Source: Lentzea tibetensis
GTDB taxonomy: Bacteria; Actinomycetota; Actinomycetes; Mycobacteriales; Pseudonocardiaceae
Direction: 5' to 3'
Assembly: GCF_007845675.1 (NCBI RefSeq)
Contig: NZ_VOBR01000036.1
Location: forward strand, 22,343-86,342
DNA length: 64,000 nt
This document shows positions 1 through 64,000 of this stretch, one piece after another. Position 1 is the first letter of the stretch; every line of letters begins with the position of its first letter. The notes beneath the pieces are model-generated. The model did not search any database. It saw nothing but the letters and a program-made list of their open reading frames with translations, and was not told the DNA's origin. Both the position numbers and the translations under genes were made by a program.

Positions 1-2292
1 GGTGCGGCGCTGTGGGCGAACCTGGTCGGCCTGCTGCGACCGGCGTGGCGACGGTGGTTCACCGGCCAGCCCCACGTGGCCTGCGAATACACGTTCTCCG
101 ACGCCGGTGTCGCGATCCGGTTGTGGGTGCCCGGTGTCATTCCGCCCGGCCTGGTCGAGCGCGCGATCGAGGCCGCCTGGCCCGGTGCCCACACCCGCGT
201 CGGCCCCGCCCAGCCGCCACTACCCGTCGCGGACGAAGGCCGGCGCCGCCTGGTCGTCGGTGGCGAGCTGCGGCTCGCGCGGCCCGAGGCACTGCCCATC
301 CGCTCGATGTTCGACGCCGATCCGCTCCGGGCGTTGATCGGGGCGCCGATCGGGCTCGGCCGCGACGAGTACGCCTGCGTGCAGGTCCTGGCCCGCCCGG
401 TCACCGGCCGCCGTGTCCAGCATGCGCGCCGCGCCGCCCGCCGGGTCCACATCGGAGGGTCGATGCGGCTGGTCGGGTGCCTGCTGGACGCCCTCACACC
501 CGGTACGAGCCGGTCACGACGAGCAGCGACAGCGGGAACGAGGACGGGCGCGTTGCACAGCGATCCGCAGACTTCGCTGGAATTCTCCGCGCAGAACCGC
601 GCCATCGTGACCAAACAGCGCGGCAGCCAGTTCGAGACCGTCATCCGCTACGCGGTGGCGACCCTGCTGCCCACCGGCGCCGACGAGACTCAGGCCCGTC
701 AGGCTCGTGACGTCGCCCGCGGCCGGGCTCACGCACTGGCCGCGAGCTTCGCCTCTTACACCGAGCACAACCACTACACCCGCCACCGCCTCCGGCGGCC
801 CGGCCGGGTGATCGACTCCCGCCGCCTCGGGCGCGGGGACCTGCTGTCGGTCCCGGAGCTGGCCGCGATCGCGCACCTGCCCACCGACGAGGCCATCCCC
901 GGCATCCAGCGCGCCGGAGCCCGCGCCGTCGCACCCCCGCCGGGAGTCGCCACCCCAGGGCCGGAGGCCAAACCGATCGGGGTCACCGACACCGGGCACG
1001 AGCGCCCGGTCGCGCTGCGTGTCCCGGACGCCCGGCATCACCTGCACGTGATCGGCGCGACCGGCTCAGGCAAGAGCACGTTGCTGGGCAACATGATTCT
1101 GGCCGACGCCGAGGCCGGGCGCGGGATCGTGCTGATCGACCCCAAGGGCGACCTCGTCACCGACGTCCTGTCCAGACTGTCGCGCTCGGCCGCCGACCGT
1201 GTGGTGATCTTCGACGCGGACAGCAAGTCCCGGCCGCCGTGCCTGAACCCCTTGGATGGTGGGGAGACCGACCTGACGGTGGACAACCTCGTCAGCGTCT
1301 TTCGCCGGGTCTACAGCGCGTTCTGGGGGCCGCGCACCGACGACGTGATGCGCGCCGCTTGCCTCACCCTGCGCACCCAGGACGGTATCGCCACCCTCGC
1401 CGATCTGCCCAAGCTGCTGGCAGACGAGGCCTTCCGCGGCCGCGTCACCGCTGGCATCACCGACCCGGTCCTGCGGGGCTTCTGGGCTTGGTACGAGGAA
1501 CTGACCGACTCCTCCCGCTCCCAGGTCATCAGCCCACTGATGAACAAACTCCGGGCGTTCCTGCTGCGGCCGTTCGTCCGGGACGCGATCGCGGCCGGTC
1601 ACTCCACAGTGGACCTGAGTGAGGTTCTTGACGGCGGGATCTGCCTGGTGCGCATCCCCAAGGGCTCGCTTGGAGAGGAGACCACCCGGCTGATCGGGTC
1701 TCTCGTCGTCGCCCGCACCTGGCAGGCCACCACCGGCCGGGCCCGCATCCCACAGCGGCGGCGCCGCGACGCCAGCCTGGTGATCGACGAGTGCCACAAC
1801 TTCCTCAACATGCCCTACCCCATCGAGGACATGCTCGCCGAAGCCCGCGGGTTCCGCGTCAGCATGACACTGGCCCACCAGCACCTCGGCCAGCTGCCAC
1901 GGGAACTGCGCGAGGGCATGTCCACCAACGCCCGCAGCAAGATCTTCTTCAACGCCTCACCCGAAGACGCCCGCGAACTGTCCCGCCACACCGTACCCCG
2001 GCTGTCCGACCACGACCTGGCGCACCTCGGCGTCTATCACGCCGCCGTCCGGCTCGTGCTGAACGGCGAGGAAGCCCAGCCGTTCACCATGCGCACCCAA
2101 CCCTTGCCGCCCGCCATCCCCGGCCGCGCAAGGGAAATCCGCAGTGTCGCCCGCCGCGCCGCACAGGCTCGCGCCGGCGCAGCCGCCGGCACGACCATCC
2201 CGACGCCTGGCACACGACCGCCTGGCACAGCCTCGGGATCGGCTCAGCCCGTGGTGCGCCAGCGCAGCGCGGATCCACGCCGCAACGGCTGA
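1..2292 (+). CDS. TraG/VirD4-like type IV coupling ATPase (5' end outside window)
   Basis: Coupling ATPase that would present DNA-relaxase substrate to a conjugative secretion channel at the membrane. The reading frame is open from base 1, so the true start is upstream; a GTG at 76 is internal. Counting from that GTG, a Walker A motif GATGSGKST lies near residue 327 and a Walker B stretch LVIDE near residue 568, followed by an alpha-helical region typical of the TraG/TraD C-terminal domain (FRVSMTLAHQHLGQLP). The N-terminal 300 residues resemble the poorly conserved region found in actinobacterial members. It is followed at 97 bp by a replication-relaxation protein and a wall hydrolase, the usual order in actinobacterial conjugative elements. 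The family assignment is firm; the exact transfer system is inferred. Confidence 0.85.
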   Translation, partial: GAALWANLVGLLRPAWRRWFTGQPHVACEYTFSDAGVAIRLWVPGVIPPGLVERAIEAAWPGAHTRVGPAQPPLPVADEGRRRLVVGGELRLARPEALPIRSMFDADPLRALIGAPIGLGRDEYACVQVLARPVTGRRVQHARRAARRVHIGGSMRLVGCLLDALTPGTSRSRRAATAGTRTGALHSDPQTSLEFSAQNRAIVTKQRGSQFETVIRYAVATLLPTGADETQARQARDVARGRAHALAASFASYTEHNHYTRHRLRRPGRVIDSRRLGRGDLLSVPELAAIAHLPTDEAIPGIQRAGARAVAPPPGVATPGPEAKPIGVTDTGHERPVALRVPDARHHLHVIGATGSGKSTLLGNMILADAEAGRGIVLIDPKGDLVTDVLSRLSRSAADRVVIFDADSKSRPPCLNPLDGGETDLTVDNLVSVFRRVYSAFWGPRTDDVMRAACLTLRTQDGIATLADLPKLLADEAFRGRVTAGITDPVLRGFWAWYEELTDSSRSQVISPLMNKLRAFLLRPFVRDAIAAGHSTVDLSEVLDGGICLVRIPKGSLGEETTRLIGSLVVARTWQATTGRARIPQRRRRDASLVIDECHNFLNMPYPIEDMLAEARGFRVSMTLAHQHLGQLPRELREGMSTNARSKIFFNASPEDARELSRHTVPRLSDHDLAHLGVYHAAVRLVLNGEEAQPFTMRTQPLPPAIPGRAREIRSVARRAAQARAGAAAGTTIPTPGTRPPGTASGSAQPVVRQRSADPRRNG

Positions 2293-2388
2293 ACCATCCA
2301 GCCCTTCCACCGCATCGCCCCTGTCACACACCCATCTCGCCCCGGCCTGCCCCCAGGGCGGCTCAGCCAACCCTTCCGGAGGTGGACG

Positions 2389-3462
2389 ATGATCACCAAT
2401 CCCACTCGGCAGCGCGCCCTGCGCGGCCACAAACCCGCCCGCCCGACCCCGCGCGCCGCGAACACCGCCGAGCACCAGGCCGTGCTGGCGTGGCGGCTGA
2501 CCCCGCGCGACAAGTGGATAGCCCGGATGCTGTGGGAGCACCGGGTACTCACCGCGCACCAGCTCACCGCGCTGGCGTTCCCGTCGGTCCGATCCGCGCG
2601 GATGCGGTTGCGGGAGCTCTATACCTCGGGTGTCGTCGACCGATTCCAGCCGTTCGTCACTGTCGGCACCTCACCCATGCACTACGTCCTGGCACCCGCC
2701 GGGGCCGCCGTGCTCGCCGCCGAGGACGGCGTCGACGTCAAGGAGATGGGCTACCGGCACGACCGCGTCATCGGCGTCGCCCACAGCCTGCGCCTGGCCC
2801 ACACCATCGGCGTCAACGAGTGGTTCACCGCCCTGGTCGACCGCGCCCGCCACCCACGCCCCGGTGAGCAGGTGACGTTGACGGCGTGGTGGTCGGAGAC
2901 CCGGTGCGCCAAGCACTTCGGCGACCTGGTCAAACCCGACGGCTACGGCCGCTGGCACGACGGAGACCAGCAGGTCGAGTGGTTCCTGGAGTACGACTTC
3001 GGCACCGAGGTCCTGGCCAAACTCGCCGGAAAGCTGACCGGCTACGCCGCGCTGGCCCAGTCCACCGGGATCACCACCCCGCTGCTGGTCTGGCTGCCCA
3101 CCTCACGGCGCGAGACCACCGCCCGCCGGCTGCTTCAGCGGGCCTGGCGCGAGCTGGACGAGCCGCGCTCGGTCCCGGTCGCCACCGCGGCGGCCGAACT
3201 GCTCAACCCCGAGGCCGCCCACCCCAGCCCGGCCGACGAGGTCTGGCTGCCGCTCGATCTCCCCGCCGGAGGGGCGCGGCGGCGGACGCTGCCGGGGCTG
3301 CTCGACGCCTGGCCGCACGTCCCGCCGCCGATCACCACCGGCGGCGAAGCCGGTCTCGGGACGGACTCGCCGCAGCCAACATTCCCGCCGCCCTCACCGA
3401 TGCCGCCCGCCTCGACCAAGCCACGCCCGCTGCGCGGGCCGGGCCGGCTGGGGCGGTGGTGA
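2389..3462 (+). CDS. Replication-relaxation family protein
   Basis: Member of the replication-relaxation (Replic_Relax) family of plasmid and conjugative-element proteins, thought to act at the element origin. The 357-residue product has an N-terminal winged-helix region (around residues 40-110, LTPRDKWIARMLWEHRVLT and HQLTALAFPS) and a middle domain with the characteristic acidic WFLEYDFGTE stretch near residue 205. The ATG at 2389 is preceded by GGAGG at a good distance. It lies between the coupling ATPase and the transglycosylase/NlpC gene, with only 4 bp to the latter, so the three are probably cotranscribed. The proline-rich C-terminus is likely disordered. Family recognition is good; biochemical role is inferred. 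Confidence 0.8.
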   Translation: MITNPTRQRALRGHKPARPTPRAANTAEHQAVLAWRLTPRDKWIARMLWEHRVLTAHQLTALAFPSVRSARMRLRELYTSGVVDRFQPFVTVGTSPMHYVLAPAGAAVLAAEDGVDVKEMGYRHDRVIGVAHSLRLAHTIGVNEWFTALVDRARHPRPGEQVTLTAWWSETRCAKHFGDLVKPDGYGRWHDGDQQVEWFLEYDFGTEVLAKLAGKLTGYAALAQSTGITTPLLVWLPTSRRETTARRLLQRAWRELDEPRSVPVATAAAELLNPEAAHPSPADEVWLPLDLPAGGARRRTLPGLLDAWPHVPPPITTGGEAGLGTDSPQPTFPPPSPMPPASTKPRPLRGPGRLGRW

Positions 3463-3466
3463 GGCC

Positions 3467-4444
3467 GTGCCCACCAAACTCGCTGTCACCGCCGCCGCAG
3501 TGCTGCTGTTCATCCCCGTCCTGTTCGGCACGGGCGTGAAGGCCGTGGTCGAAGCGCTGTTCGGCAGCTCCCCGAACACCACTGTCGACTGCACCACACC
3601 GATCGCCGACATCCCGCCCGAGTACTGCCTGCACTACCTCAGCGCCGCCCCGAACTGCCCCGGCCTCGACTGGACCGTCCTGGCGGCCATCGGCAAGGTC
3701 GAGACCGACCACGGCCGCACCACACTGCCCGGCGTGCACGAGGGCGAGAACCACGCCGGAGCCGCGGGCCCGATGCAATTCCTGGCCCCAACCTTCGATA
3801 CCGTCATCGCCCGCCACCAGATCCCGCCGGGCGGCGCCCACCCGACCTCGCGCTACAACCCGCACGACGCCATCCACGCCGCGGCCTTCCTGCTGTGCGA
3901 CAACGGAGTACGGCGGCGCGACCTGCGGGCGGCGATCTGGGCCTACAACCACGCCGACTGGTACGTCGACATGGTCCTCGACCAGGCCGCCCACTACGCC
4001 GAGGCCGCCGCGGCCACCGGCGACTGCAACGCCATCCAGGCCCCCAACACCGCCGCCCTGACAGCGATCAACTACGCCTGCGGGCAGCGAGGCTTGCCCT
4101 ACGTCTGGGGCGGGGACGGCCCCACCGAAGGCGGATTCGACTGCAGCGGCTTGACCACGGCGGCCTACGCCGCCGCCGGAATCATGTTGCCACGCACGGC
4201 CCAGACGCAGTTCGACGCGGGCCCGCGCGTCCCCGCCGGTAAGCCGCTGCTGCCGGGCGATCTCGTCTTCTACGGCCCACCCGGCGACATCCACCACGTC
4301 GGCCTCTACATCGGCGGCGGAAAGATGATCAACGCGCCGACGTTCGGCCAACCAGTGCAGATCGACAACCACCGGTACCCCGATGACGACTACGCCGGAG
4401 CGACCCGCCCTGCGGCTTCTATTGCTGTAGGTTCCCAATATTGA
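3467..4444 (+). CDS. Lytic transglycosylase / NlpC-P60 cell-wall hydrolase
   Basis: Two-domain peptidoglycan hydrolase expected to open the wall for the conjugation channel. The GTG start gives a 325-residue protein with an N-terminal membrane anchor (residues 4-25, AVTAAAVLLFIPVLFG). A transglycosylase-like domain follows (DWTVLAAIGKVETDHG, AGPMQFLAPTF; the E of KVETDHG is the likely catalytic acid), then an NlpC/P60 domain with the nucleophile in FDCSGLT and the histidine in HHVGLYIGGG. This architecture is standard for actinobacterial and Gram-positive conjugative elements (Tn916 Orf14-like). It starts 4 bp after the replication-relaxation gene. Both domains look intact. Confidence 0.88.
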   Translation: MPTKLAVTAAAVLLFIPVLFGTGVKAVVEALFGSSPNTTVDCTTPIADIPPEYCLHYLSAAPNCPGLDWTVLAAIGKVETDHGRTTLPGVHEGENHAGAAGPMQFLAPTFDTVIARHQIPPGGAHPTSRYNPHDAIHAAAFLLCDNGVRRRDLRAAIWAYNHADWYVDMVLDQAAHYAEAAAATGDCNAIQAPNTAALTAINYACGQRGLPYVWGGDGPTEGGFDCSGLTTAAYAAAGIMLPRTAQTQFDAGPRVPAGKPLLPGDLVFYGPPGDIHHVGLYIGGGKMINAPTFGQPVQIDNHRYPDDDYAGATRPAASIAVGSQY

Positions 4445-4537
4445 TTGCGTCTTCTCAGTGATTCTGCGCCCATCTTGCGCTTGCGCAAGGTCGGTGAGAA
4501 TCGGGGTGTCAATCAGTGTCCGGGCGTGTGAAGACTC

Positions 4538-5047
4538 CTAAAGGTCCTCTCGTCGCCACCGCGGGTTACCAACGAGGACTTCAGTGAGGCCAGCGTCGCG
4601 CATGGCTCGGATACGGTGCTGGCCACCGTCGATGACGGACCGCAACTTGGCGTCCTTGCGAATCAGGATCGGGTCTTTAACGAGGCTTCTCAGCGCCTGC
4701 AACGGCCATCCGGACATCCCGTCTGCGCGGGCAGCGTCAAGTACCTGCTGACAAAGCTGGTAGTTCTCCTCGACGCCGGTCGCCTCAACTTGAGCAATCA
4801 ACCGGACCGCTGTCCTGGTGACTGCATCCCAGTCCCCACTGTGGTACCAGCAGCAGCGCCGTACGCCAGCAACGTCGGACCGCTCGCCCGGAGACGTCAC
4901 ACCAACTGCCGCGTCCCGCATGCAGTCCTCGTGCCACGGCACTTCGCGAGGCACCTGGCCCATCGGCACCAGGACATACTGAACCCAATAGATCAGCCGT
5001 CCGGTCTGCTCGGGCTCAAGCTGATCCCTCTGCTGTTCTTCGTCCAT
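4538..5047 (-). CDS. Small protein with ParB-like motif
   Basis: A 169-residue unknown. Its C-terminal third contains SVIDGGQHRIRAMRDAG, which resembles the DGxHRxxAAR core of the ParB/Srx nuclease-like fold; the preceding KDPILIRKDAK could supply the first strand. The N-terminal half has WH and CC motifs and no recognised domain. It faces the transfer genes tail to tail, 94 bp from the wall hydrolase. A partition, nuclease or element-regulatory role is possible, but the assignment rests only on the short motif. Confidence 0.55.
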   Translation of the reverse strand: MDEEQQRDQLEPEQTGRLIYWVQYVLVPMGQVPREVPWHEDCMRDAAVGVTSPGERSDVAGVRRCCWYHSGDWDAVTRTAVRLIAQVEATGVEENYQLCQQVLDAARADGMSGWPLQALRSLVKDPILIRKDAKLRSVIDGGQHRIRAMRDAGLTEVLVGNPRWRREDL

Positions 5048-5310
5048 CCACAGAGCATGCCGCTACGTGACGAACACGCGACAGATGAATACACGAGCTA
5101 GCTAGTAGAAGCTACGGCCCCGGCGGACGTGTTGCCGCAACCCGCCAGCTCAGAGACCTGCCCGTTCTCACGACACTTGCGTCGGCCGACCGTCGAGCCG
5201 CTCTACTGCGAAGGAAGCGCAGTACATTGAGACAGCTCGGGCGAAAGTCGTTGAGAAGCCGACCGAACACAAAGGTCGGAACAAGATCAAGCGCAAGGAA
5301 CGATGAGAAC

Positions 5311-5729
5311 CTACAATTGCTGCGGCATAACGGGTTCCGGCTCGCTGAGGCCCGCACCCACCATAGCGGCGAAGGGCTGACCGAGCGAGTCGACGAGCAA
5401 GATGCTCTGCGTGAACAGTGGCGATTTCATCGCGTCAGGAGCGATGATGTTGTGGTTGCTGACCAACTCGAACAGCGCGACCACCAGTGCACGGGTCGTC
5501 GCTCGGTCCGGGATGGTGGCGAAGCCCTCTACGCGGATCTCGAGTGTCCGTTGGTGAGGCAGGATGGTGATCGTGCTGTGGGTGTGGGCCGGAATGGCGT
5601 CTGGGTACGCGCGGCGGCGATGTCTGCGGACACGCGCACTGCGATGGCTTCCAAGGTGTGGCCAGGGCAGTCTCCGGCTCCCGCACCTCGTACGACCAAA
5701 CTATCCGTTGTAGGCAGGAAGTTCTGCAC
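5311..5729 (-). pseudogene. Small conserved-looking gene split by a frameshift
   Basis: A GTG at 5729 with a GAGGAGG ribosome site starts MQNFLPTTDSLVVRGAG and continues to about position 5605, where the frame ends in low-quality sequence. The neighbouring frame takes over with YPDAIPAHTHSTITILPHQ and runs to FAAMVGAGLSEPEPVMPQQL before a stop at 5311. Joined, they make a plausible protein of about 140 residues. A single-base indel near 5600-5615 therefore appears to break the gene; a sequencing error or programmed shift is also possible. Product not recognised. It sits just downstream of the RAMA-domain gene on the same strand, separated by a perfect hairpin. Confidence 0.55.
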
Positions 5730-5756
5730 CGGGTAGGCCCTCCTCGTGTGCCCTTG

Positions 5757-5782
5757 CCGGACTGCCCGCGCGGGCAGTCCGG
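5757..5782. terminator. Perfect 26-base palindrome, likely terminator hairpin
   Basis: A 13-base inverted repeat with no loop (arms ccggactgcccgc and gcgggcagtccgg). It lies 13 bp after the stop of the RAMA-domain gene and just upstream of the frameshifted small gene, as expected for a transcription terminator. There is no T-tract, so a role as a protein-binding palindrome cannot be excluded. Confidence 0.55.
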
Positions 5783-5795
5783 CGCCGCGCAGGCG

Positions 5796-6689
5796 TCAAC
5801 GCCGCCGGGGTTCGATCGGGAGCCCGCGTTGCGCTCGCAGCGCGGCCCGCAGGTCACCCAGAGCACGCCCGTCCGCTGTCCGCTTCCACGCCGTCCAGCC
5901 GTTCTGATGCCTGCCACCGAGCGCGGTAATGGCTCCGGAGGGGTTGACAAAGGTGCGACCGTCGACGAGCAGCAGTGTGCCGTCGGGCTGGATTCTGGCG
6001 GTGTGTCGGGCACCGTGACCGGGGCGGTCCCAGATGAACTCTTCGCCTGGTTGGACCAGACCGGCGGTGACCAGGTCCACGATGCCGATGTTGCCGCCCC
6101 AGCCGTGGAAGGGGCGCGCCGACGGCGGGGCCACACTGGCGTGGTGGGCGGCGACTTCCGTCGCGTCGGTGTGCAGGCTCATGACCGCTGCAGCGGTCGG
6201 CGCGACGATCCATGGCCAGCGGGCGTCCAGTGCTGGCCATTCGCCGACCCGTTGCCATCGGTTGCGATGGGCGAGCAGCATTTCCACGTCGACACGGTCG
6301 TCGCAGTCATCCTGGAACGGATCGTCGTCGGGCTCGGTCAGCACGAGTACGAGGTCACCGTCGCACAGGTGAGCGGCTGGTTGCTCGGGGAGCCAGCATC
6401 CGGCGAACAGGGCGACTTCGCCTTCCCGGTCGGGATCGGTGTCGTCGAGGACGTCCACAGCGAGCACAAGGATCGCCCAGCCCTGTTCGGGGTGAGGCAT
6501 AGGGGTGGCCGCTAAGGCCGGGGCGAGGATCATGGCATCCGGCGGAAGTCCTTCTTGCCAGAGCATCTCCGACTCCTGGTCGAGCTGTGGCGTCCCGGCG
6601 CGTGTGCCGGTTTCATCGGTCGGCAGGTCGGCGTTCGTTGCGGCAGCGGCTACCTGGTGGGGCCGGACGGCGTCGGATCCGGTGGTCAT
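5796..6689 (-). CDS. RAMA-domain-containing protein
   Basis: A 297-residue protein whose C-terminal 90 residues look like a RAMA domain (DGTLLLVDGRTFVNPSG, then GGRHQNGWTAWKR), a module associated with restriction enzymes and adenine methylases that is thought to sense modified DNA. The N-terminal two thirds are acidic and contain an aspartate-rich segment (TEPDDDPFQDDCDDRVDVE) with no recognised catalytic motif. The ATG at 6689 has an AAGGA site 8 bases upstream; the frame stays open further upstream but without a better start. Domain assignment is from pattern memory. In a mobile element, recognition of modified DNA or protection from host defence is a reasonable inference, not shown. Confidence 0.65.
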   Translation of the reverse strand: MTTGSDAVRPHQVAAAATNADLPTDETGTRAGTPQLDQESEMLWQEGLPPDAMILAPALAATPMPHPEQGWAILVLAVDVLDDTDPDREGEVALFAGCWLPEQPAAHLCDGDLVLVLTEPDDDPFQDDCDDRVDVEMLLAHRNRWQRVGEWPALDARWPWIVAPTAAAVMSLHTDATEVAAHHASVAPPSARPFHGWGGNIGIVDLVTAGLVQPGEEFIWDRPGHGARHTARIQPDGTLLLVDGRTFVNPSGAITALGGRHQNGWTAWKRTADGRALGDLRAALRAQRGLPIEPRRR

Positions 6690-7032
6690 GGTGATGTCCT
6701 TGAAGGTTGGATGGTCGGGGAACGGGGTCATCTGGTTCCGGACGTAGTGGCCGGGTGATCGACGTGTATGGACGCTTCGTGACCGCGTGGTTGTCAACGC
6801 CCATGTGCACAACCGGGCGAAGTGGACCCATGTGGCGCAACAGAATCCCTGCTCCGCGCCACCGTCTACACGAGACAGGCGTCTTGTTTGTCGAACCCGC
6901 TTGACTTCATGGGCCGAAGGAAGCGTCCATAGTCGTGTAGCCCGAACACACCGGCAGCGCACCGGGGGCCACACCGCTCCGGCCGGGGCATGACCACCCA
7001 CCACCGATCACAGAAGCGAATCGAGGGATGTC

Positions 7033-7899
7033 ATGCCCAGCAAGACCCGCACCCGCAAAACCCGCACCACCGCCAGCACGACCGGATCCCCCCGGACCCT
7101 GCAGTCGGTTCCTGAGCAGACCGCCGCCGCGAAGGTCCGCACCGACACCGAAGACAAGCTGTGGGAGGCGTTGCACGCAACCCCGAACAGCGCCGCCTCC
7201 GACCTGTCCGTCGCGGCGAAAATCGGGAAGTCGACCGCGCAGAAGATCCTCGTCAAATGGGCCGCCGACGGCAGCGTCACCCGCACCGCCGGGATCGCCG
7301 AGGGTGGTCGGCGCGCCGCCGACCTGTGGGCGATCACCGAAGTCGACACCACCCAGGCCGACCCGACCCCGGTGGACACCCCTGCGGCGGAGGACGCCGA
7401 CGCGACGGACACCACACAGGCCGCTCCGGATGTGCCCGACGCCGAGGACGCCACGGATACCGAGGGAGACTCCGTCGAGCCGACGGACACCGCAGCCGAT
7501 GAGGCACAGGCCCCGGTCGACACCGAAGTGGCCGACCCCGTGGAGGCCGAGCCCGTCGTCGCCGAGGTGACCGACCCCGCCGCCGCTGACGGCCCGGACG
7601 GCGCGACGACCGACGTCGACCCATCGACGAAAGGTGGCGCGGACGCAACGGGTGAGAAGGCAGCACGGCTGGCTCCCGGCGCGTTGCGCGGGATGGTGGA
7701 GGACTACCTGCGTGACCACCCCGGCGAGCAGTTCGGTCCCACCGCGATCGCGACCGCGCTGGGCGGGAAGTCGTCGGGCGCGGTGAGCAACGCGCTGGAC
7801 AAGCTGGTCGAGGACGGCGTGGCGACGAAGACGCTGGACAAGCCGAGGCGTTTCGCGCTCGCCGAATCCGAGCAGGAGGCTGTCTCGCCGACGAGCTAA
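7033..7899 (+). CDS. Protein with two winged-helix domains joined by an acidic linker
   Basis: A 288-residue protein. Residues 40-110 form a winged-helix-like domain (EDKLWEALHATPNSAASDLS, IGKSTAQKILVKWAADG). A long Asp/Glu/Thr/Ala-rich linker of about 100 residues follows, then a second winged helix near the C-terminus (FGPTAIATALGGKSSGAVSN). The N-terminus is strongly basic (SKTRTRKTRTT). The C-terminal domain is closely similar to the N-terminal domain of the MoxR-type ATPase encoded at 13701-14897 (RTIAAALGGRSSGAIGNALA), tying the two genes functionally. DNA binding is likely; a chromatin-like or element-regulatory role is inferred. GAGGG precedes the ATG. Confidence 0.75.
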   Translation: MPSKTRTRKTRTTASTTGSPRTLQSVPEQTAAAKVRTDTEDKLWEALHATPNSAASDLSVAAKIGKSTAQKILVKWAADGSVTRTAGIAEGGRRAADLWAITEVDTTQADPTPVDTPAAEDADATDTTQAAPDVPDAEDATDTEGDSVEPTDTAADEAQAPVDTEVADPVEAEPVVAEVTDPAAADGPDGATTDVDPSTKGGADATGEKAARLAPGALRGMVEDYLRDHPGEQFGPTAIATALGGKSSGAVSNALDKLVEDGVATKTLDKPRRFALAESEQEAVSPTS

Positions 7900-8049
7900 A
7901 GATCGACGATGTGGCGGATGTGGTTGTGTCCCAACGGAATCTCCGACACCATGGGTGAATTCAGTGAACGCCGCTGTTCGGGCATGATCAACCAAGTCGT
8001 GCCCGAACAGTGACGTTTGGAGGCCTTGGTGTCGTTACGTCCGAGCCAG

Positions 8050-9370
8050 GCAAGTGAGATCCCTGAAGAAGCCGCGCGAGTCGCGTGGCGCTGCTCTGTT
8101 CGAGTGAAACCTGTTGGTGGGGCAACAGGTGGCGTGGAATCGGGCCGATAGGAGCGACAGGCACCGGCCGAGGGGCGCGGTGCCTGACCATTTCCTGGGT
8201 CTCGAGCGGTCCAGATGGAGAACGCCCCGCGCGGTTCGGGGCAGGGGCGGGCGGAGCGGGTCGAGCTCGTCATCGGTGAGGTAGAGAACGCCATCGCGTG
8301 CGCGGCGGTGCGGGTGTGCCCGCCGACCGTCTCGGAAGTGTTGCCGTCCGGCGGCGGCGACGCCAGCGTGCGCAGCAGCGCGGTGCAGATCACGCCCGGT
8401 GCCGTAGCCGGTGGCGGGGAACGGAAGATACCGGGACGCGGGCGCGTGCCATTGCGGACGCATCGGCGATCAGCACTGCCGCCCAGGCCCTTCTGCTCCA
8501 AGGTGAGCTCAACCTCGGTACGGGTCTGGAGGTCGGCGACGGTGGCCAGCGGGTGCGGTGTCGACATCGGCATCACCGTGCTGTCAGCGCAGGTCGGTCT
8601 CGATGGTGGCGACGTCCACCGCCACCGCGTTGTAGCCGCCGATGTTCTGGGCGTTGGGATCTGCGGAGCCGGTGGCGGCGAACATCTACTGCGCGGACTG
8701 GCGGGTGTAGGTGACGGCCACGGTCTCCTGGTGGATCTCCAGCACGTTGCGGTCCTGCCCACGGACGCGGGCCTCCGCGCTCGGGGCGTTCGCGCCTTCC
8801 AGGCGCTGCCGGTTCGGGTCCGGCGGACGCAGGTCGTACACGCTGTTGGCGTGCCTGCTCGGTGAGACGCTGGTTCTTCAGCGAGGTGGCGGTGAGCCAG
8901 TCGCCCTTCGCCTCGGCCTCACGGATCTGCTCGTCCACACCAGACGGTCCACCCTGCCGCGGCCCCTGCGACGGGTCCGGGCGGCGTGGACCGTCGACAC
9001 GCGCGAGGTGGGACGCTGGGCCAGGACTGCGGCGAGGTTGGCGGCGATCGCCGCGGTGTCGATCGCACCGTCCTCGCCGAGGTAGCGGACCCAGGTCATC
9101 GAGGTTAGCGCGGCGCATCAGTGGGTCGGCCCAGCCGGACGCGGCGGCTTGGATCTCCGCGCGCACGCGGGCAGGTGCGCCATCCGCTCGCACCCGGCGA
9201 TCTACGGCACCACGTCGAACCCGCGTGCACGGTGAGGCGTCCGGCGCTGGCGGTCTCGGGTCGCCACGTAAGTCAGCCGCTCGGGCCGGCCCGAGCGCAC
9301 GCGCTTCACTCGGCGGCACTCCGGCCAGCATCGCGTGTCGGTAGCGGCGGAACGCGAAGTCCACCAGCAC
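8050..9370 (-). pseudogene. Degraded prophage head/connector gene block
   Basis: No intact gene is visible, but all three minus frames carry fragments of phage-structural-looking proteins in order. These include MTWVRYLGEDGAIDTAAIAA (near 9090), DEQIREAEAKGDWLTATSLK (near 8910), DRNVLEIHQETVAVTYTRQS (near 8720), and a head-tail-connector-like start MSTPHPLATVADLQTRTEVE continuing LTLEQKAWAAVLIADASAMA in another frame (8460-8580). A tail-end-like GVLYLTDDELDPLRPPLPR lies near 8260. Frames change repeatedly, so this is a decayed remnant. The phage origin is inferred from resemblance to small connector/capsid proteins of actinophages. The stretch 7900-8049 shows nothing recognisable. Confidence 0.5.
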
Positions 9371-9568
9371 ATCCAGCGCCGGCCCGTTGGCGGGCGAGGC
9401 CGGCTAAGACGGCGGCCACCATAGGTTCGATCAACGTTCGACCCGGTGCTTACTCAGAGTGCCCTGGTCCGGTGACGGCAGGCCGCTCGACGTGGAGGCT
9501 CCATCGTGGGGTCTGGGAACGGTGCATTCTCGGGCGCGGTGAGTAAGGTGCCGAGGCGGGAGGGACCT

Positions 9569-9874
9569 ATGAACATCGGTCAGGCGATCACCCTGCTTCA
9601 GGCGAAGGCGAACGAGCTACCGACCGGGTACGACACGGAGATCCGTGTCTCCATGTGTGACGGCGAGGGCATCGAGATGACCCGCGTGCTCGAGATCGAT
9701 CACATGGCTACTGTGTCCCGAGAGACAGGACAGGCGACGGAGTTGTTCGCCGTCATCCAGGGCCACCCGCACAACGATGACCATGCCTTCCGGGCGAAGG
9801 GCATCGCGCACCAGGCCGACGAGTACCTCCACCGGTGGTCCGCTGAAGGCCACGAACCCGACGGCCATTCATGA
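9569..9874 (+). CDS. Small acidic unknown protein (DUF6225-type guess)
   Basis: A 101-residue protein starting MNIGQAITLLQAKANELPTG with a strong GGAGGGACCT site immediately upstream of the ATG. The start is chosen because the upstream extension has no ribosome site and poor codon use. It reads as a compact alpha/beta protein (YDTEIRVSMCDGEGIEMTR) with no signal peptide or membrane segment. No function recognised. It is the only plus-strand gene in a block of small minus-strand genes, and its neighbours are prophage debris on one side and small element genes on the other. Confidence 0.6.
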   Translation: MNIGQAITLLQAKANELPTGYDTEIRVSMCDGEGIEMTRVLEIDHMATVSRETGQATELFAVIQGHPHNDDHAFRAKGIAHQADEYLHRWSAEGHEPDGHS

Positions 9875-10116
9875 TCCTTGGCGTCGCCGCCGCTGCGTCT
9901 CGCCCGTCGCGGGCGGCGTGGAGCCACGAGCGGGCGCGAGCGATCAGCACCCCGGCGTGGCCTGACGAGATCAGCCGTGCCCACCGCATGATCGCTGCTC
10001 AGGCTTCGGTGCCTCCGCGGGGTACGACGTGCTGGTTGACGAGGTCGAGACCTGCCAGTACCTCTTCGGCTGCTGGCAGGTCAGAGGTCCGGTCCTCGGA
10101 CGTGGGTAGGGCTGGG

Positions 10117-10455
10117 TCAGGTGGGTGTCACCCAGGCGCACCGTGCGGGATCCCAGGTCGCCTCGGTGTAGAGGCGGTTGAGGTCGGGAAAGCCGGGGCC
10201 GATCATCCAGCCGAGTTCCTCGCAGTCGAGATGACCGGGCCACCATCCGGTCCAGACGTCTCGCCCGCAGTCGTGGTCGAGGTCGCACATCAGCCGCTGC
10301 AGCCCGGTCACCAGGCAGCGCGCGACGTCACACCCGCCGTCGTACTCGTCGTAGTCGTGTGGCTCGCCGACGGCGACCGCGCAGTCCGGGCAGGTCGCCT
10401 CGAAGTCCAGTAGGCGGAACGGTTTGTCTTGAGTACTGTCACCTTGGTCGTCCAT
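10117..10455 (-). CDS. Cysteine- and tryptophan-rich small unknown protein
   Basis: A 112-residue protein starting at an ATG with GGAGG 7 bases upstream. It has a zinc-site-like pair early on (FEATCPDCAVAVGEPH) and further cysteines in DGGCDVARCLV, CDLDHDCGRD and HLDCEELGW. The composition suggests a small metal-binding protein of the kind common in actinobacterial plasmids and integrative elements. Product not recognised. It belongs to a run of small same-strand genes (10560-11837) reading away from the VWA/MoxR pair. Confidence 0.6.
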   Translation of the reverse strand: MDDQGDSTQDKPFRLLDFEATCPDCAVAVGEPHDYDEYDGGCDVARCLVTGLQRLMCDLDHDCGRDVWTGWWPGHLDCEELGWMIGPGFPDLNRLYTEATWDPARCAWVTPT

Positions 10456-10559
10456 CGCGTTCCTCCAGTCTCCGGTGTTGTCGTCGCGCTCGTCCCGAGA
10501 GGTTCGTTGCACACTGTGGCCCATGTGCTGCGGACATCCGGTTGGACGCCGGGTTCGGA

Positions 10560-10757
10560 TCACAGCACGGCGGACATGTCGCAGCCGCCGACAGCGGCCC
10601 GGCAGGCGGTGCAACGCTCCCACCACTCGGTGGTGCCTCCGTAGCCGGGCAACGAGTCCGACTCGCAGGTGTTGATCGCGCCGCAACGGGTACATCGGTG
10701 GTCGGTTTCGCTGCACAGCTCGAACAGAGGTTCCCCGGTGGCGTGTGCGGTGGACAT
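10560..10757 (-). CDS. Small zinc-ribbon protein
   Basis: A 65-residue protein with the cysteine pattern CSETDHRCTRCGAINTCES and a later CTACR, consistent with a zinc ribbon. The ATG lacks an obvious ribosome site, so translational coupling or misassigned start is possible. It is in the run of small accessory genes downstream of the VWA/MoxR pair. No function can be named. Confidence 0.5.
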   Translation of the reverse strand: MSTAHATGEPLFELCSETDHRCTRCGAINTCESDSLPGYGGTTEWWERCTACRAAVGGCDMSAVL

Positions 10758-10817
10758 GGTGGCGCGCGATGGGAGTTGCCGTTGAGACGGCTTCCGGCAC
10801 CGTGAACTCCTATTGTG

Positions 10818-11183
10818 CTATTGGGGTTCAGGCCGTTGTTGGTCTTGCTGCGACACTCGCTGGTGGACACGCGGCCACGCGCGTCCGGTCGTGATCCACA
10901 CCCGACCGTGGGCGAATGTGAACACCCAGTCCGTGTCGCGGCTGTCCGGCCACAGCCACGGCCAGCCGTTGTGTGGATGGTAGCCGTGCCTGTGGTCTTC
11001 GTCGGCCCACACGTCGAGCAGGTCGGTCACGGCGTCGGCGTAGGTGAGCGGGTCGGTCGCGTCCAACAGCAGTCGTCCACATGCGACGGTGCGCACGGTG
11101 GCGGGGTCGGCGTCGCCTTGGAGTGAGCCGAGCCAGACGGCGTGCGGTCCGCGCCCGTCGTAGAAGTCGGCGGTGGTAGTCAC
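10818..11183 (-). CDS. Small unknown protein
   Basis: A 121-residue protein starting MTTTADFYDGRGPHAVWLGS. The middle is rich in aromatic residues (HGYHPHNGWPWLWPDSRDTD), with no membrane segment or recognised domain. The start at 11183 nearly abuts the stop of the next upstream gene (11187), so the two are probably cotranscribed. It resembles the short cytoplasmic proteins carried on actinomycete plasmids, but that is only a general impression. Confidence 0.6.
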   Translation of the reverse strand: MTTTADFYDGRGPHAVWLGSLQGDADPATVRTVACGRLLLDATDPLTYADAVTDLLDVWADEDHRHGYHPHNGWPWLWPDSRDTDWVFTFAHGRVWITTGRAWPRVHQRVSQQDQQRPEPQ

Positions 11184-11186
11184 CGG

Positions 11187-11531
11187 TCACCGCCGTGGCG
11201 GGCGGGTCGCGTCGCGGAGCAGCCGTTCGACCTCGTGACTTTCGCGGGCGGTGAGGATGGTGGTCAGCACGAAGACGGCGTCACCTTCGTAAGGCGCGGT
11301 CACCGGGTGGCCACCGAGGCAGAGGTGGTCGCCGTCGGCGGTGACGATGCGCCAGTCGGACTGGCGGACACGGTCGGCGGGGTAGTAGCTGCCTACGAGC
11401 ACACCGTCACGGGTGACGTTGCCGTACAACACCTGTTGCGCATCCGCGGGCTCGTTGACGACCGAGGTCACCTCGCAGCCGTTGTCGGTGAAGCGACGAA
11501 CCACGGTCTCAGGTACATCGGGGACAGTCAC
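11187..11531 (-). CDS. Small unknown protein
   Basis: A 114-residue protein starting MTVPDVPETVVRRFTDNGCE with an AAGGAG site upstream. Predicted alternating strands (QQVLYGNVTRDGVLVGSYYP, GDAVFVLTTILTARES) suggest a small beta-rich domain. No signal peptide or catalytic motif is visible. It lies 3 bp before the next gene downstream in the same run of small accessory genes. Function unknown. Confidence 0.6.
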   Translation of the reverse strand: MTVPDVPETVVRRFTDNGCEVTSVVNEPADAQQVLYGNVTRDGVLVGSYYPADRVRQSDWRIVTADGDHLCLGGHPVTAPYEGDAVFVLTTILTARESHEVERLLRDATRPPRR

Positions 11532-11558
11532 GGTGATCTCCTTGATGTGCGTGGGTTT

Positions 11559-11837
11559 CTATCGCCTGGACGGAAGTTCGAAGGAGCAGTCGTCGTCGCA
11601 GTCCTCACGTCCGCTGTGTGCCACGAACGGGCAGTCGTCGCGGTGGGCTTTGGTGAAGGTGACGCTGCCGTCAGGGTGCTCGAAGGTGCGCAGCGCGCCG
11701 CCGTGGCTGGTCGCCCAGGCGATGTCGTCCGGGGCGATGCGACATTCGGCGGTGAAGCCGCTGCTGGTGGCCAGCAACGCACTCACCGCGCGGTAGACCT
11801 GGGGCGACAAGGTCACCGTGGGCGGCGGTGCAGCCAT
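11559..11837 (-). CDS. Small unknown protein with acidic cysteine tail
   Basis: A 92-residue protein starting MAAPPPTVTLSPQVYRAVSA, with GGAGG 8 bases before the ATG. The C-terminus carries clustered acidic residues and cysteines (DDCPFVAHSGREDCDDDC). First small gene downstream of the VWA protein (gap about 60 bp), so likely in the same transcript. No recognised domain. Confidence 0.6.
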   Translation of the reverse strand: MAAPPPTVTLSPQVYRAVSALLATSSGFTAECRIAPDDIAWATSHGGALRTFEHPDGSVTFTKAHRDDCPFVAHSGREDCDDDCSFELPSRR

Positions 11838-11895
11838 GGTGAACACCTCCGGTTGGGGTCCGGGGCGGTGCGGCCGCCCCGGACCGGGCTGGCGG

Positions 11896-13656
11896 TCAGC
11901 GGGTGGCGCGGAGGGCGGCGGTGGCGGCGCGGCCGACGGCCTGCGCGGTGGTGGTGGGGTCGGTCATCACGTGCACGGTCGCCCCGGTCATCGGATTGCG
12001 CCACATGACGTCCGGGGTGATCCACAACACCGCGCAACCGGTGGCGCGCAACCGGTCGAGGAGCTGCTGCCCGTTCTGCCGGGGTCCGGGACGGAAGTCG
12101 CCGTCGGACACGATGACCAGCAACCGCGCGGCACCGGGGCTCGACAGTCCGAGCGCGCCGTCGAGTGCGTCGATCGCGGTGTCGATAGCTTCCCAGTTGT
12201 CGCGGGTGGCGAATTCGGTCACGGCGGCGGGCGTCGTGCCGGGGCGGGTGATCGGGCGGACGTGATGCCCGAAGATCACGGTGGCGGTGTCGGCGGGCAC
12301 CGGACTCTGCGTGGCGGCGTTGGCCAGAATCCACGCGGTCGAGGCGACCGGTTTCGCGAAACTGCCCATGGACCCGGACACGTCGCACGCGATACCGAGC
12401 CGTAGCGGCGGGGTCGGGACCGGGGTGCGGGTGGTGCGGGTGAACGGTTCGGCGGTCGGCATCGCCCCGGCGGCGAGTTGTGCCTCGCGTGCCAGCGCTC
12501 CGCGCATCCGCAGGCGTCCGGGTGGGATTGTCGAGGTCGTTTTCGTCGCTACCCGGTCGCGGACTCCGGCGGTGGTCAGCGCGCGCCCGAGTACCCGCGC
12601 GGCGGTGCGTTCGTCCGTGGTCGGCGGGCGGGTGCCGGTCGTTTCGGTGGTTCCGTCCTGGGGACCACCGACCATGGAGAACACGGTGCGGGCGGCGTCG
12701 CTGGCCTTCTTCGCGGCGGCGGCGTCGGCGGCCTTCGTGCGGGCGGCGATCTCGGCGGGGTCCTCGGGCAGCTTCGCCCGCGCTACCGCGCGCGTCACCT
12801 TGCGCAATGCCTTGCCGATCGCGTCGGCCAGCGGGGACGGCGACGGGCTGCCGGACGGGTCGGGGGCGGCGGACGGGTCGGCGAGGTGCAGCGGTGTGGT
12901 GTCGGGGTCGGGTCCGATGATCTCGCACCACCGGCGGCCGAGTTCGAGCATGACGGCGGTGTCGTCGTCGGCGGTGCGGAACGCCTGATGCCACACCGCA
13001 CGCAGCTTCGCGAGTGTCAACTTGCCGAGCACCGCTTCCACGACGTCCGCGACGGGGGCGGTTTCGGCGCGGGTGAGGATGCCGCCGTCGGTGCGTCCCA
13101 GGAACAGGGCGGCGGTGTGGGCGGCGTCGCGCGGGGTCATTTTCGGGGCGAAGGCGGGGTCGTCGAGTTTCATGCCGCCCGTGACGATGGTTTTCACGCA
13201 CGCGCGCAACCAGTGCCGGTCGTCGGGGCGGCGGTGGATCTGTGCCCGTTCGATCCGGGGCTCTTCCAGCAGCAGCGCGGCCTCGACCGCGCCGGGGTCG
13301 GCGTCGGCGGGGACGGCGGCGAGCCAGGCGGTGTGTTTGCTGTGCGCGCATTCGTGGGTCAGCGCACCCCAGGTGGGGGCGTAGCGTTTCCGGTCGCTCA
13401 TCCGGTGCGGTGTGGCGGTGGCGGGGTCGACCGGGTGCAGGTGCGTACCGTCGACTTCGATCGTGGCGGTGGCGGGCAGGAAACACGCCGGGGCACCCTG
13501 TCCGGCACCTGGCGCGATGGTGACCAGCAGGTCGTCGCGGTCGGCGATCGCGGGGACTTCGGCGGTCAGCGCGGCGGAGAGCGCGTCCCATCCGGGGGCG
13601 GCGGGGAACACGGCCGACGCGGTGGCGGCGGGGTCGGCGATCATGTGCGCGGTCAT
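11896..13656 (-). CDS. VWA-domain protein with HECAH zinc-protease-like motif
   Basis: A 586-residue cytoplasmic protein. The N-terminal part carries HECAH (residues 101-105), matching the HExxH zinc motif, followed by a conserved-looking EEPRIERAQIHRR segment (131-143). A long Ala/Pro-rich middle (residues 255-400) leads to a C-terminal von Willebrand A domain with an intact metal site DVSGS (residues 425-429). This layout resembles VWA-like/CobT-like proteins that work with MoxR-family AAA ATPases, and such an ATPase is encoded 44 bp upstream on the same strand. The pair probably acts as a chaperone or remodelling machine on an unknown client; whether the zinc site is catalytic is inferred. 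Confidence 0.78.
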   Translation of the reverse strand: MTAHMIADPAATASAVFPAAPGWDALSAALTAEVPAIADRDDLLVTIAPGAGQGAPACFLPATATIEVDGTHLHPVDPATATPHRMSDRKRYAPTWGALTHECAHSKHTAWLAAVPADADPGAVEAALLLEEPRIERAQIHRRPDDRHWLRACVKTIVTGGMKLDDPAFAPKMTPRDAAHTAALFLGRTDGGILTRAETAPVADVVEAVLGKLTLAKLRAVWHQAFRTADDDTAVMLELGRRWCEIIGPDPDTTPLHLADPSAAPDPSGSPSPSPLADAIGKALRKVTRAVARAKLPEDPAEIAARTKAADAAAAKKASDAARTVFSMVGGPQDGTTETTGTRPPTTDERTAARVLGRALTTAGVRDRVATKTTSTIPPGRLRMRGALAREAQLAAGAMPTAEPFTRTTRTPVPTPPLRLGIACDVSGSMGSFAKPVASTAWILANAATQSPVPADTATVIFGHHVRPITRPGTTPAAVTEFATRDNWEAIDTAIDALDGALGLSSPGAARLLVIVSDGDFRPGPRQNGQQLLDRLRATGCAVLWITPDVMWRNPMTGATVHVMTDPTTTAQAVGRAATAALRATR

Positions 13657-13700
13657 CGCGGTGTGTCCTTTCCGGACGGTTCGGGCGGGGCGGCTGGTGG

Positions 13701-14897
13701 TCAGATACGGGCACCGAGTGCCAGCGGGGCAACGGTTTTACCGAAGGCGGTCTTGACGGCGGTGGCCACGATGTCGCGGTCCTCTTCCGGGGCGGTGCCG
13801 ATCAGGTTCCCGGCGGCGGCGTCGATGCCCAACACGTCGGCGATCTTCTGGAATGCCAGCAGTTCGCGGAGTTGTGGTGCCCACCGGATCTCGCCGTTGG
13901 CCTGTCGGGTGGACAGGTTGCGCGCCACGGACACGGCGCGTTTGTCGATCTTGAGTTGGGTGGCGAGGTCGTAGTCGGTGGACACCTGGATCTGAACGGA
14001 GAACCGCGACGCCAACGCATCCGAGAGCACCGCGCCGTGCACGCCGGGGTTGTGTCCGGCCACCACGTAGAAGCCGGGGGCGGCGTCGATGACTTCGCCG
14101 CTGTTGGCTTTGATCATGATTTGGCGGCGTCCGTCCATCGCGGGGTAGACCACGGCGAGCACGGTCGGCGGGATGAGCGTGGCGTCGTCGATGAACAGGG
14201 TCCGGCCTTCGCGCATCGCGCGGACCAGCGGACCGTGCACGAACACGAATTTGCCGTCCGGGGTTTGGGTGTACTCGCCCACGATGTCGGCGACCGTGGT
14301 GTCGCCGTCGCCCTGAACCGTGACCAGGTCACCGAAAGCGGCCTCGACGACCGAGGTCTTCCCGGTTCCGGGTGGTCCGTACATCAGGGCGGCGACCCCG
14401 GCGTCGCGCAACTTGCGCAGCGCGGTCACATCGGGCAGCCCGGACAGCGTGCGCGGGTGGTAGAGCTGCCCGTTCGGACGCGTCACCGGACCGGTCACCG
14501 CCGGAGTCGCCGGGGCGGCGGGCGTGGTCGTCGCGGGTGGCGGTGTCGTCGGGCGGGGTGTGCGGGGGCGGCGCGGCGTGCCGGATGGGATCGCGACGGG
14601 CGCGGCGGCGGCGTCGGCGGTGGTCGGGGTCGACCGGTAGCGCACCGGTTTGGTCGAGGTCTGCTCGGCGTAGCCCCTGGCGGTCAGCGCCGCCAGCGCG
14701 TTGCCGATCGCCCCGGACGACCTCCCGCCGAGCGCGGCGGCGATCGTGCGCGGAGTCAGTTCCGCGCCCGCCCGATCGGTCAGGACTTGCGCCACCCGGC
14801 GGCGCAGTTCGCCGTTGGGCAACCGTCCGCCCGCCGGGGCGGCGGTCGTCGTGCCGGAGGCCGCCGGGGCGGGCGTCGGCGTGGCTGGCGCGGTCAT
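13701..14897 (-). CDS. MoxR-type AAA ATPase with N-terminal winged-helix domain
   Basis: ATP-dependent remodelling ATPase, partner of the downstream VWA protein. The preferred ATG at 14897 has AAAGGA 8 bases upstream; an ATG at 14918 has no ribosome site. In the 398-residue form, residues 27-90 make a winged helix (RTIAAALGGRSSGAIGNALA), followed by a Pro/Thr-rich linker and the AAA domain: Walker A GPPGTGKTS near residue 174 and Walker B-like TLFIDDATLIPP. The usual Walker B Glu is Asp here. The extra DNA-binding-like domain matches the C-terminal domain of the 7033-7899 protein, which is unusual for MoxR proteins and suggests DNA or a shared partner as the target. Confidence 0.8.
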   Translation of the reverse strand: MTAPATPTPAPAASGTTTAAPAGGRLPNGELRRRVAQVLTDRAGAELTPRTIAAALGGRSSGAIGNALAALTARGYAEQTSTKPVRYRSTPTTADAAAAPVAIPSGTPRRPRTPRPTTPPPATTTPAAPATPAVTGPVTRPNGQLYHPRTLSGLPDVTALRKLRDAGVAALMYGPPGTGKTSVVEAAFGDLVTVQGDGDTTVADIVGEYTQTPDGKFVFVHGPLVRAMREGRTLFIDDATLIPPTVLAVVYPAMDGRRQIMIKANSGEVIDAAPGFYVVAGHNPGVHGAVLSDALASRFSVQIQVSTDYDLATQLKIDKRAVSVARNLSTRQANGEIRWAPQLRELLAFQKIADVLGIDAAAGNLIGTAPEEDRDIVATAVKTAFGKTVAPLALGARI

Positions 14898-14966
14898 CGC
14901 GGATGTCCTTTCGCTCATTGCGGACGAATTCGGAACCGGTGCGGGAATTCGGCAGGTCCGGGGGGA

Positions 14967-15221
14967 TTACCCGGCGGCAACGGTGAAATGCGCGACGCGT
15001 TCGTCGTCGCCGTCACCGGAAATGCTGGCGCGAAGATCGGCGTAGCCCATCGCGCGCAAAACGGCAGCGGTGGCATACCCGCCACAGTTGCGGCGCGTCC
15101 GCGTGCGCGACCCGTCCGGGGCATGAACCGTGACTTTCCGGCCGTCGAACGTCACCGGGCAGCACATCACGGTGACACCGTTCTCGATCATTTCAAACGG
15201 TGCGGTCGTGGTGGTAGTCAT
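14967..15221 (-). CDS. Small unknown protein
   Basis: An 84-residue protein starting MTTTTTAPFEMIENGVTVMC at an ATG preceded by GGGGAA. It contains a two-strand plus helix-like pattern (VTFDGRKVTVHAPDGSRTR, CGGYATAAVLRAMGYADLR). It lies 69 bp upstream of the MoxR ATPase start on the same strand, so it may lead that operon. The frame stays open far upstream but with poor codon use. No function recognised. Confidence 0.55.
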   Translation of the reverse strand: MTTTTTAPFEMIENGVTVMCCPVTFDGRKVTVHAPDGSRTRTRRNCGGYATAAVLRAMGYADLRASISGDGDDERVAHFTVAAG

Positions 15222-16548
15222 GACATTCCCCGTTTCGTCCGTTAGGCATGGCTCGCGCCGGGTGTGGTATTCGGTGTGGTTTCCGGTTCCCCCGGCGGTA
15301 GTACAATTATTACTCTGCCGCGCGCCGTACGCAATAGAAATGTCCACCCATTTCAAGACTCTTTTCGCGGTCGCGACGGGAGAATGGAAATCCGTCCGTG
15401 CGGTCACAATTCGGGCCGTCATTTGTAGGGATTTCCGCAGCTCAGCGATCCGGCCGTGCGTCGGCCCCTGCGGGCGGCAAACGGTATAGCGAGATGCGAG
15501 CAACAACACGACGAAGGGTAAGAAATGTAACAAACAATAGGAAAGGCGAATGCGGGGAAGGTGGGACGGTTGAACCGTGACCACGTGTCGGCGGTGAAAG
15601 CGCGACCACCCGGCCCGCCCCGATGTGTCTACCGGCGTGTGGGCACGCGAGTCTGGGATACCAGCGGATCCCCCGGCAGGCGGTTTGAGCAGCCTCTTTC
15701 TCGACCATCGGGGGTGGCGTTCTAACAGGATCCCCAAGCTGACCCCCAATGTGATCCCCCATGGGAACCCCCAACGGAAGTAGCTGTACGTGTCCGCGCC
15801 TACCGATCCGGCTACCGTCGGTAACACTTGTGTGCAGGCTCGACATGAGTGGAAATGTGCCTCTCGCGTAATTCGGCGTACTTTCGGGGGCTCGATCACG
15901 TGCGACCGAGGAAAAGGCGAGCCCACGTGAACGAGCACGACTCGGCCCGATGGCGACCCAGGTGACTGCAGAATCCATCGGCGAGGCGTAGAACCAGACG
16001 GGAGCGGGAAGCGGGCTGGGCCGACGCGCGCGGCGAGGCGTCAAGACGGAGCGCCAGCTGTTTCGAGGGGCGAGTAGTTCCTTCGTGACGTCTACAATGT
16101 GAAGTACCTCTTCGGCGACAAGTGGGCTCCGGCGAACAACGTGACGCTCGCGCGCGACCCCGTGTGATGTGCTGAGACTCTTTCCGCTGTCACGTCGTTT
16201 GCCCTCGGAGAAGAATGGCTGGGTGAACCGGTATGTTTCGCACGATAGCATTGTGACGGGAACATTGCGGAAGGTGATAGAAGAGGGTCTTTTGGTGCGT
16301 ACGCGCGGCACTTCGACTTTCCTTCAAAGGTCTATTGGTTCTTGGTGCCGGAAGTCGCCGACTTCGTGAAACTGGTCGGGCTACTCGTCGGCTGGGGGCG
16401 AAACCCCAAGCTCATCGCCCAGGCGGAGGCCTACAACCGGCCACACGGCAAGACGATGTCACGGCGTTGCTCGGAATCGCCGGGCTCGGCGCCGACCCCC
16501 GCCGAGCTCCACGACGAAGACATGGCGGATGACGAACCCGGCGGGCGC
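15222..16548. other. Gene-poor stretch with decayed coding fragments
   Basis: About 1.3 kb with no convincing gene. It holds the 12-base repeat array at 15729-15776. It also has a plus-strand fragment near 16085-16167 reading FLRDVYNVKYLFGDKWAPAN to a stop, cut off by a TAG directly before it, and a plus-strand fragment near 16330-16440 reading VYWFLVPEVADFVKLVGLLV. The fragments look like leftovers of one or two genes. Neither is recognised. Confidence 0.45.
15729..15776. repeat. Four phased 12-base units
   Basis: Four exactly phased 12-base units: gatccccaagct, gacccccaatgt, gatcccccatgg, gaacccccaacg. All begin with ga and keep a C-run at the same place. On the minus strand the repeat encodes tetrapeptide units each starting with Gly (GFPW, GITL, GVSL, GILL), which would make a glycine-spaced membrane helix. 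Either an iteron-like protein-binding array or a small membrane-protein coding repeat; no ribosome site supports the second reading. Confidence 0.6.
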
Positions 16549-19500
16549 TCAGCGCCGCGGCTCCAGTCCGCCGCCGCGCGGCAGACCAGCTGTGGCGGTG
16601 GATGCCGTCTCGTGGCGTTGCCCGAGCCGGGCGGCCAGGTCGATCGCCTCAGGGGTGGGCCGGTCGTCCACCTCGGCCAGCCGAGTGGTGAGCAGGGTGA
16701 GCGTGCGGGGGATGGCGTCCGGTCGGCCGAGGCGTTCCTGCAGCCGCATGATGTCGCGGTAGAGCAGCTCGTTGTGCGGGTCGAAGGCCCGCGCCAGCTC
16801 CAGCAGGTCGAGCGTCTGCTCGAGGTCGTCGTCGACCAGGGCGCGGGCCAGGGCCGCCACGGCGTCGAGGGTGTCGCGGCGGATGGCCTCGCGCGCGGAC
16901 TCGATCCAGTCGGTGGACATTCCGTCGGCCAGCGGCCCGGTGTAGGAGTTGACGATGTCGCGGTAGGCGTCGGTCCGGTCGTGCGGGGTCGTGGCAGCAC
17001 GGCGCCGGGCCACCGCGCGGTCGAACTGCCAGTAGTCGACGTCGACCACCGTGGGATCGAGCCGGAAGCTGCCCTGCCCGGCGACGACGATGTCGGCCAG
17101 CGCGCCGTCGGTGGCCTTGCTCAGGGTGCCGCGCAGCCGCGACAGCGCCGTGTTGAGCGCGCTGGTGGTCTTCTCCGGTGGGCTGTCCGCCCACAGCGCC
17201 CCGATCAGCGACTCCCGCGTGGCGCCGTCGGGATGCAGGCCCAGGAACATCAGCAGCTCCCGCAGCCGGGGCTGGAACGCGCCGGTGACGTCCTGCTCGG
17301 CGCCGGGGTGCGGTCGCCAGTACACCCGCGGCCGGCCGAGCACGGCCAGCCGGACCGGGACCGCGGCTCGATCGCCCTTATCCGCGCTCGCGGGGTCACA
17401 GGGCTCGCCCGTATCCATGCTGTGCGGCTCGTCGCTGACTGCTGCCTCGTGGTCGTGGACTTCGGAGCTGGTTGAGGACGGTGGCCGCTCGGTGACCGCG
17501 GCCGGGCGCGGCCGCGCGCCGGTCGGTGGGACCGCGCGCGTCTCGATGATCTCCAGTCCGGTGCCGGAATAATCGACCGGGCCCGCCACGGCGGTGACTT
17601 CCAGCTCGGTGTCCGCCGCGAGGACGTCCTCGCCGGCCACCGCGACCTCGCCGCCGACCCGGTGGGCCCCGGCGTCGTCCGCGGCCATGTCCTGCTCCGC
17701 CGATTCGGTGTGCGTAGCACGAGGACCCGGTACATGTGAGCCGAGCACCGCGTCCGGGGTGGGCGTCTGCGGCTGCGCGTGGCGCAGCAGGTCGAGCAGG
17801 TCGGTCGCGTCGTCGGCGCCGACGCGGAACACCTGCGTGCCCCGTAGCGCCTCACCCAGGCCGGGGCCGGTGGCGGAGATGGTGCCGTCCTCATGGACGT
17901 AGGCGGTGACGCCGGCCCGCCACTGCCCCAGCAGGATGCCGACGATTCCGAAGGGCGCGCCGTTGTCCAGGACGGCTTGCAGCCGCTGGTGATTGTGCTG
18001 CTGTGGCCGCGCCACCAGAACCACCGCGGGCCACGGGCCCGAGTCCTGCTCGCGGGCCCGCCGCAGGATGCGGGCCTCCAGTTCATCCAGCGCCTCGTCG
18101 AGGCCGGCGAGCACCCGCAGTGACCGGGGCAGGTGGGCGCGAGTGGTGCCGTGCCCGAGTAACAGCGGCAGGTCGTCGGCGGGGACCAACACGCTCGTCC
18201 CCGCCGACATCGCCAGGTGGCCCGCGCAGTGTGTCGCTGTGGTAAGCGCGGTGACCAGCAGCGCGCGAGCGGCCGCGGGGGCACCCGCGCCGATCAGGCC
18301 GAGGCCACGGGCTGCGGCCAGGTCCAGCGCGATCTCCCGCCCGTCGCGCACCCCCAGCCCTGGCGCGATCTGCCTCGAGGTGGGGGCGTCCACGCCGATG
18401 ACCACCGTGGGCCGGGGCACCAGGTGACGGTCGTCCTGGCGTGAGTCGGTGTCCTCGAGGTCGAGTTCGTCGTCCCGCTCGGCACGCAGGTGGGCCAGTC
18501 GCAGCTGGTAGACCACCGGGGCGACAGGGAGGTCGAGGTCGTCGCGTCGGCCACTGCCCGGCCGATAGCGGTTGCGATGGCGACGGCGCGCGACCAGCAG
18601 CGCCGCGCTCACCGCGGCGGCGAGCCCGAGCCCGACGAACAGCTCCGGCCCCCAACCGATCGCGGGCTCGTCCGACACGGATCGCGGTGCCGGGTTGCCT
18701 GCGGTGGGGTGAGCCGCGGGCACCGACGTAGCGGGCGGCCTCGTGGTCGTAGATGGTGGTGTGGTGGCCGACGCCTGCGTGGACGGCTCCGGCGACGGTT
18801 GCCGCGGTGGCGGCTGTGGTGGCTGAGCCGGCGGGGGCACGGGCGCGGCCTTCGCGTCGGCGGGCAGGCGGAGTTCTTCACCGGGGAAGATCAGGTGTGG
18901 ATTGGTGAACGGCTTGCCGTTGGGCTGGGGCTTGCCCTTGTTGAGTTCGAAGATCTCCGGCCAGCGCGCGCTGTCGCCGAGGGTGCGTTGGGCGATGCGG
19001 GACAACGAGTCGTGGACTCCGCTCTCGGGATCGCGGGCGCGCACCACCACCGACTGAGGTCGCTGACCTGCGGCCGGGCCGGCCGAACTGTCCTGCTGGG
19101 TAACGAGAGCGGCACGCCGCACCGCGACAGCGGATGCATCGGGTGTGGCGTGCCAGGCCGGGGCGGTCGCCACCACCGTGGGTCCGGTCCAGGCAGGTGC
19201 GGACAGCGGGGTGGTGGGTGGCGAGGTGGCGCGGTTGCCCAGGATCGGCAGCAGGATCGCGCTGATCAGCACCGCGGCCAGCGCGTGCCCCGGCCCGCGC
19301 GCCGAGGCCTGGGGCCGGTGGGCGGCGCGCATGCCGTCTCGTGTGGCCTGGGCCGCGCAGCCGATGACGTCGAGCACGAACGCGGCCCACACCGGCCAGC
19401 ACAGGCAGGCCAGGAAGTCGAGCAGGAACGTCGCGGTCATCGGGCCGAGCAGCAGGGCTTCGACCTCCGCCCAGGCCGGGATGTGGTCCGGTAGAGGCCA

Positions 19501-19737
19501 GCCGATGTAGTGCCACAACGCCCACGGCAGACCCGCGACGAGCGCGAGCAGCACAGCGGCGGCGATCAGCCCCCGCAGGACCCGGCCGACGAACCGGAGC
19601 GTGCCAGCGAGCACCGACCACCAGGGGCGGCGGCCGGTGCGCGGCGGCCGGATTATCGGCCGACGGGAGGTTCGAGGGTGTGCGGTCATGACGTGCTCGA
19701 TTCCTAGGCGGTACAGCGCAATCGGCGCCGTGGTCAA
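16549..19737 (-). CDS. LysM and BTAD-domain membrane protein of the Tad locus
   Basis: A 1062-residue protein. Near the N-terminus there are several membrane segments (LIAAAVLLALVAGLPWALW, GPMTATFLLDFLACLCWPVW, HALAAVLISAILLPILG). A LysM-like domain follows at about residues 240-300 (LSRIAQRTLGDSARWPEI, PHLIFPGEELRLPA), then a Pro/Thr linker, another membrane segment, a long soluble region, and a C-terminal bacterial transcriptional-activator (BTAD) domain with LRELLMFLGLHPDGATRESL and DTLDAVAALARALVDDD. Such LysM-BTAD proteins sit at the end of actinobacterial Tad pilus operons; here it is last in a minus-strand run from 28691. An alternative ATG is at 19689. Likely a wall-associated or signalling part of the pilus system. 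Confidence 0.82.
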   Translation of the reverse strand: MTTAPIALYRLGIEHVMTAHPRTSRRPIIRPPRTGRRPWWSVLAGTLRFVGRVLRGLIAAAVLLALVAGLPWALWHYIGWPLPDHIPAWAEVEALLLGPMTATFLLDFLACLCWPVWAAFVLDVIGCAAQATRDGMRAAHRPQASARGPGHALAAVLISAILLPILGNRATSPPTTPLSAPAWTGPTVVATAPAWHATPDASAVAVRRAALVTQQDSSAGPAAGQRPQSVVVRARDPESGVHDSLSRIAQRTLGDSARWPEIFELNKGKPQPNGKPFTNPHLIFPGEELRLPADAKAAPVPPPAQPPQPPPRQPSPEPSTQASATTPPSTTTRPPATSVPAAHPTAGNPAPRSVSDEPAIGWGPELFVGLGLAAAVSAALLVARRRHRNRYRPGSGRRDDLDLPVAPVVYQLRLAHLRAERDDELDLEDTDSRQDDRHLVPRPTVVIGVDAPTSRQIAPGLGVRDGREIALDLAAARGLGLIGAGAPAAARALLVTALTTATHCAGHLAMSAGTSVLVPADDLPLLLGHGTTRAHLPRSLRVLAGLDEALDELEARILRRAREQDSGPWPAVVLVARPQQHNHQRLQAVLDNGAPFGIVGILLGQWRAGVTAYVHEDGTISATGPGLGEALRGTQVFRVGADDATDLLDLLRHAQPQTPTPDAVLGSHVPGPRATHTESAEQDMAADDAGAHRVGGEVAVAGEDVLAADTELEVTAVAGPVDYSGTGLEIIETRAVPPTGARPRPAAVTERPPSSTSSEVHDHEAAVSDEPHSMDTGEPCDPASADKGDRAAVPVRLAVLGRPRVYWRPHPGAEQDVTGAFQPRLRELLMFLGLHPDGATRESLIGALWADSPPEKTTSALNTALSRLRGTLSKATDGALADIVVAGQGSFRLDPTVVDVDYWQFDRAVARRRAATTPHDRTDAYRDIVNSYTGPLADGMSTDWIESAREAIRRDTLDAVAALARALVDDDLEQTLDLLELARAFDPHNELLYRDIMRLQERLGRPDAIPRTLTLLTTRLAEVDDRPTPEAIDLAARLGQRHETASTATAGLPRGGGLEPRR

Positions 19738-19777
19738 CCCTGCGTCCGCGGGCGCGGCACGGACGCGGCCGGAGATG

Positions 19778-20209
19778 TCAGCTCACGTCGGCGGCGACCC
19801 GCTCGGGCGCTGTCACGACCTCGACACGGGGTACAGCGGGCGGCCCAGGTGCCCGGCCACTCGTCGGAGGCCTCGGTGTGGATTGTCCTCGGCTGGTGTC
19901 GTCGCGGGCGCCGACTGAGCGAGCGGCGCGTAGCTTTTTCTTGGTGTGGTTGGTCTTCCGGGTGTCGCGCCAGCGCGTGAGGTCAGCGACCGGTAGATCG
20001 GTGAACTCCGCCAGCTCCTCGATCTCCATGACGTCGCTGGACTCGGCGAGAACATCGCCGAGGTCTCGCTCGATGTCGGCGAGTTGCTCGGCGATGGCGG
20101 TCCGGCGTAGGGCCAGCTCGCCGACCTGTTTCGCCGCGGCGGACCTCCTCGCGCTCCGCGCGGAGTCCGCGTCCTCGACGCGGCGTTCGATCTCTTCCGT
20201 CGTAGCCAT
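19778..20209 (-). CDS. Coiled-coil unknown protein in Tad locus
   Basis: A 143-residue hydrophilic protein. Residues 1-65 are strongly charged and heptad-like (TTEEIERRVEDADSARSARR, LRRTAIAEQLADIERDLGDV), consistent with a coiled coil; a basic TRKTNHTKKKLRAAR stretch and a Pro-rich tail follow. AAGGAA precedes the ATG. It lies 40 bp upstream of the LysM-BTAD gene and 51 bp after the TadG-like gene, within the presumed pilus operon. Function unknown. Confidence 0.6.
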   Translation of the reverse strand: MATTEEIERRVEDADSARSARRSAAAKQVGELALRRTAIAEQLADIERDLGDVLAESSDVMEIEELAEFTDLPVADLTRWRDTRKTNHTKKKLRAARSVGARDDTSRGQSTPRPPTSGRAPGPPAVPRVEVVTAPERVAADVS

Positions 20210-20260
20210 GCGGATTCCTTCCGTTGACGCGCCGCACGTGTTGCGAGCGGCCGGGCGTGG

Positions 20261-20734
20261 TCACGGGTCGATGCTCACCACGCCCCGTTGGGGATGGGCA
20301 CTGCCCACACCGTGAACGGGCAGGCGGGACACGCCGACGAGCCCGAGCAGTTGGGTGGGCTGGGCGGCGGTGATGGTGACCGTGACGGTGTCACCGGACA
20401 CCGTCACCGTGCCCAACGCGCCGACGGCGGCGAGATAGCCCTGCGCGTTGGCGACCGCGTGCACGGGCACCAGCTGCAGGGTGCCGCCGCTGCGATAAGC
20501 GGCGAGGTCGATGGCCTGGGCGCCGGCGCGGGCGGCGGCCTCAGCCTGACCGTTGGCCTTGACCTTGGCCGCGAGCGCCAGGCCGCCGTCAAGGGCGAGC
20601 CCGGCCAGCACGAGGATCGCGAGGGTGATCGTCACCACGAACGCGCTCACCCGGCCCTCGTCCGCGCGCCACCAACGGCGGCAGCGGGTGCGCCACCAGC
20701 GGCCGCGCCGCACAGGTCGGGGTGTACGGTTCAT
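20261..20734 (-). CDS. TadG/TadE-like pseudopilin
   Basis: A 157-residue protein with a basic N-terminus, then a prepilin-like processing site and membrane helix ([20 protein letters not shown]), and a secreted domain with alternating strands ([19 protein letters not shown]). It belongs to the pilus-assembly TadE/TadG-like group. The residue five after the predicted cleavage Gly is Phe, not the usual Glu. The ATG at 20734 overlaps the stop of the preceding gene (ATGA), so the two are translationally coupled. Confidence 0.8.
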
Positions 20735-21285
20735 GCGCCGCCTCCGGCAGCGTTCCCCGACACCGAGCGCCAGGTGTCGATTGGCTCGCTTGCGGTGGCG
20801 GACAAGCGTTTCTGGCCCGGCACACCGAGCAACAGCGCGTCGCCAAAATCGACCACACAGGACACGGTCACGCTGACCGTGCCGCCTGGCCGCATTCCGC
20901 CGGTGGCGGTGTCCACGCCCAGCGACCGGCACGCGACACCGGCCGAGGCCAGCGCGGTCGCCGCGGTCGCGTGTGCCGCGGCGACAGCCCGTGGCACGGT
21001 GCGTTCCATGCTGGCCGCCCTCGAGGCCTGATGCGCGGCATCATTGATCCGCAGGCGCGCGTCGACTCCCCGGTGGACGACCACGGCGACGAACACCAGC
21101 AGCATGACCAGAAACGGCGCCACCAGGGTGACTTCCGCGGCCACCGAGCCGCGATCGTTCCGCCACCAGGCCGACCACTCCTGGCCGCCGGATTCTCGCC
21201 GCTGCGGCCGTTGTAGGCGGCCGTGCGGGTGCCTGGCGGTCGGGTGCGCCGAGCGGGAGCGTAGAACGGATAGGCTGAACGTCAT
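20731..21285 (-). CDS. TadE-family pseudopilin
   Basis: A 184-residue pseudopilin for the Flp pilus machine. After a basic cytoplasmic N-terminus it has the TadE signature [20 protein letters not shown], with Glu at position +5 from the cleavage Gly, then an extracellular domain with two cysteines ([20 protein letters not shown]) that could form a disulphide. It is coupled by a 4-base overlap to the downstream TadG-like gene and lies 6 bp from the upstream TadE paralogue. Confidence 0.85.
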
Positions 21286-21291
21286 CGCCGG

Positions 21292-21768
21292 TCACCGGCC
21301 TGTCGCGACGTCGGGCACGAACCGTTCGACCGGCCCGACGGCCTCGGCGCGCACCGGCAGACTCAGGAACGGAACGACCGAGGTGGCGATGCCGGAGATC
21401 CGCACGGAGGCGGATACGGCGCCGCGCTCGGCGGCGATGTTGGTGCCGGTCAGCGGGCCTTGGGCCAACTGGTCGAGGAGTTGTTGTGCGCTGGCGGTGC
21501 CGGCCGCGGCAGTTCCGTTCTGGGCTCGCGCGGCGGCAAGCCCTTGCGCGGCAGCGGCTTGCGCGATGTGTGTGGCATGGCTCCACAGCGCGAACTGCAC
21601 GATGGCCAGCAGGATCAACAGCAGCAGCGGTGTCGCGATCACGAGTTCCGCGCTGACCGCACCGAGATCTCCACGCAGAACCCGGCGCAGTCGACCGGAC
21701 CGGTTCGCGCCCGGCCAGTGACCTCTCAACCCGCGCCGGTGGTGGTGGTCCGGCGGTGAGGCTGTCAT
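21292..21768 (-). CDS. TadE-family pseudopilin
   Basis: A second TadE-like protein, 158 residues from the ATG at 21768, with the signature LGAVSAELVIATPLLLLILL (Glu at +5 after the cleavage Gly) and an Ala-rich extracellular helix plus beta-rich C-terminus. The start is uncertain: the ATG lacks a ribosome site, and a GTG at 21780 is possible. It follows the pilin gene by about 15 bp. It is expected to be processed by the prepilin peptidase encoded at 28973-29614. Confidence 0.83.
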   Translation of the reverse strand: MTASPPDHHHRRGLRGHWPGANRSGRLRRVLRGDLGAVSAELVIATPLLLLILLAIVQFALWSHATHIAQAAAAQGLAAARAQNGTAAAGTASAQQLLDQLAQGPLTGTNIAAERGAVSASVRISGIATSVVPFLSLPVRAEAVGPVERFVPDVATGR

Positions 21769-21782
21769 AGCGGTCGTCACGG

Positions 21783-21971
21783 CTACAGGGTGATGCCGTT
21801 GGCCTTGGTGAGGACCTTCGCGGCGATGATGGCCACGACGGCGAGCGCGACTGCGACGAGCAGTGCGGTCACCAGCACGGTCTCGGTCGAGTACCCCGCC
21901 TCGGGGTTGCGGCGCAGCAGCTCGATGCGAGTCTTGAGCGTGGTCCACATTGCGTGCCAGTGCTCGTGCAT
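21783..21971 (-). CDS. Flp-type pilin
   Basis: A 62-residue peptide with AAGGAGAA before the ATG. It has a short basic leader, a cleavage-like site in RNPEAGYSTETVL, and a single hydrophobic helix (VTALLVAVALAVVAIIAAKV) ending in a very short polar tail. Size, place between TadC and the pseudopilins, and architecture fit the major Flp pilin. With cleavage after Gly the Glu is at +4, so processing may be after the preceding Ala or be slightly non-canonical. Confidence 0.8.
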   Translation of the reverse strand: MHEHWHAMWTTLKTRIELLRRNPEAGYSTETVLVTALLVAVALAVVAIIAAKVLTKANGITL

Positions 21972-22017
21972 CGCGTTCTCCTTCCTGTCCAACGTCGAAG
22001 GCCCGTCGTGTCGGGAT

Positions 22018-22920
22018 CTACAGTCCATTGAGGACTTGTATGAGTGCCGGGTGGCCGATGAATGCGAGAAATCCCAGGAACAGTGCCATGACCGGCAGTG
22101 ACATGCGTTCGGTCGCGGACTGGGCGTCGGCCTCGGCGTCGGTGAGCTGGTGGGTGCGCAGCGCCGCGGCCTTGGCCGCGAGGCTGGCGCGGACCTTGGC
22201 ACCCTCGGTCCCCGCCAGGCTGACCGATGCCGCGAGCTCGGCCAGTTCGGTGACGTCGAGTTCCTCGCCGAGCTGGCGCAGCATCGCCCAGGGTGTCGTG
22301 TGGGTGAGCCGCGCGGTGTCCAAGGCGCGCTGGATCTGCGCGAAGGCCCAGCTGCCGCCGATGGCGGCCGAGTCGTGCAGGGCGGTGTCGACGCCCGCGC
22401 CACCGGCCAGCGTGATCCACACGAGGTCCAGAAAGGACGACAGGGCGTGGCGGAACCCGGTGCGCGACCTCGCTGCCTCGGATCGCGCCTGCAGGTCGGG
22501 CAGTAGGAATCCGGCGGCGGCCAACAGGAGCCCGGCGACGATCGGGACCTCGAACGTCAGCGACAGCCCGGCCAACGCGAGCGCCAGGTGCAGCAGCATG
22601 GGCAGCAGGAGTCCGGCGAGAGCCAGTGTGGCCTTCTCCGCCAGGTGGCTGGCCAGTGGGCGGCCGATGAGGGCCAGATCGCGGCCGAGACGCTTGCCGG
22701 GCAACCCGAGGGCGCGTAGCGGTGCGACGGCGGGGCGGCCGAGCGTGGCCGCCCACCCGGTGTCGTCGATGACCAGGATCGGAGGCGGCACCGGGGGCGT
22801 GGTGGCGCGCGTGAGGATCACCTCGAGCGGGGGGCGGGTGGGAAGCGCCCACACGATCAAGGCCCATAGCCCAGTTCCGGTCCCGGTGCCCAGCACCAGT
22901 GCGGTGATCACGCCGGTCAC
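22018..22920 (-). CDS. tadC: TadC-like inner-membrane platform protein
   Basis: A 300-residue membrane protein of the type II secretion F family, pairing with TadB to form the Flp assembly platform. Membrane segments are visible at the N-terminus (ITALVLGTGTGTGLWALIV), middle (LALAGLSLTFEVPIVAGLLL) and C-terminus (LPVMALFLGFLAFIGHPAL), with the conserved helical region (LRQLGEELDVTELAELAASV) between them. It starts 2 bp after the TadB stop, consistent with one operon. Confidence 0.87.
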   Translation of the reverse strand: MTGVITALVLGTGTGTGLWALIVWALPTRPPLEVILTRATTPPVPPPILVIDDTGWAATLGRPAVAPLRALGLPGKRLGRDLALIGRPLASHLAEKATLALAGLLLPMLLHLALALAGLSLTFEVPIVAGLLLAAAGFLLPDLQARSEAARSRTGFRHALSSFLDLVWITLAGGAGVDTALHDSAAIGGSWAFAQIQRALDTARLTHTTPWAMLRQLGEELDVTELAELAASVSLAGTEGAKVRASLAAKAAALRTHQLTDAEADAQSATERMSLPVMALFLGFLAFIGHPALIQVLNGL

Positions 22921-22921
22921 C

Positions 22922-23851
22922 TCACACCTGTCCTTCTGCGACCAGTGGCCGGTCTTTGCGGGATCGCGTGTCGGCGATTGCCAGGAACCGCGTTGGCTCC
23001 GTGACGCGGGAGATGCGTGCCAGCCAGGCGAACCCGGCGGTGAACAGCCCGCCGATGCCGAGCAGAATCAGCTGGCCGGTCACGGAGTCGTAGGCCGACA
23101 GGTAGGAGCGGTTGAGCAGCACTACCCCGGCGGCGAACGCGAGAGTGGTGCCCACGATCACCCGGACTGAGGTGCGGGTACGGGCGCGCCCGGCCTCGAT
23201 CCGCATCCGCATCGACGCCTGCTCCCGCGCGGTCCGCGCGAGGGCACCCAGCAGGTCGCCGAGCTGGCGGGCCTGCTGCTCGGCGGCCGTGATCAGAGCG
23301 GCGATCACCAGGTCGCCGGTCGGATCGGCAACCTGGTCGGCCATTCCGCGCAGGGATGGCGCGAGGCGCTCGCCGTTCTCCAGGTTCACGGCGAGGTCGG
23401 TGATCTCGCTCCGGATCGGCGTCGGCGCCAGCTTCGCGGTGGCGAGGATGGCTTGCTCCAGGCCGGAGGCGGCCGACAGCGTGTCGCGCAGCATTTCGGT
23501 CCAGGTGGCGATGGCTTCGATGCGGGCGACTCGGCGCGCGTGTTCGGGGTCGCGGCCGAGCACGCGGGGCAGCGCCCAGCACGCGAGTCCGGCTAGGATC
23601 GCGCCGACGAACCAGCCGGTGATCACCCCGGTCGCCGCGCCTACCGCGATTGCGACGCCGAGGTGGATCAGGACGCGCCGGTGCCGCGGTCTGTCGCTGT
23701 GGTGTTGCCGGGACAGCGGGCGGCGCGGCCGGTTCGGGTCGACGCCGCGCCAGCCGATGATCACCAGAAGTAGGCCGAGTCCGGCTCCGGTCCCCAGCAG
23801 CGCGGCGAGTCGGACTGTGGGGCTGAGGAGGAGGGTCACTGCGGCCACCAC
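22922..23851 (-). CDS. tadB: TadB-like inner-membrane platform protein
   Basis: A 309-residue F-family membrane protein. Hydrophobic segments: ALLGTGAGLGLLLVIIGW, GAATGVITGWFVGAILAGLA, and two near the C-terminus (GTTLAFAAGVVLL, LILLGIGGLFTAGFAWL). The cytoplasmic helical domain contains DTLSAASGLEQAILATAK. Its start overlaps the end of the TadA ATPase gene by 16 bases, so translation is probably coupled. Confidence 0.87.
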   Translation of the reverse strand: MVAAVTLLLSPTVRLAALLGTGAGLGLLLVIIGWRGVDPNRPRRPLSRQHHSDRPRHRRVLIHLGVAIAVGAATGVITGWFVGAILAGLACWALPRVLGRDPEHARRVARIEAIATWTEMLRDTLSAASGLEQAILATAKLAPTPIRSEITDLAVNLENGERLAPSLRGMADQVADPTGDLVIAALITAAEQQARQLGDLLGALARTAREQASMRMRIEAGRARTRTSVRVIVGTTLAFAAGVVLLNRSYLSAYDSVTGQLILLGIGGLFTAGFAWLARISRVTEPTRFLAIADTRSRKDRPLVAEGQV

Positions 23852-25344
23852 CCGTCAGGGTGCTCGAGCGCGGCGGGGTCGAAGCCGGCGTCGACGAGGT
23901 CGTCGAGGGTGTCGGTGCGCAGCGCGCCGGGGACCGGCCGGGCACGGTGGTCGGGGCAGGGCCGGTAGATCTCGTTGGAGACCACCTGGGGGCCGTCGGC
24001 GTCGACGACCTCGCGGATCGAGGACACCACGCGGGTCGTGCGGTCTGTGGCGTGGGCCAGGTGCACCACGAAGTGCACCGCGCTGGCGACCAGCAGCGCG
24101 GTGGCCTCCAATGACAGCCGCTCGATGCCTTGTGCCGCGTAGGAGGCGAGTCTGGTGAACGCGATCCGGGAACTGGAGGCGTGCAAGGTGGCCATCGAGC
24201 CGTCGTTTCCCTGGGACATGGCGTTGCACATCGGGATGACTTCCGGGCCGCGGATCTCGCCGACGATGACCCGGTCCGGGGACATGCGCAGGCCCCAGCG
24301 CACGAGGTCCGCTTGGGAGATCGTGCCCTCGCCCTCCACGTTCGGCTCGCGGGCCTGCAACGCGGTCACGTCCGCGTGGATGTTCGGGTCGCGCTGCAGG
24401 CCGAGTTCGAAGGCGTCCTCGATGGTGATGATCCGCTCCAGCGGGGCCATCTCCGACGCCAGCGCCCGTAGCAGGGTGGTCTTGCCCGCGCCGGTGCCGC
24501 CGGTGATCAGAATGTTCTTCCTGGCGCGCACCAGCGCCCGCAGGAACTCCCCGAGCCCGGCGTCGATGGTGCCGCGCTCGCGCAACTGGGGCAGCGTGGC
24601 GGTGAGGTAGCCGTGCCGGCGGATCGACAGCGCGGTCACCCCACCGGCGGTCAGGCCCATCACCGCGAACAGCCGCTCCCCGCCGGGCAGCTGGAGGTTC
24701 ACCGCCGGGGAACCTTGATCGAACCGCCGCTCCTGGCTGGACGCCCGCGCGGCGAGTAGCCGAACCAGGTCGGTCAGCTCCTCGTTCGACCCGGCGATCG
24801 GCGCGACCTGCTCGCGACGGCCGTCGGTGTGCTGGACGAACACCCGGTCCCACCGGTTGGCGTTGATCGTCTCGATCGTGGGGTTGTCCAGCAGCGGTTG
24901 CAGGCCGGCTAGGCCGAACAGTTCGTTGAGGACCTCGACGACCACCTGCTGCTCGAGCCCGGAGGGGACTAGCGAGCGGTTGGCGGTCAGCTCGTTCTCG
25001 TTGTGGACGCGGACCGCGGTGTCGAGGATCGACCGGGCCAGCTCGCGGCGGGCTTCCCGCGTCACGGGGGCGCCGGTGCGCGGTTGCTGGGCAGCCACCT
25101 GCCGGGGCAGTTCGGCGGCGAGGGTGTCGCGCAGGTGCCGCCGGAGCCGGCCCGCCGCGACCGTCAGATCGTCGTCGCCGTCGCTGAACTCGTCTGGCGG
25201 TGAGGCGGGACAGGGGTCGTTCTGCTCGGACGCCCACATGCGGCCGTTGGCCGTTGCCGCGTCGGCCCGGCCGGGCCCTTCGAGAGGTGGCCGGCGCGAG
25301 TGCAAGTGCATCGCGGGCGGATAACCGTTGGTGGGCTGGTTCAT
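23836..25344 (-). CDS. tadA: TadA/CpaF secretion ATPase
   Basis: Hexameric secretion ATPase powering Flp pilus assembly. The 502-residue protein has the family N-terminal domain, Walker A GGTGAGKT at residues 282-289, an Asp box (ITIEDAFELGLQ), and the Walker B/His-box region with RGPEVIPMCNAMSQGNDGS and MATLHASS. All motifs look intact. It is encoded between the CpaE-like ATPase (4-base overlap) and TadB (16-base overlap). Confidence 0.93.
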   Translation of the reverse strand: MNQPTNGYPPAMHLHSRRPPLEGPGRADAATANGRMWASEQNDPCPASPPDEFSDGDDDLTVAAGRLRRHLRDTLAAELPRQVAAQQPRTGAPVTREARRELARSILDTAVRVHNENELTANRSLVPSGLEQQVVVEVLNELFGLAGLQPLLDNPTIETINANRWDRVFVQHTDGRREQVAPIAGSNEELTDLVRLLAARASSQERRFDQGSPAVNLQLPGGERLFAVMGLTAGGVTALSIRRHGYLTATLPQLRERGTIDAGLGEFLRALVRARKNILITGGTGAGKTTLLRALASEMAPLERIITIEDAFELGLQRDPNIHADVTALQAREPNVEGEGTISQADLVRWGLRMSPDRVIVGEIRGPEVIPMCNAMSQGNDGSMATLHASSSRIAFTRLASYAAQGIERLSLEATALLVASAVHFVVHLAHATDRTTRVVSSIREVVDADGPQVVSNEIYRPCPDHRARPVPGALRTDTLDDLVDAGFDPAALEHPDGWWPQ

Positions 25345-26252
25345 GACGCTGCTCCTCCCTGCGAATCGCGTTGCTCATCGGCCGGCAGATCAGGTGGGCT
25401 GGGTGCGAGCCGGAGTCCGCTGCTTGAGGCGGCACCGTTCGGTGCGGCGGGAGTCGACCGCGCGACAGCCGTGTGTTTCTGGTCAGCGCCAGCCAGGTCG
25501 AAGGAGGGAGGCGGCGCTGCTGGCGTGGGCGTCAGCACGACGGCGACCTTGTGCGCGAACCGGCCCAGCGCGGAGTTCGACGGCGCGCTGCGGCCCCACC
25601 GTGACCGTGGCGGTCGTCCGCACAGCACGGCGGCGCCGCGCTCGTCGTGCGGAACGCGGCCCAGCGGCGGCACGCCGAGCTCCCGGCTGACCTCGGTGGT
25701 GGAGTAGCCCTCGCCGACCAGCAGCAGCGCGGCCCGTGGCGCCCAGCGGCCGACCGCGGGCAGTCGGCGGGCCAGGTGCGCGAGGTCGTCGGCGTGAGCA
25801 CGGGTGAGCAGCACGAGCACATCGGACTCGCGCACGATGCCCATCGCCGCGGACCCGTGATCGATCCGGCCGCAGTCCGCGATCACCACAGTGTCCGGGG
25901 CGTTCGCGGTGCTTCGCAGGACATCGACGCCTGCGGACGAGTTCGGCGGCAGGGCTAGCAGCGCCGCTCGCGCTTGGTCGGCGTCCGGTGGCGTAGTCAC
26001 CACTGGGAGCCCGCCCGGCAGAGCTTGGGTGTGCTGCCACAGCAACTCAGAGTCAGGGCTGCTCCGTGCCGCCGCGGCAAGGCTGAGCAGACCGGGCGTG
26101 GACGGCAAGCAGAACCGCGTCGCGATGTCGCCCCCGGACGGATCCGCCTCCACCAGGACAGTGCGGACCGGTGCGGGCCAACGCGCCGCCAGGGCAACCG
26201 AGAATGTCGTCACGCCCGGCGAGCCCTTCAGGCTGAGGACAGCGACCAGCAT
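25341..26252 (-). CDS. CpaE/TadZ-like MinD-family ATPase
   Basis: A 303-residue P-loop ATPase that likely positions the pilus machine. It starts directly with the deviant Walker motif LSLKGSPGVTTFSVALAARW, lacking an N-terminal receiver-like domain, and has switch-like segments LVEADPSGGDIATRF and TVVIADCGRIDHG. The C-terminal 60 residues are Pro/Ala-rich. The start codon shares its A with the stop of the SAF-domain gene (TGATG), and the end overlaps the TadA start. The missing receiver-like domain is common in actinobacterial members. Confidence 0.85.
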   Translation of the reverse strand: MLVAVLSLKGSPGVTTFSVALAARWPAPVRTVLVEADPSGGDIATRFCLPSTPGLLSLAAAARSSPDSELLWQHTQALPGGLPVVTTPPDADQARAALLALPPNSSAGVDVLRSTANAPDTVVIADCGRIDHGSAAMGIVRESDVLVLLTRAHADDLAHLARRLPAVGRWAPRAALLLVGEGYSTTEVSRELGVPPLGRVPHDERGAAVLCGRPPRSRWGRSAPSNSALGRFAHKVAVVLTPTPAAPPPSFDLAGADQKHTAVARSTPAAPNGAASSSGLRLAPSPPDLPADEQRDSQGGAAS

Positions 26253-26971
26253 CAGCGATCACCGCCCGACAGCAGCACCAGCGACAACTGGCCCACCGGG
26301 ATCGCGGCGACCTGGCGGGCGGCGGCCTCGGCCAACTGCACCGACACCACCGTGGTCTGCTCGTTGGGTGGTGTGGTCACGCTGGTGACCACGCCCGGCC
26401 ATACCGGTGCCGTCTCCGATGCCGGTGGAGACGTGGCCGACCCGTTCGCGCCACCGGGGACGAACACCACGGACACCCGTGCCCCTGGCACTACTTCCGC
26501 CGGGAACTGCCCGGCTTTGAGCGCCAACGACGCGATCGATTGCCCTGCAACGGGAACGGCAGGAGTTCCGACTGAGTCCGGCGTGAGCAACGCGCCCGCG
26601 GGAAGGCTCACCGACATCGTCTTGCCCACCACACTCGCGGCCTGTCCGGCGTCCACGACGCTCACGTCGGGATCGACCGCCACGTTGACCTGCCGTAGAT
26701 CCTGCGCGCTCAGCAGATGGCCGACGGTTACCGGACGCGCCAGCGCCAGGACCGGTTGCCGATCACCGGCGGTCAGCGAGATCCACAGAAACGTCGCCGT
26801 GCACACGATCACGAGCAACACGCCGAGCAGGAGGTAGGGCAGGCTCCGGCGACGACCCGCGCCCCGCAGCCGTGAGGCGGCATCCGGGTTCTTGCCGTTG
26901 CTCACCCACGGTGCATCGTCCGATGTGGACGAACGGTCGGAGTTCGGATTGCTCGTCACAAGTGTCTTCAT
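26252..26971 (-). CDS. SAF-domain CpaB/RcpC-like protein
   Basis: A 239-residue protein with a short cytoplasmic N-terminus, one membrane helix (LPYLLLGVLLVIVCTATFLW) and a periplasm-side SAF domain (VLALARPVTVGHLLSAQDLR, MSVSLPAGALLTPDSVGT). CpaB/RcpC proteins stabilise the outer parts of Tad machines. The ATG at 26971 is preferred over 26989 because GGAGG lies 7 bases upstream. First of the core tad genes after two exported proteins. Confidence 0.82.
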   Translation of the reverse strand: MKTLVTSNPNSDRSSTSDDAPWVSNGKNPDAASRLRGAGRRRSLPYLLLGVLLVIVCTATFLWISLTAGDRQPVLALARPVTVGHLLSAQDLRQVNVAVDPDVSVVDAGQAASVVGKTMSVSLPAGALLTPDSVGTPAVPVAGQSIASLALKAGQFPAEVVPGARVSVVFVPGGANGSATSPPASETAPVWPGVVTSVTTPPNEQTTVVSVQLAEAAARQVAAIPVGQLSLVLLSGGDR

Positions 26972-27086
26972 GCCAGCGCCTCCAGGCATGGGGGTAGTGC
27001 GCCGCGTCGCCGGTGCTGATCAGCGAGCGGAACGACGAGTTTGCTCTGTGTTCTCGGTGATGTGGGCGGAGCTGCCTCGCGAAGGG

Positions 27087-28106
27087 TCAGCCGCTGCCGT
27101 TGTTCAGGGCCTGGGACTCGGCCACGCGGAACGCCGCATTGCCGGTCGTCGTCATGTCCGGGAACGTCCCGCCCTGGCCTGCGCCCGACCACGTGACCGT
27201 CCAATGCACGGTCGCGGAGGCGGGGAAGGTCTGACCTGGTTGGCGGGCCGAGGATCTGCGATAGGTGTGTCCGCAGTCCGGGGAACCCGATGTCGGATCG
27301 AGGCTCGCCCGAAACGGGGTACCTGGCCCCGTGCAGCTCACCGTGCTGCCGTCGCCCATTGACCAGGTCACCGCCGTCGGTGTCGCTACCGCGGTCACCG
27401 ACACACCGGGCACGGATGCGGTCGCCGAGATAGGAGCCCACCCTGTGGAGAGCCACAGCCAGGTCGGTAGGTGCACCAACTGGTCACCGGACGGGCTTGT
27501 CGCGATCGTCGGTGCGGCGAGCCGCAGCTGCTTGCGCGCCAGCTGCGCCAGCTCGGCCGGTGAGGGCAGCATCGCCGCTCCGGGCTGGTGTCCGTCGGCA
27601 ATCCACACCGGCGGCCGGTACAGCGCATCCGCCACCCCCTCGCCGGTGCACTTCCAGAGGTACCAAGCCCCCGGCTGGCCCTGAGCAGCTTGCTGCGCCA
27701 GGACGGCGATACGCGGCTGGCGGGTGAGCACCGCCGGTCGCGCCGTGGCAATGCCTGAGGTCAACGGCCGACCGAGGGCCGCGGTCACCACGCCGCCGGA
27801 CGGTGGCTGGTAGTCGCTCTTCACATACGAACAGTTCGCCAAGTTCGAGTTGCCCCCGACGATCGTGTCCCCGTTGTCACTGCCGTCACCCCGGTTGGCC
27901 GAGCCACGACGCCCAGTGTCGGGCTTCCCGTTGCCAGGGCTGTTCGGCTTGGGGTTCGTGCCGCTCTTGCCCGCGCCGAGATCGCAGACCGGCGAAGGGG
28001 TTTGGCTACAGTTCGTGCTGCCCCAGCCGTTGTCCGCGAGAGCGGGTGCTGCGCCACCGAGTATTCCGACCGCGGTGATCCCTGTGATGACTGCGAAACG
28101 TCGCAT
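27087..28106 (-). CDS. Exported protein of the Tad locus
   Basis: A 339-residue protein with a clear Sec signal peptide (VITGITAVGILGGAAPALA, cleavage after ALA). The mature part begins with cysteine-containing low-complexity sequence (NGWGSTNCSQTPSPVCDLG) and a Gly/Asn/Asp-rich linker, then a beta-rich region with a PKD-like flavour (VTWSMGDGSTVSCTG, HTYRRSSARQPG). Proteins like this accompany actinobacterial tad genes, but their role is not known. It begins 3 bp after the lipoprotein gene stop. Confidence 0.75.
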   Translation of the reverse strand: MRRFAVITGITAVGILGGAAPALADNGWGSTNCSQTPSPVCDLGAGKSGTNPKPNSPGNGKPDTGRRGSANRGDGSDNGDTIVGGNSNLANCSYVKSDYQPPSGGVVTAALGRPLTSGIATARPAVLTRQPRIAVLAQQAAQGQPGAWYLWKCTGEGVADALYRPPVWIADGHQPGAAMLPSPAELAQLARKQLRLAAPTIATSPSGDQLVHLPTWLWLSTGWAPISATASVPGVSVTAVATPTAVTWSMGDGSTVSCTGPGTPFRASLDPTSGSPDCGHTYRRSSARQPGQTFPASATVHWTVTWSGAGQGGTFPDMTTTGNAAFRVAESQALNNGSG

Positions 28107-28109
28107 GGC

Positions 28110-28691
28110 TCAACACGTCCCCGCGTCGTGTACGCCGTAGTCGGACACCTTCCATGATCCGTCGGTCTGCTTCTGCACGATGGCGTTGATCAGGTGACGA
28201 CCGCCGGGCTTGTTGTCGGCGAGCTGGCCGTTGTCCTTGCGGTACTTCAACCAGTTGGTCGAATCTCCGCAGTCGGTCACCACGATCTTGGTGGGAGTAT
28301 CCGCAGGCTCTACGGAGGACACGGTCGGGCTCAGCTTTGGCTCGCCCTTGGTCACCAGGCCATTGACGTGATCCGCGTACAGGCCTCGTGACAGGTTCGT
28401 CAGCGCGATACCGGTGGCGTGCTGCCCGAGCTTTGCTGACTGCCAGTCCGAGGTCGTCCCAGCCGCGACAAAGTCCTGCCACATGCCTTGGTACACCGCG
28501 AGCGCATCCTGTTTTGCCTTGTCCGCGGGAGACGCGGGAGAGGTCAACGTCGAGGTCGCAGTTGCCTCTACTCCACGCGTCCCAGGTGGCGGAGTAGTGG
28601 ACGTGCCGAGACCGCACGCGACCGTGGCCGCTGCGCTGAGTGCCAACGTCGCAGCCTTGCTGCAGATCGTCCAGTGCTTGCCTCGTGTCAC
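28110..28691 (-). CDS. Lipoprotein of the Tad locus
   Basis: A 193-residue exported lipoprotein: signal AATLALSAAATVACGLGTST with lipobox VACG. The mature part has a Thr/Pro-rich spacer and a globular domain (AKQDALAVYQGMWQDFVAAG, IVVTDCGDSTNWLKYRK) resembling NTF2-like exported proteins. The GTG start has GGAGG about 9 bases upstream. First gene of the minus-strand tad run; probably surface exposed. Confidence 0.75.
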   Translation of the reverse strand: MTRGKHWTICSKAATLALSAAATVACGLGTSTTPPPGTRGVEATATSTLTSPASPADKAKQDALAVYQGMWQDFVAAGTTSDWQSAKLGQHATGIALTNLSRGLYADHVNGLVTKGEPKLSPTVSSVEPADTPTKIVVTDCGDSTNWLKYRKDNGQLADNKPGGRHLINAIVQKQTDGSWKVSDYGVHDAGTC

Positions 28692-28758
28692 ACTCCACCT
28701 CCCAAGTCAGCTGGAGCTAGTTGGTCAATGCTCTTCTCTACGTGTACACCTCGGTGCC

Positions 28759-28778
28759 AGGTGCACTTCAAGGTGCAC
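28759..28778. promoter_or_regulatory. Direct repeat of AGGTGCAC in divergent promoter region
   Basis: Two copies of aggtgcac start 12 bases apart, each containing the palindrome gtgcac. They lie in the 281-base interval between the divergent tad operon and prepilin peptidase gene, where a regulator could control both. Candidate operator only. Confidence 0.4.
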
Positions 28779-28972
28779 AAGGACACGACTTGAAATGTGT
28801 GCTGTGTTTGTCGAGACAGATGCACGCTTGAGGTGAACAGCGTCCGGAGATGTCGGCCTGCTGAGTGAAGGACTCCAGCGGTGGTCGACGCGCCGCGTGT
28901 GATCGTCGGCTGGTGACTTGGATCCAACACGTGTGCCAACTGTGCGGCGACGAAGGGGAAGGGAACGGGGTC

Positions 28973-29614
28973 GTGTCGGTGTGGGCCATCGTGGTGTGGG
29001 CAGCGCTGGGAGTCGTCGTCGGCGCGGGCTTGAATTCGCTAGCCCGTCGAGTGATCGAGCCGACGGTGTCTGAAGCTGTCCGCGCGGCTCGAACGATCAC
29101 GGCGTCAGTTACGGGAGTGCTCCACGGGTTGCTGGCGTGGCGCCTGGCGTTGTGGCCTGAGCTCGCCGCCTACAGTGCCCTGGCGGCCATCGGGGTCCTG
29201 CTCGCCGTGATAGACGTTATTGAGCATCGCTTGCCGTCGAGGCTGATTGCGGTGGGCTATCTGCTGTTGCTCGCACTGTTCGGGTTCGCGGCGGTCGTGC
29301 GGGACAACGGAGCCGCGATGGTGCGCGCTGCGGCGAGCATGGGCGTGGTCTTCGTGGTGTATCTGGTGCTCGCTGTTGCCACGAATGGCGGGCTTGGGGC
29401 AGGAGACGTCAAGCTCGCCGGGTTGCTCGGGTTGGCGCTCGGCTGGCTCAGTTGGTCGGCGGTGCTGGCCGGAATCGTTGTGGGCCTGTTCTACGGTGCC
29501 GTTGCTGGTGCGCTACTGATGGCCCTGGGCAAGGCAACGCCCCGAAGCCCCATCCCGTTGGGGCCTGCGATGCTCGCGGGCGCTTTTACCGCTGTGCTCA
29601 GCTTCGGTACCTGA
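28973..29614 (+). CDS. Prepilin peptidase (A24 family)
   Basis: A 213-residue integral membrane aspartyl protease that would cleave the Flp pilin and TadE-like proteins. The first catalytic Asp is in VLLAVIDVIEHRLPSRL and the second in the GxGD-type motif GLGAGDVKLAG. About six hydrophobic segments are visible, and the N-terminal methylase domain of large TadV/PilD forms is absent. The GTG at 28973 is chosen for the AAGGGGAAGGG stretch upstream. It is divergent from the tad operon and convergent with the diguanylate cyclase gene (1-base gap). Confidence 0.88.
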   Translation: MSVWAIVVWAALGVVVGAGLNSLARRVIEPTVSEAVRAARTITASVTGVLHGLLAWRLALWPELAAYSALAAIGVLLAVIDVIEHRLPSRLIAVGYLLLLALFGFAAVVRDNGAAMVRAAASMGVVFVVYLVLAVATNGGLGAGDVKLAGLLGLALGWLSWSAVLAGIVVGLFYGAVAGALLMALGKATPRSPIPLGPAMLAGAFTAVLSFGT

Positions 29615-29615
29615 C

Positions 29616-30764
29616 TCACGTGTCGTCCCGGTCGTGCGGTTCCACGCATTCGATCGAACCGAGATGACGGTTGTGCCGCCGAAGGCGCTGGGCTCGAGTG
29701 ATCAGTGCGTCATGCCGGTGACACCACCTCGACACTGCGGGCAGCACGTCCGATAGCCACTCTTGTGCGGCCGGACCGAGTTCGTACCGGACGGCTCGTG
29801 GCCACACACCCGGTTCCTCGTGGCGCAGGACAAACCCGTTGTCCTCCAAGCGCCTCAAGGTCCTGTTGAGGACGCTCTTCTGGACGTTGCGGTTTCTGCC
29901 CGACCAGCCGTTGATCAACTCAGTGGAGCGGATCGCTGCCAGCAGATCACCGTAGTGCTTCGGACCATCGGTCAGCGCCTGAAGCACGTCCGGCATCCAG
30001 TCGCTGTTGACGAGATGGCGGAGATTCAGCAGGGTCCGCAGATCTTCCTTCTTCTCCACTGTGGACCACCGTGGCGTCGGCACCGCTCGAGCCGGAGGTG
30101 CCTGCACCTGTTCCGATCCGGATGGGTCGTGGACATGGATTCGTCCACGGCCGGTGGCCTTCGCGCGTTGCAGCGCGGCATCGGTGTCGCGGATCAGGTC
30201 CATCAGGGTGTGGTTCCGATTCGGAGCGTATGCCGCGAGCCCGATCGATGCGGTGAGCCCTCTCAGAACGACGTCGGTCCCTGTGTTCGTCCTGACGCCG
30301 ATCTGGATGGCCTGGATGCCGTCGAGTGCTCGCTCGGCGATGCCGACCGCTTCCGCGAGCGAGGTGTGGGGAAGCAGGACGAGGAACTCGTCTCCTCCGT
30401 GTCGGCCGACTAGATCCTCCCGGCGGGTGCTGCGCAGCAGCACGTCAGCGATCTCCTTGAGCACGCTGTCGCCAGCGGGGTGGCCGAGTTCGTCGTTGAT
30501 CTTCTTGAACCAGTCGAGGTCGATCAGCAGCAGGGCAAGGTCCTCCCAGCGTCGCTGCGCTCGACGGAACACAGCGGGGGCCTTGTCGTCCCATCCCCAT
30601 CGGTCGAGCAAGCCGGTCAGGCGATCGGTGTCCCAGGACCCCACAGGTTGCGCGCACGAACCACACCGCGGTAGATCAACCTCATCCACTCCGGTGTGCT
30701 CACGTGGTTCACCTCCGCCGTGTTCTTCCCCCATCGGCACGCTCCCGATCCTCGCGATTGTCAT
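29616..30764 (-). CDS. Diguanylate cyclase fused to HxlR-type DNA-binding domain
   Basis: A 382-residue protein. A short N-terminus with CGSCAQPVG precedes a GGDEF domain (DRLTGLLDR, LLLIDLDWFKKINDELGH, and HGGDEF). The cyclase motif is intact and the inhibitory I-site RRED lies five residues before GGDEF, so the domain should make and sense cyclic di-GMP. Residues 250-365 form an HxlR-like winged helix (LTDGPKHYGDLLAAIRST, VLNRTLRRLEDNGFVLRH, and a terminal DVLPAVSRWCHRHD). A single-chain nucleotide cyclase and DNA-binding regulator is unusual. AAGGGGG lies upstream of the ATG. It is encoded next to the tad locus and could link cyclic di-GMP to pilus expression (inference). Confidence 0.85.
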   Translation of the reverse strand: MTIARIGSVPMGEEHGGGEPREHTGVDEVDLPRCGSCAQPVGSWDTDRLTGLLDRWGWDDKAPAVFRRAQRRWEDLALLLIDLDWFKKINDELGHPAGDSVLKEIADVLLRSTRREDLVGRHGGDEFLVLLPHTSLAEAVGIAERALDGIQAIQIGVRTNTGTDVVLRGLTASIGLAAYAPNRNHTLMDLIRDTDAALQRAKATGRGRIHVHDPSGSEQVQAPPARAVPTPRWSTVEKKEDLRTLLNLRHLVNSDWMPDVLQALTDGPKHYGDLLAAIRSTELINGWSGRNRNVQKSVLNRTLRRLEDNGFVLRHEEPGVWPRAVRYELGPAAQEWLSDVLPAVSRWCHRHDALITRAQRLRRHNRHLGSIECVEPHDRDDT

Positions 30765-30777
30765 CGCTTCGCCCCCT

Positions 30778-31002
30778 TTACGCCACGGTTTCCTGCTGTG
30801 ACAACCGGGTCCGCCCACCTCTGCGAGATCCGCCATGGATTCCGCGCGGCCGTGAAAGTAGCTGGGGCGAGAGTTCTGGATAGTCGAATCTCGCTCGCCC
30901 TGTTGTCATCTGGGTGTTCGCGGAGCTGACGACCACGCCGAGCGTCAGATCGAACCTGGCAACCAAAGCTCCAACGGCACGTCTGATTGGCGTGCGATTC
31001 AT
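30778..31002 (-). CDS. Small unknown protein upstream of the diguanylate cyclase
   Basis: A 74-residue frame beginning MNRTPIRRAVGALVARFDLT at an ATG with a very strong AAGGGGG site, almost the same sequence as the site of the cyclase gene 13 bp downstream. The first 30 residues could form an amphipathic or weakly hydrophobic helix (LTLGVVVSSANTQMT) and the rest is basic. No domain recognised. Probably cotranscribed with the cyclase. Confidence 0.6.
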   Translation of the reverse strand: MNRTPIRRAVGALVARFDLTLGVVVSSANTQMTTGRARFDYPELSPQLLSRPRGIHGGSRRGGRTRLSQQETVA

Positions 31003-31441
31003 CACTTTCCCCCTTCGGGCGATTGCGGGACGACTACTGTGGCGATCCCTCCTGAGTTTCGTATGGGTTTGTGCGACAACCAATTACAACCCTGCCGGAC
31101 GGGAAGGGCAACGTATGTCGGCAAAGTAATGCAATCACCGAACTGGCGATTTCGGCGGATCGGATACTGCTACGTGCAGTCCCGTATCGGCAGTCCTCCG
31201 TGTATTCGAGTGATGACGTCACGGAATCGATGGTGGTCGCGGTTCTTTGTTGTGTGGTTCACCGGCGACACGACGCCGCTGCAGACCCGGCACCGGTTGG
31301 TACCGCCACGTCGCTCACGGCGGAACAGCGGTGTACAGGTCACCGGCGGTGTGATCAGCGCAGCGCCCGCCGGACTGGGGTGGCGCGGCACCATCGCGAA
31401 CGTGAGAACGGTCGGCACGCGCGGGACGATCGGAGGTGGCT
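31003..31441. other. Intergenic stretch, no gene seen
   Basis: About 440 bases between a minus-strand membrane-protein gene and the small gene ahead of the diguanylate cyclase. Open frames here have poor codon use and no ribosome sites. It should hold the promoter of the cyclase operon; the first 150 bases are relatively AT-rich for this window. No clear repeat seen. Confidence 0.4.
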
Positions 31442-32353
31442 TCATCGGATGGCCTCGAGGGGCCGGTCGACCAGCCACCGTCCGTCGGGCTGACGCAGCA
31501 CCGCGCGCGTGGTGGACACGTGCTCGGACTGGACTGGCTGGTCTGCGGTCAGCAGCGTGCGGCGCGCGGTCAGCACCACGATCACATTGTCCGGGCCGCT
31601 TGGTAGCTCTCTGCTGGTCTCCGCGGTCAGCTGGTCGCAGCGGTGGGCGAGTTTTCGTTCGATTGCCTTCAGAAATGTGGCTGTGGTGTCTCCGGCGGCC
31701 AGGTCCGAGGTCTTGCCTGCTGTCGTGGCGTACACCGTCGCGCGTTCGACGTTGTTGTTGCGCGGCTGTCGGTAGTCCGTTGCGCACCACTGGGTCATCC
31801 AGGCTCGCGCCACCGCGATCGGATCGTGGAAGTCCGTGTCCATCGCGACCGGTGCCGGCGGGGCCGGGGGCACGGTCGAGGGTGTGTCAAGCGTGGCGGA
31901 GGCGGTGCGTGGCGGGACCGGCGATCCGGCCGCACTGTTGGGTGTTGGCGGCGTGGACTTTGGGGTGCGGCTCGTTGCCGCGGCGGTCCCGCTGGACGAG
32001 TCCCTTGGGGGTGCATGCGGCGCGGTGCCACACGAGGCAAGACCGTCCAGCGCGATGAGGAGGACCGCCACGGGAACGAGGCCGAGCAGGCGGTGCACGC
32101 TCGCCTCTCGCCGGCCGTGGGCGCGGTGTACACAGCCGCGCCGGGACATGGCAGTCATTCCAGTGCTGACCGTTGTGACTACCTGGGCGATCAGCGTCCC
32201 GAAGCTCATGCGGTGCTGCTGCTGTGGCCGTCGGGCAACGGTGCCGGCGAGCGGGTCGAGTTTCCGCGCGGCGGGGCTTCGTAGTGTGCCGGGAGTTTCC
32301 GCGCGGCGGGGAAGCAGCCTGCGGTTCGCGACGGCCAGGGTGGTCATGGTCAT
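31442..32353 (-). CDS. Membrane-anchored protein, conjugation-accessory type
   Basis: A 303-residue protein whose start ATG overlaps the stop of the upstream gene (ATGA). After a basic N-terminus there is one hydrophobic segment (LLGLVPVAVLLIALDGLASC), possibly a late lipobox (LASCG), then a Pro/Thr/Ser spacer and a globular C-terminal domain (DPIAVARAWMTQWCATDYRQ, VIVVLTARRTLL) that resembles NTF2-like domains of actinobacterial transfer proteins such as TcpC. Last gene of the minus-strand run starting at 34641 or above. Role inferred. Confidence 0.6.
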   Translation of the reverse strand: MTMTTLAVANRRLLPRRAETPGTLRSPAARKLDPLAGTVARRPQQQHRMSFGTLIAQVVTTVSTGMTAMSRRGCVHRAHGRREASVHRLLGLVPVAVLLIALDGLASCGTAPHAPPRDSSSGTAAATSRTPKSTPPTPNSAAGSPVPPRTASATLDTPSTVPPAPPAPVAMDTDFHDPIAVARAWMTQWCATDYRQPRNNNVERATVYATTAGKTSDLAAGDTTATFLKAIERKLAHRCDQLTAETSRELPSGPDNVIVVLTARRTLLTADQPVQSEHVSTTRAVLRQPDGRWLVDRPLEAIR

Positions 32354-32907
32354 CGCGCCGCCGCACTGGGCCGCGCGTGAGGGAGGAACTGCGGGGCGCG
32401 GGCGGTGAGCACGTGCCAGAACACGATCTCCTCGACCAGGACGGCGGGTTGTCCGCCGGGGGAGAGGGTCGCTCGTGAGCGCAGCGCTGGAACCCCGTCG
32501 CCGGGTGTGGTGCCGAGGTACGCGACGTAGTGCGTGGCACGGGGTGCGTCGGTGAGGACGCCGACGGTGACGTGGCCCGCGTGCAGCTCGGCGAGTTGCC
32601 CGCTGGTCAGGCACAGCCGGGGCAGGTAGAGCAGCGAGGTGATCGCCGCGAGCGGTTCGGGTTCGCCGAGCGCGGGCACGAGGTACCCGTCGCGGCGCAG
32701 CACCTCCCAGCCCATCGGCAGGTTGAGCAGCAGGCCTTCGTCCTCGGTGACCGCGTGCACGACGTCGGGCTGGCGGGGCACCCGGCGCAGCGGAAAGCCG
32801 CACCACCAGGTGAGGGTGTCGAGGAACCGTGGGCTGATCCGGATTGCGCGGGCGAGTCGGTCGGCCCGTGCCGTGTACTCGTCGGTGACCGGTTTGGTGT
32901 GGATCAC
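32350..32907 (-). CDS. Unknown protein, weakly UTRA/chorismate-lyase-like
   Basis: A 185-residue soluble protein with a GTG start and AGGAGG upstream. The C-terminal part (ALRSRATLSPGGQPAVLVEE, then IVFWHVL) has the strand pattern of UTRA/chorismate-lyase folds, but no helix-turn-helix domain is attached and the match is weak. It overlaps its downstream neighbour by 4 bases and lies in a run of membrane and conjugation-like genes. Function unknown. Confidence 0.55.
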   Translation of the reverse strand: MIHTKPVTDEYTARADRLARAIRISPRFLDTLTWWCGFPLRRVPRQPDVVHAVTEDEGLLLNLPMGWEVLRRDGYLVPALGEPEPLAAITSLLYLPRLCLTSGQLAELHAGHVTVGVLTDAPRATHYVAYLGTTPGDGVPALRSRATLSPGGQPAVLVEEIVFWHVLTARAPQFLPHARPSAAAR

Positions 32908-33443
32908 CGTCGTCCTCCTGTCCTGAGCTCATCGCGCCAGCAAGCGCGGGTGTCGTCGTGCCGGGGGCCGGTTTCGGACCCGCACGGTCGGCCGGTGACC
33001 GAGTGGCCTACTTGCAGCTGGGGCTTCGGCGTAGGTCGTGGCGTCGTCGATGTGGTGGATGTCGTCCTGGTCAGCGAGAAAGAGGCCGACGGGAGGTTGC
33101 TCGGTGGAGTTGGCGCCTGGCGGCGTGGTCGTGACCTCGGCGCTCGCCGGTCGCCTGGCCATGATCGGCGCACCGTGTGCGCGTCTATCCACTGCGGACT
33201 GACGGGATCGGCCGTTTGCGGGGCGCTGCTGGTGGGCCTGATGGCCACGATGGTCGACCTGATCGGTGCGGCGAGTACGGCGACGGCGACCAGCACGCCT
33301 TGCGCGGTCAGGACTGGCGTGCGGCGCGCATCCGTCGGCGGCTGGGGGTGTGCCGGCCGCTCACCCGAGGGGGATGTCGGGCCGGGCGTCACCTGCTGGC
33401 GTGCGTCCTGGGCCGGGCGTGTCTGGTCGCCGTCGTTGATCAT
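32904..33443 (-). CDS. Membrane protein with suspected frameshift
   Basis: A 179-residue frame from an ATG with GGGAGG upstream. The N-terminal half contains a hydrophobic segment (VLTAQGVLVAVAVLAAPI). From about position 33175 the third-codon-position GC falls, while the neighbouring frame becomes strongly coding-like (ARRPASAEVTTTPPGANSTE, VGLFLADQDDIHHIDDATTY) and stops at 32929, just before the ribosome site of the next gene. The real product probably switches frames near 33170. Either an inactivating indel or a sequence error. Confidence 0.5.
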   Translation of the reverse strand: MINDGDQTRPAQDARQQVTPGPTSPSGERPAHPQPPTDARRTPVLTAQGVLVAVAVLAAPIRSTIVAIRPTSSAPQTADPVSPQWIDAHTVRRSWPGDRRAPRSRPRRQAPTPPSNLPSASFSLTRTTSTTSTTPRPTPKPQLQVGHSVTGRPCGSETGPRHDDTRACWRDELRTGGRR

Positions 33444-33555
33444 CACGAGCCTCCCTTCTGCTTGTCGTCGCGGGTGGGGGCGGGCGCTGGGTTCGGCCGG
33501 TCGCCCCCGGCAGGGGCGGCACGAACCCAGCTACCCGTGTTCACGGGGGCGCGGT

Positions 33556-34641
33556 TCAGCGCAGAAGCACCGGCGTGCCAGTCGGGATCTGCGCGAGTGC
33601 CTCACGCAGGGCCGGGGGAGTGGCGACGCATCCGCTCACGTCGAGCTGTCCCAGCGGTGACTCGGTGGGCAGGCCGGGGACGGCGATCCCGCCGACCGGG
33701 CCGGTGCACAGGCGCTGTGTGGAGGGAGCGAACGGCCAGATCGCCCGCAGGAACCACAGCCCACCCGACTGGGGTGTGCCGTGTTGGGCTGCACCGATCG
33801 CGACGAAGCTCCGGTTCCCGAACGACCTCGGCACCGCGCGCAGCGTCGAGGCGACGCGGGTGTCCGCACGGCCGAGCTCAGCCAGAACAGTGACCGTGCC
33901 GGTGGCGGTGTCCAGTTCGACCCGGCGGTCGGTGTCGACTAGTCGCACCGACGGCGTGAGGTAGACCCAGCCCGCCGCGGCCGCACCGCCGGGGTGTGGC
34001 CGGGACGGCAGCAGCACCAGCGCCCAGCCAGGACGCCGGTCCACCACCGGAACCCAGGTCGGCGCCAGCATCTGCAGCGGCGGCAGCACCGCGACCGGGG
34101 CACCGCCCGGTTCGGCGTACACCGCGAGGTCGCTGGTCGGGTGCAACGTGGTGCGGCCTGGATCTGTCGTCGGCGCCGGATCGGTCGGCACGTGGTCGAG
34201 GGCGGCGCCGACCGTCGCGCGGGGCAGCGCGCCGCGCTCCGCCGTGGACAGCGATCGCGGGGCGATCGCGTGCGGATCCTCCTGCGCCGCAACAGCTGCA
34301 CCCGCCCCGGTTCCTGGTGGCGAGTTCTCGGTGCTGACCGGTGTGCTGCTCGCGGCCGAGCCCAGTGTTCCGGTCGGCGCTACGTTGCCGCTCGCCCGGC
34401 CGTGGTCGCGGAGCAGCACCGCCAGCAGCACCACGAGGGCCATGACGAGCAAGGCTTTCGTGATCAGCCCGCCGCGCCACCAGTCTGCGGCGCGCATCAG
34501 CACCGCGTGGCGTAGCAACACCATGGGCGTGATCGGTGGCAGCGGCAGGGTCTTCTCCGGATCGGTTTCCGGCGGTGCCTGCCCGCCGCCCACAGTCTGG
34601 ACACGGCCGGTGAGCGACACGATCCGCGCCGTGGTGTTCAC
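33556..34641 (-). CDS. Membrane-anchored L,D-transpeptidase-like protein
   Basis: A 361-residue protein with one membrane helix (KALLVMALVVLLAVLLRD), a long Ser/Thr/Pro stalk, an SH3-like region (WVPVVDRRPGWALVLLPSR) and a C-terminal domain matching YkuD L,D-transpeptidases: FVAIGAAQHGTPQSG and the catalytic cysteine in LDVSGCVATPPALREAL, ending GTPVLLR. The usual SHGCxR motif reads VSGCVA here, so the His and Arg are replaced, and activity is uncertain. The GTG start overlaps the upstream stop (GTGA). In this context it may remodel peptidoglycan around a surface machine. Confidence 0.65.
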   Translation of the reverse strand: MNTTARIVSLTGRVQTVGGGQAPPETDPEKTLPLPPITPMVLLRHAVLMRAADWWRGGLITKALLVMALVVLLAVLLRDHGRASGNVAPTGTLGSAASSTPVSTENSPPGTGAGAAVAAQEDPHAIAPRSLSTAERGALPRATVGAALDHVPTDPAPTTDPGRTTLHPTSDLAVYAEPGGAPVAVLPPLQMLAPTWVPVVDRRPGWALVLLPSRPHPGGAAAAGWVYLTPSVRLVDTDRRVELDTATGTVTVLAELGRADTRVASTLRAVPRSFGNRSFVAIGAAQHGTPQSGGLWFLRAIWPFAPSTQRLCTGPVGGIAVPGLPTESPLGQLDVSGCVATPPALREALAQIPTGTPVLLR

Positions 34642-35258
34642 GAGGTCTTCCCGGCGATCGCCTCACCCAGCGTCTTGACGATCGCGCACGTGTCGGTGGG
34701 GAACCTGCCGTTGGTGATGTTGATTCCGGCGACACCGTTGCTGAGCGGGATGATCCCGGTGCAGGTCGGTTCCTTGCTGGTCTTGTTCGTGCCGGGTTTG
34801 ATCAGCCCGGCCTTGTTCCCGAACTGTTGCGGCGTCGAGCCGGGCTGTTCGGCCTGCGCGGTTTTCATCAGGCCTGGCTTGGCCCACACGATCAGCACGA
34901 TGAAGTTCTTGCCGACCGTCGCCTGTCCGGCGTTGGGGCTGATCTGCGCGGAGGCCTTTGCTCCGTTGTCGTAGCGGCACGCGGTGCTGAACGGGTCTCC
35001 CTCCTTGGGAGCGCGCAGCCGCGGCTTGGTGTCCTTCTCCGGCCGGACCTCGGCGGGAAACGCCGACCAGCCCAGCTCGCACGGGTCGAACGGCGCGCCC
35101 ACCGACTTGGCGTCGATCTTCGGGTCCAGATCGCCGAGCACGATCCGCTTGCCCTCCTGCCCGGACGCGGTAGCGGTGGTGGGCATCGTGGCGTTCGCGA
35201 GCAGTGTGGTGGTGGCGGCGAGCGTCAACGCCGCCGCAACGCGTTGGGTGATGTTCAT
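34638..35258 (-). CDS. Exported DUF3558-like protein
   Basis: A 206-residue protein with a Sec signal peptide (AAALTLAATTTLLANATM). The mature part has the DUF3558-like start GAPFDPCELGWSAFP, paired cysteines (FSTACRYDN, KEPTCTGIIP) and a C-terminal PTDTCAIVKTLGEAIAG. DUF3558 proteins are exported actinobacterial proteins of unknown function. Its stop overlaps the L,D-transpeptidase-like gene start, so the two are coupled. Confidence 0.7.
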   Translation of the reverse strand: MNITQRVAAALTLAATTTLLANATMPTTATASGQEGKRIVLGDLDPKIDAKSVGAPFDPCELGWSAFPAEVRPEKDTKPRLRAPKEGDPFSTACRYDNGAKASAQISPNAGQATVGKNFIVLIVWAKPGLMKTAQAEQPGSTPQQFGNKAGLIKPGTNKTSKEPTCTGIIPLSNGVAGINITNGRFPTDTCAIVKTLGEAIAGKTS

Positions 35259-35282
35259 GAAACCCCCTGGTCTCGTGCGGAA

Positions 35283-36011
35283 TTACCGTTGCGGGAAAAG
35301 AACTTTGAGCAGGTCGCCGACCACGGCGTCGCGGATGCCGTCGATGCGGGTGCGGTCGACCGGTGTGGCCTTCGAGCTGCCGCGCGGGGGCCGGAGCACC
35401 AGGTGTACCTGCAGCACGCCCTTCGCGGCGGGGTCCGTGGTCGGGGCGATGCTGAGCTCGTCGCGGTCATTGCCCTTGCCGTCGGCGTCGTAGGTGGCGG
35501 CGACCCGCATCACGCGCTTGCCGGCGATCGTCAGTTCCGACACGTCGCGTGCGACGTCCGGTTTGGAGCGGAACAGCTGCAGGTACTCCGTCAGCGAGTA
35601 GCCGGGATCGAGGCCGATCTTGACCGCGACCTGGTCGTCGCCTGACCACACCGAGCACGAGGTGCCGTCCTCGACGATCCGGTAGTTGCCGGGCTGCAGG
35701 TAGCGGTCCCACGCCTCGGCGGGCAGCGCCGAGCACAGCATCTGGGTCGCGGTCACCGGATCCTGCTTGGCCTTGTCGAACAGGGCCGATCCGGTGGCGG
35801 GTGTGGTGTTCTGCCATGCCACGCAGTTCTGCGGCGTGGCGCTGCGTGCGCAGTCGCCGCCGCCCGTCGCGGTCTGACCGCCGGATGCCGGGGCCCCGCT
35901 TTCGCGGTTGGGGTGCCCGCTGATCGTGGTCGTGCACCCGGCGGCCAGCATCGCGGCGGTCACCGCTCCCGTGGTGAGCGCGAACATGCGCGCCGTGCGT
36001 GGGCGGGTCAC
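35283..36011 (-). CDS. DUF3558-like lipoprotein
   Basis: A 242-residue lipoprotein whose GTG start overlaps the stop of the upstream gene (GTGA). Signal TTGAVTAAMLAAGCTTTISG with lipobox LAAGC. The mature part shows the DUF3558 pattern: CSALPAEAWDRYL, then SCSVWSGDDQVAVKIGLD and a C-terminal LTIAGKRVMRVAATYDADG. Second of three tandem exported proteins, likely acting together at the cell surface. Confidence 0.7.
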   Translation of the reverse strand: MTRPRTARMFALTTGAVTAAMLAAGCTTTISGHPNRESGAPASGGQTATGGGDCARSATPQNCVAWQNTTPATGSALFDKAKQDPVTATQMLCSALPAEAWDRYLQPGNYRIVEDGTSCSVWSGDDQVAVKIGLDPGYSLTEYLQLFRSKPDVARDVSELTIAGKRVMRVAATYDADGKGNDRDELSIAPTTDPAAKGVLQVHLVLRPPRGSSKATPVDRTRIDGIRDAVVGDLLKVLFPQR

Positions 36012-37084
36012 GGCTTGCCCACCTTGGCCAGCACCTTCTGCATGGCGGTCTTGGCCTGCTCGCAGTCCAGGGTGTCGATGCGGATCTGCTGCGTCGCGGT
36101 CGAGGCTTCCTCGTCGGAGTGGTCCACCACGACCGTGGTGTCCGGATCCCATATCGCGTAGGCGGCGCACGAGTTGTGGCGGCCTTGGCTGAGCACGACC
36201 GTGCGGCCGTCCACAGTGGTCTCGCTCGCGCCCTGCACGCCCGCGCGGACCAGGCTGGACGGATCGTCCTTGATGCCGAAGGTCACACGGACCTCGTTGC
36301 GGCCGCCACCAGCGCTTTTGTTCTTGCCGTCCGCGGCGGGCGCCGCGGCGCCGATGGCGGTGCAGCTCGACGGGTTGACCGGGTCGAGACGGGCCTGCGG
36401 GCCGAGCGCGTCGAGCACCGCGGCCGCCGCACCACACGGGTCGACGGTCGCGAGCTTGAACTCCGGGCTCGTCTTGCCACCGCCGCGCTTGGGCAGTTCC
36501 TTCCAGATCGACCCGACCTTGGCGAGGTACTGCTTTACCACATCGCACGGTGTCTTGCCGCCCGCCGCGTCACCACTGGGCTTCGAGGTGGACAACTCGA
36601 TCGCGAACTTCTGCTGTTCGGCGGGTTGATCGGTGTCCAGCGGCCACCACGCCGAGCAACTGCCCGTGTCCAGCTCGCGGGTGAAGACGTCGATACCACC
36701 GATGTTCTCCGGCTTCGCCTCGTGCCGGTCGCGCGCGTCGAACTTGGCGCCCACCTCGATCCGCAGGTTCCAAGTCGACTCGAACTCCGACTTGTGCAAC
36801 TCGAGGGCGCACTCGTGGAACCCGCTGTCATCGGGCATGATCGCGTCGCCCTTGTCCCCGGTCACCTCGGTGGCGGCCTCGACCGAGTGCAACGCGCAGG
36901 CGTCGATCTGCCGGAACTTCGCGAACGCCTCCGCGTCCTTGCGCATCTCCTGCGGGATGGCCTGCTCGATCTGCGGCTTGCCCTGCTGCTCGCCGCCCGT
37001 GTCTTGCGGTGGCGAGGGATCCGGCGTGCAGGCCGCGAGAAACACGGCTGCGGCCAGTAGCCCGGTTGTCCACACTCGGTTCAT
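36008..37084 (-). CDS. Tandem DUF3558-like lipoprotein
   Basis: A 358-residue lipoprotein: signal TTGLLAAAVFLAACTPDPSP with lipobox LAAC. It appears to contain two DUF3558-like halves (DACALHSVEAATEVTGDKGD in the first, KLATVDPCGAAAAVLDALG in the second), each followed by a cysteine-bearing strand region (SCSAWWPLDTD, NSCAAYAIWDPD). The ATG at 37084 is preferred because upstream sequence lacks coding character. Coupled by overlap to the next lipoprotein gene. Confidence 0.72.
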   Translation of the reverse strand: MNRVWTTGLLAAAVFLAACTPDPSPPQDTGGEQQGKPQIEQAIPQEMRKDAEAFAKFRQIDACALHSVEAATEVTGDKGDAIMPDDSGFHECALELHKSEFESTWNLRIEVGAKFDARDRHEAKPENIGGIDVFTRELDTGSCSAWWPLDTDQPAEQQKFAIELSTSKPSGDAAGGKTPCDVVKQYLAKVGSIWKELPKRGGGKTSPEFKLATVDPCGAAAAVLDALGPQARLDPVNPSSCTAIGAAAPAADGKNKSAGGGRNEVRVTFGIKDDPSSLVRAGVQGASETTVDGRTVVLSQGRHNSCAAYAIWDPDTTVVVDHSDEEASTATQQIRIDTLDCEQAKTAMQKVLAKVGKP

Positions 37085-37186
37085 GTTCGTGAGCCCCCAA
37101 CCCGAACGGGATCTGCTTGGTAGGTAAGGAAAAGAGAAGTGGATGGCGGTGTCAGCCCGCCGCATGACGGCGGGCTGACCGTTTGA

Positions 37187-37450
37187 TCAGGTCCAGTTCC
37201 AGCACCAGGTGGCGAAGTCGCGTCCGCTCGCCTGGGCGTGCGACTGGACGGTGGAGTCAGTCCCGGTGCTGTGGCCGACGATGACCCCGTCGACGGTGTC
37301 GCCGGTGCTGTGTCGCTGAGTCTGTGATGCCGGCGTCTCGGACCGCGAGTGGATCTGCGCGGCCGCGGAACCGGAGATCACGGTCAGCGTGATCGCGCCA
37401 GCGACGGTGGCGCCGGCGAGCAAGCGAGTGAAGATCTTGGGAGCGTTCAA
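37187..37450 (-). CDS. Small secreted peptide
   Basis: An 87-residue protein with a TTG start and a GGAGAA site. Signal peptide LLAGATVAGAITLTVISGSA ending SAAAQ; the mature part is about 55 residues, Ser/Thr/Gly/Gln-rich, ending in an aromatic WCWNWT. No family recognised. It sits upstream of the three DUF3558-like genes on the same strand. Confidence 0.6.
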   Translation of the reverse strand: MNAPKIFTRLLAGATVAGAITLTVISGSAAAQIHSRSETPASQTQRHSTGDTVDGVIVGHSTGTDSTVQSHAQASGRDFATWCWNWT

Positions 37451-37555
37451 CGTTCGTTCTCCTTGTCATGTAACGGAAACTGAGATTCCCGGACGGGCAG
37501 CGCCGCCCATGGCAGTCCGCCTGGGGTTGCGGGCAGACGGTGCGGCCCTGGGAGA

Positions 37556-37576
37556 GTCAGTCCCTTAGGGACTGAC
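37556..37576. terminator. Near-perfect inverted repeat
   Basis: Arms gtcagtccct and agggactgac, 10 bases each with a 1-base spacer. It lies just after the coding end of the 38569 gene and ahead of the small secreted peptide gene, a terminator position. No T-tract. Confidence 0.45.
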
Positions 37577-37654
37577 GACTGTGGCCGGGCTAGTTGCCCG
37601 ACTGGATCGGGAACGACCTGGTTGACGTGGCAGCGGTGATCGAGATGACGGTGG

Positions 37655-38569
37655 TCACCCGGTATCTCTCGCCCTGGGCGTCATGGTCGCCACCGAACTG
37701 CGCGGCGCCGCGCACTGCCGGTTGCCACTCGGCGTCCGAGCGGCGTGTACAACCCCGGCTGCCAAGATCAACGAGTTCGGTTCCCGCATTCGCGGCTCGA
37801 TCCGGGTCAGCAACTCGTGCGCCTGCTGAGGTTCGAAGTCCCTTCCGAGCAACCAGACTTCCTGCGTGAGGTAGCCACACCGCCGGGATGAGTAGATCTC
37901 GCCGGTGCGCGGGATGAAACCGAGCCGCCACGGCCCGTCTCGGTCCGTCGGCTCCGCCCACGGCGAGTCGTCGTCGCCGTCGCGACGCCACCGCTCGCCG
38001 TAGACGTCCCCGTCGACGACCGAGATACCGCGATCACCGCGGCCGCGCCGCGTGTCGGTCGCCAGGAAGTTGTCCTCCGGGCCGAGCACCACCACGCTCG
38101 CGGGGACCTCGGGCGATCGCGCCCAGCCCTCGGCGGCCGCGCGCAGTACCCCGGAAGGCGGGTCGAGGCCGATCACGAAGTCGCGGAGCACGTGCTGCAG
38201 CGTCACGGTCTCGTCGAGCAGGATCGCCAGCTCGGCCTGCCGCGTGATGGCGGTGTCCAGCGCCGCGGTCGCCGCCCGGCGTTCTCGGCGGCCGGGCAGC
38301 CGTCCTCGGGTGGACGCGGCGGCGAGACGGGTCCGCTGTGCCGCGATCGCGGTTTCGGCGGGCATGAGTCTGCGGCGCACGTCCGCGGCGACCGCGCGCA
38401 GCAGGCCTTCCAGCCTGAGCAGGTCTGCGGCCGCGTCCACGCTCAGGCCGACGTCGCCCTGGTCGCGTATCCACCGCGCCATCGGTTCCGGTAGCGGGTC
38501 GGTGTGCGCCCCGAGTCGGAGCTCCGGCCCAGTCCTCGTGTGACGCCAGGTCGGGTGATGCGGTGACAT
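37655..38569 (-). CDS. Unknown cytoplasmic protein, C-terminus possibly frameshifted
   Basis: A 304-residue protein with a GGGGAGG site before the ATG. Residues 40-120 are helical (VDAAADLLRLEGLLRAVAAD, TAITRQAELAILLDETVTLQ), probably coiled coil; the rest is a mixed domain with SVVVLGPEDNFLATDTRRGR and LGFIPRTGEIYSSRRCGYLT. Near 37745 the neighbouring frame becomes more coding-like (EWQPAVRGAAQFGGDHDAQG, YRVTTVISITAATSTRSFP) and stops at 37592-37590, so the native protein may be about 20 residues longer with a different tail. Function unknown. Confidence 0.6.
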   Translation of the reverse strand: MSPHHPTWRHTRTGPELRLGAHTDPLPEPMARWIRDQGDVGLSVDAAADLLRLEGLLRAVAADVRRRLMPAETAIAAQRTRLAAASTRGRLPGRRERRAATAALDTAITRQAELAILLDETVTLQHVLRDFVIGLDPPSGVLRAAAEGWARSPEVPASVVVLGPEDNFLATDTRRGRGDRGISVVDGDVYGERWRRDGDDDSPWAEPTDRDGPWRLGFIPRTGEIYSSRRCGYLTQEVWLLGRDFEPQQAHELLTRIEPRMREPNSLILAAGVVHAARTPSGNRQCAAPRSSVATMTPRARDTG

Positions 38570-39100
38570 GCATGTCCTCCCCCGAGGATGTCGGGAGGCC
38601 GACCGGTGTGCCGGTGTGCTCTAGGGGGAGCACGGTCGTCAGCGCACGGCACGCCGGTCGGCGTCTCCTGCACAAGGCCAGCAGTGGACGTGCCGGCCGG
38701 AGGCTGGACGACCTGATCCCTCCCAGGCCCGGCCGTCCAGCCGTACCTCGTGCTCACCCGGTTGCGGGCACGAGGCCATGACACACGGGTCGGCGGCGGT
38801 CGTGGTCGGGACACGAGCGCCGCCGGCCCGTCCGCATGGACTGGGGCCGTCGACGGGCCGTGCGAACGCTCATTCCGCTGCCTTTCTCGTGCTCGTCGTT
38901 GCCAAACCTCGCGAGTCCCGCGGCCTTGGTCGACATTTCAGGAATTGGCCCAGCAAAGCCAGAGGCTCAGGGGTTTGATTCCGGCACGAGACCCTCCGAT
39001 CCCGGGCCGACGACAGCAACCATAAGGCAAACGACGGTGATGTCAACTTAGAACGAATGGTTTGAGCTACCTATTTCTCGGGTGACGGTGAAATGCGGGA

Positions 39101-39389
39101 TACCCCGTAGCTGCAAACAGGCGACCCCGTATCAGCTGGGTGAACGCGCCTATCACTAGGGGCCTCCGCTGCTCGGAACGGGGTATTCCGTACCTATTGC
39201 GAAATGTCGCATGCCCTGTCGAGGTCCATTCGGATGCAAACGTGAGTGGTGTCAATTGTCGGTCCTAGCGGTATCTATCTGCGCTAATCACCTCTCTGGA
39301 GCGTGCCCGGCTATGTCGTGTCGAGCCAAGGGGTGAGTACGGGCTCTACGGGAAACCCCGTAGTGGGCTGGCCGTCGACGACTACGGGG
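39101..39389. repeat. Cluster of ACCCCGTA / TACGGGG sites
   Basis: Five copies of the ccccgta core occur on either strand at 39101-39110 (taccccgtag), 39124-39132 (accccgtat), 39178-39186 (acggggtat), 39355-39363 (accccgtag, forming an inverted repeat with ctacggg at 39346) and 39382-39389 (ctacgggg). The spacing is irregular. Candidate multi-site operator or iteron-like origin. Confidence 0.5.
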
Positions 39390-39874
39390 ATTCGCGAAAG
39401 ATGCGGGGGAGGGAGCCGCAGCGATTCTGACGTGGTTGAAACCGGAACGTGCGCAGAACGGCTCCACACCGCGGCACGCCGCAACGGCCTCGAGGAAACT
39501 GCGTGCCAGCGTCGACAAGTCAGCTGTTCAGCGACCATGACTGGGACACCGCGCTCGCCGTCGGTGACGCGCCGTGTGAACAGGCGTCGGTCCGTGTCAC
39601 ACGACTGCCCACGCTGGCCGAACGGCTGGACCTGCACCGCGCGGCCCAAGCCGGATGTCCTTCGGCCGCGGCGCGCACCACCGCCTGGGCGCGCGACTCG
39701 GTCGCATCGAAGCCGAGATCGCGCTGACCGAACTCACCGCGCGATCCCCGCCCGCCCGCCCGGCTCGCCGTCGATCCGGCCGAACCGTGTTACCAGCCAG
39801 CGTCATCACGAACAGCCTGCGAGTCGCGCGTCACACTGGACCCGTGGGGATGACGGCGAAGCCCGTTGGCTCCC

Positions 39875-39924
39875 AGGGCAGGGCAGGGCAGGGCAGGGCA
39901 GGGCAGGGCAGGGCAGGGCAGGGC
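39875..39924. repeat. Ten tandem copies of AGGGC
   Basis: Exact 5-base tandem repeat (agggc x10) in non-coding DNA. A simple-sequence tract prone to length change by slippage. No gene crosses it convincingly. Confidence 0.9.
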
Positions 39925-40056
39925 CTGCGGCTGAGCACCTCGTCGAACGAACATGGGCGATGGCGACCCCGCGCCGGGAGACCGTCGCTTGTCGGGTTCG
40001 TGTCCTCGGTTCGTCACGAGCTCGGTCGGCTACCCGAAGCTGACGTCTGCTGCGGG

Positions 40057-42486
40057 CTAGCCGACGGTCGTGCGGTGCTGCTCGCGTACCCAGGTGGCGA
40101 CGTGCACGCGGGAATTGAGCTTGAGCCTCTTGTGGATGTTGGTCACGTGCGTCTCGACCGTGCGGGCCGAGATCCGCAGGATCGTGGCGATCTCCTGGTT
40201 GGACTTGCCCGCTGCGATCAACTCGGCGACCTGGTACTCCCGGTCGGAGAGATCTCCTGGCGGCCGGGTGTGTGCCGTTGTCGTGCGCTGGCGCGGCAGC
40301 GTGAGGCTGTGTGCGAGGGCCAGGGCGTCGGGCGTGCACAGGGCTTCGCCCTCGGCGATCGCGGTCTCGAACTCGTTGTCCCCGATCTCACCGCGGCACA
40401 CGAACTGGATCTGCTCCTGCACACGTCGGAACGCCTGCAGGCCGTGCACGGTGGCGTGCGCGGCGGCCTGCATTCGGTTCGCCACGCCGAACAACGTGCC
40501 CGCGAGCCGGTGCTCGCCGCGGTTGGCGGCGATCAGGGCGAGCAGCCACGAGGTCCAGGCGAGGCCCCAGTTGTCGTCCATCTCGTGCTGGATCCGAAGT
40601 GCCTGGTGAGCCAGGCGCAGTGCTTCGGTGAGGTCGCCGTGGAGCAGCTGTGTGAGTCCGCTGGCCCATAGTGCCCACGAGATGCACCACTGCGCACCGG
40701 CGGTGTTCGCGGAGTCCAACGCGCGTGCGGACGCGGCGAGCGCGGTGTCCGCATCGCCCAGGAACGCGGTGGCGAACGCCGCGAACAGCGTCGTCATGTG
40801 CGCGTCGCCGTGCTGGCCCGCGGCGCGGAAGGCGCCTTCCGCGCGCGCGAACAGCGACAGGCACTCGCTCGCGCGCCGTGGGTCGGGTTCGGCCATCAGC
40901 AGTCGGGTGCCGGAGGCGAACAGCACGAGGCCGTTGGTGTCGTGGCAGCCAAGGGCCCGCGCGCCGTTCTCCGCGCGGGCGAGCAGCGGCGTGGCCACTT
41001 CGGCGTGCCCTTGGGTCAGCGCGATCCAGGCCCGCAGCGCCAGCGCGGCGACCTGCAGGGGCCCGATCGAGCTGGCGGGATCGTCCATGCCGAGGGCGAG
41101 CATGCGGTGCGCTTCGTTGATCAGACCGGCGTGGTAGTGGAACCGGGTCCGCGTCGCGTTGACCGCCAATTCCAGACCGCGCTCGCGCTGCTCCGTCGCA
41201 ACGAAGTGCTCTTGGGCAGCACGCAGGTTCGCGAGTTCGGTGCGCATCCGCCTGATCCACACGACCTCGTCGGGGCCGAGCCATTGCTGGGCGCCTTGCT
41301 CGACAAGCGCGGCGTAGTAGTCGGCGTGGGCCTGACGAGCGGTGTGTTCGGTGCCGGCCTTGGCGAGCAGTTCATGCCCGTACTGCCGGATGATCTCCAG
41401 CATGCGATAGCGGGTACGGCCGTTGAGCTTCTCGACCTCCAGCAGCGATGTGCGGACCAGGCGAGTGAGCAGGTCGAAGACATCATCGGGCGCGATCTCG
41501 TGCCGTGCACAGATGGTGCGGGCGGCATCGAGGTCGAACCCGCCCTCGAACACCGAGATCACCGACCAGGTCAGCTGCTCAGTGCTGGTGAGCAACCGGT
41601 AACTCCAGTCCAGGGTGCCGTGCAGGGTGCGGTGGTGCCGCTGCTCGGATGGGCCGTCGACGAGCAGCCGCAACAGGTTGTGCCGCACGTGGTGCTGCTC
41701 GACGAGTTCGGTCAGGGTGAGCACGTCGAGCTTGGCCGCGGCGAGCTCAATGGCTAGCGGAATGCCGTCGAGCAGCCGGCACAACTCGGCGGCCTTCGGA
41801 TCGCACAGGTCGATCGGCGCGCCCGCGGCCGTGGCTCGGTCGCCCAGCAGCCGCACCGCTTCGTGCGGCTCGTCGTCGTTGCTGTCGCAGGTTTCGGTGA
41901 CACCGGCGCACAGCGGCGGCACGGTGAGCAGGTGTTCACCGGGCACGCCCAACCTGGCGCGACTGGTCGCGATGACCCGAACCCCAGGTGCTTCGGCGAG
42001 CACGTCCCGGAGCAGGCTCGGCAGGGGACCCTCGGCTGGTTCCGCGTCGACCAGGTGCTCGCAGTTGTCGAGCAGGAGCAGCAGCCGCGCATGCCGCACA
42101 CGCTCGATCAGTCGATCGCGCATCGGCGCCGTGGAGTTGTCCAGAACGCCCAGCGCTTCAGCGATCGTCGACGCGAGCCGGTCACCGCTCCTGACTTCGC
42201 TGAGCTTGACCACGACGACACCGTGCTCGAACTGCGACGCCGATGACTCGGTGCGCAGCTCGTGCGCGAGCCGATACAGCAGCCGTGTCTTACCCACCCC
42301 ACCCGTGCCGATGAGGGTGATCATCCGTGCGGTGCCGTGCAGATCCTTGGCGTCCCGCAAGAGCCGAGATCTCCCGATGAAGCTGGTCACCTCGGCCGGT
42401 GCGCCACCGCTCTCCGGGCACAGCGGACGATCCGCCTGCGTGCCCTCTGGCTGGTCCTCGCTTGAGGACGAGTTTCTTCCTGTCAT
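40057..42486 (-). CDS. Large ATPase-TPR LuxR-family regulator
   Basis: An 809-residue transcription regulator. An N-terminal P-loop ATPase (Walker A GTGGVGKT at residues 60-67; arginine-region VIATSRARLGVPGEH; GIPLAIELAAAKL) is followed by helical TPR-like repeats and a C-terminal LuxR helix-turn-helix (DLSDREYQVAELIAAGKSNQ, SARTVETHVTNIHKRLKL). GGGGGG precedes the ATG. It diverges from the P450 gene, with two TCCGTG-N4-CACGGA inverted repeats between, so it probably controls the P450 and perhaps itself. A paralogue is encoded on the other side of the P450 unit. Confidence 0.88.
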   Translation of the reverse strand: MTGRNSSSSEDQPEGTQADRPLCPESGGAPAEVTSFIGRSRLLRDAKDLHGTARMITLIGTGGVGKTRLLYRLAHELRTESSASQFEHGVVVVKLSEVRSGDRLASTIAEALGVLDNSTAPMRDRLIERVRHARLLLLLDNCEHLVDAEPAEGPLPSLLRDVLAEAPGVRVIATSRARLGVPGEHLLTVPPLCAGVTETCDSNDDEPHEAVRLLGDRATAAGAPIDLCDPKAAELCRLLDGIPLAIELAAAKLDVLTLTELVEQHHVRHNLLRLLVDGPSEQRHHRTLHGTLDWSYRLLTSTEQLTWSVISVFEGGFDLDAARTICARHEIAPDDVFDLLTRLVRTSLLEVEKLNGRTRYRMLEIIRQYGHELLAKAGTEHTARQAHADYYAALVEQGAQQWLGPDEVVWIRRMRTELANLRAAQEHFVATEQRERGLELAVNATRTRFHYHAGLINEAHRMLALGMDDPASSIGPLQVAALALRAWIALTQGHAEVATPLLARAENGARALGCHDTNGLVLFASGTRLLMAEPDPRRASECLSLFARAEGAFRAAGQHGDAHMTTLFAAFATAFLGDADTALAASARALDSANTAGAQWCISWALWASGLTQLLHGDLTEALRLAHQALRIQHEMDDNWGLAWTSWLLALIAANRGEHRLAGTLFGVANRMQAAAHATVHGLQAFRRVQEQIQFVCRGEIGDNEFETAIAEGEALCTPDALALAHSLTLPRQRTTTAHTRPPGDLSDREYQVAELIAAGKSNQEIATILRISARTVETHVTNIHKRLKLNSRVHVATWVREQHRTTVG

Positions 42487-42641
42487 CGTTCCCCCCTGCC
42501 AACGTGCGTTGAAGCATCTGTGATCGGTGGTGCGCTGGCCTCCCAGCAGGCGTTTCGCCCGCACGGGTCCCCCAGGCCCTCGCACCACTGCGTCCTAATG
42601 GGACGATCGGCAGATTGTCCCGATGTCCGTGCACGAAGGCG

Positions 42642-42657
42642 TCCGTGTGACCACGGA
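42642..42657. promoter_or_regulatory. Inverted repeat TCCGTG-N4-CACGGA, copy 1
   Basis: Perfect 6-base arms with a 4-base spacer (tgac), in the divergent LuxR/P450 promoter region. A related tccgtgcacga half-overlap lies at 42626-42636. Candidate binding site for the adjacent LuxR regulator. Confidence 0.45.
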
Positions 42658-42787
42658 TCTCGCCGCCGAACCGCCGGTGCACACACGCAACAGCAGCGCA
42701 AACGGCTGGTTGCCGTGCCTTTCGGGGTGATACAGGAAGTGCTGACGACCTTCACCGTCCAGTGCCACCTCCGTGGTGGAAGGGCAG

Positions 42788-42805
42788 ATCCGTGGAAACA
42801 CGGAT
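42788..42805. promoter_or_regulatory. Inverted repeat ATCCGTG-N4-CACGGAT, copy 2
   Basis: Perfect 7-base arms with a 4-base spacer (gaaa), 88 bases before the P450 start. Same core as the copy at 42642, which strengthens the operator interpretation. Confidence 0.5.
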
Positions 42806-42892
42806 GCGGCCCGCAGTGCTCACCCAGCACAGTCGCATCATCAGCGCTCACCGCGTTCGCGCGACCGACACCAGAGCCAAGAACGGGGCCTC

Positions 42893-44107
42893 ATGCTGTC
42901 CATGTCCACCCAGCACCTCATCGGTGGCGAGCTGCGCGGCAGTGAGCACCACCACGCCGAGGACGAGGCACGTGCGGCGTGCCCGGTGCACCAGGCACGA
43001 ATGCCCAACGGGATCGAACTGACCGTCGTCACCGCCGGCTTGGAGCAGGCCCGCCAGGTCCTGAGCGACGACCGGCTATCCAAGGACAGCGGCAGCATCA
43101 ACGCCGAGCAGGTCCGGCAACTGGAGGCGCTCGGTCTCCCGCCGGGCGTGTCCGTGATGTTCGGCCAGTCCATGCTGTTCAGCGACGATCCGCAGCACCG
43201 GCGGCTGCGTAAACTGGCCGGGCTCACCTTCGGCACGCGGCGCGTGCAGCAACTGCGGCCGCACATCGAGCGACTCACCCGCGACCTGATCGACACGCTG
43301 CCCACCGGCGTCCCGGTCGACCTGATCACGGCGCTGGCGGTGCCGCTGCCGCTGCAGGTGATCTGCGAGCTGCTTGGCATTCCCGAACGGGACTGGCCCG
43401 CCCTGCGCGAGTGGACCGAGGATCTGATGACCGAGGACCGTGAGCTCACGCTGCCGGCCAGCCGCGCGATCGGCGCCTACTTCCAACACCAGCTGCTGCC
43501 CGCCAAGCGGGAGAACCCCGACGACCGACTGCTGTCCGCGCTGGTCGTGGCTAGCGCGGACGGCGACACGCTCAGTGCCGACGAGCTGCTGGCGATGTCG
43601 GTGCTGCTGGTCACCGCCGGCCACGAGAGTACGACCAACCTCATCGGCAACGTGGTGTACGAGCTGTTGCGCCGTGATCTGTGGGGCGCGGTCGCCGCCG
43701 ACACCGGTCTGGTGGACAAGGCGATCGAGGAGACGCTGAGGTGGGATCCGCCGGTGCGCAACACACCGCACCGCATCGCCCGCGAGGATCTCGAGATCGG
43801 TGGCCGCACCGTGCCCGAAGGGTCGCTGCTGGTGGTCAACCTCGGCGCGCCCAGCCGCTGCCCGGCCACAGTGGACCAGCCCGACGAGTTCTTGCTGACC
43901 CGCGACGAATCGCCACACGTCACCTTCGGGCACGGGATCCACTTCTGCCTCGGCGCGCACCTCGCGCGGGTGGAAACCCAGATCGTCCTGCGTCAGCTCG
44001 TGCAGCGGTTCCCGCACGCGCGCCTGGTCACTAACGAGGCACCGGCCCGTCGCCCGTCCGCGATCATGAGCGGCTACGAGTATGTGCACGTCGTCTGGGA
44101 ATCGTGA
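42893..44107 (+). CDS. Cytochrome P450
   Basis: A 404-residue bacterial class I P450, a haem monooxygenase needing ferredoxin and reductase encoded elsewhere. All signatures are present: I-helix AGHESTT (residues 242-248), the ETLR of the K helix near residue 281, and the haem-binding FGHGIHFCLG with Cys352 as haem ligand. The N-terminus (MLSMSTQHLIGGELRGSEHH) includes an MST start 3 codons in. The substrate is unknown; soluble actinomycete P450s of this type usually oxidise secondary metabolites or xenobiotics. The gene is coupled to a small downstream gene and flanked by LuxR regulators. Confidence 0.93.
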   Translation: MLSMSTQHLIGGELRGSEHHHAEDEARAACPVHQARMPNGIELTVVTAGLEQARQVLSDDRLSKDSGSINAEQVRQLEALGLPPGVSVMFGQSMLFSDDPQHRRLRKLAGLTFGTRRVQQLRPHIERLTRDLIDTLPTGVPVDLITALAVPLPLQVICELLGIPERDWPALREWTEDLMTEDRELTLPASRAIGAYFQHQLLPAKRENPDDRLLSALVVASADGDTLSADELLAMSVLLVTAGHESTTNLIGNVVYELLRRDLWGAVAADTGLVDKAIEETLRWDPPVRNTPHRIAREDLEIGGRTVPEGSLLVVNLGAPSRCPATVDQPDEFLLTRDESPHVTFGHGIHFCLGAHLARVETQIVLRQLVQRFPHARLVTNEAPARRPSAIMSGYEYVHVVWES

Positions 44108-44511
44108 ACACCCTCGGCGAGGGCTTCCACGGCGGGATGTCCGCCAGGGGCGAGACGATAGTGGGGCGCCCTGGCACGATGCCTGGTGTGGACGGCATCG
44201 GGACACCGCATCACCGGCGGATCGCCGCCGAGCTCTGCGTCGGGTTCGCACCGCACGACAAGGCCGCGCTCGCGCGGATGAGCGGTGATGACCTCACCGC
44301 TCAGTGCGAGGCGCGCGCTGCGCTGTTCCGGTACGTCTACGCCCTGCTCGAACAGGCCAAGGCCGACGGGCTGGAGTCGGCGAACAACCCGAGGCTCTCC
44401 GCGGTCGCCGGGATGTGGGATCTGATCAACGAGTTGCTTGTCAACGCCGAGAACGCCAAGTTGCTGGCGAACGAGAACGCTGGCAGCGGCGACTCGGAGT
44501 CGGCTGGCTAG
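44104..44511 (+). CDS. Small helical protein coupled to the P450
   Basis: A 135-residue protein whose GTG start overlaps the P450 stop (GTGA). The N-terminal 35 residues have poor character; the rest is helical (HHRRIAAELCVGFAPHDKAA, RYVYALLEQAKADGLESANN, MWDLINELLVNAENAKLLAN). No domain recognised. The overlap suggests joint translation with the P450, so it could be a partner or regulator; a later internal start cannot be excluded. Confidence 0.6.
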   Translation: MNTLGEGFHGGMSARGETIVGRPGTMPGVDGIGTPHHRRIAAELCVGFAPHDKAALARMSGDDLTAQCEARAALFRYVYALLEQAKADGLESANNPRLSAVAGMWDLINELLVNAENAKLLANENAGSGDSESAG

Positions 44512-44577
44512 GTGCGGCACCGCCTCGCATAGCTCAACAGCAACGTCCACCTTTGAGTACGGTCGAGGATCGGGCGC

Positions 44578-46896
44578 TCAGGCCAGGTGCTGGGCGACCC
44601 AGATCATGATCTCGCGGCGGTTGGTCGCGCCGAGCCTGCGCAGGATCGCCGACACGTGCGACTCGACCGTGCGCAGGGAGATCACCAGTTTCTCGGCGAT
44701 GTCCTTGTTGCTCAAGCCGGTGGCGACCAGCTGGGCGACGATGAGCTGGGTGGAGGTCAGTGCGGCGGACTGCTGCTCGACCAGTGCCACGGCCTCGTCG
44801 TAGCTCTGGATCCGGGCACCCACGGCCACCGCGGCCTTGTAGTCGGCCGCGCCCAGTGCCTGCTGCGCTTCCTGCTCGGCCACCTGCCGGTAGGCGGCGA
44901 AGGGGACGAGCTGGGACACCCGCACCGCGGTGAGCGTGTGCAGGGCGGATGCCGCGCCCAGCAGCACGGCGGCCCGGCGGGCGTCACCCAACCGGGCATG
45001 TGCCCAGGCGAGCACCTCGATCGACCAGATCGGACCCCAGCGGTCGCCGAGCTCCCGCTGGGTGCGCAGCGTCGCGAGCAAGGTTTGCACCGCGCGTTCG
45101 GGATCGCCGAACCGCACGTCCGCGATGCCCTGGCACCACATGGCCCAGGTCATCGGCCACGGCGACTGCTCGCGCTGCGTCTCCCGCAGGGTCACCGCCG
45201 CAGTCTCGCGGGCCTGCTGCTCGTCGCCGAGCAGCACCGCACCGATCGTCATCAGAATCAGCGCCATGGTGCCGTCTTGGTGGAAGTCCGGCCCGAGCTC
45301 GCGGAACTGCGCGTGGGCGTCACGCAGGACCGTGATGCCGCTGGGATCGCTATGCACCCAGATCCAGTAGACGCCCTGGACCTGCGTCACCGGCGGGAAG
45401 TCCACACCGAGGCCGGCGACCAGCGCGGCCGCCTCCTCGAGCCGGGACCAGGCGTGTTCGTGATCCGTGCCGGTGCACAGGTCGATCCACACGTCCATCG
45501 CCCGCGCGCCGGCCCGCATCAGCGGGTCCGCGTCCGGGGTCGCCTCCAGGATGCGCTCCAGCCAGCGGATTCCCTCCGGCATCGTGCCGGCGAAGAAGAA
45601 GTAGCGGCTCCGGGCCAGCGAGATCGCCACCTGCAGACCGGTCTGGGCCCGGTCGGGCTCGGCCAGGTACGCCGACATCACCGACCGGTAGTTGGGCATG
45701 TCCCGCCCAATCTCGTGCAAGATGTCGATCTCGTCGGGCCCGTAGCAGGTCGCGACGGCACGGGCGGCGACGTCGCGGTAGTAGTCGCGGTGCCGCTGCC
45801 GCATCAGCGCCTGCTCGCCACGTTCGGCGCTGCGCATTGCCCCGTACTGGCGCATCGGCTCCAGCAGCCAGTACCGCCCGCGCGACGCGGTGGTCTCCAC
45901 CACCGAGCTGGTGACCAGACCGTCCAGCGCATCCACCATGTCCCCGACCGCCAGCTCGTCCCCGGCGCACACCGCTTCCGCAGCCGCCAGGGTGAAGGTG
46001 CCGGCGAACACCGAGGCCCGCGACCACAGCACCCGCTCCGTCGGCGTGCACAGGTCGTGGCTCCAGGTGATCACCGCGTGCAGCGTCTCGTGGTGCGGCA
46101 ACACGGTGGTGTCGTTGCGGGTGAGCAGCTTCATCAGGTGGCCCGGATCCAGGGCGTCGTCCATGCGCTGCGCGAGCTCGTCGAGTGACATGCTGCGCAG
46201 CCGCACCGTGGTCAGCTCGATGGCCAGCGGGATCCCGTCGAGCCGTTGCAGGATCCGCACGATCTGGGGCCAATTCGCCGGGGTGATCTGCCAACGGGGC
46301 GCGCGGGACTCGGCGCGGGCGGCGAACAACGCCACCGACTCGTACTCCTGGCCTGGGGCGGTCGGCATCGGTTCGTCCACGGACGCGGGCACCGTCATGG
46401 GCGGAACCGGCACAACCGTCTCGCCGGAGACCTCGAGCAGGGTGCGGCTGGTGGCCACGATCGTCAGGCCGGGCGCCGCGCGCAGCAGCGTGGCCACCAG
46501 CCGACCGGCCGGGCCAACCACGTGCTCGCAGTTGTCCAGCACGAGCAGCATCTGCTTGTGCCGCACGTACTCCACCAGGGTCGACAGCGGCTGCCGGGTC
46601 GACTGGTCGGGGACGCCCACCGCGCTGAGCACGGTCTGCACCAGCATTTCCGGGTCGTCGACCGGCGCGAGCTCGGCCAGCCACACCCCGTCGTCGTAGG
46701 CCGCGGCCTGCTGTCGGGCCAGCTCCAGCGCAAGCCGTGTCTTGCCCGCGCCGCCCACCCCGGTCAGCGTGATCAGCCGCGCCGCGGTCAACCGCTCTCG
46801 CAGCTCGGCCAGCAGCGACGTGCGGCCGACGAACGAGCTCAACGCGAGCGGCACGTTGCCTGTCCGTTCCTCGCTCACCCGCTGCCGCTCGGCCAT
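44578..46896 (-). CDS. Large ATPase-TPR LuxR-family regulator (paralogue)
   Basis: A 772-residue regulator with the same architecture as the 40057-42486 protein: FVGRTSLLAELRERL, Walker A GVGGAGKT (residues 46-53), MLLVLDNCEHVVGPAGRL, helical repeats, and a C-terminal LuxR domain (LIVAQLVATGLSNKDIAEKL, LRTVESHVSAILRRLG). It converges on the P450 unit from downstream, 66 bp from the small coupled gene. The pair brackets the P450 and may act on it or on a distant cluster. Confidence 0.87.
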   Translation of the reverse strand: MAERQRVSEERTGNVPLALSSFVGRTSLLAELRERLTAARLITLTGVGGAGKTRLALELARQQAAAYDDGVWLAELAPVDDPEMLVQTVLSAVGVPDQSTRQPLSTLVEYVRHKQMLLVLDNCEHVVGPAGRLVATLLRAAPGLTIVATSRTLLEVSGETVVPVPPMTVPASVDEPMPTAPGQEYESVALFAARAESRAPRWQITPANWPQIVRILQRLDGIPLAIELTTVRLRSMSLDELAQRMDDALDPGHLMKLLTRNDTTVLPHHETLHAVITWSHDLCTPTERVLWSRASVFAGTFTLAAAEAVCAGDELAVGDMVDALDGLVTSSVVETTASRGRYWLLEPMRQYGAMRSAERGEQALMRQRHRDYYRDVAARAVATCYGPDEIDILHEIGRDMPNYRSVMSAYLAEPDRAQTGLQVAISLARSRYFFFAGTMPEGIRWLERILEATPDADPLMRAGARAMDVWIDLCTGTDHEHAWSRLEEAAALVAGLGVDFPPVTQVQGVYWIWVHSDPSGITVLRDAHAQFRELGPDFHQDGTMALILMTIGAVLLGDEQQARETAAVTLRETQREQSPWPMTWAMWCQGIADVRFGDPERAVQTLLATLRTQRELGDRWGPIWSIEVLAWAHARLGDARRAAVLLGAASALHTLTAVRVSQLVPFAAYRQVAEQEAQQALGAADYKAAVAVGARIQSYDEAVALVEQQSAALTSTQLIVAQLVATGLSNKDIAEKLVISLRTVESHVSAILRRLGATNRREIMIWVAQHLA

Positions 46897-47359
46897 GTCG
46901 GTGACGCAACGACATTCAGATCAGAAGAATGCCGAGTTGCGCGAGTTGGGGCCCAGCCAGCCCCCCGCTGACTCTTCACTCCAACGACGCTAGTCACCAG
47001 ACGATCACTGATCAGCCCGCCTCATCGAAGTGCCGACTAATGCAGGCTAAATGGGCAGAATTTCGTAGCCCGAACAGGCGAATCGCGGCCGCCAGGCAGC
47101 TCGTACGAGGCCATACGAGGGGGTGTCTGACCAGGGAAGACGTTAAGGGTGAATGCTAAGCCACCTTGCGTAGTTCACGTCTGGAGCCCGGCACCCATAG
47201 CAGCTGAAGCGAGGAACCGGGCGCACGCGTGTGGAAAGGGGATACCTCTGAACCGCGGGCACGGGAGGGCTCGTCACATGTGTCTCAGTGGCGAAGCGCG
47301 GCGATCCAGCGGGGCCTGAGGCAAGTGTCGCCGGGCTCGCCGCGCTCCGTACCAGGAGT
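46897..47359. other. Intergenic stretch, no gene seen
   Basis: Region upstream of the minus-strand LuxR gene. No frame has a ribosome site or coherent codon use. It should carry the promoter of that regulator. Confidence 0.4.
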
Positions 47360-47600
47360 GTTAGTTCAGCGTTGCCAGCAGGGTGTCAGCCTGACGGAAC
47401 GTCGCCAGGATCTCCTCGCCACCTGCCTGTCGCGGTTCGAGATGGTCTGCCCGATCCACGACCGGTACTCCGCGTTGGTGACGTCCTGCCAGATTCCCGC
47501 CTCCGGCTTGATCTCGCTCGAAGACCGTGCTCACGGACGTCGGGCTGGTGCAGGTCGACGTGGCTGATCATCGCGCTCGACCGGCATCTGCGGATAGTCC
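47360..47600 (-). pseudogene. Small decayed gene fragment
   Basis: Minus-strand fragments EIKPEAGIWQDVTNAEYRSW followed by IGQTISNRDRQ, and, in the next frame, GGEEILATFRQADTLLATLN with a stop near 47362. These read as two pieces of one small helical protein broken by an indel near 47440. It would follow the HD-domain pseudogene in the same operon. Not recognised. Confidence 0.45.
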
Positions 47601-48273
47601 CTCCCCGTGGCCTCTGCCGTGGACGTCCTACACGGAACCGACGATTGTTGATCAGCGGTGCCTGGGGCCTTGGGCAGGCTGTAGGACTTGGCGAATTGGT
47701 CCCACCACACCCTGGGCGGCACTTCCTGCGCCGCTGCGGCCAGTCGCTTTCCCGTCTCGGTGGAGATGGCCTCAACCATGGTCGTGATCCATGGGTTGCA
47801 CCGGGGTGTTGCCCGCCGCCTCGTACTCACGAGCCTGCAGCAGGCACTCGAGGTTTGTCGGCGTCCCGGCTGCACCGGGCTTCCGGTGACGCGTCGGGTC
47901 GCTTCGCGGACTCGTGCTCGTCGACCAAGGCGGTGATGTGCCGCGCGAGAGCGTCAGGAAGGCCCTCGGCCTGGTCGTGGGCGACCTGGCGCGGGTCGCT
48001 GGTGGACACATACCGCTTGCCGACCGACGGGATGTCGCCGATGCGCGTCTCGGGCATGTCGTGGAACAGGCTGAGCGCGGCGGCCCTGTCGGGGTTCGCG
48101 CTTTCATGAACAGCGATGATGTAGGCGACGATGCCGACCCGGAACGAATGCTCGGCCACCGATTCTAGATGTGGGACGCTGGCGAGTTGCCAGCCTGCTC
48201 GCGGTGTCCGCTTGAGGTATCCGGCTTCGTAGGCGTACCGGACGATCGCGGCGTCCTGTGAACTCGGGCTCAT
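47531..48273 (-). pseudogene. HD-domain phosphohydrolase broken by two single-base insertions
   Basis: The ATG at 48273 has AGGAG 7 bases upstream and starts MSPSSQDAAIVRYAYEAGYL. It continues through an HD-domain with VAEHSFRVGIVAYIIA and ALSLFHDMPETRIGDIP, the motifs of the HDDC2/YfbR-type 5'-deoxynucleotidase family. At about 47865 an extra C after the DADK codons shifts the frame; the next frame reads LECLLQAREYEAAGNTPVQP. At about 47790 an extra A shifts it again, giving WITTMVEAISTETGKRLAAA and VWWDQFAKSYSLPKAPG. Reconstructed, the family C-terminus is complete. Inactive as written unless the two indels are sequencing errors. Confidence 0.75.
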
Positions 48274-48870
48274 GCGGTACTCCTGGCGAGGAAGGCGACT
48301 TGTCCAAGTCGCTCGCGGGCACTCTGATTCATGAGTTTGTTCGCCTTGTACGACGGCGGTGGTTGATGAGGTGGACGGCGGGGCTTGATCGCTTGGGTCG
48401 ATGTTCACGATTGTTGACGTCAGGGTTGCCTGCGATGGGAGCATGGTTGCTTCGCTGTGTCGAGGAGCCGCTCGTGCCGTCGATGTCGAGGGTGGAGCTG
48501 TACGCCGCGATTCGCCGGGACTCTCGTTTCGGGGTGTCGGGGCGTGCTGGGACCTCGACGACATGGACCGCCGAATCGGATCGTGGCCGCGCACGATCGG
48601 CGAGATGTTCGCGGCTGACTCATCTCGACTCTCCGCCGTGAGCTGGTTGAAGCGGGCTTTCACCTCGTCGGAGGATCTCGCCAACGTTGTGTCCATAATT
48701 TCTTGCGTCACCGGCAGCAGCTCGATGCTGGCACCTTGGTTTTCCCATTTGGTCACGGTGCGAGCGTCGACTCCGAGGTGCGCAGCGAAGTTCCGCACAC
48801 TCAGGCGCATTGCCTGGCGGAGCGCCTTGGTTTCAGCACCAGTCCAGAACCCCCAGTCGCCACTGTGCAC
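48274..48870 (-). pseudogene. XRE-type helix-turn-helix protein, tail doubtful
   Basis: The GTG at 48870 begins an XRE-like DNA-binding domain (ETKALRQAMRLSVRNFAAHL, VDARTVTKWENQGASIELLP) nearly parallel to the N-terminus of the 50780-52366 regulator. After about residue 95 the sequence becomes low-complexity Ser/Thr/Pro/Arg without coding character, and the open frame simply runs into the HD gene. Probably a truncated regulator; a real XRE-HD fusion is less likely because the HD gene has its own ribosome site. Confidence 0.5.
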
Positions 48871-48906
48871 CCCGATCCCCCGGTTGCGAACGCTGCAGCG
48901 AACCGT

Positions 48907-48944
48907 AGTACCACACCAGTTCCACGCCGGGGCGACATCAGTTC
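48907..48944. promoter_or_regulatory. Motif pair shared with the second XRE locus
   Basis: agtaccacaccag at 48907 and cgacatcagttc at 48933 match agtactacaccag and cgacaccagttc at 52422 and 52437. Each pair lies in a divergent promoter region next to an XRE gene; likely regulator-binding sites. Confidence 0.45.
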
Positions 48945-49020
48945 ATTTCCCGTAGCCGGTGCGCTGGCCAAGCTGGCGACCAGCACCGCACAAGTCCGAT
49001 TCACAAGGGGGGAGACGACT

Positions 49021-49242
49021 ATGCAACGCGTCGAAGGGGCATGGCGCCACCAGTGGTGGGATGCGGATGGTGGTGTCGCCTTTGACGCGTCCACGGTCGA
49101 GGACGACATCTCCTCCCCACATGCCGTCCTCGACTATTCAGAGGGGAGCGGGCCGACGGACACCCGCACGGAGTCGGCCCGCTCCCCACGGTCATCGTGG
49201 AGGCAGGGGTGTTCCGTGCACTCGGCGTTCACTACCTGCTAA
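49021..49242 (+). CDS. Small unknown protein divergent from the XRE gene
   Basis: A 73-residue frame with a strong GGGGGGAG site before the ATG. The first 40 residues (MQRVEGAWRHQWWDADGGVA, STVEDDISSPHAVLDY) look coding; the later part is crossed by a long hairpin (49143-49187), so the functional peptide may be short or the tail altered. Not recognised. Its placement mirrors that of the 52979 gene opposite the second XRE regulator. Confidence 0.45.
   Translation: MQRVEGAWRHQWWDADGGVAFDASTVEDDISSPHAVLDYSEGSGPTDTRTESARSPRSSWRQGCSVHSAFTTC
49143..49187. terminator. 15-base-pair hairpin
   Basis: Perfect 15-base arms (ggggagcgggccgac and its complement gtcggcccgctcccc) around a 15-base loop. Strong enough to act as a terminator for the 49021 gene, although it lies within its open frame. 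No clear T-tract. Confidence 0.6.
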
Positions 49243-49774
49243 CCGACTGCTAGGTCGGCCGTCGGTCGGCTGGCGGCGTCTCGTATGGTCACTCGCCATG
49301 CTGTCGGTCGGCGTCTCAAGAACTGCGACGGGTTCGCAGGTGGCCCCGAACACCCTGCGAACCTGCTGCCCCCAGGCGGGCTAGGAACTATTGGCGTGGA
49401 GTGGCATTGGTGGCGTTCGGGATGGGATGGCCGAGTGCATGCCTGGGTGCTCCCCGTCGACGTACCGATGTCTCTGGCTGCAGCCTGCGGGCGTAGTGCC
49501 GCTCTCGGTCGAATCGTCTGCGACCAGAATGCCAAGCTGTGCATTCCTTGTTGGCGCGCGGTGTCGATGAAATCGACTTTCTTACAAACAATCGTTCGTG
49601 ACCCGCTGCGCTGATTGGCGAGCTCTGCTACAGGGCCTGCTCAGCGCACAGCGCTTCCTCGTCTGGGTCGATGAGCCGATCCGTACGTCGTCGGATCCCG
49701 AATGTCGACTTATTGTAGGCCGCGCCACGACAGATCCACGGGTGATCAGCATCAACCTGCTCCGTTGGCGCACG
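49243..49774. other. Intergenic stretch, no gene seen
   Basis: About 530 bases between the small plus-strand gene and the D-amino-acid oxidase stop. Short frames on both strands lack ribosome sites. No repeats noted. Confidence 0.4.
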
Positions 49775-50719
49775 TTACTGTCGACTCACCATGTCACTCA
49801 CCGTCGCCGCGCACCCCCACGCCACACTCACTCCAGCGCCGCCATGTCCGTAGTTGTGAATGATTCTCCCGGTCCCGTTGAACTGTTCCTCGAGCCGGAT
49901 CTCCGGCCGAGTTGGGCGAAGGCCAACCCGGTGCTCCAGAACAGCGGCATCTCGCAGCAATGGCTGGACCGCTGCGCACCGCGCCAGGATGGTCTCGGCC
50001 GTGGTCGGGTCCGGCGCGCGATTCCATGAGCCGCGCTCGGCAGTGCCGCCAAGTACAACATGGTCGCCGTGTGGATAGATGGCGATCAGGTCGGGCGATT
50101 CGCCCGTGTCGACTTCCAGGAACTCTGCGATGCCGGGGTTGCTCACCACCAGTTGCTGACCGCGGATCGGGAACACCTGGTCGTCGTCTGCGAGTTTCCC
50201 GGCGCCCAAGCCCGTGCAGTTGACGACAATTGGCGCCGCCGAGCGGGCCTCGTCGAGCGACTCGACCGCAGTGATCTCGATGTCGACATCGGAACGTTGG
50301 AGGCGATCAACGAGGTACGCGAGGTGCCTCGGCATGTTGACGAGCGGCGCGGTGTAGTGCACGCCGTGGGCGTAGCCCGCTGGCCGTTCGTTCACCATCG
50401 ACGGTCGGACGTCCGGCAGCAGGCTGAACCAATGCGGTGATTGGTGTTCGACAGGCGAGACATCGTTCCCGCTTGCGAGCCGCACCCCGGTTCCCGGTGT
50501 CTCGGCCAGTTCGGTCAACACGTGCAACGTGTGTGCTGCCCATGAGTGCACCCGATCGCGGGGCTCGACCAGCCACGGCCCCCAGAGCGCGCCAGCGGCT
50601 GCTGATGTTGTGGCTTCTGGTGGATCGGCCGCCTGCACGCGCACGGAGTGTCCGGCCTCAACCAAGGTCACTGCTGTCGTGAGGCCGACCACGCCAGCTC
50701 CAAGGACAAGCACGTCCAT
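49775..50719 (-). CDS. D-amino-acid oxidase family flavoenzyme
   Basis: A 314-residue FAD-dependent oxidase that would convert D-amino acids to 2-oxo acids, ammonia and peroxide. The N-terminal dinucleotide motif is VLVLGAGVVGLTTAVTLVEA; other family regions are SAAAGALWGPWLV, VVNCTGLGAGKLADD, VFPIRGQQLVV and the C-terminal IIHNYGHGGAGVSVAWGCA. All look intact and the length is usual. It lies just downstream (60 bp) of the XRE-TPR regulator on the same strand. It might supply or remove D-residues from wall turnover; that is inference. Confidence 0.9.
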   Translation of the reverse strand: MDVLVLGAGVVGLTTAVTLVEAGHSVRVQAADPPEATTSAAAGALWGPWLVEPRDRVHSWAAHTLHVLTELAETPGTGVRLASGNDVSPVEHQSPHWFSLLPDVRPSMVNERPAGYAHGVHYTAPLVNMPRHLAYLVDRLQRSDVDIEITAVESLDEARSAAPIVVNCTGLGAGKLADDDQVFPIRGQQLVVSNPGIAEFLEVDTGESPDLIAIYPHGDHVVLGGTAERGSWNRAPDPTTAETILARCAAVQPLLRDAAVLEHRVGLRPTRPEIRLEEQFNGTGRIIHNYGHGGAGVSVAWGCAATVSDMVSRQ

Positions 50720-50779
50720 GCAGGCGACCTTAGTGGCGGAGCTGGTGACTGTGCTCGTCGCGCTGTGGGAGAGGTCATG

Positions 50780-52366
50780 CTACTGGCTCAGCGCGGCCTC
50801 CAGCTCGGGCAGGAAACTGCCGACGTGTCGGTCCTGGGCCCGCCACCGCAACCTGCCGGCCAGTTTGCCGAGTACTTCCATGCTGCGCGGTGACTGCACC
50901 CTGACGGTGCGGGCGACTGCTTGCTGTCCATGCACCACCGCGTGCGCGAGGTCGCCCCGACTGGCGGCGGCCACCGCCAGCCAGGCTCCCTCGAACAGCG
51001 CTCGACGTTGTGACGCGTCGTCGAGCGGATAGTTGTGAGCGCCAGTGTCGAGGAGTTGCTCGCCGCGCTCAAGAAGGGCTCTGGCTGTGTGGTGGTCGCC
51101 GCCGTCCTGACCCAGCACTCCTGCGTGCACCAGGGCATACCCCGCTTGGGTGTCCAGGTGATTGGGGGTCAGGAAGTACATCCACGCCGGTTCGTCTTCG
51201 CCCTTGTCGGTCAATGCCTCCAAACCGGACTGGTAGAAACGCTCGAAGTCGTGGAGCCGCCCGGCCACGGCGTAGCCATACGCCAGTCGTGTAGCTACGG
51301 ATGCCCGCAGGGTTGCGGGCTGTCCTGCCGCCACGCGGACCGCTGCTTCTCCTAGTCCGATGGCGTCGGTCGGCTGTGCGCGGCTGGCCGCCTGGAAGGC
51401 CAGGTCGGCGAAAACATGGGCTGCCATCGACCGATACTCGGCTTGTTTGGCGGCGCGCAACGTCGTGAAGAAGTACCGCTGCGCCAGGCCGTGCTGTCCA
51501 GCATCGAATGCCATCCATCCCGCGAGCTGGCCGATGTCGGCCAGCGCCGCGAATAGGCGACGCTCGACGTGATCAGCGTGGCCGCCTTGGCGCAGGAGTG
51601 CTGCCACGGAACGGAAGTACGCGCCGACGTAGGCCAGATGAGCGCCGCCGCCCTTGGCGTCATCCAGTCGTTGGAGGATCGGGATGCCGTGTTCGATCTG
51701 TTCCACCAGTTCGTGGCCGCCACTGCTGGCTGCCATGGAGGACGGCAGTGGCGGTTGGCTGGGCTCGTGGTTCCAATAGTTCGTTGTCGCCGCGCGGAGA
51801 TCGTTCCCTGACACCACGGTGACCGTGCGGTGGTCGGCTGAGCCGGAGGTTGCCCAGTCGTCGATGACATGCAGCATGCCGTCACGTGACCATGGCAGGT
51901 TCGCTGCCGCGTCAGCTGGCCGAGGCGGACCCGATTGCAGTCCGAGTTCACCATTCGGTAACGCGAAACCAGTCATGATGGTTCCGGCGCCTGCTTGCAA
52001 CAACGTTCGTCGCTGAATCGCCACCCATACCTCCTGCCCGTTGACCTGTACCGGCACGAGGACTGTTTCTGGCGGCAGGCCGGCAATTGCGCTGTCTACA
52101 TGGTCACTGGGAACGTCGGTGGCCTCGGAGCGCGCGCTGATCGACCCTACGAATCGCTCCTGTACCTCGTTGGAGGCACGTCGCAGCGCCGTATCGAGTA
52201 TCTCTTGGGTCTCCGGCAGCAACGTGATGGTGTCACCCCGCTGCTCCCACTTGGACACGGTCTTGGTGCCAACGCCCAGGTGCTCGGCAAAGCCTCGCAC
52301 GGTTTCGCGCATTGCGAGACGCAATGCCTTGGTCTTGGCTCCAGTCCAACACTCGACCGCGATCAT
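50780..52366 (-). CDS. XRE-family regulator with TPR-like C-terminus
   Basis: A 528-residue regulator. The start ATG at 52366 has AAGGGG upstream. Residues 8-75 are an XRE helix-turn-helix (TKALRLAMRETVRGFAEHLG, TKTVSKWEQRGDTITLLP). A linker with a twin-arginine-like RRTLLQAGAGTIMTGFALP follows, and the C-terminal 300 residues are helical repeats (FRSVAALLRQGGHADHVERR, AAKQAEYRSMAAHVFADLAF). This is a very common actinomycete regulator type. It diverges from the 52979 gene and carries the shared operator-like motif in its promoter. Confidence 0.85.
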   Translation of the reverse strand: MIAVECWTGAKTKALRLAMRETVRGFAEHLGVGTKTVSKWEQRGDTITLLPETQEILDTALRRASNEVQERFVGSISARSEATDVPSDHVDSAIAGLPPETVLVPVQVNGQEVWVAIQRRTLLQAGAGTIMTGFALPNGELGLQSGPPRPADAAANLPWSRDGMLHVIDDWATSGSADHRTVTVVSGNDLRAATTNYWNHEPSQPPLPSSMAASSGGHELVEQIEHGIPILQRLDDAKGGGAHLAYVGAYFRSVAALLRQGGHADHVERRLFAALADIGQLAGWMAFDAGQHGLAQRYFFTTLRAAKQAEYRSMAAHVFADLAFQAASRAQPTDAIGLGEAAVRVAAGQPATLRASVATRLAYGYAVAGRLHDFERFYQSGLEALTDKGEDEPAWMYFLTPNHLDTQAGYALVHAGVLGQDGGDHHTARALLERGEQLLDTGAHNYPLDDASQRRALFEGAWLAVAAASRGDLAHAVVHGQQAVARTVRVQSPRSMEVLGKLAGRLRWRAQDRHVGSFLPELEAALSQ

Positions 52367-52978
52367 TAGGTACCCCTTGATTCCTCTCGGAGGCAAGGCC
52401 AGAACTCAGCGTAACGCCATGAGTACTACACCAGGCCGACACCAGTTCGTTCCACCTTGGCCACACCGAGGCCAAGGTGGTTACCAGGCACCCAGGCGCT
52501 GGAAATGTCCCTACCGACCAGCACGCTGAGCACCCAAAGCAGCAGTGCTGCTCGGCGGTTACCCCCAGCCCGGCGTCCGGGTGCCGCCCGCAGATCGGAT
52601 CGTATTGGAAGCGACAGTCCATGCCCAAAGTGTTCTGGCTACCCTGGCCCGGCATCGTGGCCACGGCATCTGGCTTTCACAGCCAGCGCGGAGGGAGACC
52701 GCGACGCTCCTCCGGTCGAATCACCGACAAGGAAGCCGCGTCCCCGCATTGGTGTCCCGCCCGGACATTAAGGGGGAGTGGGCCGTTGTGATGTGCGTTG
52801 ATCGCCTTGCTGTTTCGGAGGAGCTGGGCGGCAGCAGTGGGAGAAGTTCGCCGGACGTGCGGCTGTCGAGTTGTCGTCTCTCCACAACGGACTCGAGTCC
52901 GGTATCCGGCTCAGCTGTCGGCGGCGAGACCACCGCACGGATCGCTGCTACATCAACTTTCTTGGCAGGAGGCCGACT
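52367..52978. other. Divergent promoter region
   Basis: About 610 bases between the XRE-TPR regulator and the 52979 gene. It holds the shared motif pair at 52422-52448. Plus-strand open frames inside have no ribosome site. No other structure seen. Confidence 0.4.
52422..52448. promoter_or_regulatory. Motif pair shared with the first XRE locus
   Basis: agtactacaccag followed by cgacaccagttc, 56 bases before the XRE-TPR start. See the matching pair at 48907-48944; spacing between the halves differs (15 versus 26 bases). Confidence 0.45.
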
Positions 52979-53479
52979 ATGAACACCACCTCGACCATGC
53001 AGACCCAACTCGACTTTCTGCGTGAGCTGTCCGACATGAAGGCACGGTACGAGGAGTCGCTCGGATGGCCGGTCTCGGTCGATGTCGGCCGCCGGCGGCT
53101 GGTAGTGCCTGCCGGGCGGGAATTCGACGCAGTGACCATGCCGTCGCATCTTGCCGAAGCCGTGCGCGCACAGCTTTGCGTGGCGATGCTGTGGAGCCCG
53201 TTGGTAGCCGCACCGGGCGGCCAATGGCTGACGTTCTTGACTACACCGGCGAGGGCGTCGCGTCCGAACCTTGCGGCTGAGCTGCGTCGTGCGCGGGTGC
53301 AACTGGTACCGCGGGGAGGTCAGGTGGTCATCCCTGCCTCGTTCGACACGCACCATGACCATGGTGAGTGGCGGTGGGTGGAGCCACCTCTGCCACGCCG
53401 CGCGCTTCCTCCGTGGTCTGCGGTCATCGCCGTGGCCCGGCGAGCCGACTCCGGTAGCCACCATGGTGGTGCTGGGTGA
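52979..53479 (+). CDS. Unknown protein of a family often labelled primase/polymerase-like
   Basis: A 166-residue protein with AGGAGG 6 bases before the ATG. It has FLRELSDMKARYEESLGWPV, SVDVGRRRLVVPAGREFDAV and TMPSHLAEAVRAQLCVAM. This pattern recurs in small actinomycete proteins often annotated as bifunctional DNA primase/polymerase-like, but the catalytic acidic motifs are not obvious, so I treat the label as weak. It is divergent from the XRE-TPR regulator and probably controlled by it. Confidence 0.65.
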   Translation: MNTTSTMQTQLDFLRELSDMKARYEESLGWPVSVDVGRRRLVVPAGREFDAVTMPSHLAEAVRAQLCVAMLWSPLVAAPGGQWLTFLTTPARASRPNLAAELRRARVQLVPRGGQVVIPASFDTHHDHGEWRWVEPPLPRRALPPWSAVIAVARRADSGSHHGGAG

Positions 53480-53584
53480 TGATCACGCTTGGTAGCTTGC
53501 TCTTGGCGCGCGACGATGTGCCTGGTGCCTCGTTGGCCCTGCTGAGTATTTCAGGATGGCAAATCGTCGTGGTCGCGGTGCACT

Positions 53585-54083
53585 GTGCTGTCATTTCATG
53601 AGATCGCTCATGTGGTCAACCTGACATGTCGGGTGGTGTACATGGATGTCGATCCGGTGGTCGTCGAGTGCAATCGGCTGCACGCAGGTCTGGCCCCAGG
53701 GGCGGAGTCATCCTTGCGGACCTCCGCGAGTATCGAAGCGGTGCTCTACGACCCGGTTGCGCGGTCGCTGCTAGATCTCCAGGAACCCGTGAACATTCTC
53801 ATGGGAGCAGTTCTGCACCATATCCCGGACAGTGACCACCGCCAGCGCGGTCGCGCGCTACTACGAGCAGCTCGCGGCCGGATGCTTCTTGGCGGCCTCA
53901 CACGTTGTGGCTGACAGCCTCACATCAGAGCAGCGGCGACACGTTGAGCGGCTGATCACCAGCCTGGGTATCACCGTGGTCGGACGAAGCCGCGCCGCGT
54001 TCGTGCGCATGCTCGGGCCGCGGAAGACCTCTGCTGACGGAGTGGTGCCGCTGTCGTGGTGGCGTTCGGAGCACGCTGGATGA
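53585..54083 (+). pseudogene. SAM-dependent methyltransferase (DUF574 type), truncated and frameshifted
   Basis: The fragment begins mid-domain (HEIAHVVNLTCRVVYMDVDP) and shows the family core SLLDLQEPVNILMGAVLHHI. Near 53830 the frame changes to ASAVARYYEQLAAGCFLAAS and SLGITVVGRSRAAFVRMLGP, ending VPLSWWR plus a short tail. The N-terminal domain with the substrate and cofactor loop is missing. A 5' deletion plus at least one indel has inactivated it. Confidence 0.7.
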
Positions 54084-54120
54084 CGCCCCAGGGGAGTGTC
54101 TGGGGTATGCAGTCCTAGCG

Positions 54121-54420
54121 ATGAAACCCGCGCCGCAGCAGTTCCCGTCGGCGCTGCACTGGCTGTGGCGATCCAGTCCTGATCGTCTCGTTGCGACCGG
54201 CCCGGATGTGCTTTCCGGGCAAGGAGTCTTCACCGTGATCGAGGAGCAGTTGGGCGACGCCGCGCGGCGCCTAACCGTGGCTGACATCGCGGACGTCTTC
54301 GCGCCTCACGATGGCGGTGGGCCGACCGCGACGGCGCGATCCGGCGCATCATCGACGGGTACCTGAACGGCAACAAGGCGGTCGAGCTGGCTATGAACCA
54401 CCGTTCCCGCTGTCAGAGTG
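54121..54420 (+). pseudogene. Unrecognised broken gene
   Basis: One frame reads PAPQQFPSALHWLWRSSPDR and RRLTVADIADVFAPHDGG; near 54310 another frame continues RWADRDGAIRRIIDGYLNGN and KAVELAMNHRSRCQ. The two halves look like one protein interrupted by an indel. No ribosome site at the first ATG. Family not recognised. Confidence 0.4.
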
Positions 54421-54447
54421 CGGGCCCCTCAGCCCGTCATCGGGGAC

Positions 54448-54867
54448 ATGTTCTCTTCGACCCGAGAGGCGATGAGTTGGTTCCGCATCGTGCGTCCCGA
54501 TGTGCTTGCGGCACAACATATCGCGGATGAACACCACTGGGATGACCTGACGCTCGGTTTCGCCGGAGCGCTGTGAGCGCCACTTCGCGGCAGCTTCGCC
54601 TGGGACGAACTGGTGACCGCTCAACGGCTCGGTGCTACGGCAGCGCGCCGCATTCACCACCCTGGGCAGGCGGTGTGCTGGGCACGGCTGGGCTTCGCGC
54701 ACACCTGTCGCGGCGAACACGACCTCGCCACACGGGCTTGTACGGCCGGTGTCCACATAACTCAGCAGCTTCGGCGTTTGGCACAGCTGCTCTGGCCACA
54801 GTCGTCCGCAGCGCATTCGGGGTTGCGGCGTACGAGCCCACTGCACGACGAATACGGAAGGAGGTGA
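54448..54867 (+). other. Decayed coding fragments upstream of the lasso cluster
   Basis: A 42-codon frame (MFSSTREAMSWFRIVRPDVL, stop at 54576) is followed by a different frame with helix-repeat-like sequence (AARRIHHPGQAVCWARLGFA, HTCRGEHDLATRACTAGVHI). It looks like the tail of a TPR-type regulator. The stretch also has to contain the promoter of the lasso precursor gene. Confidence 0.4.
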
Positions 54868-54872
54868 TGCAA

Positions 54873-54989
54873 GTGGACAGCCAGCCTTATGAGGCTCCGG
54901 TGCTGACCGATCTGGGTGAGGTCGCCGAGTTCGCCCTCGGGGAAGCCGCGCATGACACCGCAGACATGGACACCGCCCGCTACTACTAG
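54873..54989 (+). CDS. Lasso peptide precursor
   Basis: A 38-residue precursor from the GTG at 54873, chosen because AGGAGG lies 8 bases upstream; the ATG at 54867 directly abuts the Shine-Dalgarno. The leader (22 residues) carries the recognition pattern YEAPVLTDLG (YxxPxLxxxG) seen in actinobacterial lasso leaders. The predicted core is GEAAHDTADMDTARYY: Gly1 amide to Asp9 side chain would form a nine-residue ring GEAAHDTAD, with loop and tail MDTARYY. The usual Thr at leader position -2 is Ala here. Asp6-Thr7 lies within the ring, the expected site for the cluster methyltransferase to form an aspartimide. Cleavage site and ring are inferred from family rules. Confidence 0.85.
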   Translation: MDSQPYEAPVLTDLGEVAEFALGEAAHDTADMDTARYY

Positions 54990-55001
54990 CCGGCGGACGA
55001 A

Positions 55002-55038
55002 GGAAGTGGCCCGAACCGGCCTGGTCCGGGCCACCTCC
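55002..55038 (+). terminator. Attenuator-like hairpin between precursor and cyclase genes
   Basis: Arms ggaagtggcccg and cgggccacctcc pair at 11 of 12 positions around a 13-base loop, directly after the precursor stop. A partial terminator here would let the precursor be made in excess over the enzymes, as is common in lasso and other RiPP operons. Confidence 0.65.
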
Positions 55039-55062
55039 TCTCGCCGGGGTGCAGGACAGCAG

Positions 55063-56949
55063 ATGACCCCGACAGCAACACGTCGATGCTTTGTCGGCTG
55101 GGCAGGACCGGATCCGCACCCGCCGCGTACACCAGCGAACTCCAGCGTCGTCTGGAACGGAGCCAAGCCACTATGGACCGTGGGGGACTGGAGGCCCGAT
55201 GAGGTCGCTGTTGTGGCGGTGCCGCAGGCACGGGCGGCGTTCCTTGGCACCTGCCTGGCTACGGACGATGAGCTCCGGTCCGCCCTGCATGATGTGATGG
55301 CAGGGCAGGGTTTCGACGCACTGCAGGCGTTGCCGGGCTCCTACGCTGTGGTGCTCGACGACGGCCACCGCCTCCATGTGATCACTGATCGGGCGGGTCT
55401 GCATCCGGTGTTCCATACCGACCTGGCCGGAAGCACCCTGTTCGCCTCCGATGCACTGATGGCGGCCTCGGTGCATCACCGCAACCTCGCCGAGGCGGTG
55501 AACCCGCTCGTCGTGGCTGCCTGGCTGTATCTGCCGGACCTGCTCGAGCCTCGCGGCCAGGACAGCGTGTTTCGCCGAGTGGGCAGGGTCGGCGCGGCTC
55601 AGGTTCTCACCATGACGCCCTACCACAGTCCTCAGTTCCGTCAACTGCCGTTGAAGCAGGGATCTCGAAGTATTGGAGAGGCGGCCCCCATGCTGGCCGA
55701 GGCACTGGTGAAGGCTGTGGGCTGGCGCGTGGACCGCGCCAGCCAGGTCAGCACCGATCTGTCGGGCGGTCTCGACTCGTCCTCTTGCGCCGTCCTGGCG
55801 GCGCAAGCCGGTGCCGCGCCGCTCGCGGTGACCTACGCTGACCCGCGTTCGGTCAACGACGAGGACGTGCAGTTCGCCAGCTCCGTGGCGTCCGCGGAAC
55901 CCGGTCTGCGTCACCTGGTCATCATCGGCCGCATCGCGACGTTGCCGTTCACCGACATGCAGTCCATACCGATCTGCGACGAGCCAAGCCTCGATGCCCT
56001 GATCATCGCCCGGACCCGCCACCGACTGGGCCCGGCGCTCGAGCATCGCAGCGAGTGCCACCTCACCGGGGGCGGCGGTGACGTCGTGCTGACCGCGCCC
56101 GGCCTGACGTACTTGGGCGACCTCGCCCGCGCTGGCCACCGTTCCCTGCGGCACGAAGCCAGCGGCTGGGCTCGCCTGAGACACCACCCCGCCCGACATG
56201 TGCGCAAAGCCGCGACACGATTGGCCCGAACCTCGTGGACCGCCACCATCCGGACACTTGCCGACCAACTCGTCAACCCGCATCTGGTCGCGACGGCACG
56301 ACGCGGTCTGGACTCCCAGCTGGCTTGGGCCGTCCTGTCCCCGTGCGCCGCGTGGGGCACCCTGCGGATGCGTCAGGCGCTCGCAGCGCGACTAACTGCG
56401 GCCGCCGTGGTCTCGTCATCCGAGGGTGTTCAACCCGATAGTGCTGATGGCGCCGCGTGGCGCGCGGTGCAGTGGCACGGCGCCGCCACTCGCGGCTTCC
56501 ACCAGGTCGCTCGAACGTGGGGCCTGGTGGTGCACAGCCCGTTCCTGGACAGCCAGGTCATCGACGCGTGCTTGGCTGTTCCAGCCGGTGAACGGACCAC
56601 TGTGGACAAACCCAAACCATTGTTAGCAGCCGCGCTGGATGATCGGCTGCCGCCCGGACTCTTGGAACGCCGTACCAAGGGGGACTACAGCACCTGCGAG
56701 TACCAAGGACTGCGAGCCAACGCCGACACGCTGCGCGCACTACTGGCCAAGCCGCTGCTGTCCGAACTGGACATCCTCATCCCGGAGGGACCGCGCGACG
56801 CGCTGCAAGTCGGCCTGGCAGGCGCTTCAGCTCCACTCGGCGCCCTGGGCTCGGTGATCGCCACCGAGATCTGGCTGCACGCCCTGCACAACCTCGACCC
56901 CACCGACTGGTGGCACACCCCGCGCACCCGAGAGGAGCGACCACGATGA
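55063..56949 (+). CDS. Lasso cyclase, asparagine-synthetase-like (LasC type)
   Basis: A 628-residue ATP-dependent macrolactam synthetase expected to adenylate the Asp9 side chain and close the ring on Gly1. The N-terminal glutaminase-like domain lacks the catalytic Cys-2 (it starts TPTATRRCFVGWAG), as in other lasso cyclases. The synthetase domain has the PP-loop SGGLDSS at residues 234-240 and later CDEPSLDALIIARTRHRLG and RRTKGDYSTCEYQGLR. The ATG at 55063 has AGGA upstream. The stop overlaps the next gene (ATGA), so cyclase and RRE protein are coupled. Confidence 0.9.
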   Translation: MTPTATRRCFVGWAGPDPHPPRTPANSSVVWNGAKPLWTVGDWRPDEVAVVAVPQARAAFLGTCLATDDELRSALHDVMAGQGFDALQALPGSYAVVLDDGHRLHVITDRAGLHPVFHTDLAGSTLFASDALMAASVHHRNLAEAVNPLVVAAWLYLPDLLEPRGQDSVFRRVGRVGAAQVLTMTPYHSPQFRQLPLKQGSRSIGEAAPMLAEALVKAVGWRVDRASQVSTDLSGGLDSSSCAVLAAQAGAAPLAVTYADPRSVNDEDVQFASSVASAEPGLRHLVIIGRIATLPFTDMQSIPICDEPSLDALIIARTRHRLGPALEHRSECHLTGGGGDVVLTAPGLTYLGDLARAGHRSLRHEASGWARLRHHPARHVRKAATRLARTSWTATIRTLADQLVNPHLVATARRGLDSQLAWAVLSPCAAWGTLRMRQALAARLTAAAVVSSSEGVQPDSADGAAWRAVQWHGAATRGFHQVARTWGLVVHSPFLDSQVIDACLAVPAGERTTVDKPKPLLAAALDDRLPPGLLERRTKGDYSTCEYQGLRANADTLRALLAKPLLSELDILIPEGPRDALQVGLAGASAPLGALGSVIATEIWLHALHNLDPTDWWHTPRTREERPR

Positions 56950-57212
56950 ACGCGCTCGCACCACCGCCCACCATCTCGCAGGTCACCACCGAGGACGGCA
57001 TGGTGCTCCTGGACGACGACCGCGGCCGCCTCTACGGCCTCAACCGCACCGCCAGCGCGATCTGGCGTGCCCTGGCCGACGGCCACAGCGTCGAGCAGGC
57101 CAGCCGGGATCTCGCCGCCCGCTTCGACAACACACCGGACCGCATCCGCGCCGACGTGGAGACCCTGGTGGCCCAGCTGCGCGACCGCGGCCTACTCACG
57201 AGGGAAGGCTAA
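56946..57212 (+). CDS. RiPP recognition element, PqqD-like (LasB1 type)
   Basis: An 88-residue PqqD-like protein that binds the precursor leader and hands it to the peptidase. It shows the fold pattern of three strands (TTEDGMVLLDDDRGRLYGLN) then helices (TASAIWRALADGHSVEQASR, ADVETLVAQLRDRGLL). GAGGAG precedes the ATG, which overlaps the cyclase stop. Standalone B1 is the normal arrangement in actinobacterial lasso clusters. Confidence 0.9.
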   Translation: MNALAPPPTISQVTTEDGMVLLDDDRGRLYGLNRTASAIWRALADGHSVEQASRDLAARFDNTPDRIRADVETLVAQLRDRGLLTREG

Positions 57213-57215
57213 GCC

Positions 57216-57638
57216 GTGACCGCACCCATGGCGCTGGACACTCCCGCCGTACCGCAGCCCATCGGCCGCCTCGACAGACTCCTCGCCCCGCCGTGCCTCA
57301 CCGTGGCGACCTGGCTGTTGCGATTGCGCTTCAGGCACGTCCTGGCCATCGCCCAATGGGCCAAACGCCGTTGTCCCCAGCAGGCCAGCGCTGCCCAGGC
57401 AACAGGTGTAAACGCCGCCATTCGCCTCGCCGGCCGTTATCGACCACACCGCGTCGCCTGTATGGAAGTCTCGCTGGCCACCGTGCTGCTCGCAGCGACA
57501 CAGCGACGATCTGTCGACTGGTGCATCGGCGCCCGGCTCATGCCCTACGCCGCGCACGCTTGGATCGAGGTCGACGGCATCGTTGTCGGTGAACCTGATA
57601 CCCGCGACCGGCCTTACCACGTCCTGCGCCGAGCCTGA
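57216..57638 (+). CDS. Lasso leader peptidase, transglutaminase-like (LasB2 type)
   Basis: A 140-residue cysteine protease that removes the precursor leader. The catalytic Cys82 is in RVACMEVSLA and His114 in MPYAAHAWIEVDG, followed by GEPDT where the triad Asp is probably located. Length is normal for standalone B2 proteins. The GTG start follows the B1 stop by 3 bp with AAGG upstream, so the genes are cotranscribed. Confidence 0.9.
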   Translation: MTAPMALDTPAVPQPIGRLDRLLAPPCLTVATWLLRLRFRHVLAIAQWAKRRCPQQASAAQATGVNAAIRLAGRYRPHRVACMEVSLATVLLAATQRRSVDWCIGARLMPYAAHAWIEVDGIVVGEPDTRDRPYHVLRRA

Positions 57639-57665
57639 CCCGTCACAACAACTAGGGAACGCCCT

Positions 57666-58706
57666 ATGACCACGCACTCCCCAGCAGTCACCCGCGCGCT
57701 GGCCGAAGTCGACGAAGACACCTTCGTCCGCCGCCCGGACGGCAACCTCGTCAGCCAGAGCTCCTCGCAACCCATCATCGCTAACCTGATCGACCGCCTC
57801 AACGTCCAGCCCGGCATGAAGGTGCTGGAAATCGGCACCGGCTCCGGCTACTCCACCGCCCTGCTCGCGCATCTGGCCGCAGACGGCGGCCACGTCGTCA
57901 GCGTCGACGTCGTCGCCGAACTCGTCGACCGTGCCCGGCAACTGCTCACCGCCCACGGCCACAGCAACACCACGCTCCTGCACGGAGACGGCATTCAAGG
58001 CGCACCTGGGCACGGACCCTTCGACCGCGTCATCGCCTGGACCACCGCCCCACACCTACCCGCCGCCTGGACCACCCAGCTGTCCCCCGACGGAGCGATC
58101 GTCGCCCCGCTCACCGCAGCGCCGATCAGCAAGAGCGGTCTGGGCGCACACATCCGGCTCGGCAGCGACGCCAGCCCGGTTGCCGACCAACTCTTCGCCG
58201 CCGGGTTCGTCGAACTGTCCGGGGTAGCCGTTGACCAGTGGCTGGTCCCGCCCTACGGGATCGATGTGCTACGCCACGACGACAAGCACCGGCCCTGGTG
58301 GCTGTCCGGCGAGTGGATCCGCAGCCCGCGTCACTACCTCGACGGGCGATACGTACTCGACGCCCTCATCCAAAGCCACGACCACATTCCCGGCCCGCTG
58401 CAGCCCGACGAGTCCGCCGCCGACTGGCGAGCCTGGCTGCTCGCCACCCGACCCGCCGGCCTCACGACCGCAGCACTGGGAGAACCACTCTGGCGCATCG
58501 GCCACACCCACCAAACCGGCGCCGCACTGACCGACGCACGAACCGCCACCCAGACCGTGATCACCTCAGCCAACGCCGACGCCGAAGTCCTCACCGACTG
58601 GGCCGACGCCTGGCGCGCCGCAGGCCGCCCCGGTCTCACCGACCTCGTACCCCACCTCGAGGCATTCCACGACGGCTGGGTGCTCCGCACAACCGCCCCG
58701 CGGTGA
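57666..58706 (+). CDS. Protein-L-isoaspartate methyltransferase homologue (lasso tailoring)
   Basis: A 346-residue SAM-dependent O-methyltransferase. It has the PIMT signature QSSSQP (residues 31-36), motif I VLEIGTGSGYST (53-64) and SVDVVAELVDRARQLL. Housekeeping repair PIMTs are about 200-230 residues; here an extra C-terminal region of about 120 residues (from WLVPPYGIDVLRHDDKHRPW) is present, as expected for lasso-cluster members. It should methylate a ring Asp (Asp6, before Thr7), which then closes to an aspartimide. It lies 27 bp after the leader peptidase in the same operon. Confidence 0.88.
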   Translation: MTTHSPAVTRALAEVDEDTFVRRPDGNLVSQSSSQPIIANLIDRLNVQPGMKVLEIGTGSGYSTALLAHLAADGGHVVSVDVVAELVDRARQLLTAHGHSNTTLLHGDGIQGAPGHGPFDRVIAWTTAPHLPAAWTTQLSPDGAIVAPLTAAPISKSGLGAHIRLGSDASPVADQLFAAGFVELSGVAVDQWLVPPYGIDVLRHDDKHRPWWLSGEWIRSPRHYLDGRYVLDALIQSHDHIPGPLQPDESAADWRAWLLATRPAGLTTAALGEPLWRIGHTHQTGAALTDARTATQTVITSANADAEVLTDWADAWRAAGRPGLTDLVPHLEAFHDGWVLRTTAPR

Positions 58707-58724
58707 GGAGGCGACCGGAAGATC

Positions 58725-58820
58725 ATGACCGTTGGCTTGGCGACAGTGCTGCAGATCTGCGGGTGGGCGTTCGCGACACTCTTCGTCGCGGGCTTCTCTG
58801 GGGCGGTGCGCAAGTTGTAG
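58725..58820 (+). CDS. 31-residue hydrophobic peptide
   Basis: A short frame, MTVGLATVLQICGWAFATLF continuing VAGFSGAVRKL, starting 18 bp after the methyltransferase stop with GGAAG just upstream. Most of it would form one membrane helix. No family recognised. It occupies the place where an export ABC transporter is often found; it could be an immunity or export-related peptide, or a chance frame. Confidence 0.4.
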   Translation: MTVGLATVLQICGWAFATLFVAGFSGAVRKL

Positions 58821-58837
58821 TCACCTGAACCTCTTCA

Positions 58838-59040
58838 CCGGCAACCACCGCCAGCACCATCTCGTTCAGCGCCAACGGGACGAACAACGCGCCCGCCGAC
58901 GCGGCACGTTGCGTGGTGATGCCGGAGATCGAGACGGTGTGCCCGTCACTGGTGCGGTAGCGGACTGGCTTGATGGGCTCAAGACCGAGGCTCGCAGTCG
59001 GATCGTCTTGGGACGGAGCAACAGCTATCGCGATGTAGGA
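58838..59040 (-). pseudogene. C-terminal fragment of an unknown protein
   Basis: A minus-strand open frame with strong codon bias but no start codon reads PIKPVRYRTSDGHTVSISGI, then TTQRAASAGALFVPLALNEM and VLAVAGEEVQV. Upstream it runs into the 59041-59077 hairpin. It looks like the tail of a beta-rich protein left behind after a deletion. Not recognised. Confidence 0.45.
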
Positions 59041-59077
59041 CAGAGCCCGGCCGGATGGATCATCCGGCCGGGCTCTG
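59041..59077. terminator. 17-base-pair hairpin after the cold-shock gene
   Basis: Arms cagagcccggccggatg and catccggccgggctctg, perfect over 17 pairs with a 3-base loop. It lies 48 bp downstream of the cold-shock gene stop and is a likely terminator, probably working in both directions. Confidence 0.75.
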
Positions 59078-59125
59078 GTGTGGTCCTCGCGCGTGCCGCT
59101 GGCGGATCAGTGGCTGGCGATAGGA

Positions 59126-59329
59126 CTAGGCGGGGACGATGTTCTCCGCCTGCGGGCCCTTTTGGCCCTGCGTGATGTCGAAGGAGACCTTCTGGCCTTC
59201 CTGGAGCTCACGGAAGCCCTGAGCGGCGATGTTCGAGTAGTGGGCGAAGACGTCTGCGCCGCCGCCGTCCTGTTCGATGAAGCCGAAGCCCTTTTCGGCG
59301 TTGAACCACTTGACGGTTCCGGTGGCCAT
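59126..59329 (-). CDS. CspA-type cold-shock protein
   Basis: A 67-residue single-OB-fold RNA/DNA chaperone. [20 protein letters not shown] contains the RNP1 motif (KGFGFI), and RNP2 (DVFAHYSNI) follows. Length is canonical. The ATG at 59329 has GGAG upstream; a longer frame to 59386 is not needed. Flanked by hairpins on both sides, so it is an independent unit, separate from the lasso operon and the recombinase genes. Confidence 0.96.
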
Positions 59330-59406
59330 GGTGCACTCCAAGCATGAATGTGGCATCCGCACTGTGCGGGGCCGGTGATCTGCCATGGCCGGAGACGCTG
59401 AACGGC

Positions 59407-59435
59407 AAAACGCCCGTGACCTGCGATCACGGGCG
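59407..59435 (-). terminator. Rho-independent terminator
   Basis: On the minus strand, arms cgcccgtga and tcacgggcg around a 7-base loop are followed by TTTT. It ends transcription coming from the recombinase genes ahead of the cold-shock gene. Confidence 0.7.
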
Positions 59436-59470
59436 AACGGTACTTCGAAGCCATGACAGATGGCATCACG

Positions 59471-59683
59471 CTACACCTGCGGACCGTCGCGACCAGCACC
59501 GTGACGCTTCAACCTCCGGGTTCTGCGGCGATGTTGACGCACAGCAGCCCGGAGAGGCTTGGTCGGCGCGTCCGGGGCGTCGCAGGACTTCGAGGCGTCA
59601 CCGCTGGTCCGACTGTGAACTCCGGTCGAGTTGAGGGGCAAGTCAACCGGGTGATTCTGTGGAATCTGATTTGTCAAGTTCAT
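59471..59683 (-). CDS. Small gene coupled to the recombinases (TnpC position)
   Basis: A 70-residue frame whose ATG overlaps the stop of the 775-residue recombinase (ATGA). Sequence MNLTNQIPQNHPVDLPLNST then a basic tail (RQHRRRTRRLKRHG). Tn554-type elements have a third small gene, tnpC, here; no clear homology is visible, so this may be a truncated or diverged version or a chance frame. Confidence 0.4.
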   Translation of the reverse strand: MNLTNQIPQNHPVDLPLNSTGVHSRTSGDASKSCDAPDAPTKPLRAAVRQHRRRTRRLKRHGAGRDGPQV

Positions 59684-62007
59684 CCCTGTTTGCCCTGGTT
59701 CACCGAGACGATCGGCAGCAGGGTTGCGGTCGCCGGGACACCGATCTCTCGCGGTGTGGCGCCGCTTGGTGTCGGGACGTCGACGAGTCGCTCGAGGAGC
59801 TGATCGAGCGCTGCCTGACCGTCATCGACGGCCAGCTGCTCCTCGTCGGTGAGAGGGATGTTCGCCAGCATTCGTTGCAGGTTGTCCTTTGCCTCCAACA
59901 ATTGTCCCTTGGAGGACGCCTTTGGGGTGTAGAAGTCGCAGCGGGCGCAGGCCATCCGATGTGGACACTGCTCGAAGAATGTGTAAGTGCAGTAACCATG
60001 TCCGAGGTCGTAATGCTGCCATGGTTCACCGGCTGCGGCGGCTCCGGAGGTGACGGCGTCGCGGTCGACGAGGACCTCGATGGTGCGGACGTTGCGGGAG
60101 AAGTACCCGGCATCGGTGTAGGCCCGCGTCAGGGTGTTGGGGCTGATTTTCGCGTAGTACTGGGTGGATTGCGGTGATCGGTGGCCGAGCCAGGCTTGTA
60201 GCTCGAACAGCGTCATTGGTTCTTTGGCGTTGTAGAGCTGGCTGGCGATGGTGGACCGGGCTCGGTGGCTGGTGATGTTGCCTCGGATGTCGGCGTCAGG
60301 GACGCCGGCCTTGCGGCAGAGCATCGGGATGATCGTGTTGTTGATGTAGGCGGTGGAGACGCGGCGGGCTCGGAAGGCGAACAGCAGGTCGACCCGTTCG
60401 CCGGTGCGACGATCGAGAAGCTGCGGCTGCGATGGATGGATGGCCTGCCAGGCTTCGATGGCCTGACCGAGGATCGGGTCGACCGGTTTGGTGAACGCGG
60501 TGCCGGTCTTGTGTATGGGGATGTCGAGCAGGCAGACCGCGTCGCGGGCCAGGACTTGCTGTGCGTCCCCGACGATGGGGTCGCCGTCGTGTTGCCAGCG
60601 GATGCAGCCCAGTCGTAGCCGGGCGATCTCGTTGCTGCGCTGGCCGGAGAACAGCCAGGTCACCGTGATCGCGCGGACCAGTTCGACCGGGTAGAACAAC
60701 CCGGCTTGGGATTCGGGCAGGTCGGCGGACTCGAGATTGAGACCGGCCCACAGCAGCTTCGCCCAGACCTCGTCGGCGGTCACCCGAGGTGCCGGGCCGA
60801 GCATGGCTGTGACGCTGCGCGGGGTGGCCAGCGCGCGTTGGGGATCGAAGCGGCGGGACAGCCATTCCCATTCCTGGCAGTCGGTGAAGAACCTCCTGAT
60901 CGCTGAGAGTTGGCCGTCCTTGCTCGATGCCTCCAGCGGTTTGCCGATGCGGTCTTTGAGCCCGGCCGTGCGCTGCACGTAGTCACCGACGTTCATCCGG
61001 TCCAACGCGGCGACCCAAGCGGCGCAGGTCTGCCGGGTCCATGCCGCCGGGTCTGCGGAATCGGGATGCTCGGCGGCCACCCAGCGGCCGACCTTGAGCA
61101 GGTTGGACCGGACGCCTCCGCGTTGTCGGGGCGTCAACGTCGAGGTCGTGTGCCAGCGGTCGACCCACTGCTCCCAGACCTGCGCGCCGCCGGTCGCCCT
61201 GACCGAGTGGCGGCCGGTGTTCCGTCGCGGTGGGTCGCAGATCTCCAGGGAACTCACGGCCCGCTGCAGGGCATGCAGCGTGTTCAGCCGCGTACCGTCC
61301 AGCAGCCCGTCGCGGCGGACGCGGTCGAATAGTTCGGTGTTCAGGTCTTCGAGGTGCGGGCTTCGGTTGAGCAGGAAAAGTTGGCTCACCACCATCGGCA
61401 GCAGCGTGTCGTCGTCGCGGCCGAGACGGTAGCCCCACTGGGCGAGCACCGCGCGGACCCGCGTGATCTCGCCGTCCACGTGGTCGCGCCCGAAGATCCG
61501 CCAGGACAAGGTAAGCCGTTGGAAGCTGCCAAGCCGGTGGAACTCGGTGAAGGAGCCGAGCAGGTGGGCATGCGCCGCGAGGTAGGGGCGGACCTCGTCG
61601 CCTGCCCAGCCAGGCGCGCTGCGACGGAACTCGGTTTGGTCGCGGCCAAGCAAGTCGATCCACTCCTGGGTAGTCCAGCCCCGGAAGGTCCGGCCTGCTT
61701 CCGCGCTGCGCACCAGCAGCACGGCGACCACGTCGAGCATGGCGCGCCGTCGGTGCGGGGTGGACGGCGAGTCCAGTGCGGCGTTGACCGCCTCCAACGG
61801 CCGCAGCAGTCGTCCGATCACGCGCCAGCCCGGTGCGGACGGATCGTGATGCTGCAGCCGCCGCAGGTTGCGCACGCCGAGTTCACCGATGGCCTGCGCC
61901 TCCTCGGACCGGATCGCGACGGTGGTGTCGAAGCGCTGGCCGATGATCGGTGAAAGCCAACGGGTCTTGATGGCCGGATCAATGGGCCTCGACAGCGATG
62001 CGGTCAC
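59680..62007 (-). CDS. Tyrosine recombinase, Tn554 TnpB-like
   Basis: A 775-residue tyrosine recombinase, much longer than phage integrases and in the size class of Tn554 TnpB-type transposases. Catalytic motifs: FSGQRSNEIARLRLGC (first Arg), ITSHRARSTIASQL (His-x-x-Arg), WLGHRSPQSTQYY (His and nucleophile Tyr). A C-terminal cysteine cluster (CTYTFFEQCPHRMACARCDF) may bind zinc. The start overlaps the upstream recombinase stop (ATGA). It should act with its partner to move the element. Confidence 0.87.
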   Translation of the reverse strand: MTASLSRPIDPAIKTRWLSPIIGQRFDTTVAIRSEEAQAIGELGVRNLRRLQHHDPSAPGWRVIGRLLRPLEAVNAALDSPSTPHRRRAMLDVVAVLLVRSAEAGRTFRGWTTQEWIDLLGRDQTEFRRSAPGWAGDEVRPYLAAHAHLLGSFTEFHRLGSFQRLTLSWRIFGRDHVDGEITRVRAVLAQWGYRLGRDDDTLLPMVVSQLFLLNRSPHLEDLNTELFDRVRRDGLLDGTRLNTLHALQRAVSSLEICDPPRRNTGRHSVRATGGAQVWEQWVDRWHTTSTLTPRQRGGVRSNLLKVGRWVAAEHPDSADPAAWTRQTCAAWVAALDRMNVGDYVQRTAGLKDRIGKPLEASSKDGQLSAIRRFFTDCQEWEWLSRRFDPQRALATPRSVTAMLGPAPRVTADEVWAKLLWAGLNLESADLPESQAGLFYPVELVRAITVTWLFSGQRSNEIARLRLGCIRWQHDGDPIVGDAQQVLARDAVCLLDIPIHKTGTAFTKPVDPILGQAIEAWQAIHPSQPQLLDRRTGERVDLLFAFRARRVSTAYINNTIIPMLCRKAGVPDADIRGNITSHRARSTIASQLYNAKEPMTLFELQAWLGHRSPQSTQYYAKISPNTLTRAYTDAGYFSRNVRTIEVLVDRDAVTSGAAAAGEPWQHYDLGHGYCTYTFFEQCPHRMACARCDFYTPKASSKGQLLEAKDNLQRMLANIPLTDEEQLAVDDGQAALDQLLERLVDVPTPSGATPREIGVPATATLLPIVSVNQGKQG

Positions 62008-63074
62008 CGCGACGTACCTGCCGTCGCGGCGTCCAGGTCAGCGAGCTTCGCGATGCGCCAGGCGTGGATGTGGTTCATGCCGCGGCTGAGCTTGTCGGCC
62101 AGATCCCGGCCGGAGAGGTGGATGTACTGCAACGTCGAGTCGGTGTGGCGGTGCCCTGCGAACGTGGCGATGGCGTGCAACTCCCAGCCCATCCTGGCCA
62201 GATCGGTCAGACACAGATGCCGGGTGGTGTGCGTGGAGAACCGCGGGACACCGGCGGCCAGGGCGAGCCGGCGCACCACCTTCGACGATGTCCACAAGCT
62301 CAACGGCTGCGCGTGGTTGCGCCGCGATTCCGACAGGAACAGCGGTCCGCGGGCTCTGCTGATCGTTGCCCTGTAAGCGAAGTAGCCCGATAGCAGCACA
62401 CCGGTCGAGGCCGAGTACGGCACGACACGTTCCAGCCGGTTCTTCGTCGTCTCCGCTCGCACCCGCAGCGTCCGGTGAGCCGGGTCGAGGTCGTCGGTGC
62501 GCAGTGAGCACAGCTCTTCGCGGCGCAGCGCGGCGTCGTAGGCCAGCGCGAGCATCACGCGGTTGCGGATCGGCTCGTCCTTTGCCGCCTCCAGAATGTC
62601 CATCCACTGGGCGTCGGTGGGGATCCACGGCAGTTTGGTCAGCCGAGGGACCAGGCCACGCTGCTGACCACCACGCTGGCGACCAAGCGTGTAGCGGCCC
62701 CGCCCGACCGGGTTGGACTCGCGAAGCCCTTCCTCCATAAGGAAGTCGTAGAACAGCCGCACCGGAACCAGCCGCTGCTGGATCGTGGCGTTCGCCAGCC
62801 CTGAACCCGAATCGAGCGACACCACGTTTACTCCACGACGACTGGGCCGCTCGGTCACCTCGCGCACGTACGCCGCGACGTGGGCCCGGTTCGCGGTGAG
62901 CGGGTCGATTCCCTCTCGATCACACATCACCAGGTACTCGGCCAGCCCACGGGCGTAGGCGTCGATCGTGCGGGGCGCGCGTCCCAGGTCGGTCCACACC
63001 TGCAACCAACCAGCTGCTCGTTCGTGCCGCGCCAGCACCAGCCACTTCCCGGTCAGCATCACCGTGCCGCTCAA
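62004..63074 (-). CDS. Tyrosine recombinase, Tn554 TnpA-like
   Basis: A 356-residue tyrosine recombinase with an N-terminal core-binding domain (TIDAYARGLAEYLVMCDREG) and catalytic region: YDAALRREELCSLRTDD (Arg), STHTTRHLCLTDLARMG (His-x-x-Arg-type), FAGHRHTDSTLQYIH (His and Tyr). Size and coupling to a second, larger recombinase match the Tn554 TnpA/TnpB arrangement. First gene of the element; its left boundary lies between here and the IS remnants at 63138. Confidence 0.88.
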   Translation of the reverse strand: MSGTVMLTGKWLVLARHERAAGWLQVWTDLGRAPRTIDAYARGLAEYLVMCDREGIDPLTANRAHVAAYVREVTERPSRRGVNVVSLDSGSGLANATIQQRLVPVRLFYDFLMEEGLRESNPVGRGRYTLGRQRGGQQRGLVPRLTKLPWIPTDAQWMDILEAAKDEPIRNRVMLALAYDAALRREELCSLRTDDLDPAHRTLRVRAETTKNRLERVVPYSASTGVLLSGYFAYRATISRARGPLFLSESRRNHAQPLSLWTSSKVVRRLALAAGVPRFSTHTTRHLCLTDLARMGWELHAIATFAGHRHTDSTLQYIHLSGRDLADKLSRGMNHIHAWRIAKLADLDAATAGTSR

Positions 63075-63137
63075 GCCATCTCCTCAGCTTCGTGGTCACA
63101 ACCGAGGAGATGATCATCCCCCGCGGCCAGATTCCAC

Positions 63138-63218
63138 GTAACTTTTAAGATGCTCAAACGCCAAATGTTCGGACGCGCCGGACTCGACCTACTCCGCAAA
63201 CGCCTCCTCCACACCTGA
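63138..63218 (+). pseudogene. C-terminal remnant of an ISL3-like transposase
   Basis: Plus-strand frame VTFKMLKRQMFGRAGLDLLR then KRLLHT and a stop. LKRQMxGRAGxxLLRxR is a C-terminal pattern I associate with ISL3-type transposases. Only about 26 codons remain. It directly abuts the truncated IS256 gene, so one insertion probably cut the other. Confidence 0.5.
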
Positions 63219-63224
63219 CACCAC

Positions 63225-63842
63225 CACAAGATCGGCGACAGAGCCCGGATCTTGACGTGGATCGCGTCGATGAAGATCACCGGATACACCGGCCGGTTCT
63301 GCCATTCGATCATGCCCTCGACCACCTTGTCGGTGATCGTGGAGATGGTCTGCCGCGACACCTCGGCACCATAGACCTCAGCGAGGTGCGCGGAGATCTC
63401 CCCGGTCGTGAGTCCCTTGGCGGCCAAGGAGATCACCATCTCGTCCACGCCACCCAACCGCTTCTGCCGCTTGGCGACGATCTTCGGCTCGAAGCTGGCG
63501 TCCCGATCCCGTGGCACGTCGATCTCGACCGGGCCGACATCGGTCAGCACGGTCTTGGACCGAGTGCCGTTACGCGAGTTGCCGGTCCCGCGGCCCGGCT
63601 GGGTCGTGCTTGTCATAGCCGAGGTGGTCGGTGATCTCACCCTCGAGCGCGGACTCCAGCACCAGCTTGGTCAGCTGCTGCAGCATCCCGCCCTCACCGG
63701 TCAGCTTCAGCCCGCTGGCCTTGGCGCTGCTCAGCAGCTGCGCGACGAGCTGCTCGTCCAGGCCGTCCAGACCAGTTGCGGCCTTCGAATCCTCAGCGTT
63801 CTCCACGCCGGACATCATGTCGGTCATCAGGTGCACTTCCAT
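63225..63842 (-). pseudogene. IS256-family (Mutator) transposase, frameshifted and truncated
   Basis: The N-terminal frame (MTDMMSGVENAEDSKAATGL, LVLESALEGEITDHLGYDKH) ends near 63600, where the next frame continues GNSRNGTRSKTVLTDVGPVE and ISLAAKGLTTGEISAHLAEV, reaching VIFIDAIHVKIR with the first catalytic-region Asp. After that the family sequence stops, so the rest of the catalytic domain is lost. Non-functional through both a frameshift and a 3' truncation. The start is most likely the ATG at 63827, with GGAAG upstream. Confidence 0.8.
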
Positions 63843-64000
63843 GATCGGGAGTTACACCGACCGTTTTACAGTCCCGACTGTCACGTTGCAGCGCGTTTCC
63901 TCGGCGATCATCGGCGGCGTTTTGTTCTGGCGACTTGTCGAGTTCGATCCGGTCGCGACCCTGCTGGCCGCGAAGAGCATGAGCGCCGGCTCTCGGTATT

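Follow-up and report, generated by a model that had tools for sequence, protein, structure and literature searches.

The 64,000-nucleotide stretch of Lentzea tibetensis DNA analysed here (the window) carries a set of lasso peptide genes that ends in a gene for a PIMT-like methyltransferase, and this raises the question of whether the encoded peptide is an aspartimide-bearing lasso peptide and, if so, which of its aspartates is converted. The known aspartimide lasso peptides, the lassimiditides, comprise cellulonodin-2, lihuanodin and 58 mined relatives (PMC13001092). The 58 stem from mining by Cao et al. 2023, while Kim and colleagues mined 67 clusters (both as cited in PMC13001092), and according to passages of this 2026 review, only two members have been characterised (PMC13001092).

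A complete lasso gene set and its neighbourhood

The cluster at 54873–58706 consists of five genes on one strand (+), all with frames that lack internal stops. The precursor gene (54873–54989) encodes 38 aa from a GTG, or 40 aa if translation starts at the ATG at 54867, and was caught only by the lasso leader model NF033521 (20.2 bits, cut-off 19); the Pfam scan gave no match for it. It is followed by the lasso macrolactam cyclase C (55063–56949; 628 aa; PF00733), which scores above the cut-off of the albusnodin/ikarugamycin macrolactam cyclase model NF033561 (320.7 bits, cut-off 300), by the RRE/PqqD-like leader-binding protein E or B1 (56946–57212; PF05402; NF033530, 78.7 bits, cut-off 70), by the leader peptidase B or B2 (57216–57638; PF13471; NF033537, 82.3 bits, cut-off 33), and by the PIMT-like aspartyl methyltransferase M (57666–58706; PF01135, 106.3 bits, cut-off 20.3, residues 5–150 of 346). 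Curated models thus recognise a precursor with leader, a cyclase, an RRE protein and a B2 protein together, and the preliminary description of a complete lasso gene set with a PIMT-like methyltransferase that has a C-terminal extension was confirmed, each gene being named by such a model. The same cluster is present in Lentzea sp. NBRC 105346, whose methyltransferase is 80% identical to that of the window, and because gene order, leader and DTAD motif reappear in other actinobacterial genomes, the cluster is not a chance arrangement. An exporter was not found among the 9 window proteins scanned with Pfam, which we counted against an assignment to the lassimiditides. Upstream of the cluster, a small Prim-Pol-like open reading frame (52802–53479, +) reaches 22.1 bits with PF09250, slightly below the cut-off of 22.8; homologues also lie upstream of the cluster at three other loci (L004, L095 and L096), where they are the best match of the genome, and the frame is therefore a possible syntenic neighbour of the cluster.

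With respect to the precursor start, GTG 54873 is the better choice, since the ribosome-binding site GGAGGTGA is invariant across four species and an ATG is found in L113 at the codon aligned to this GTG. The predicted core GEAAHDTADMDTARYY (54939–54986, +), which we set beside 37 other cores from methyltransferase clusters, agrees with the first reading of the sequence: a ring GEAAHDTAD, closed between G1 and D9, a tail MDTARYY, and D6-T7-A8-D9 in the ring. Asp6-Thr7 (54954–54959, +) is the predicted aspartimide site, based on its conservation beside the methyltransferase and on cellulonodin-2 and lihuanodin, in both of which Asp6 is the residue that is modified (PMC13001092). For a core with the lactam and one aspartimide, the calculated [M+H]+ is 1750.71; the corresponding values are 1768.72 for the lactam alone, 1782.74 for the methyl ester and 1732.70 for two aspartimides. 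Leader residue −2 is Ala in the window; of the 30 DTAD precursors, 21 carry Thr at this position, 5 Ile and 2 Ala, with a single case each of Met and Val. The Ala was likewise counted against a lassimiditide.

The ring motif and the methyltransferase

A survey of related loci, in which precursors were located by hand-made leader patterns, served to compare clusters with and without the methyltransferase. Outside the own genome, there were 68 distinct methyltransferase matches, of which 60 loci were taken in and 5 left out, and the remaining three (L219, L220 and L222) entered through cyclase loci. A readable lasso precursor was found at 35 of the 60 loci, among them L099, where the cyclase is only a fragment; the other 25 ended at contig borders, showed no cyclase or gave no pattern match. 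The 40 cyclase loci were chosen mostly from the best-scoring end of the list, with loci already in the sample excluded. Three of them carry a methyltransferase, with precursors in L220 and L222 and none in L219, and the other 37 gave a precursor in 23 cases and none in 14. Two loci with weak PIMT matches, L197 (113 bits) and L212 (88 bits), were scored as lacking the methyltransferase.

The DTAD-type motif is associated with the methyltransferase: D6-[T/S]7-x-[D/E]9 occurs in 37 of the 38 readable precursors that adjoin a PIMT-like methyltransferase, or 32 of 33 when each different core is counted once, whereas none of the 23 precursors that adjoin related cyclases without the enzyme has it. 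Survey rows are related to one another and some cores are identical; the Fisher value for this contrast is not to be taken as a fair probability. Kinship, too, differs between the two sets, because the 37 cyclases without the enzyme score 341–480 bits against a profile from the methyltransferase clusters, whose own cyclases mostly score higher. At the level of single residues, Asp6 is present in 33/33 and Thr7 in 28/33 different cores beside a methyltransferase, and Asp6 in 0/23 rows without one. The sequence DTAD itself is found in 30 of the 38 rows, and these rows, together with the published description (PMC13001092), bear out the earlier proposal that a DTAD-type ring motif is a hallmark of aspartimide lasso peptides. 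The window core accordingly shows the D(T/S)AD at core positions 6–9 that defines lassimiditide group 1. Other relatives have DTQD, DSED, DSMD, DTKD or DTME, and therefore Ala8 is perhaps dispensable; their sequences suggest that it may not be required in the ring motif.

The fate of Asp6 and the second Asp-Thr pair

By analogy with the characterised members, we consider the cluster to be a lassimiditide cluster whose product is predicted to carry one aspartimide, at Asp6, with a probability of roughly 0.88. The preliminary description had come to the same interpretation, for which gene set, DTAD motif and the grouping of the enzyme with those of DTAD clusters argue at the sequence level. The leader would be bound by the RRE protein and then removed by B2, and the cyclase would link Gly1 to the side chain of Asp9 around the tail MDTARYY. 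The threaded product would then be methylated at Asp6, and attack of the Thr7 amide on the ester, with loss of methanol, would yield the aspartimide in the ring. With Thr at position 7, hydrolysis of the imide is expected to return Asp in preference to isoAsp, so that the knot would be kept. That threading precedes methylation, that Asp6 alone is imidated and that Thr7 has this effect, we infer from cellulonodin-2 and lihuanodin.

It might be argued that the aspartimide is an intermediate and that the final product contains isoAsp6, as in the lanthipeptide OlvA, and where enzymes of this family act on lanthipeptides and graspetides, hydrolysis does lead mainly to isoAsp (PMC13001092). Such an opening would enlarge the ring by one atom. 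However, position 7 is Thr in the window, as in most cores beside such an enzyme, and in lihuanodin, Thr7 steers the opening to Asp, and isoAsp leads to unthreading (PMC13001092). We thus regard an isoAsp6 product as improbable, albeit the least improbable of the alternatives.

The tail contains a second Asp-Thr pair, Asp11-Thr12 (54969–54974, +), which had been stressed in the preliminary description. As Asp stands beside Thr12 in this branch in place of the usual Asn, it could be imagined that the lasso peptide of the window host and of Lentzea sp. NBRC 105346 is doubly imidated, in which the enzyme reaches both Asp6 in the ring and Asp11 in the loop or threaded tail, each being methylated and converted to an aspartimide. 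Two such pairs are found in the window and L093. L220 and L222 encode a precursor of another type, with Asp10-Thr11 in this region, and a conserved Asp in the loop is known from published lasso precursors (PMC10787088). Against this, of 25 different DTAD cores, 12 have Asn at position 11, 7 have Lys and only 2 have Asp, Asp11 being confined among the DTAD rows to the window and L093; the methyltransferase of the window lies at a large distance in the tree from its counterparts in L220 and L222; and the enzymes of this type described in PMC13001092 each recognise one Asp. The pair thus turned out to be lineage-specific and does not speak for a second site, and two aspartimides are very unlikely. 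Because position 11 varies, we rejected Asp11-Thr12 as a second modification site. A conserved loop Asp together with an enzyme of lassimiditide group 2 is hence not a feature of the window cluster; that L220 and L222 represent this published group is a guess.

The methyltransferase

The enzyme comprises 346 residues, and its PCMT (PF01135) match stops at residue 150. Solved PIMT structures that were matched have mostly 208–235 residues, and the sequence searches of solved structures matched the catalytic part only and not the C-terminal extension; with a profile of 21 enzymes, the match to 1dl5, a protein with a T. maritima-type C-terminal domain, is limited to 46–178. An AlphaFold model from a three-row alignment had a mean pLDDT of 41.5, too low for the model to be used. 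Near the C-terminus, the motif WXXXGXP is present as WRAAGRP. It is found in 29 of 30 enzymes of DTAD clusters including the window (L094 lacks it), but also in 20 of 26 other enzymes and in 15 of 26 PIMT-like matches within the genus, whose alignments with the window enzyme are confined to its catalytic part and reach no further than about residue 207. As a lasso-specific mark, WXXXGXP is thus ruled out, in agreement with its occurrence in related aspartyl methyltransferases (PMC13001092). Of the earlier remarks on the extension, its presence holds, and as a cluster-encoded PIMT homologue with a C-terminal domain, the enzyme corresponds to that of lassimiditide group 1; an extension with WXXXGXP, however, does not single out lasso enzymes.

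The catalytic part matches ordinary PIMT, and one could suspect a housekeeping isoaspartate repair enzyme, or an enzyme of another pathway, that adjoins the cluster by chance. This is highly improbable, as the gene order is kept in relatives whose methyltransferases are only 31–45% identical (62–66% in L095, L096 and L113), the matches to other cluster enzymes span the full length, and a tree places eight PIMT-like proteins from the genus on a branch of their own (99% SH-aLRT). In this tree, from which L152 and L219 were left out and which included 8 of the 26 genus matches, the window enzyme falls together with enzymes from DTAD clusters (99% SH-aLRT); the DTAD enzymes do not form one clade (10 changes), a further point counted against a lassimiditide. 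Its length and its position within lasso gene sets, here and in relatives, do not fit a canonical PIMT repair enzyme. Equally improbable is a stable methyl ester at Asp6 or the C-terminus, as made by LasF/StspM for lassomycin-like peptides, since, although an ester is the first step either way, the window enzyme is PCMT-like and goes with the Asp6 motif, whereas StspM was modelled on mitomycin-7-O-methyltransferase (PMC9266682).

Relation to known systems

The single-aspartimide lassimiditide predicted here resembles lihuanodin and cellulonodin-2 in its lasso genes with a PIMT-like methyltransferase that has a C-terminal domain, in DTAD at positions 6–9 and in ring closure by Asp9 (PMC13001092), and differs by the second Asp-Thr pair, as far as motif and description, rather than letter-by-letter comparison, can tell. 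With the mined lassimiditides of Cao et al. 2023 and of Kim and colleagues it shares the D(T/S)AD ring motif (PMC13001092). The cyclase model NF033561 is common to the window cluster and the albusnodin family, but albusnodin is acetylated (PMC13352647), whereas the window cluster has a methyltransferase and a predicted ring with Asp6-Thr7. Imiditides/type I pamtides and graspimiditides have related aspartyl methyltransferases with a C-terminal domain and WXXXGXP (PMC13001092); those enzymes act on linear or ATP-grasp-crosslinked peptides, whereas the window enzyme sits with lasso genes. A search of open-access papers, which did not extend to the published tables of mined members, found none with TADMDTARY or HDTADMNTARY, and the published mined lists may already contain the cluster of the window or its counterpart in Lentzea sp. 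NBRC 105346.

In conclusion, the cluster is a further example of a small class that has already been described, and not a new kind. With only two characterised members (PMC13001092), one more intact cluster is of use for probing the reach of the DTAD rule. The contrast at Asp6 between clusters with and without the enzyme makes the residue rule explicit, and the dispensability of Ala8, as suggested by the motifs of the relatives, is a testable prediction.

Cluster organization and neighborhood

Five genes of a lasso peptide cluster lie on the + strand of the window at 54873–58706, each of them named by curated models, which bears out the lasso gene set plus methyltransferase of the preliminary description. 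The precursor, read from a GTG at 54873 (+ strand), has 38 residues; the first 22 form the leader, which contains Y-x-x-P-x-L-x-x-L-G, and the remainder is the predicted core GEAAHDTADMDTARYY. This start is the best one, because GGAGGTGA on its 5′ side is unchanged across the window and three loci of other genomes (L093, L095, L113), and because L113 has an ATG at the equivalent codon. An ATGA overlap joins the cyclase and RRE genes, the B2 leader peptidase gene is next, and the methyltransferase gene comes last. Every Pfam match to this enzyme (346 residues) stops at residue 150 or earlier; the NCBIfam models TIGR04188 and TIGR04364 for peptide-maturing methyltransferases extend to residues 153 and 187, with scores far under their cut-offs.

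A small Prim-Pol-like ORF (52802–53479, + strand) is located 5′ of the cluster. The best match to it in G020, G250 and G117 is the copy by a lasso cluster, and 6 of the 11 genomes searched, G492 included, gave no match. The ~1.39 kb between this ORF and the precursor (53480–54866) holds short, broken-looking reading frames and looks like debris in the window's lineage; the equivalent gap in L004 measures ~0.1 kb. The window is part of contig 40 of a 9.36-Mb genome in 105 contigs, and the same genome has a second lasso cyclase locus (L212, G000 contig 69; 708 bits to the macrolactam cyclase model NF033561), at which the leader-pattern search found no precursor.

The ring motif accompanies the methyltransferase

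A search of the genus with the window methyltransferase (25 genomes, its own included) gave an 80% match in G020 and two further near-full-length matches in G002 and G011. With a three-sequence methyltransferase profile (E ≤ 1e-45), matches were obtained in overlapping genome sets: 24/391 genomes of the family and 5/394 of the class, with the own genome counted in each, 38/341 of a second family and 1/22 of a third. In other genomes there were 68 distinct matches. We analyzed 60 of these, and a lasso precursor was readable at 35; adding the window itself and two cyclase-search loci gave 38 precursors beside a methyltransferase.

The pattern G-x4-D-[TS]-x-[DE] fits 37 of these 38, the sole misfit being L220 with D-K-V-D; in 30 of them, representing 25 different cores, the motif is exactly DTAD. 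When identical cores are counted once (33 in all), Asp6 is invariant; Thr occupies position 7 in 28, Ser in four and Lys in one, and position 9 is Asp in 32 and Glu in one. The ring motif of six lasso clusters that carry related methyltransferases (L144, L145, L149, L150, L151, L104) is not D(T/S)AD but DSED, DTQD, DSMD, DTKD or DTME, and Ala8 may be variable among such clusters; ring closure by Asp9 is perhaps variable as well, as L104 has Glu9. The cyclase frame of L104 is interrupted by an in-frame stop.

As a control, we sampled 40 cyclase loci from the 82/388 genomes of the family with cyclase matches (E ≤ 1e-30). No methyltransferase above 200 bits accompanied 37 of them, and at 23 of these a precursor was readable, with cores such as GSSSSGNADANSQYYW. 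None of the 23 contains G-x4-D-[TS]-x-[DE], and position 6 is Gly (10), Ser (9), Thr (2) or Asn (2), never Asp, whereas Asp6 is present beside the methyltransferase. The comparison argues strongly that Asp6 tracks the methyltransferase and not the lasso fold, as a pattern rather than a formal test, since the rows share descent and the two cyclase sets differ in kinship.

The second Asp-Thr pair stressed by the preliminary description is Asp11-Thr12, in the tail MDTARYY. Position 11 is unconserved over the 25 different DTAD cores (Asn 12, Lys 7, Asp 2, Gly 2, Arg 1, Gln 1); only the window and L093 carry Asp, and the window's other DTAD neighbors in the tree (L095, L096, L113) have MNTARYY. There is a small chance that the pair would serve as a second modification site. 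A conserved modification site would not vary as position 11 does, so the likeliest reading of Asp11-Thr12 is an ordinary substitution. Separately, L220 and L222, whose methyltransferases are more distant, have the core GIMKFD[K/S]VDDTQYKHS with Asp10-Thr11 directly after the presumed ring, and are perhaps the described loop-Asp group.

Methyltransferase phylogeny

We placed 70 methyltransferases in a quick maximum-likelihood tree, where the window enzyme is sister to L093 (99% SH-aLRT), within a set of six (99%) that also holds L113, L095 and L096, all DTAD clusters, and L110, which has a long branch and no lasso genes in the stretch examined. A separate branch (99%) consists of eight PIMT-like proteins from the window's genus. 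The DTAD rows are clustered yet do not form one clade (10 label changes versus a shuffled mean of 23.0), and their enzymes are interspersed both with those of variant rows and with others that had no lasso precursor by our search.

Three methyltransferases (L117, L120, L123) nest among lasso-cluster enzymes; the stretch examined lacks a cyclase and has only a weak B2 match (30–57 bits) adjoining or overlapping the methyltransferase. These clusters have possibly decayed, with the methyltransferase outlasting the lasso genes. Six others (L135, L136, L138, L139, L140, L143) form one branch within the lasso set, and just upstream of all but L136 the leader pattern matched a similar short peptide end with repeated IEV stretches. 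Our guess, cued by a mention of Nonomuraea maritima in PMC13001092, is that these six belong to imiditides.

Class assignment

According to a review (Zhu and Link 2026, PMC13001092), two lassimiditides have been characterized, both with DTAD at positions 6–9, a motif that the window core shares and that the preliminary description had correctly named as characteristic; a further 58 have been mined, seven with Ser7. The review also states that the enzyme TceM requires the whole lasso, that Thr7 directs hydrolysis toward Asp, and that WXXXGXP in the C-terminal domain is common to lasso, graspetide and imiditide enzymes. In PMC10787088, 67 lasso clusters are described, with precursors in two groups. 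TADMDTARY was not found in the open-access literature searched; published lists of mined members may already include the window core, and the cluster is possibly among them.

The original observation of a lasso cluster with a PIMT-like methyltransferase is thus correct. The window cluster is a further example of a described class, and its predicted mechanism follows from close precedent.
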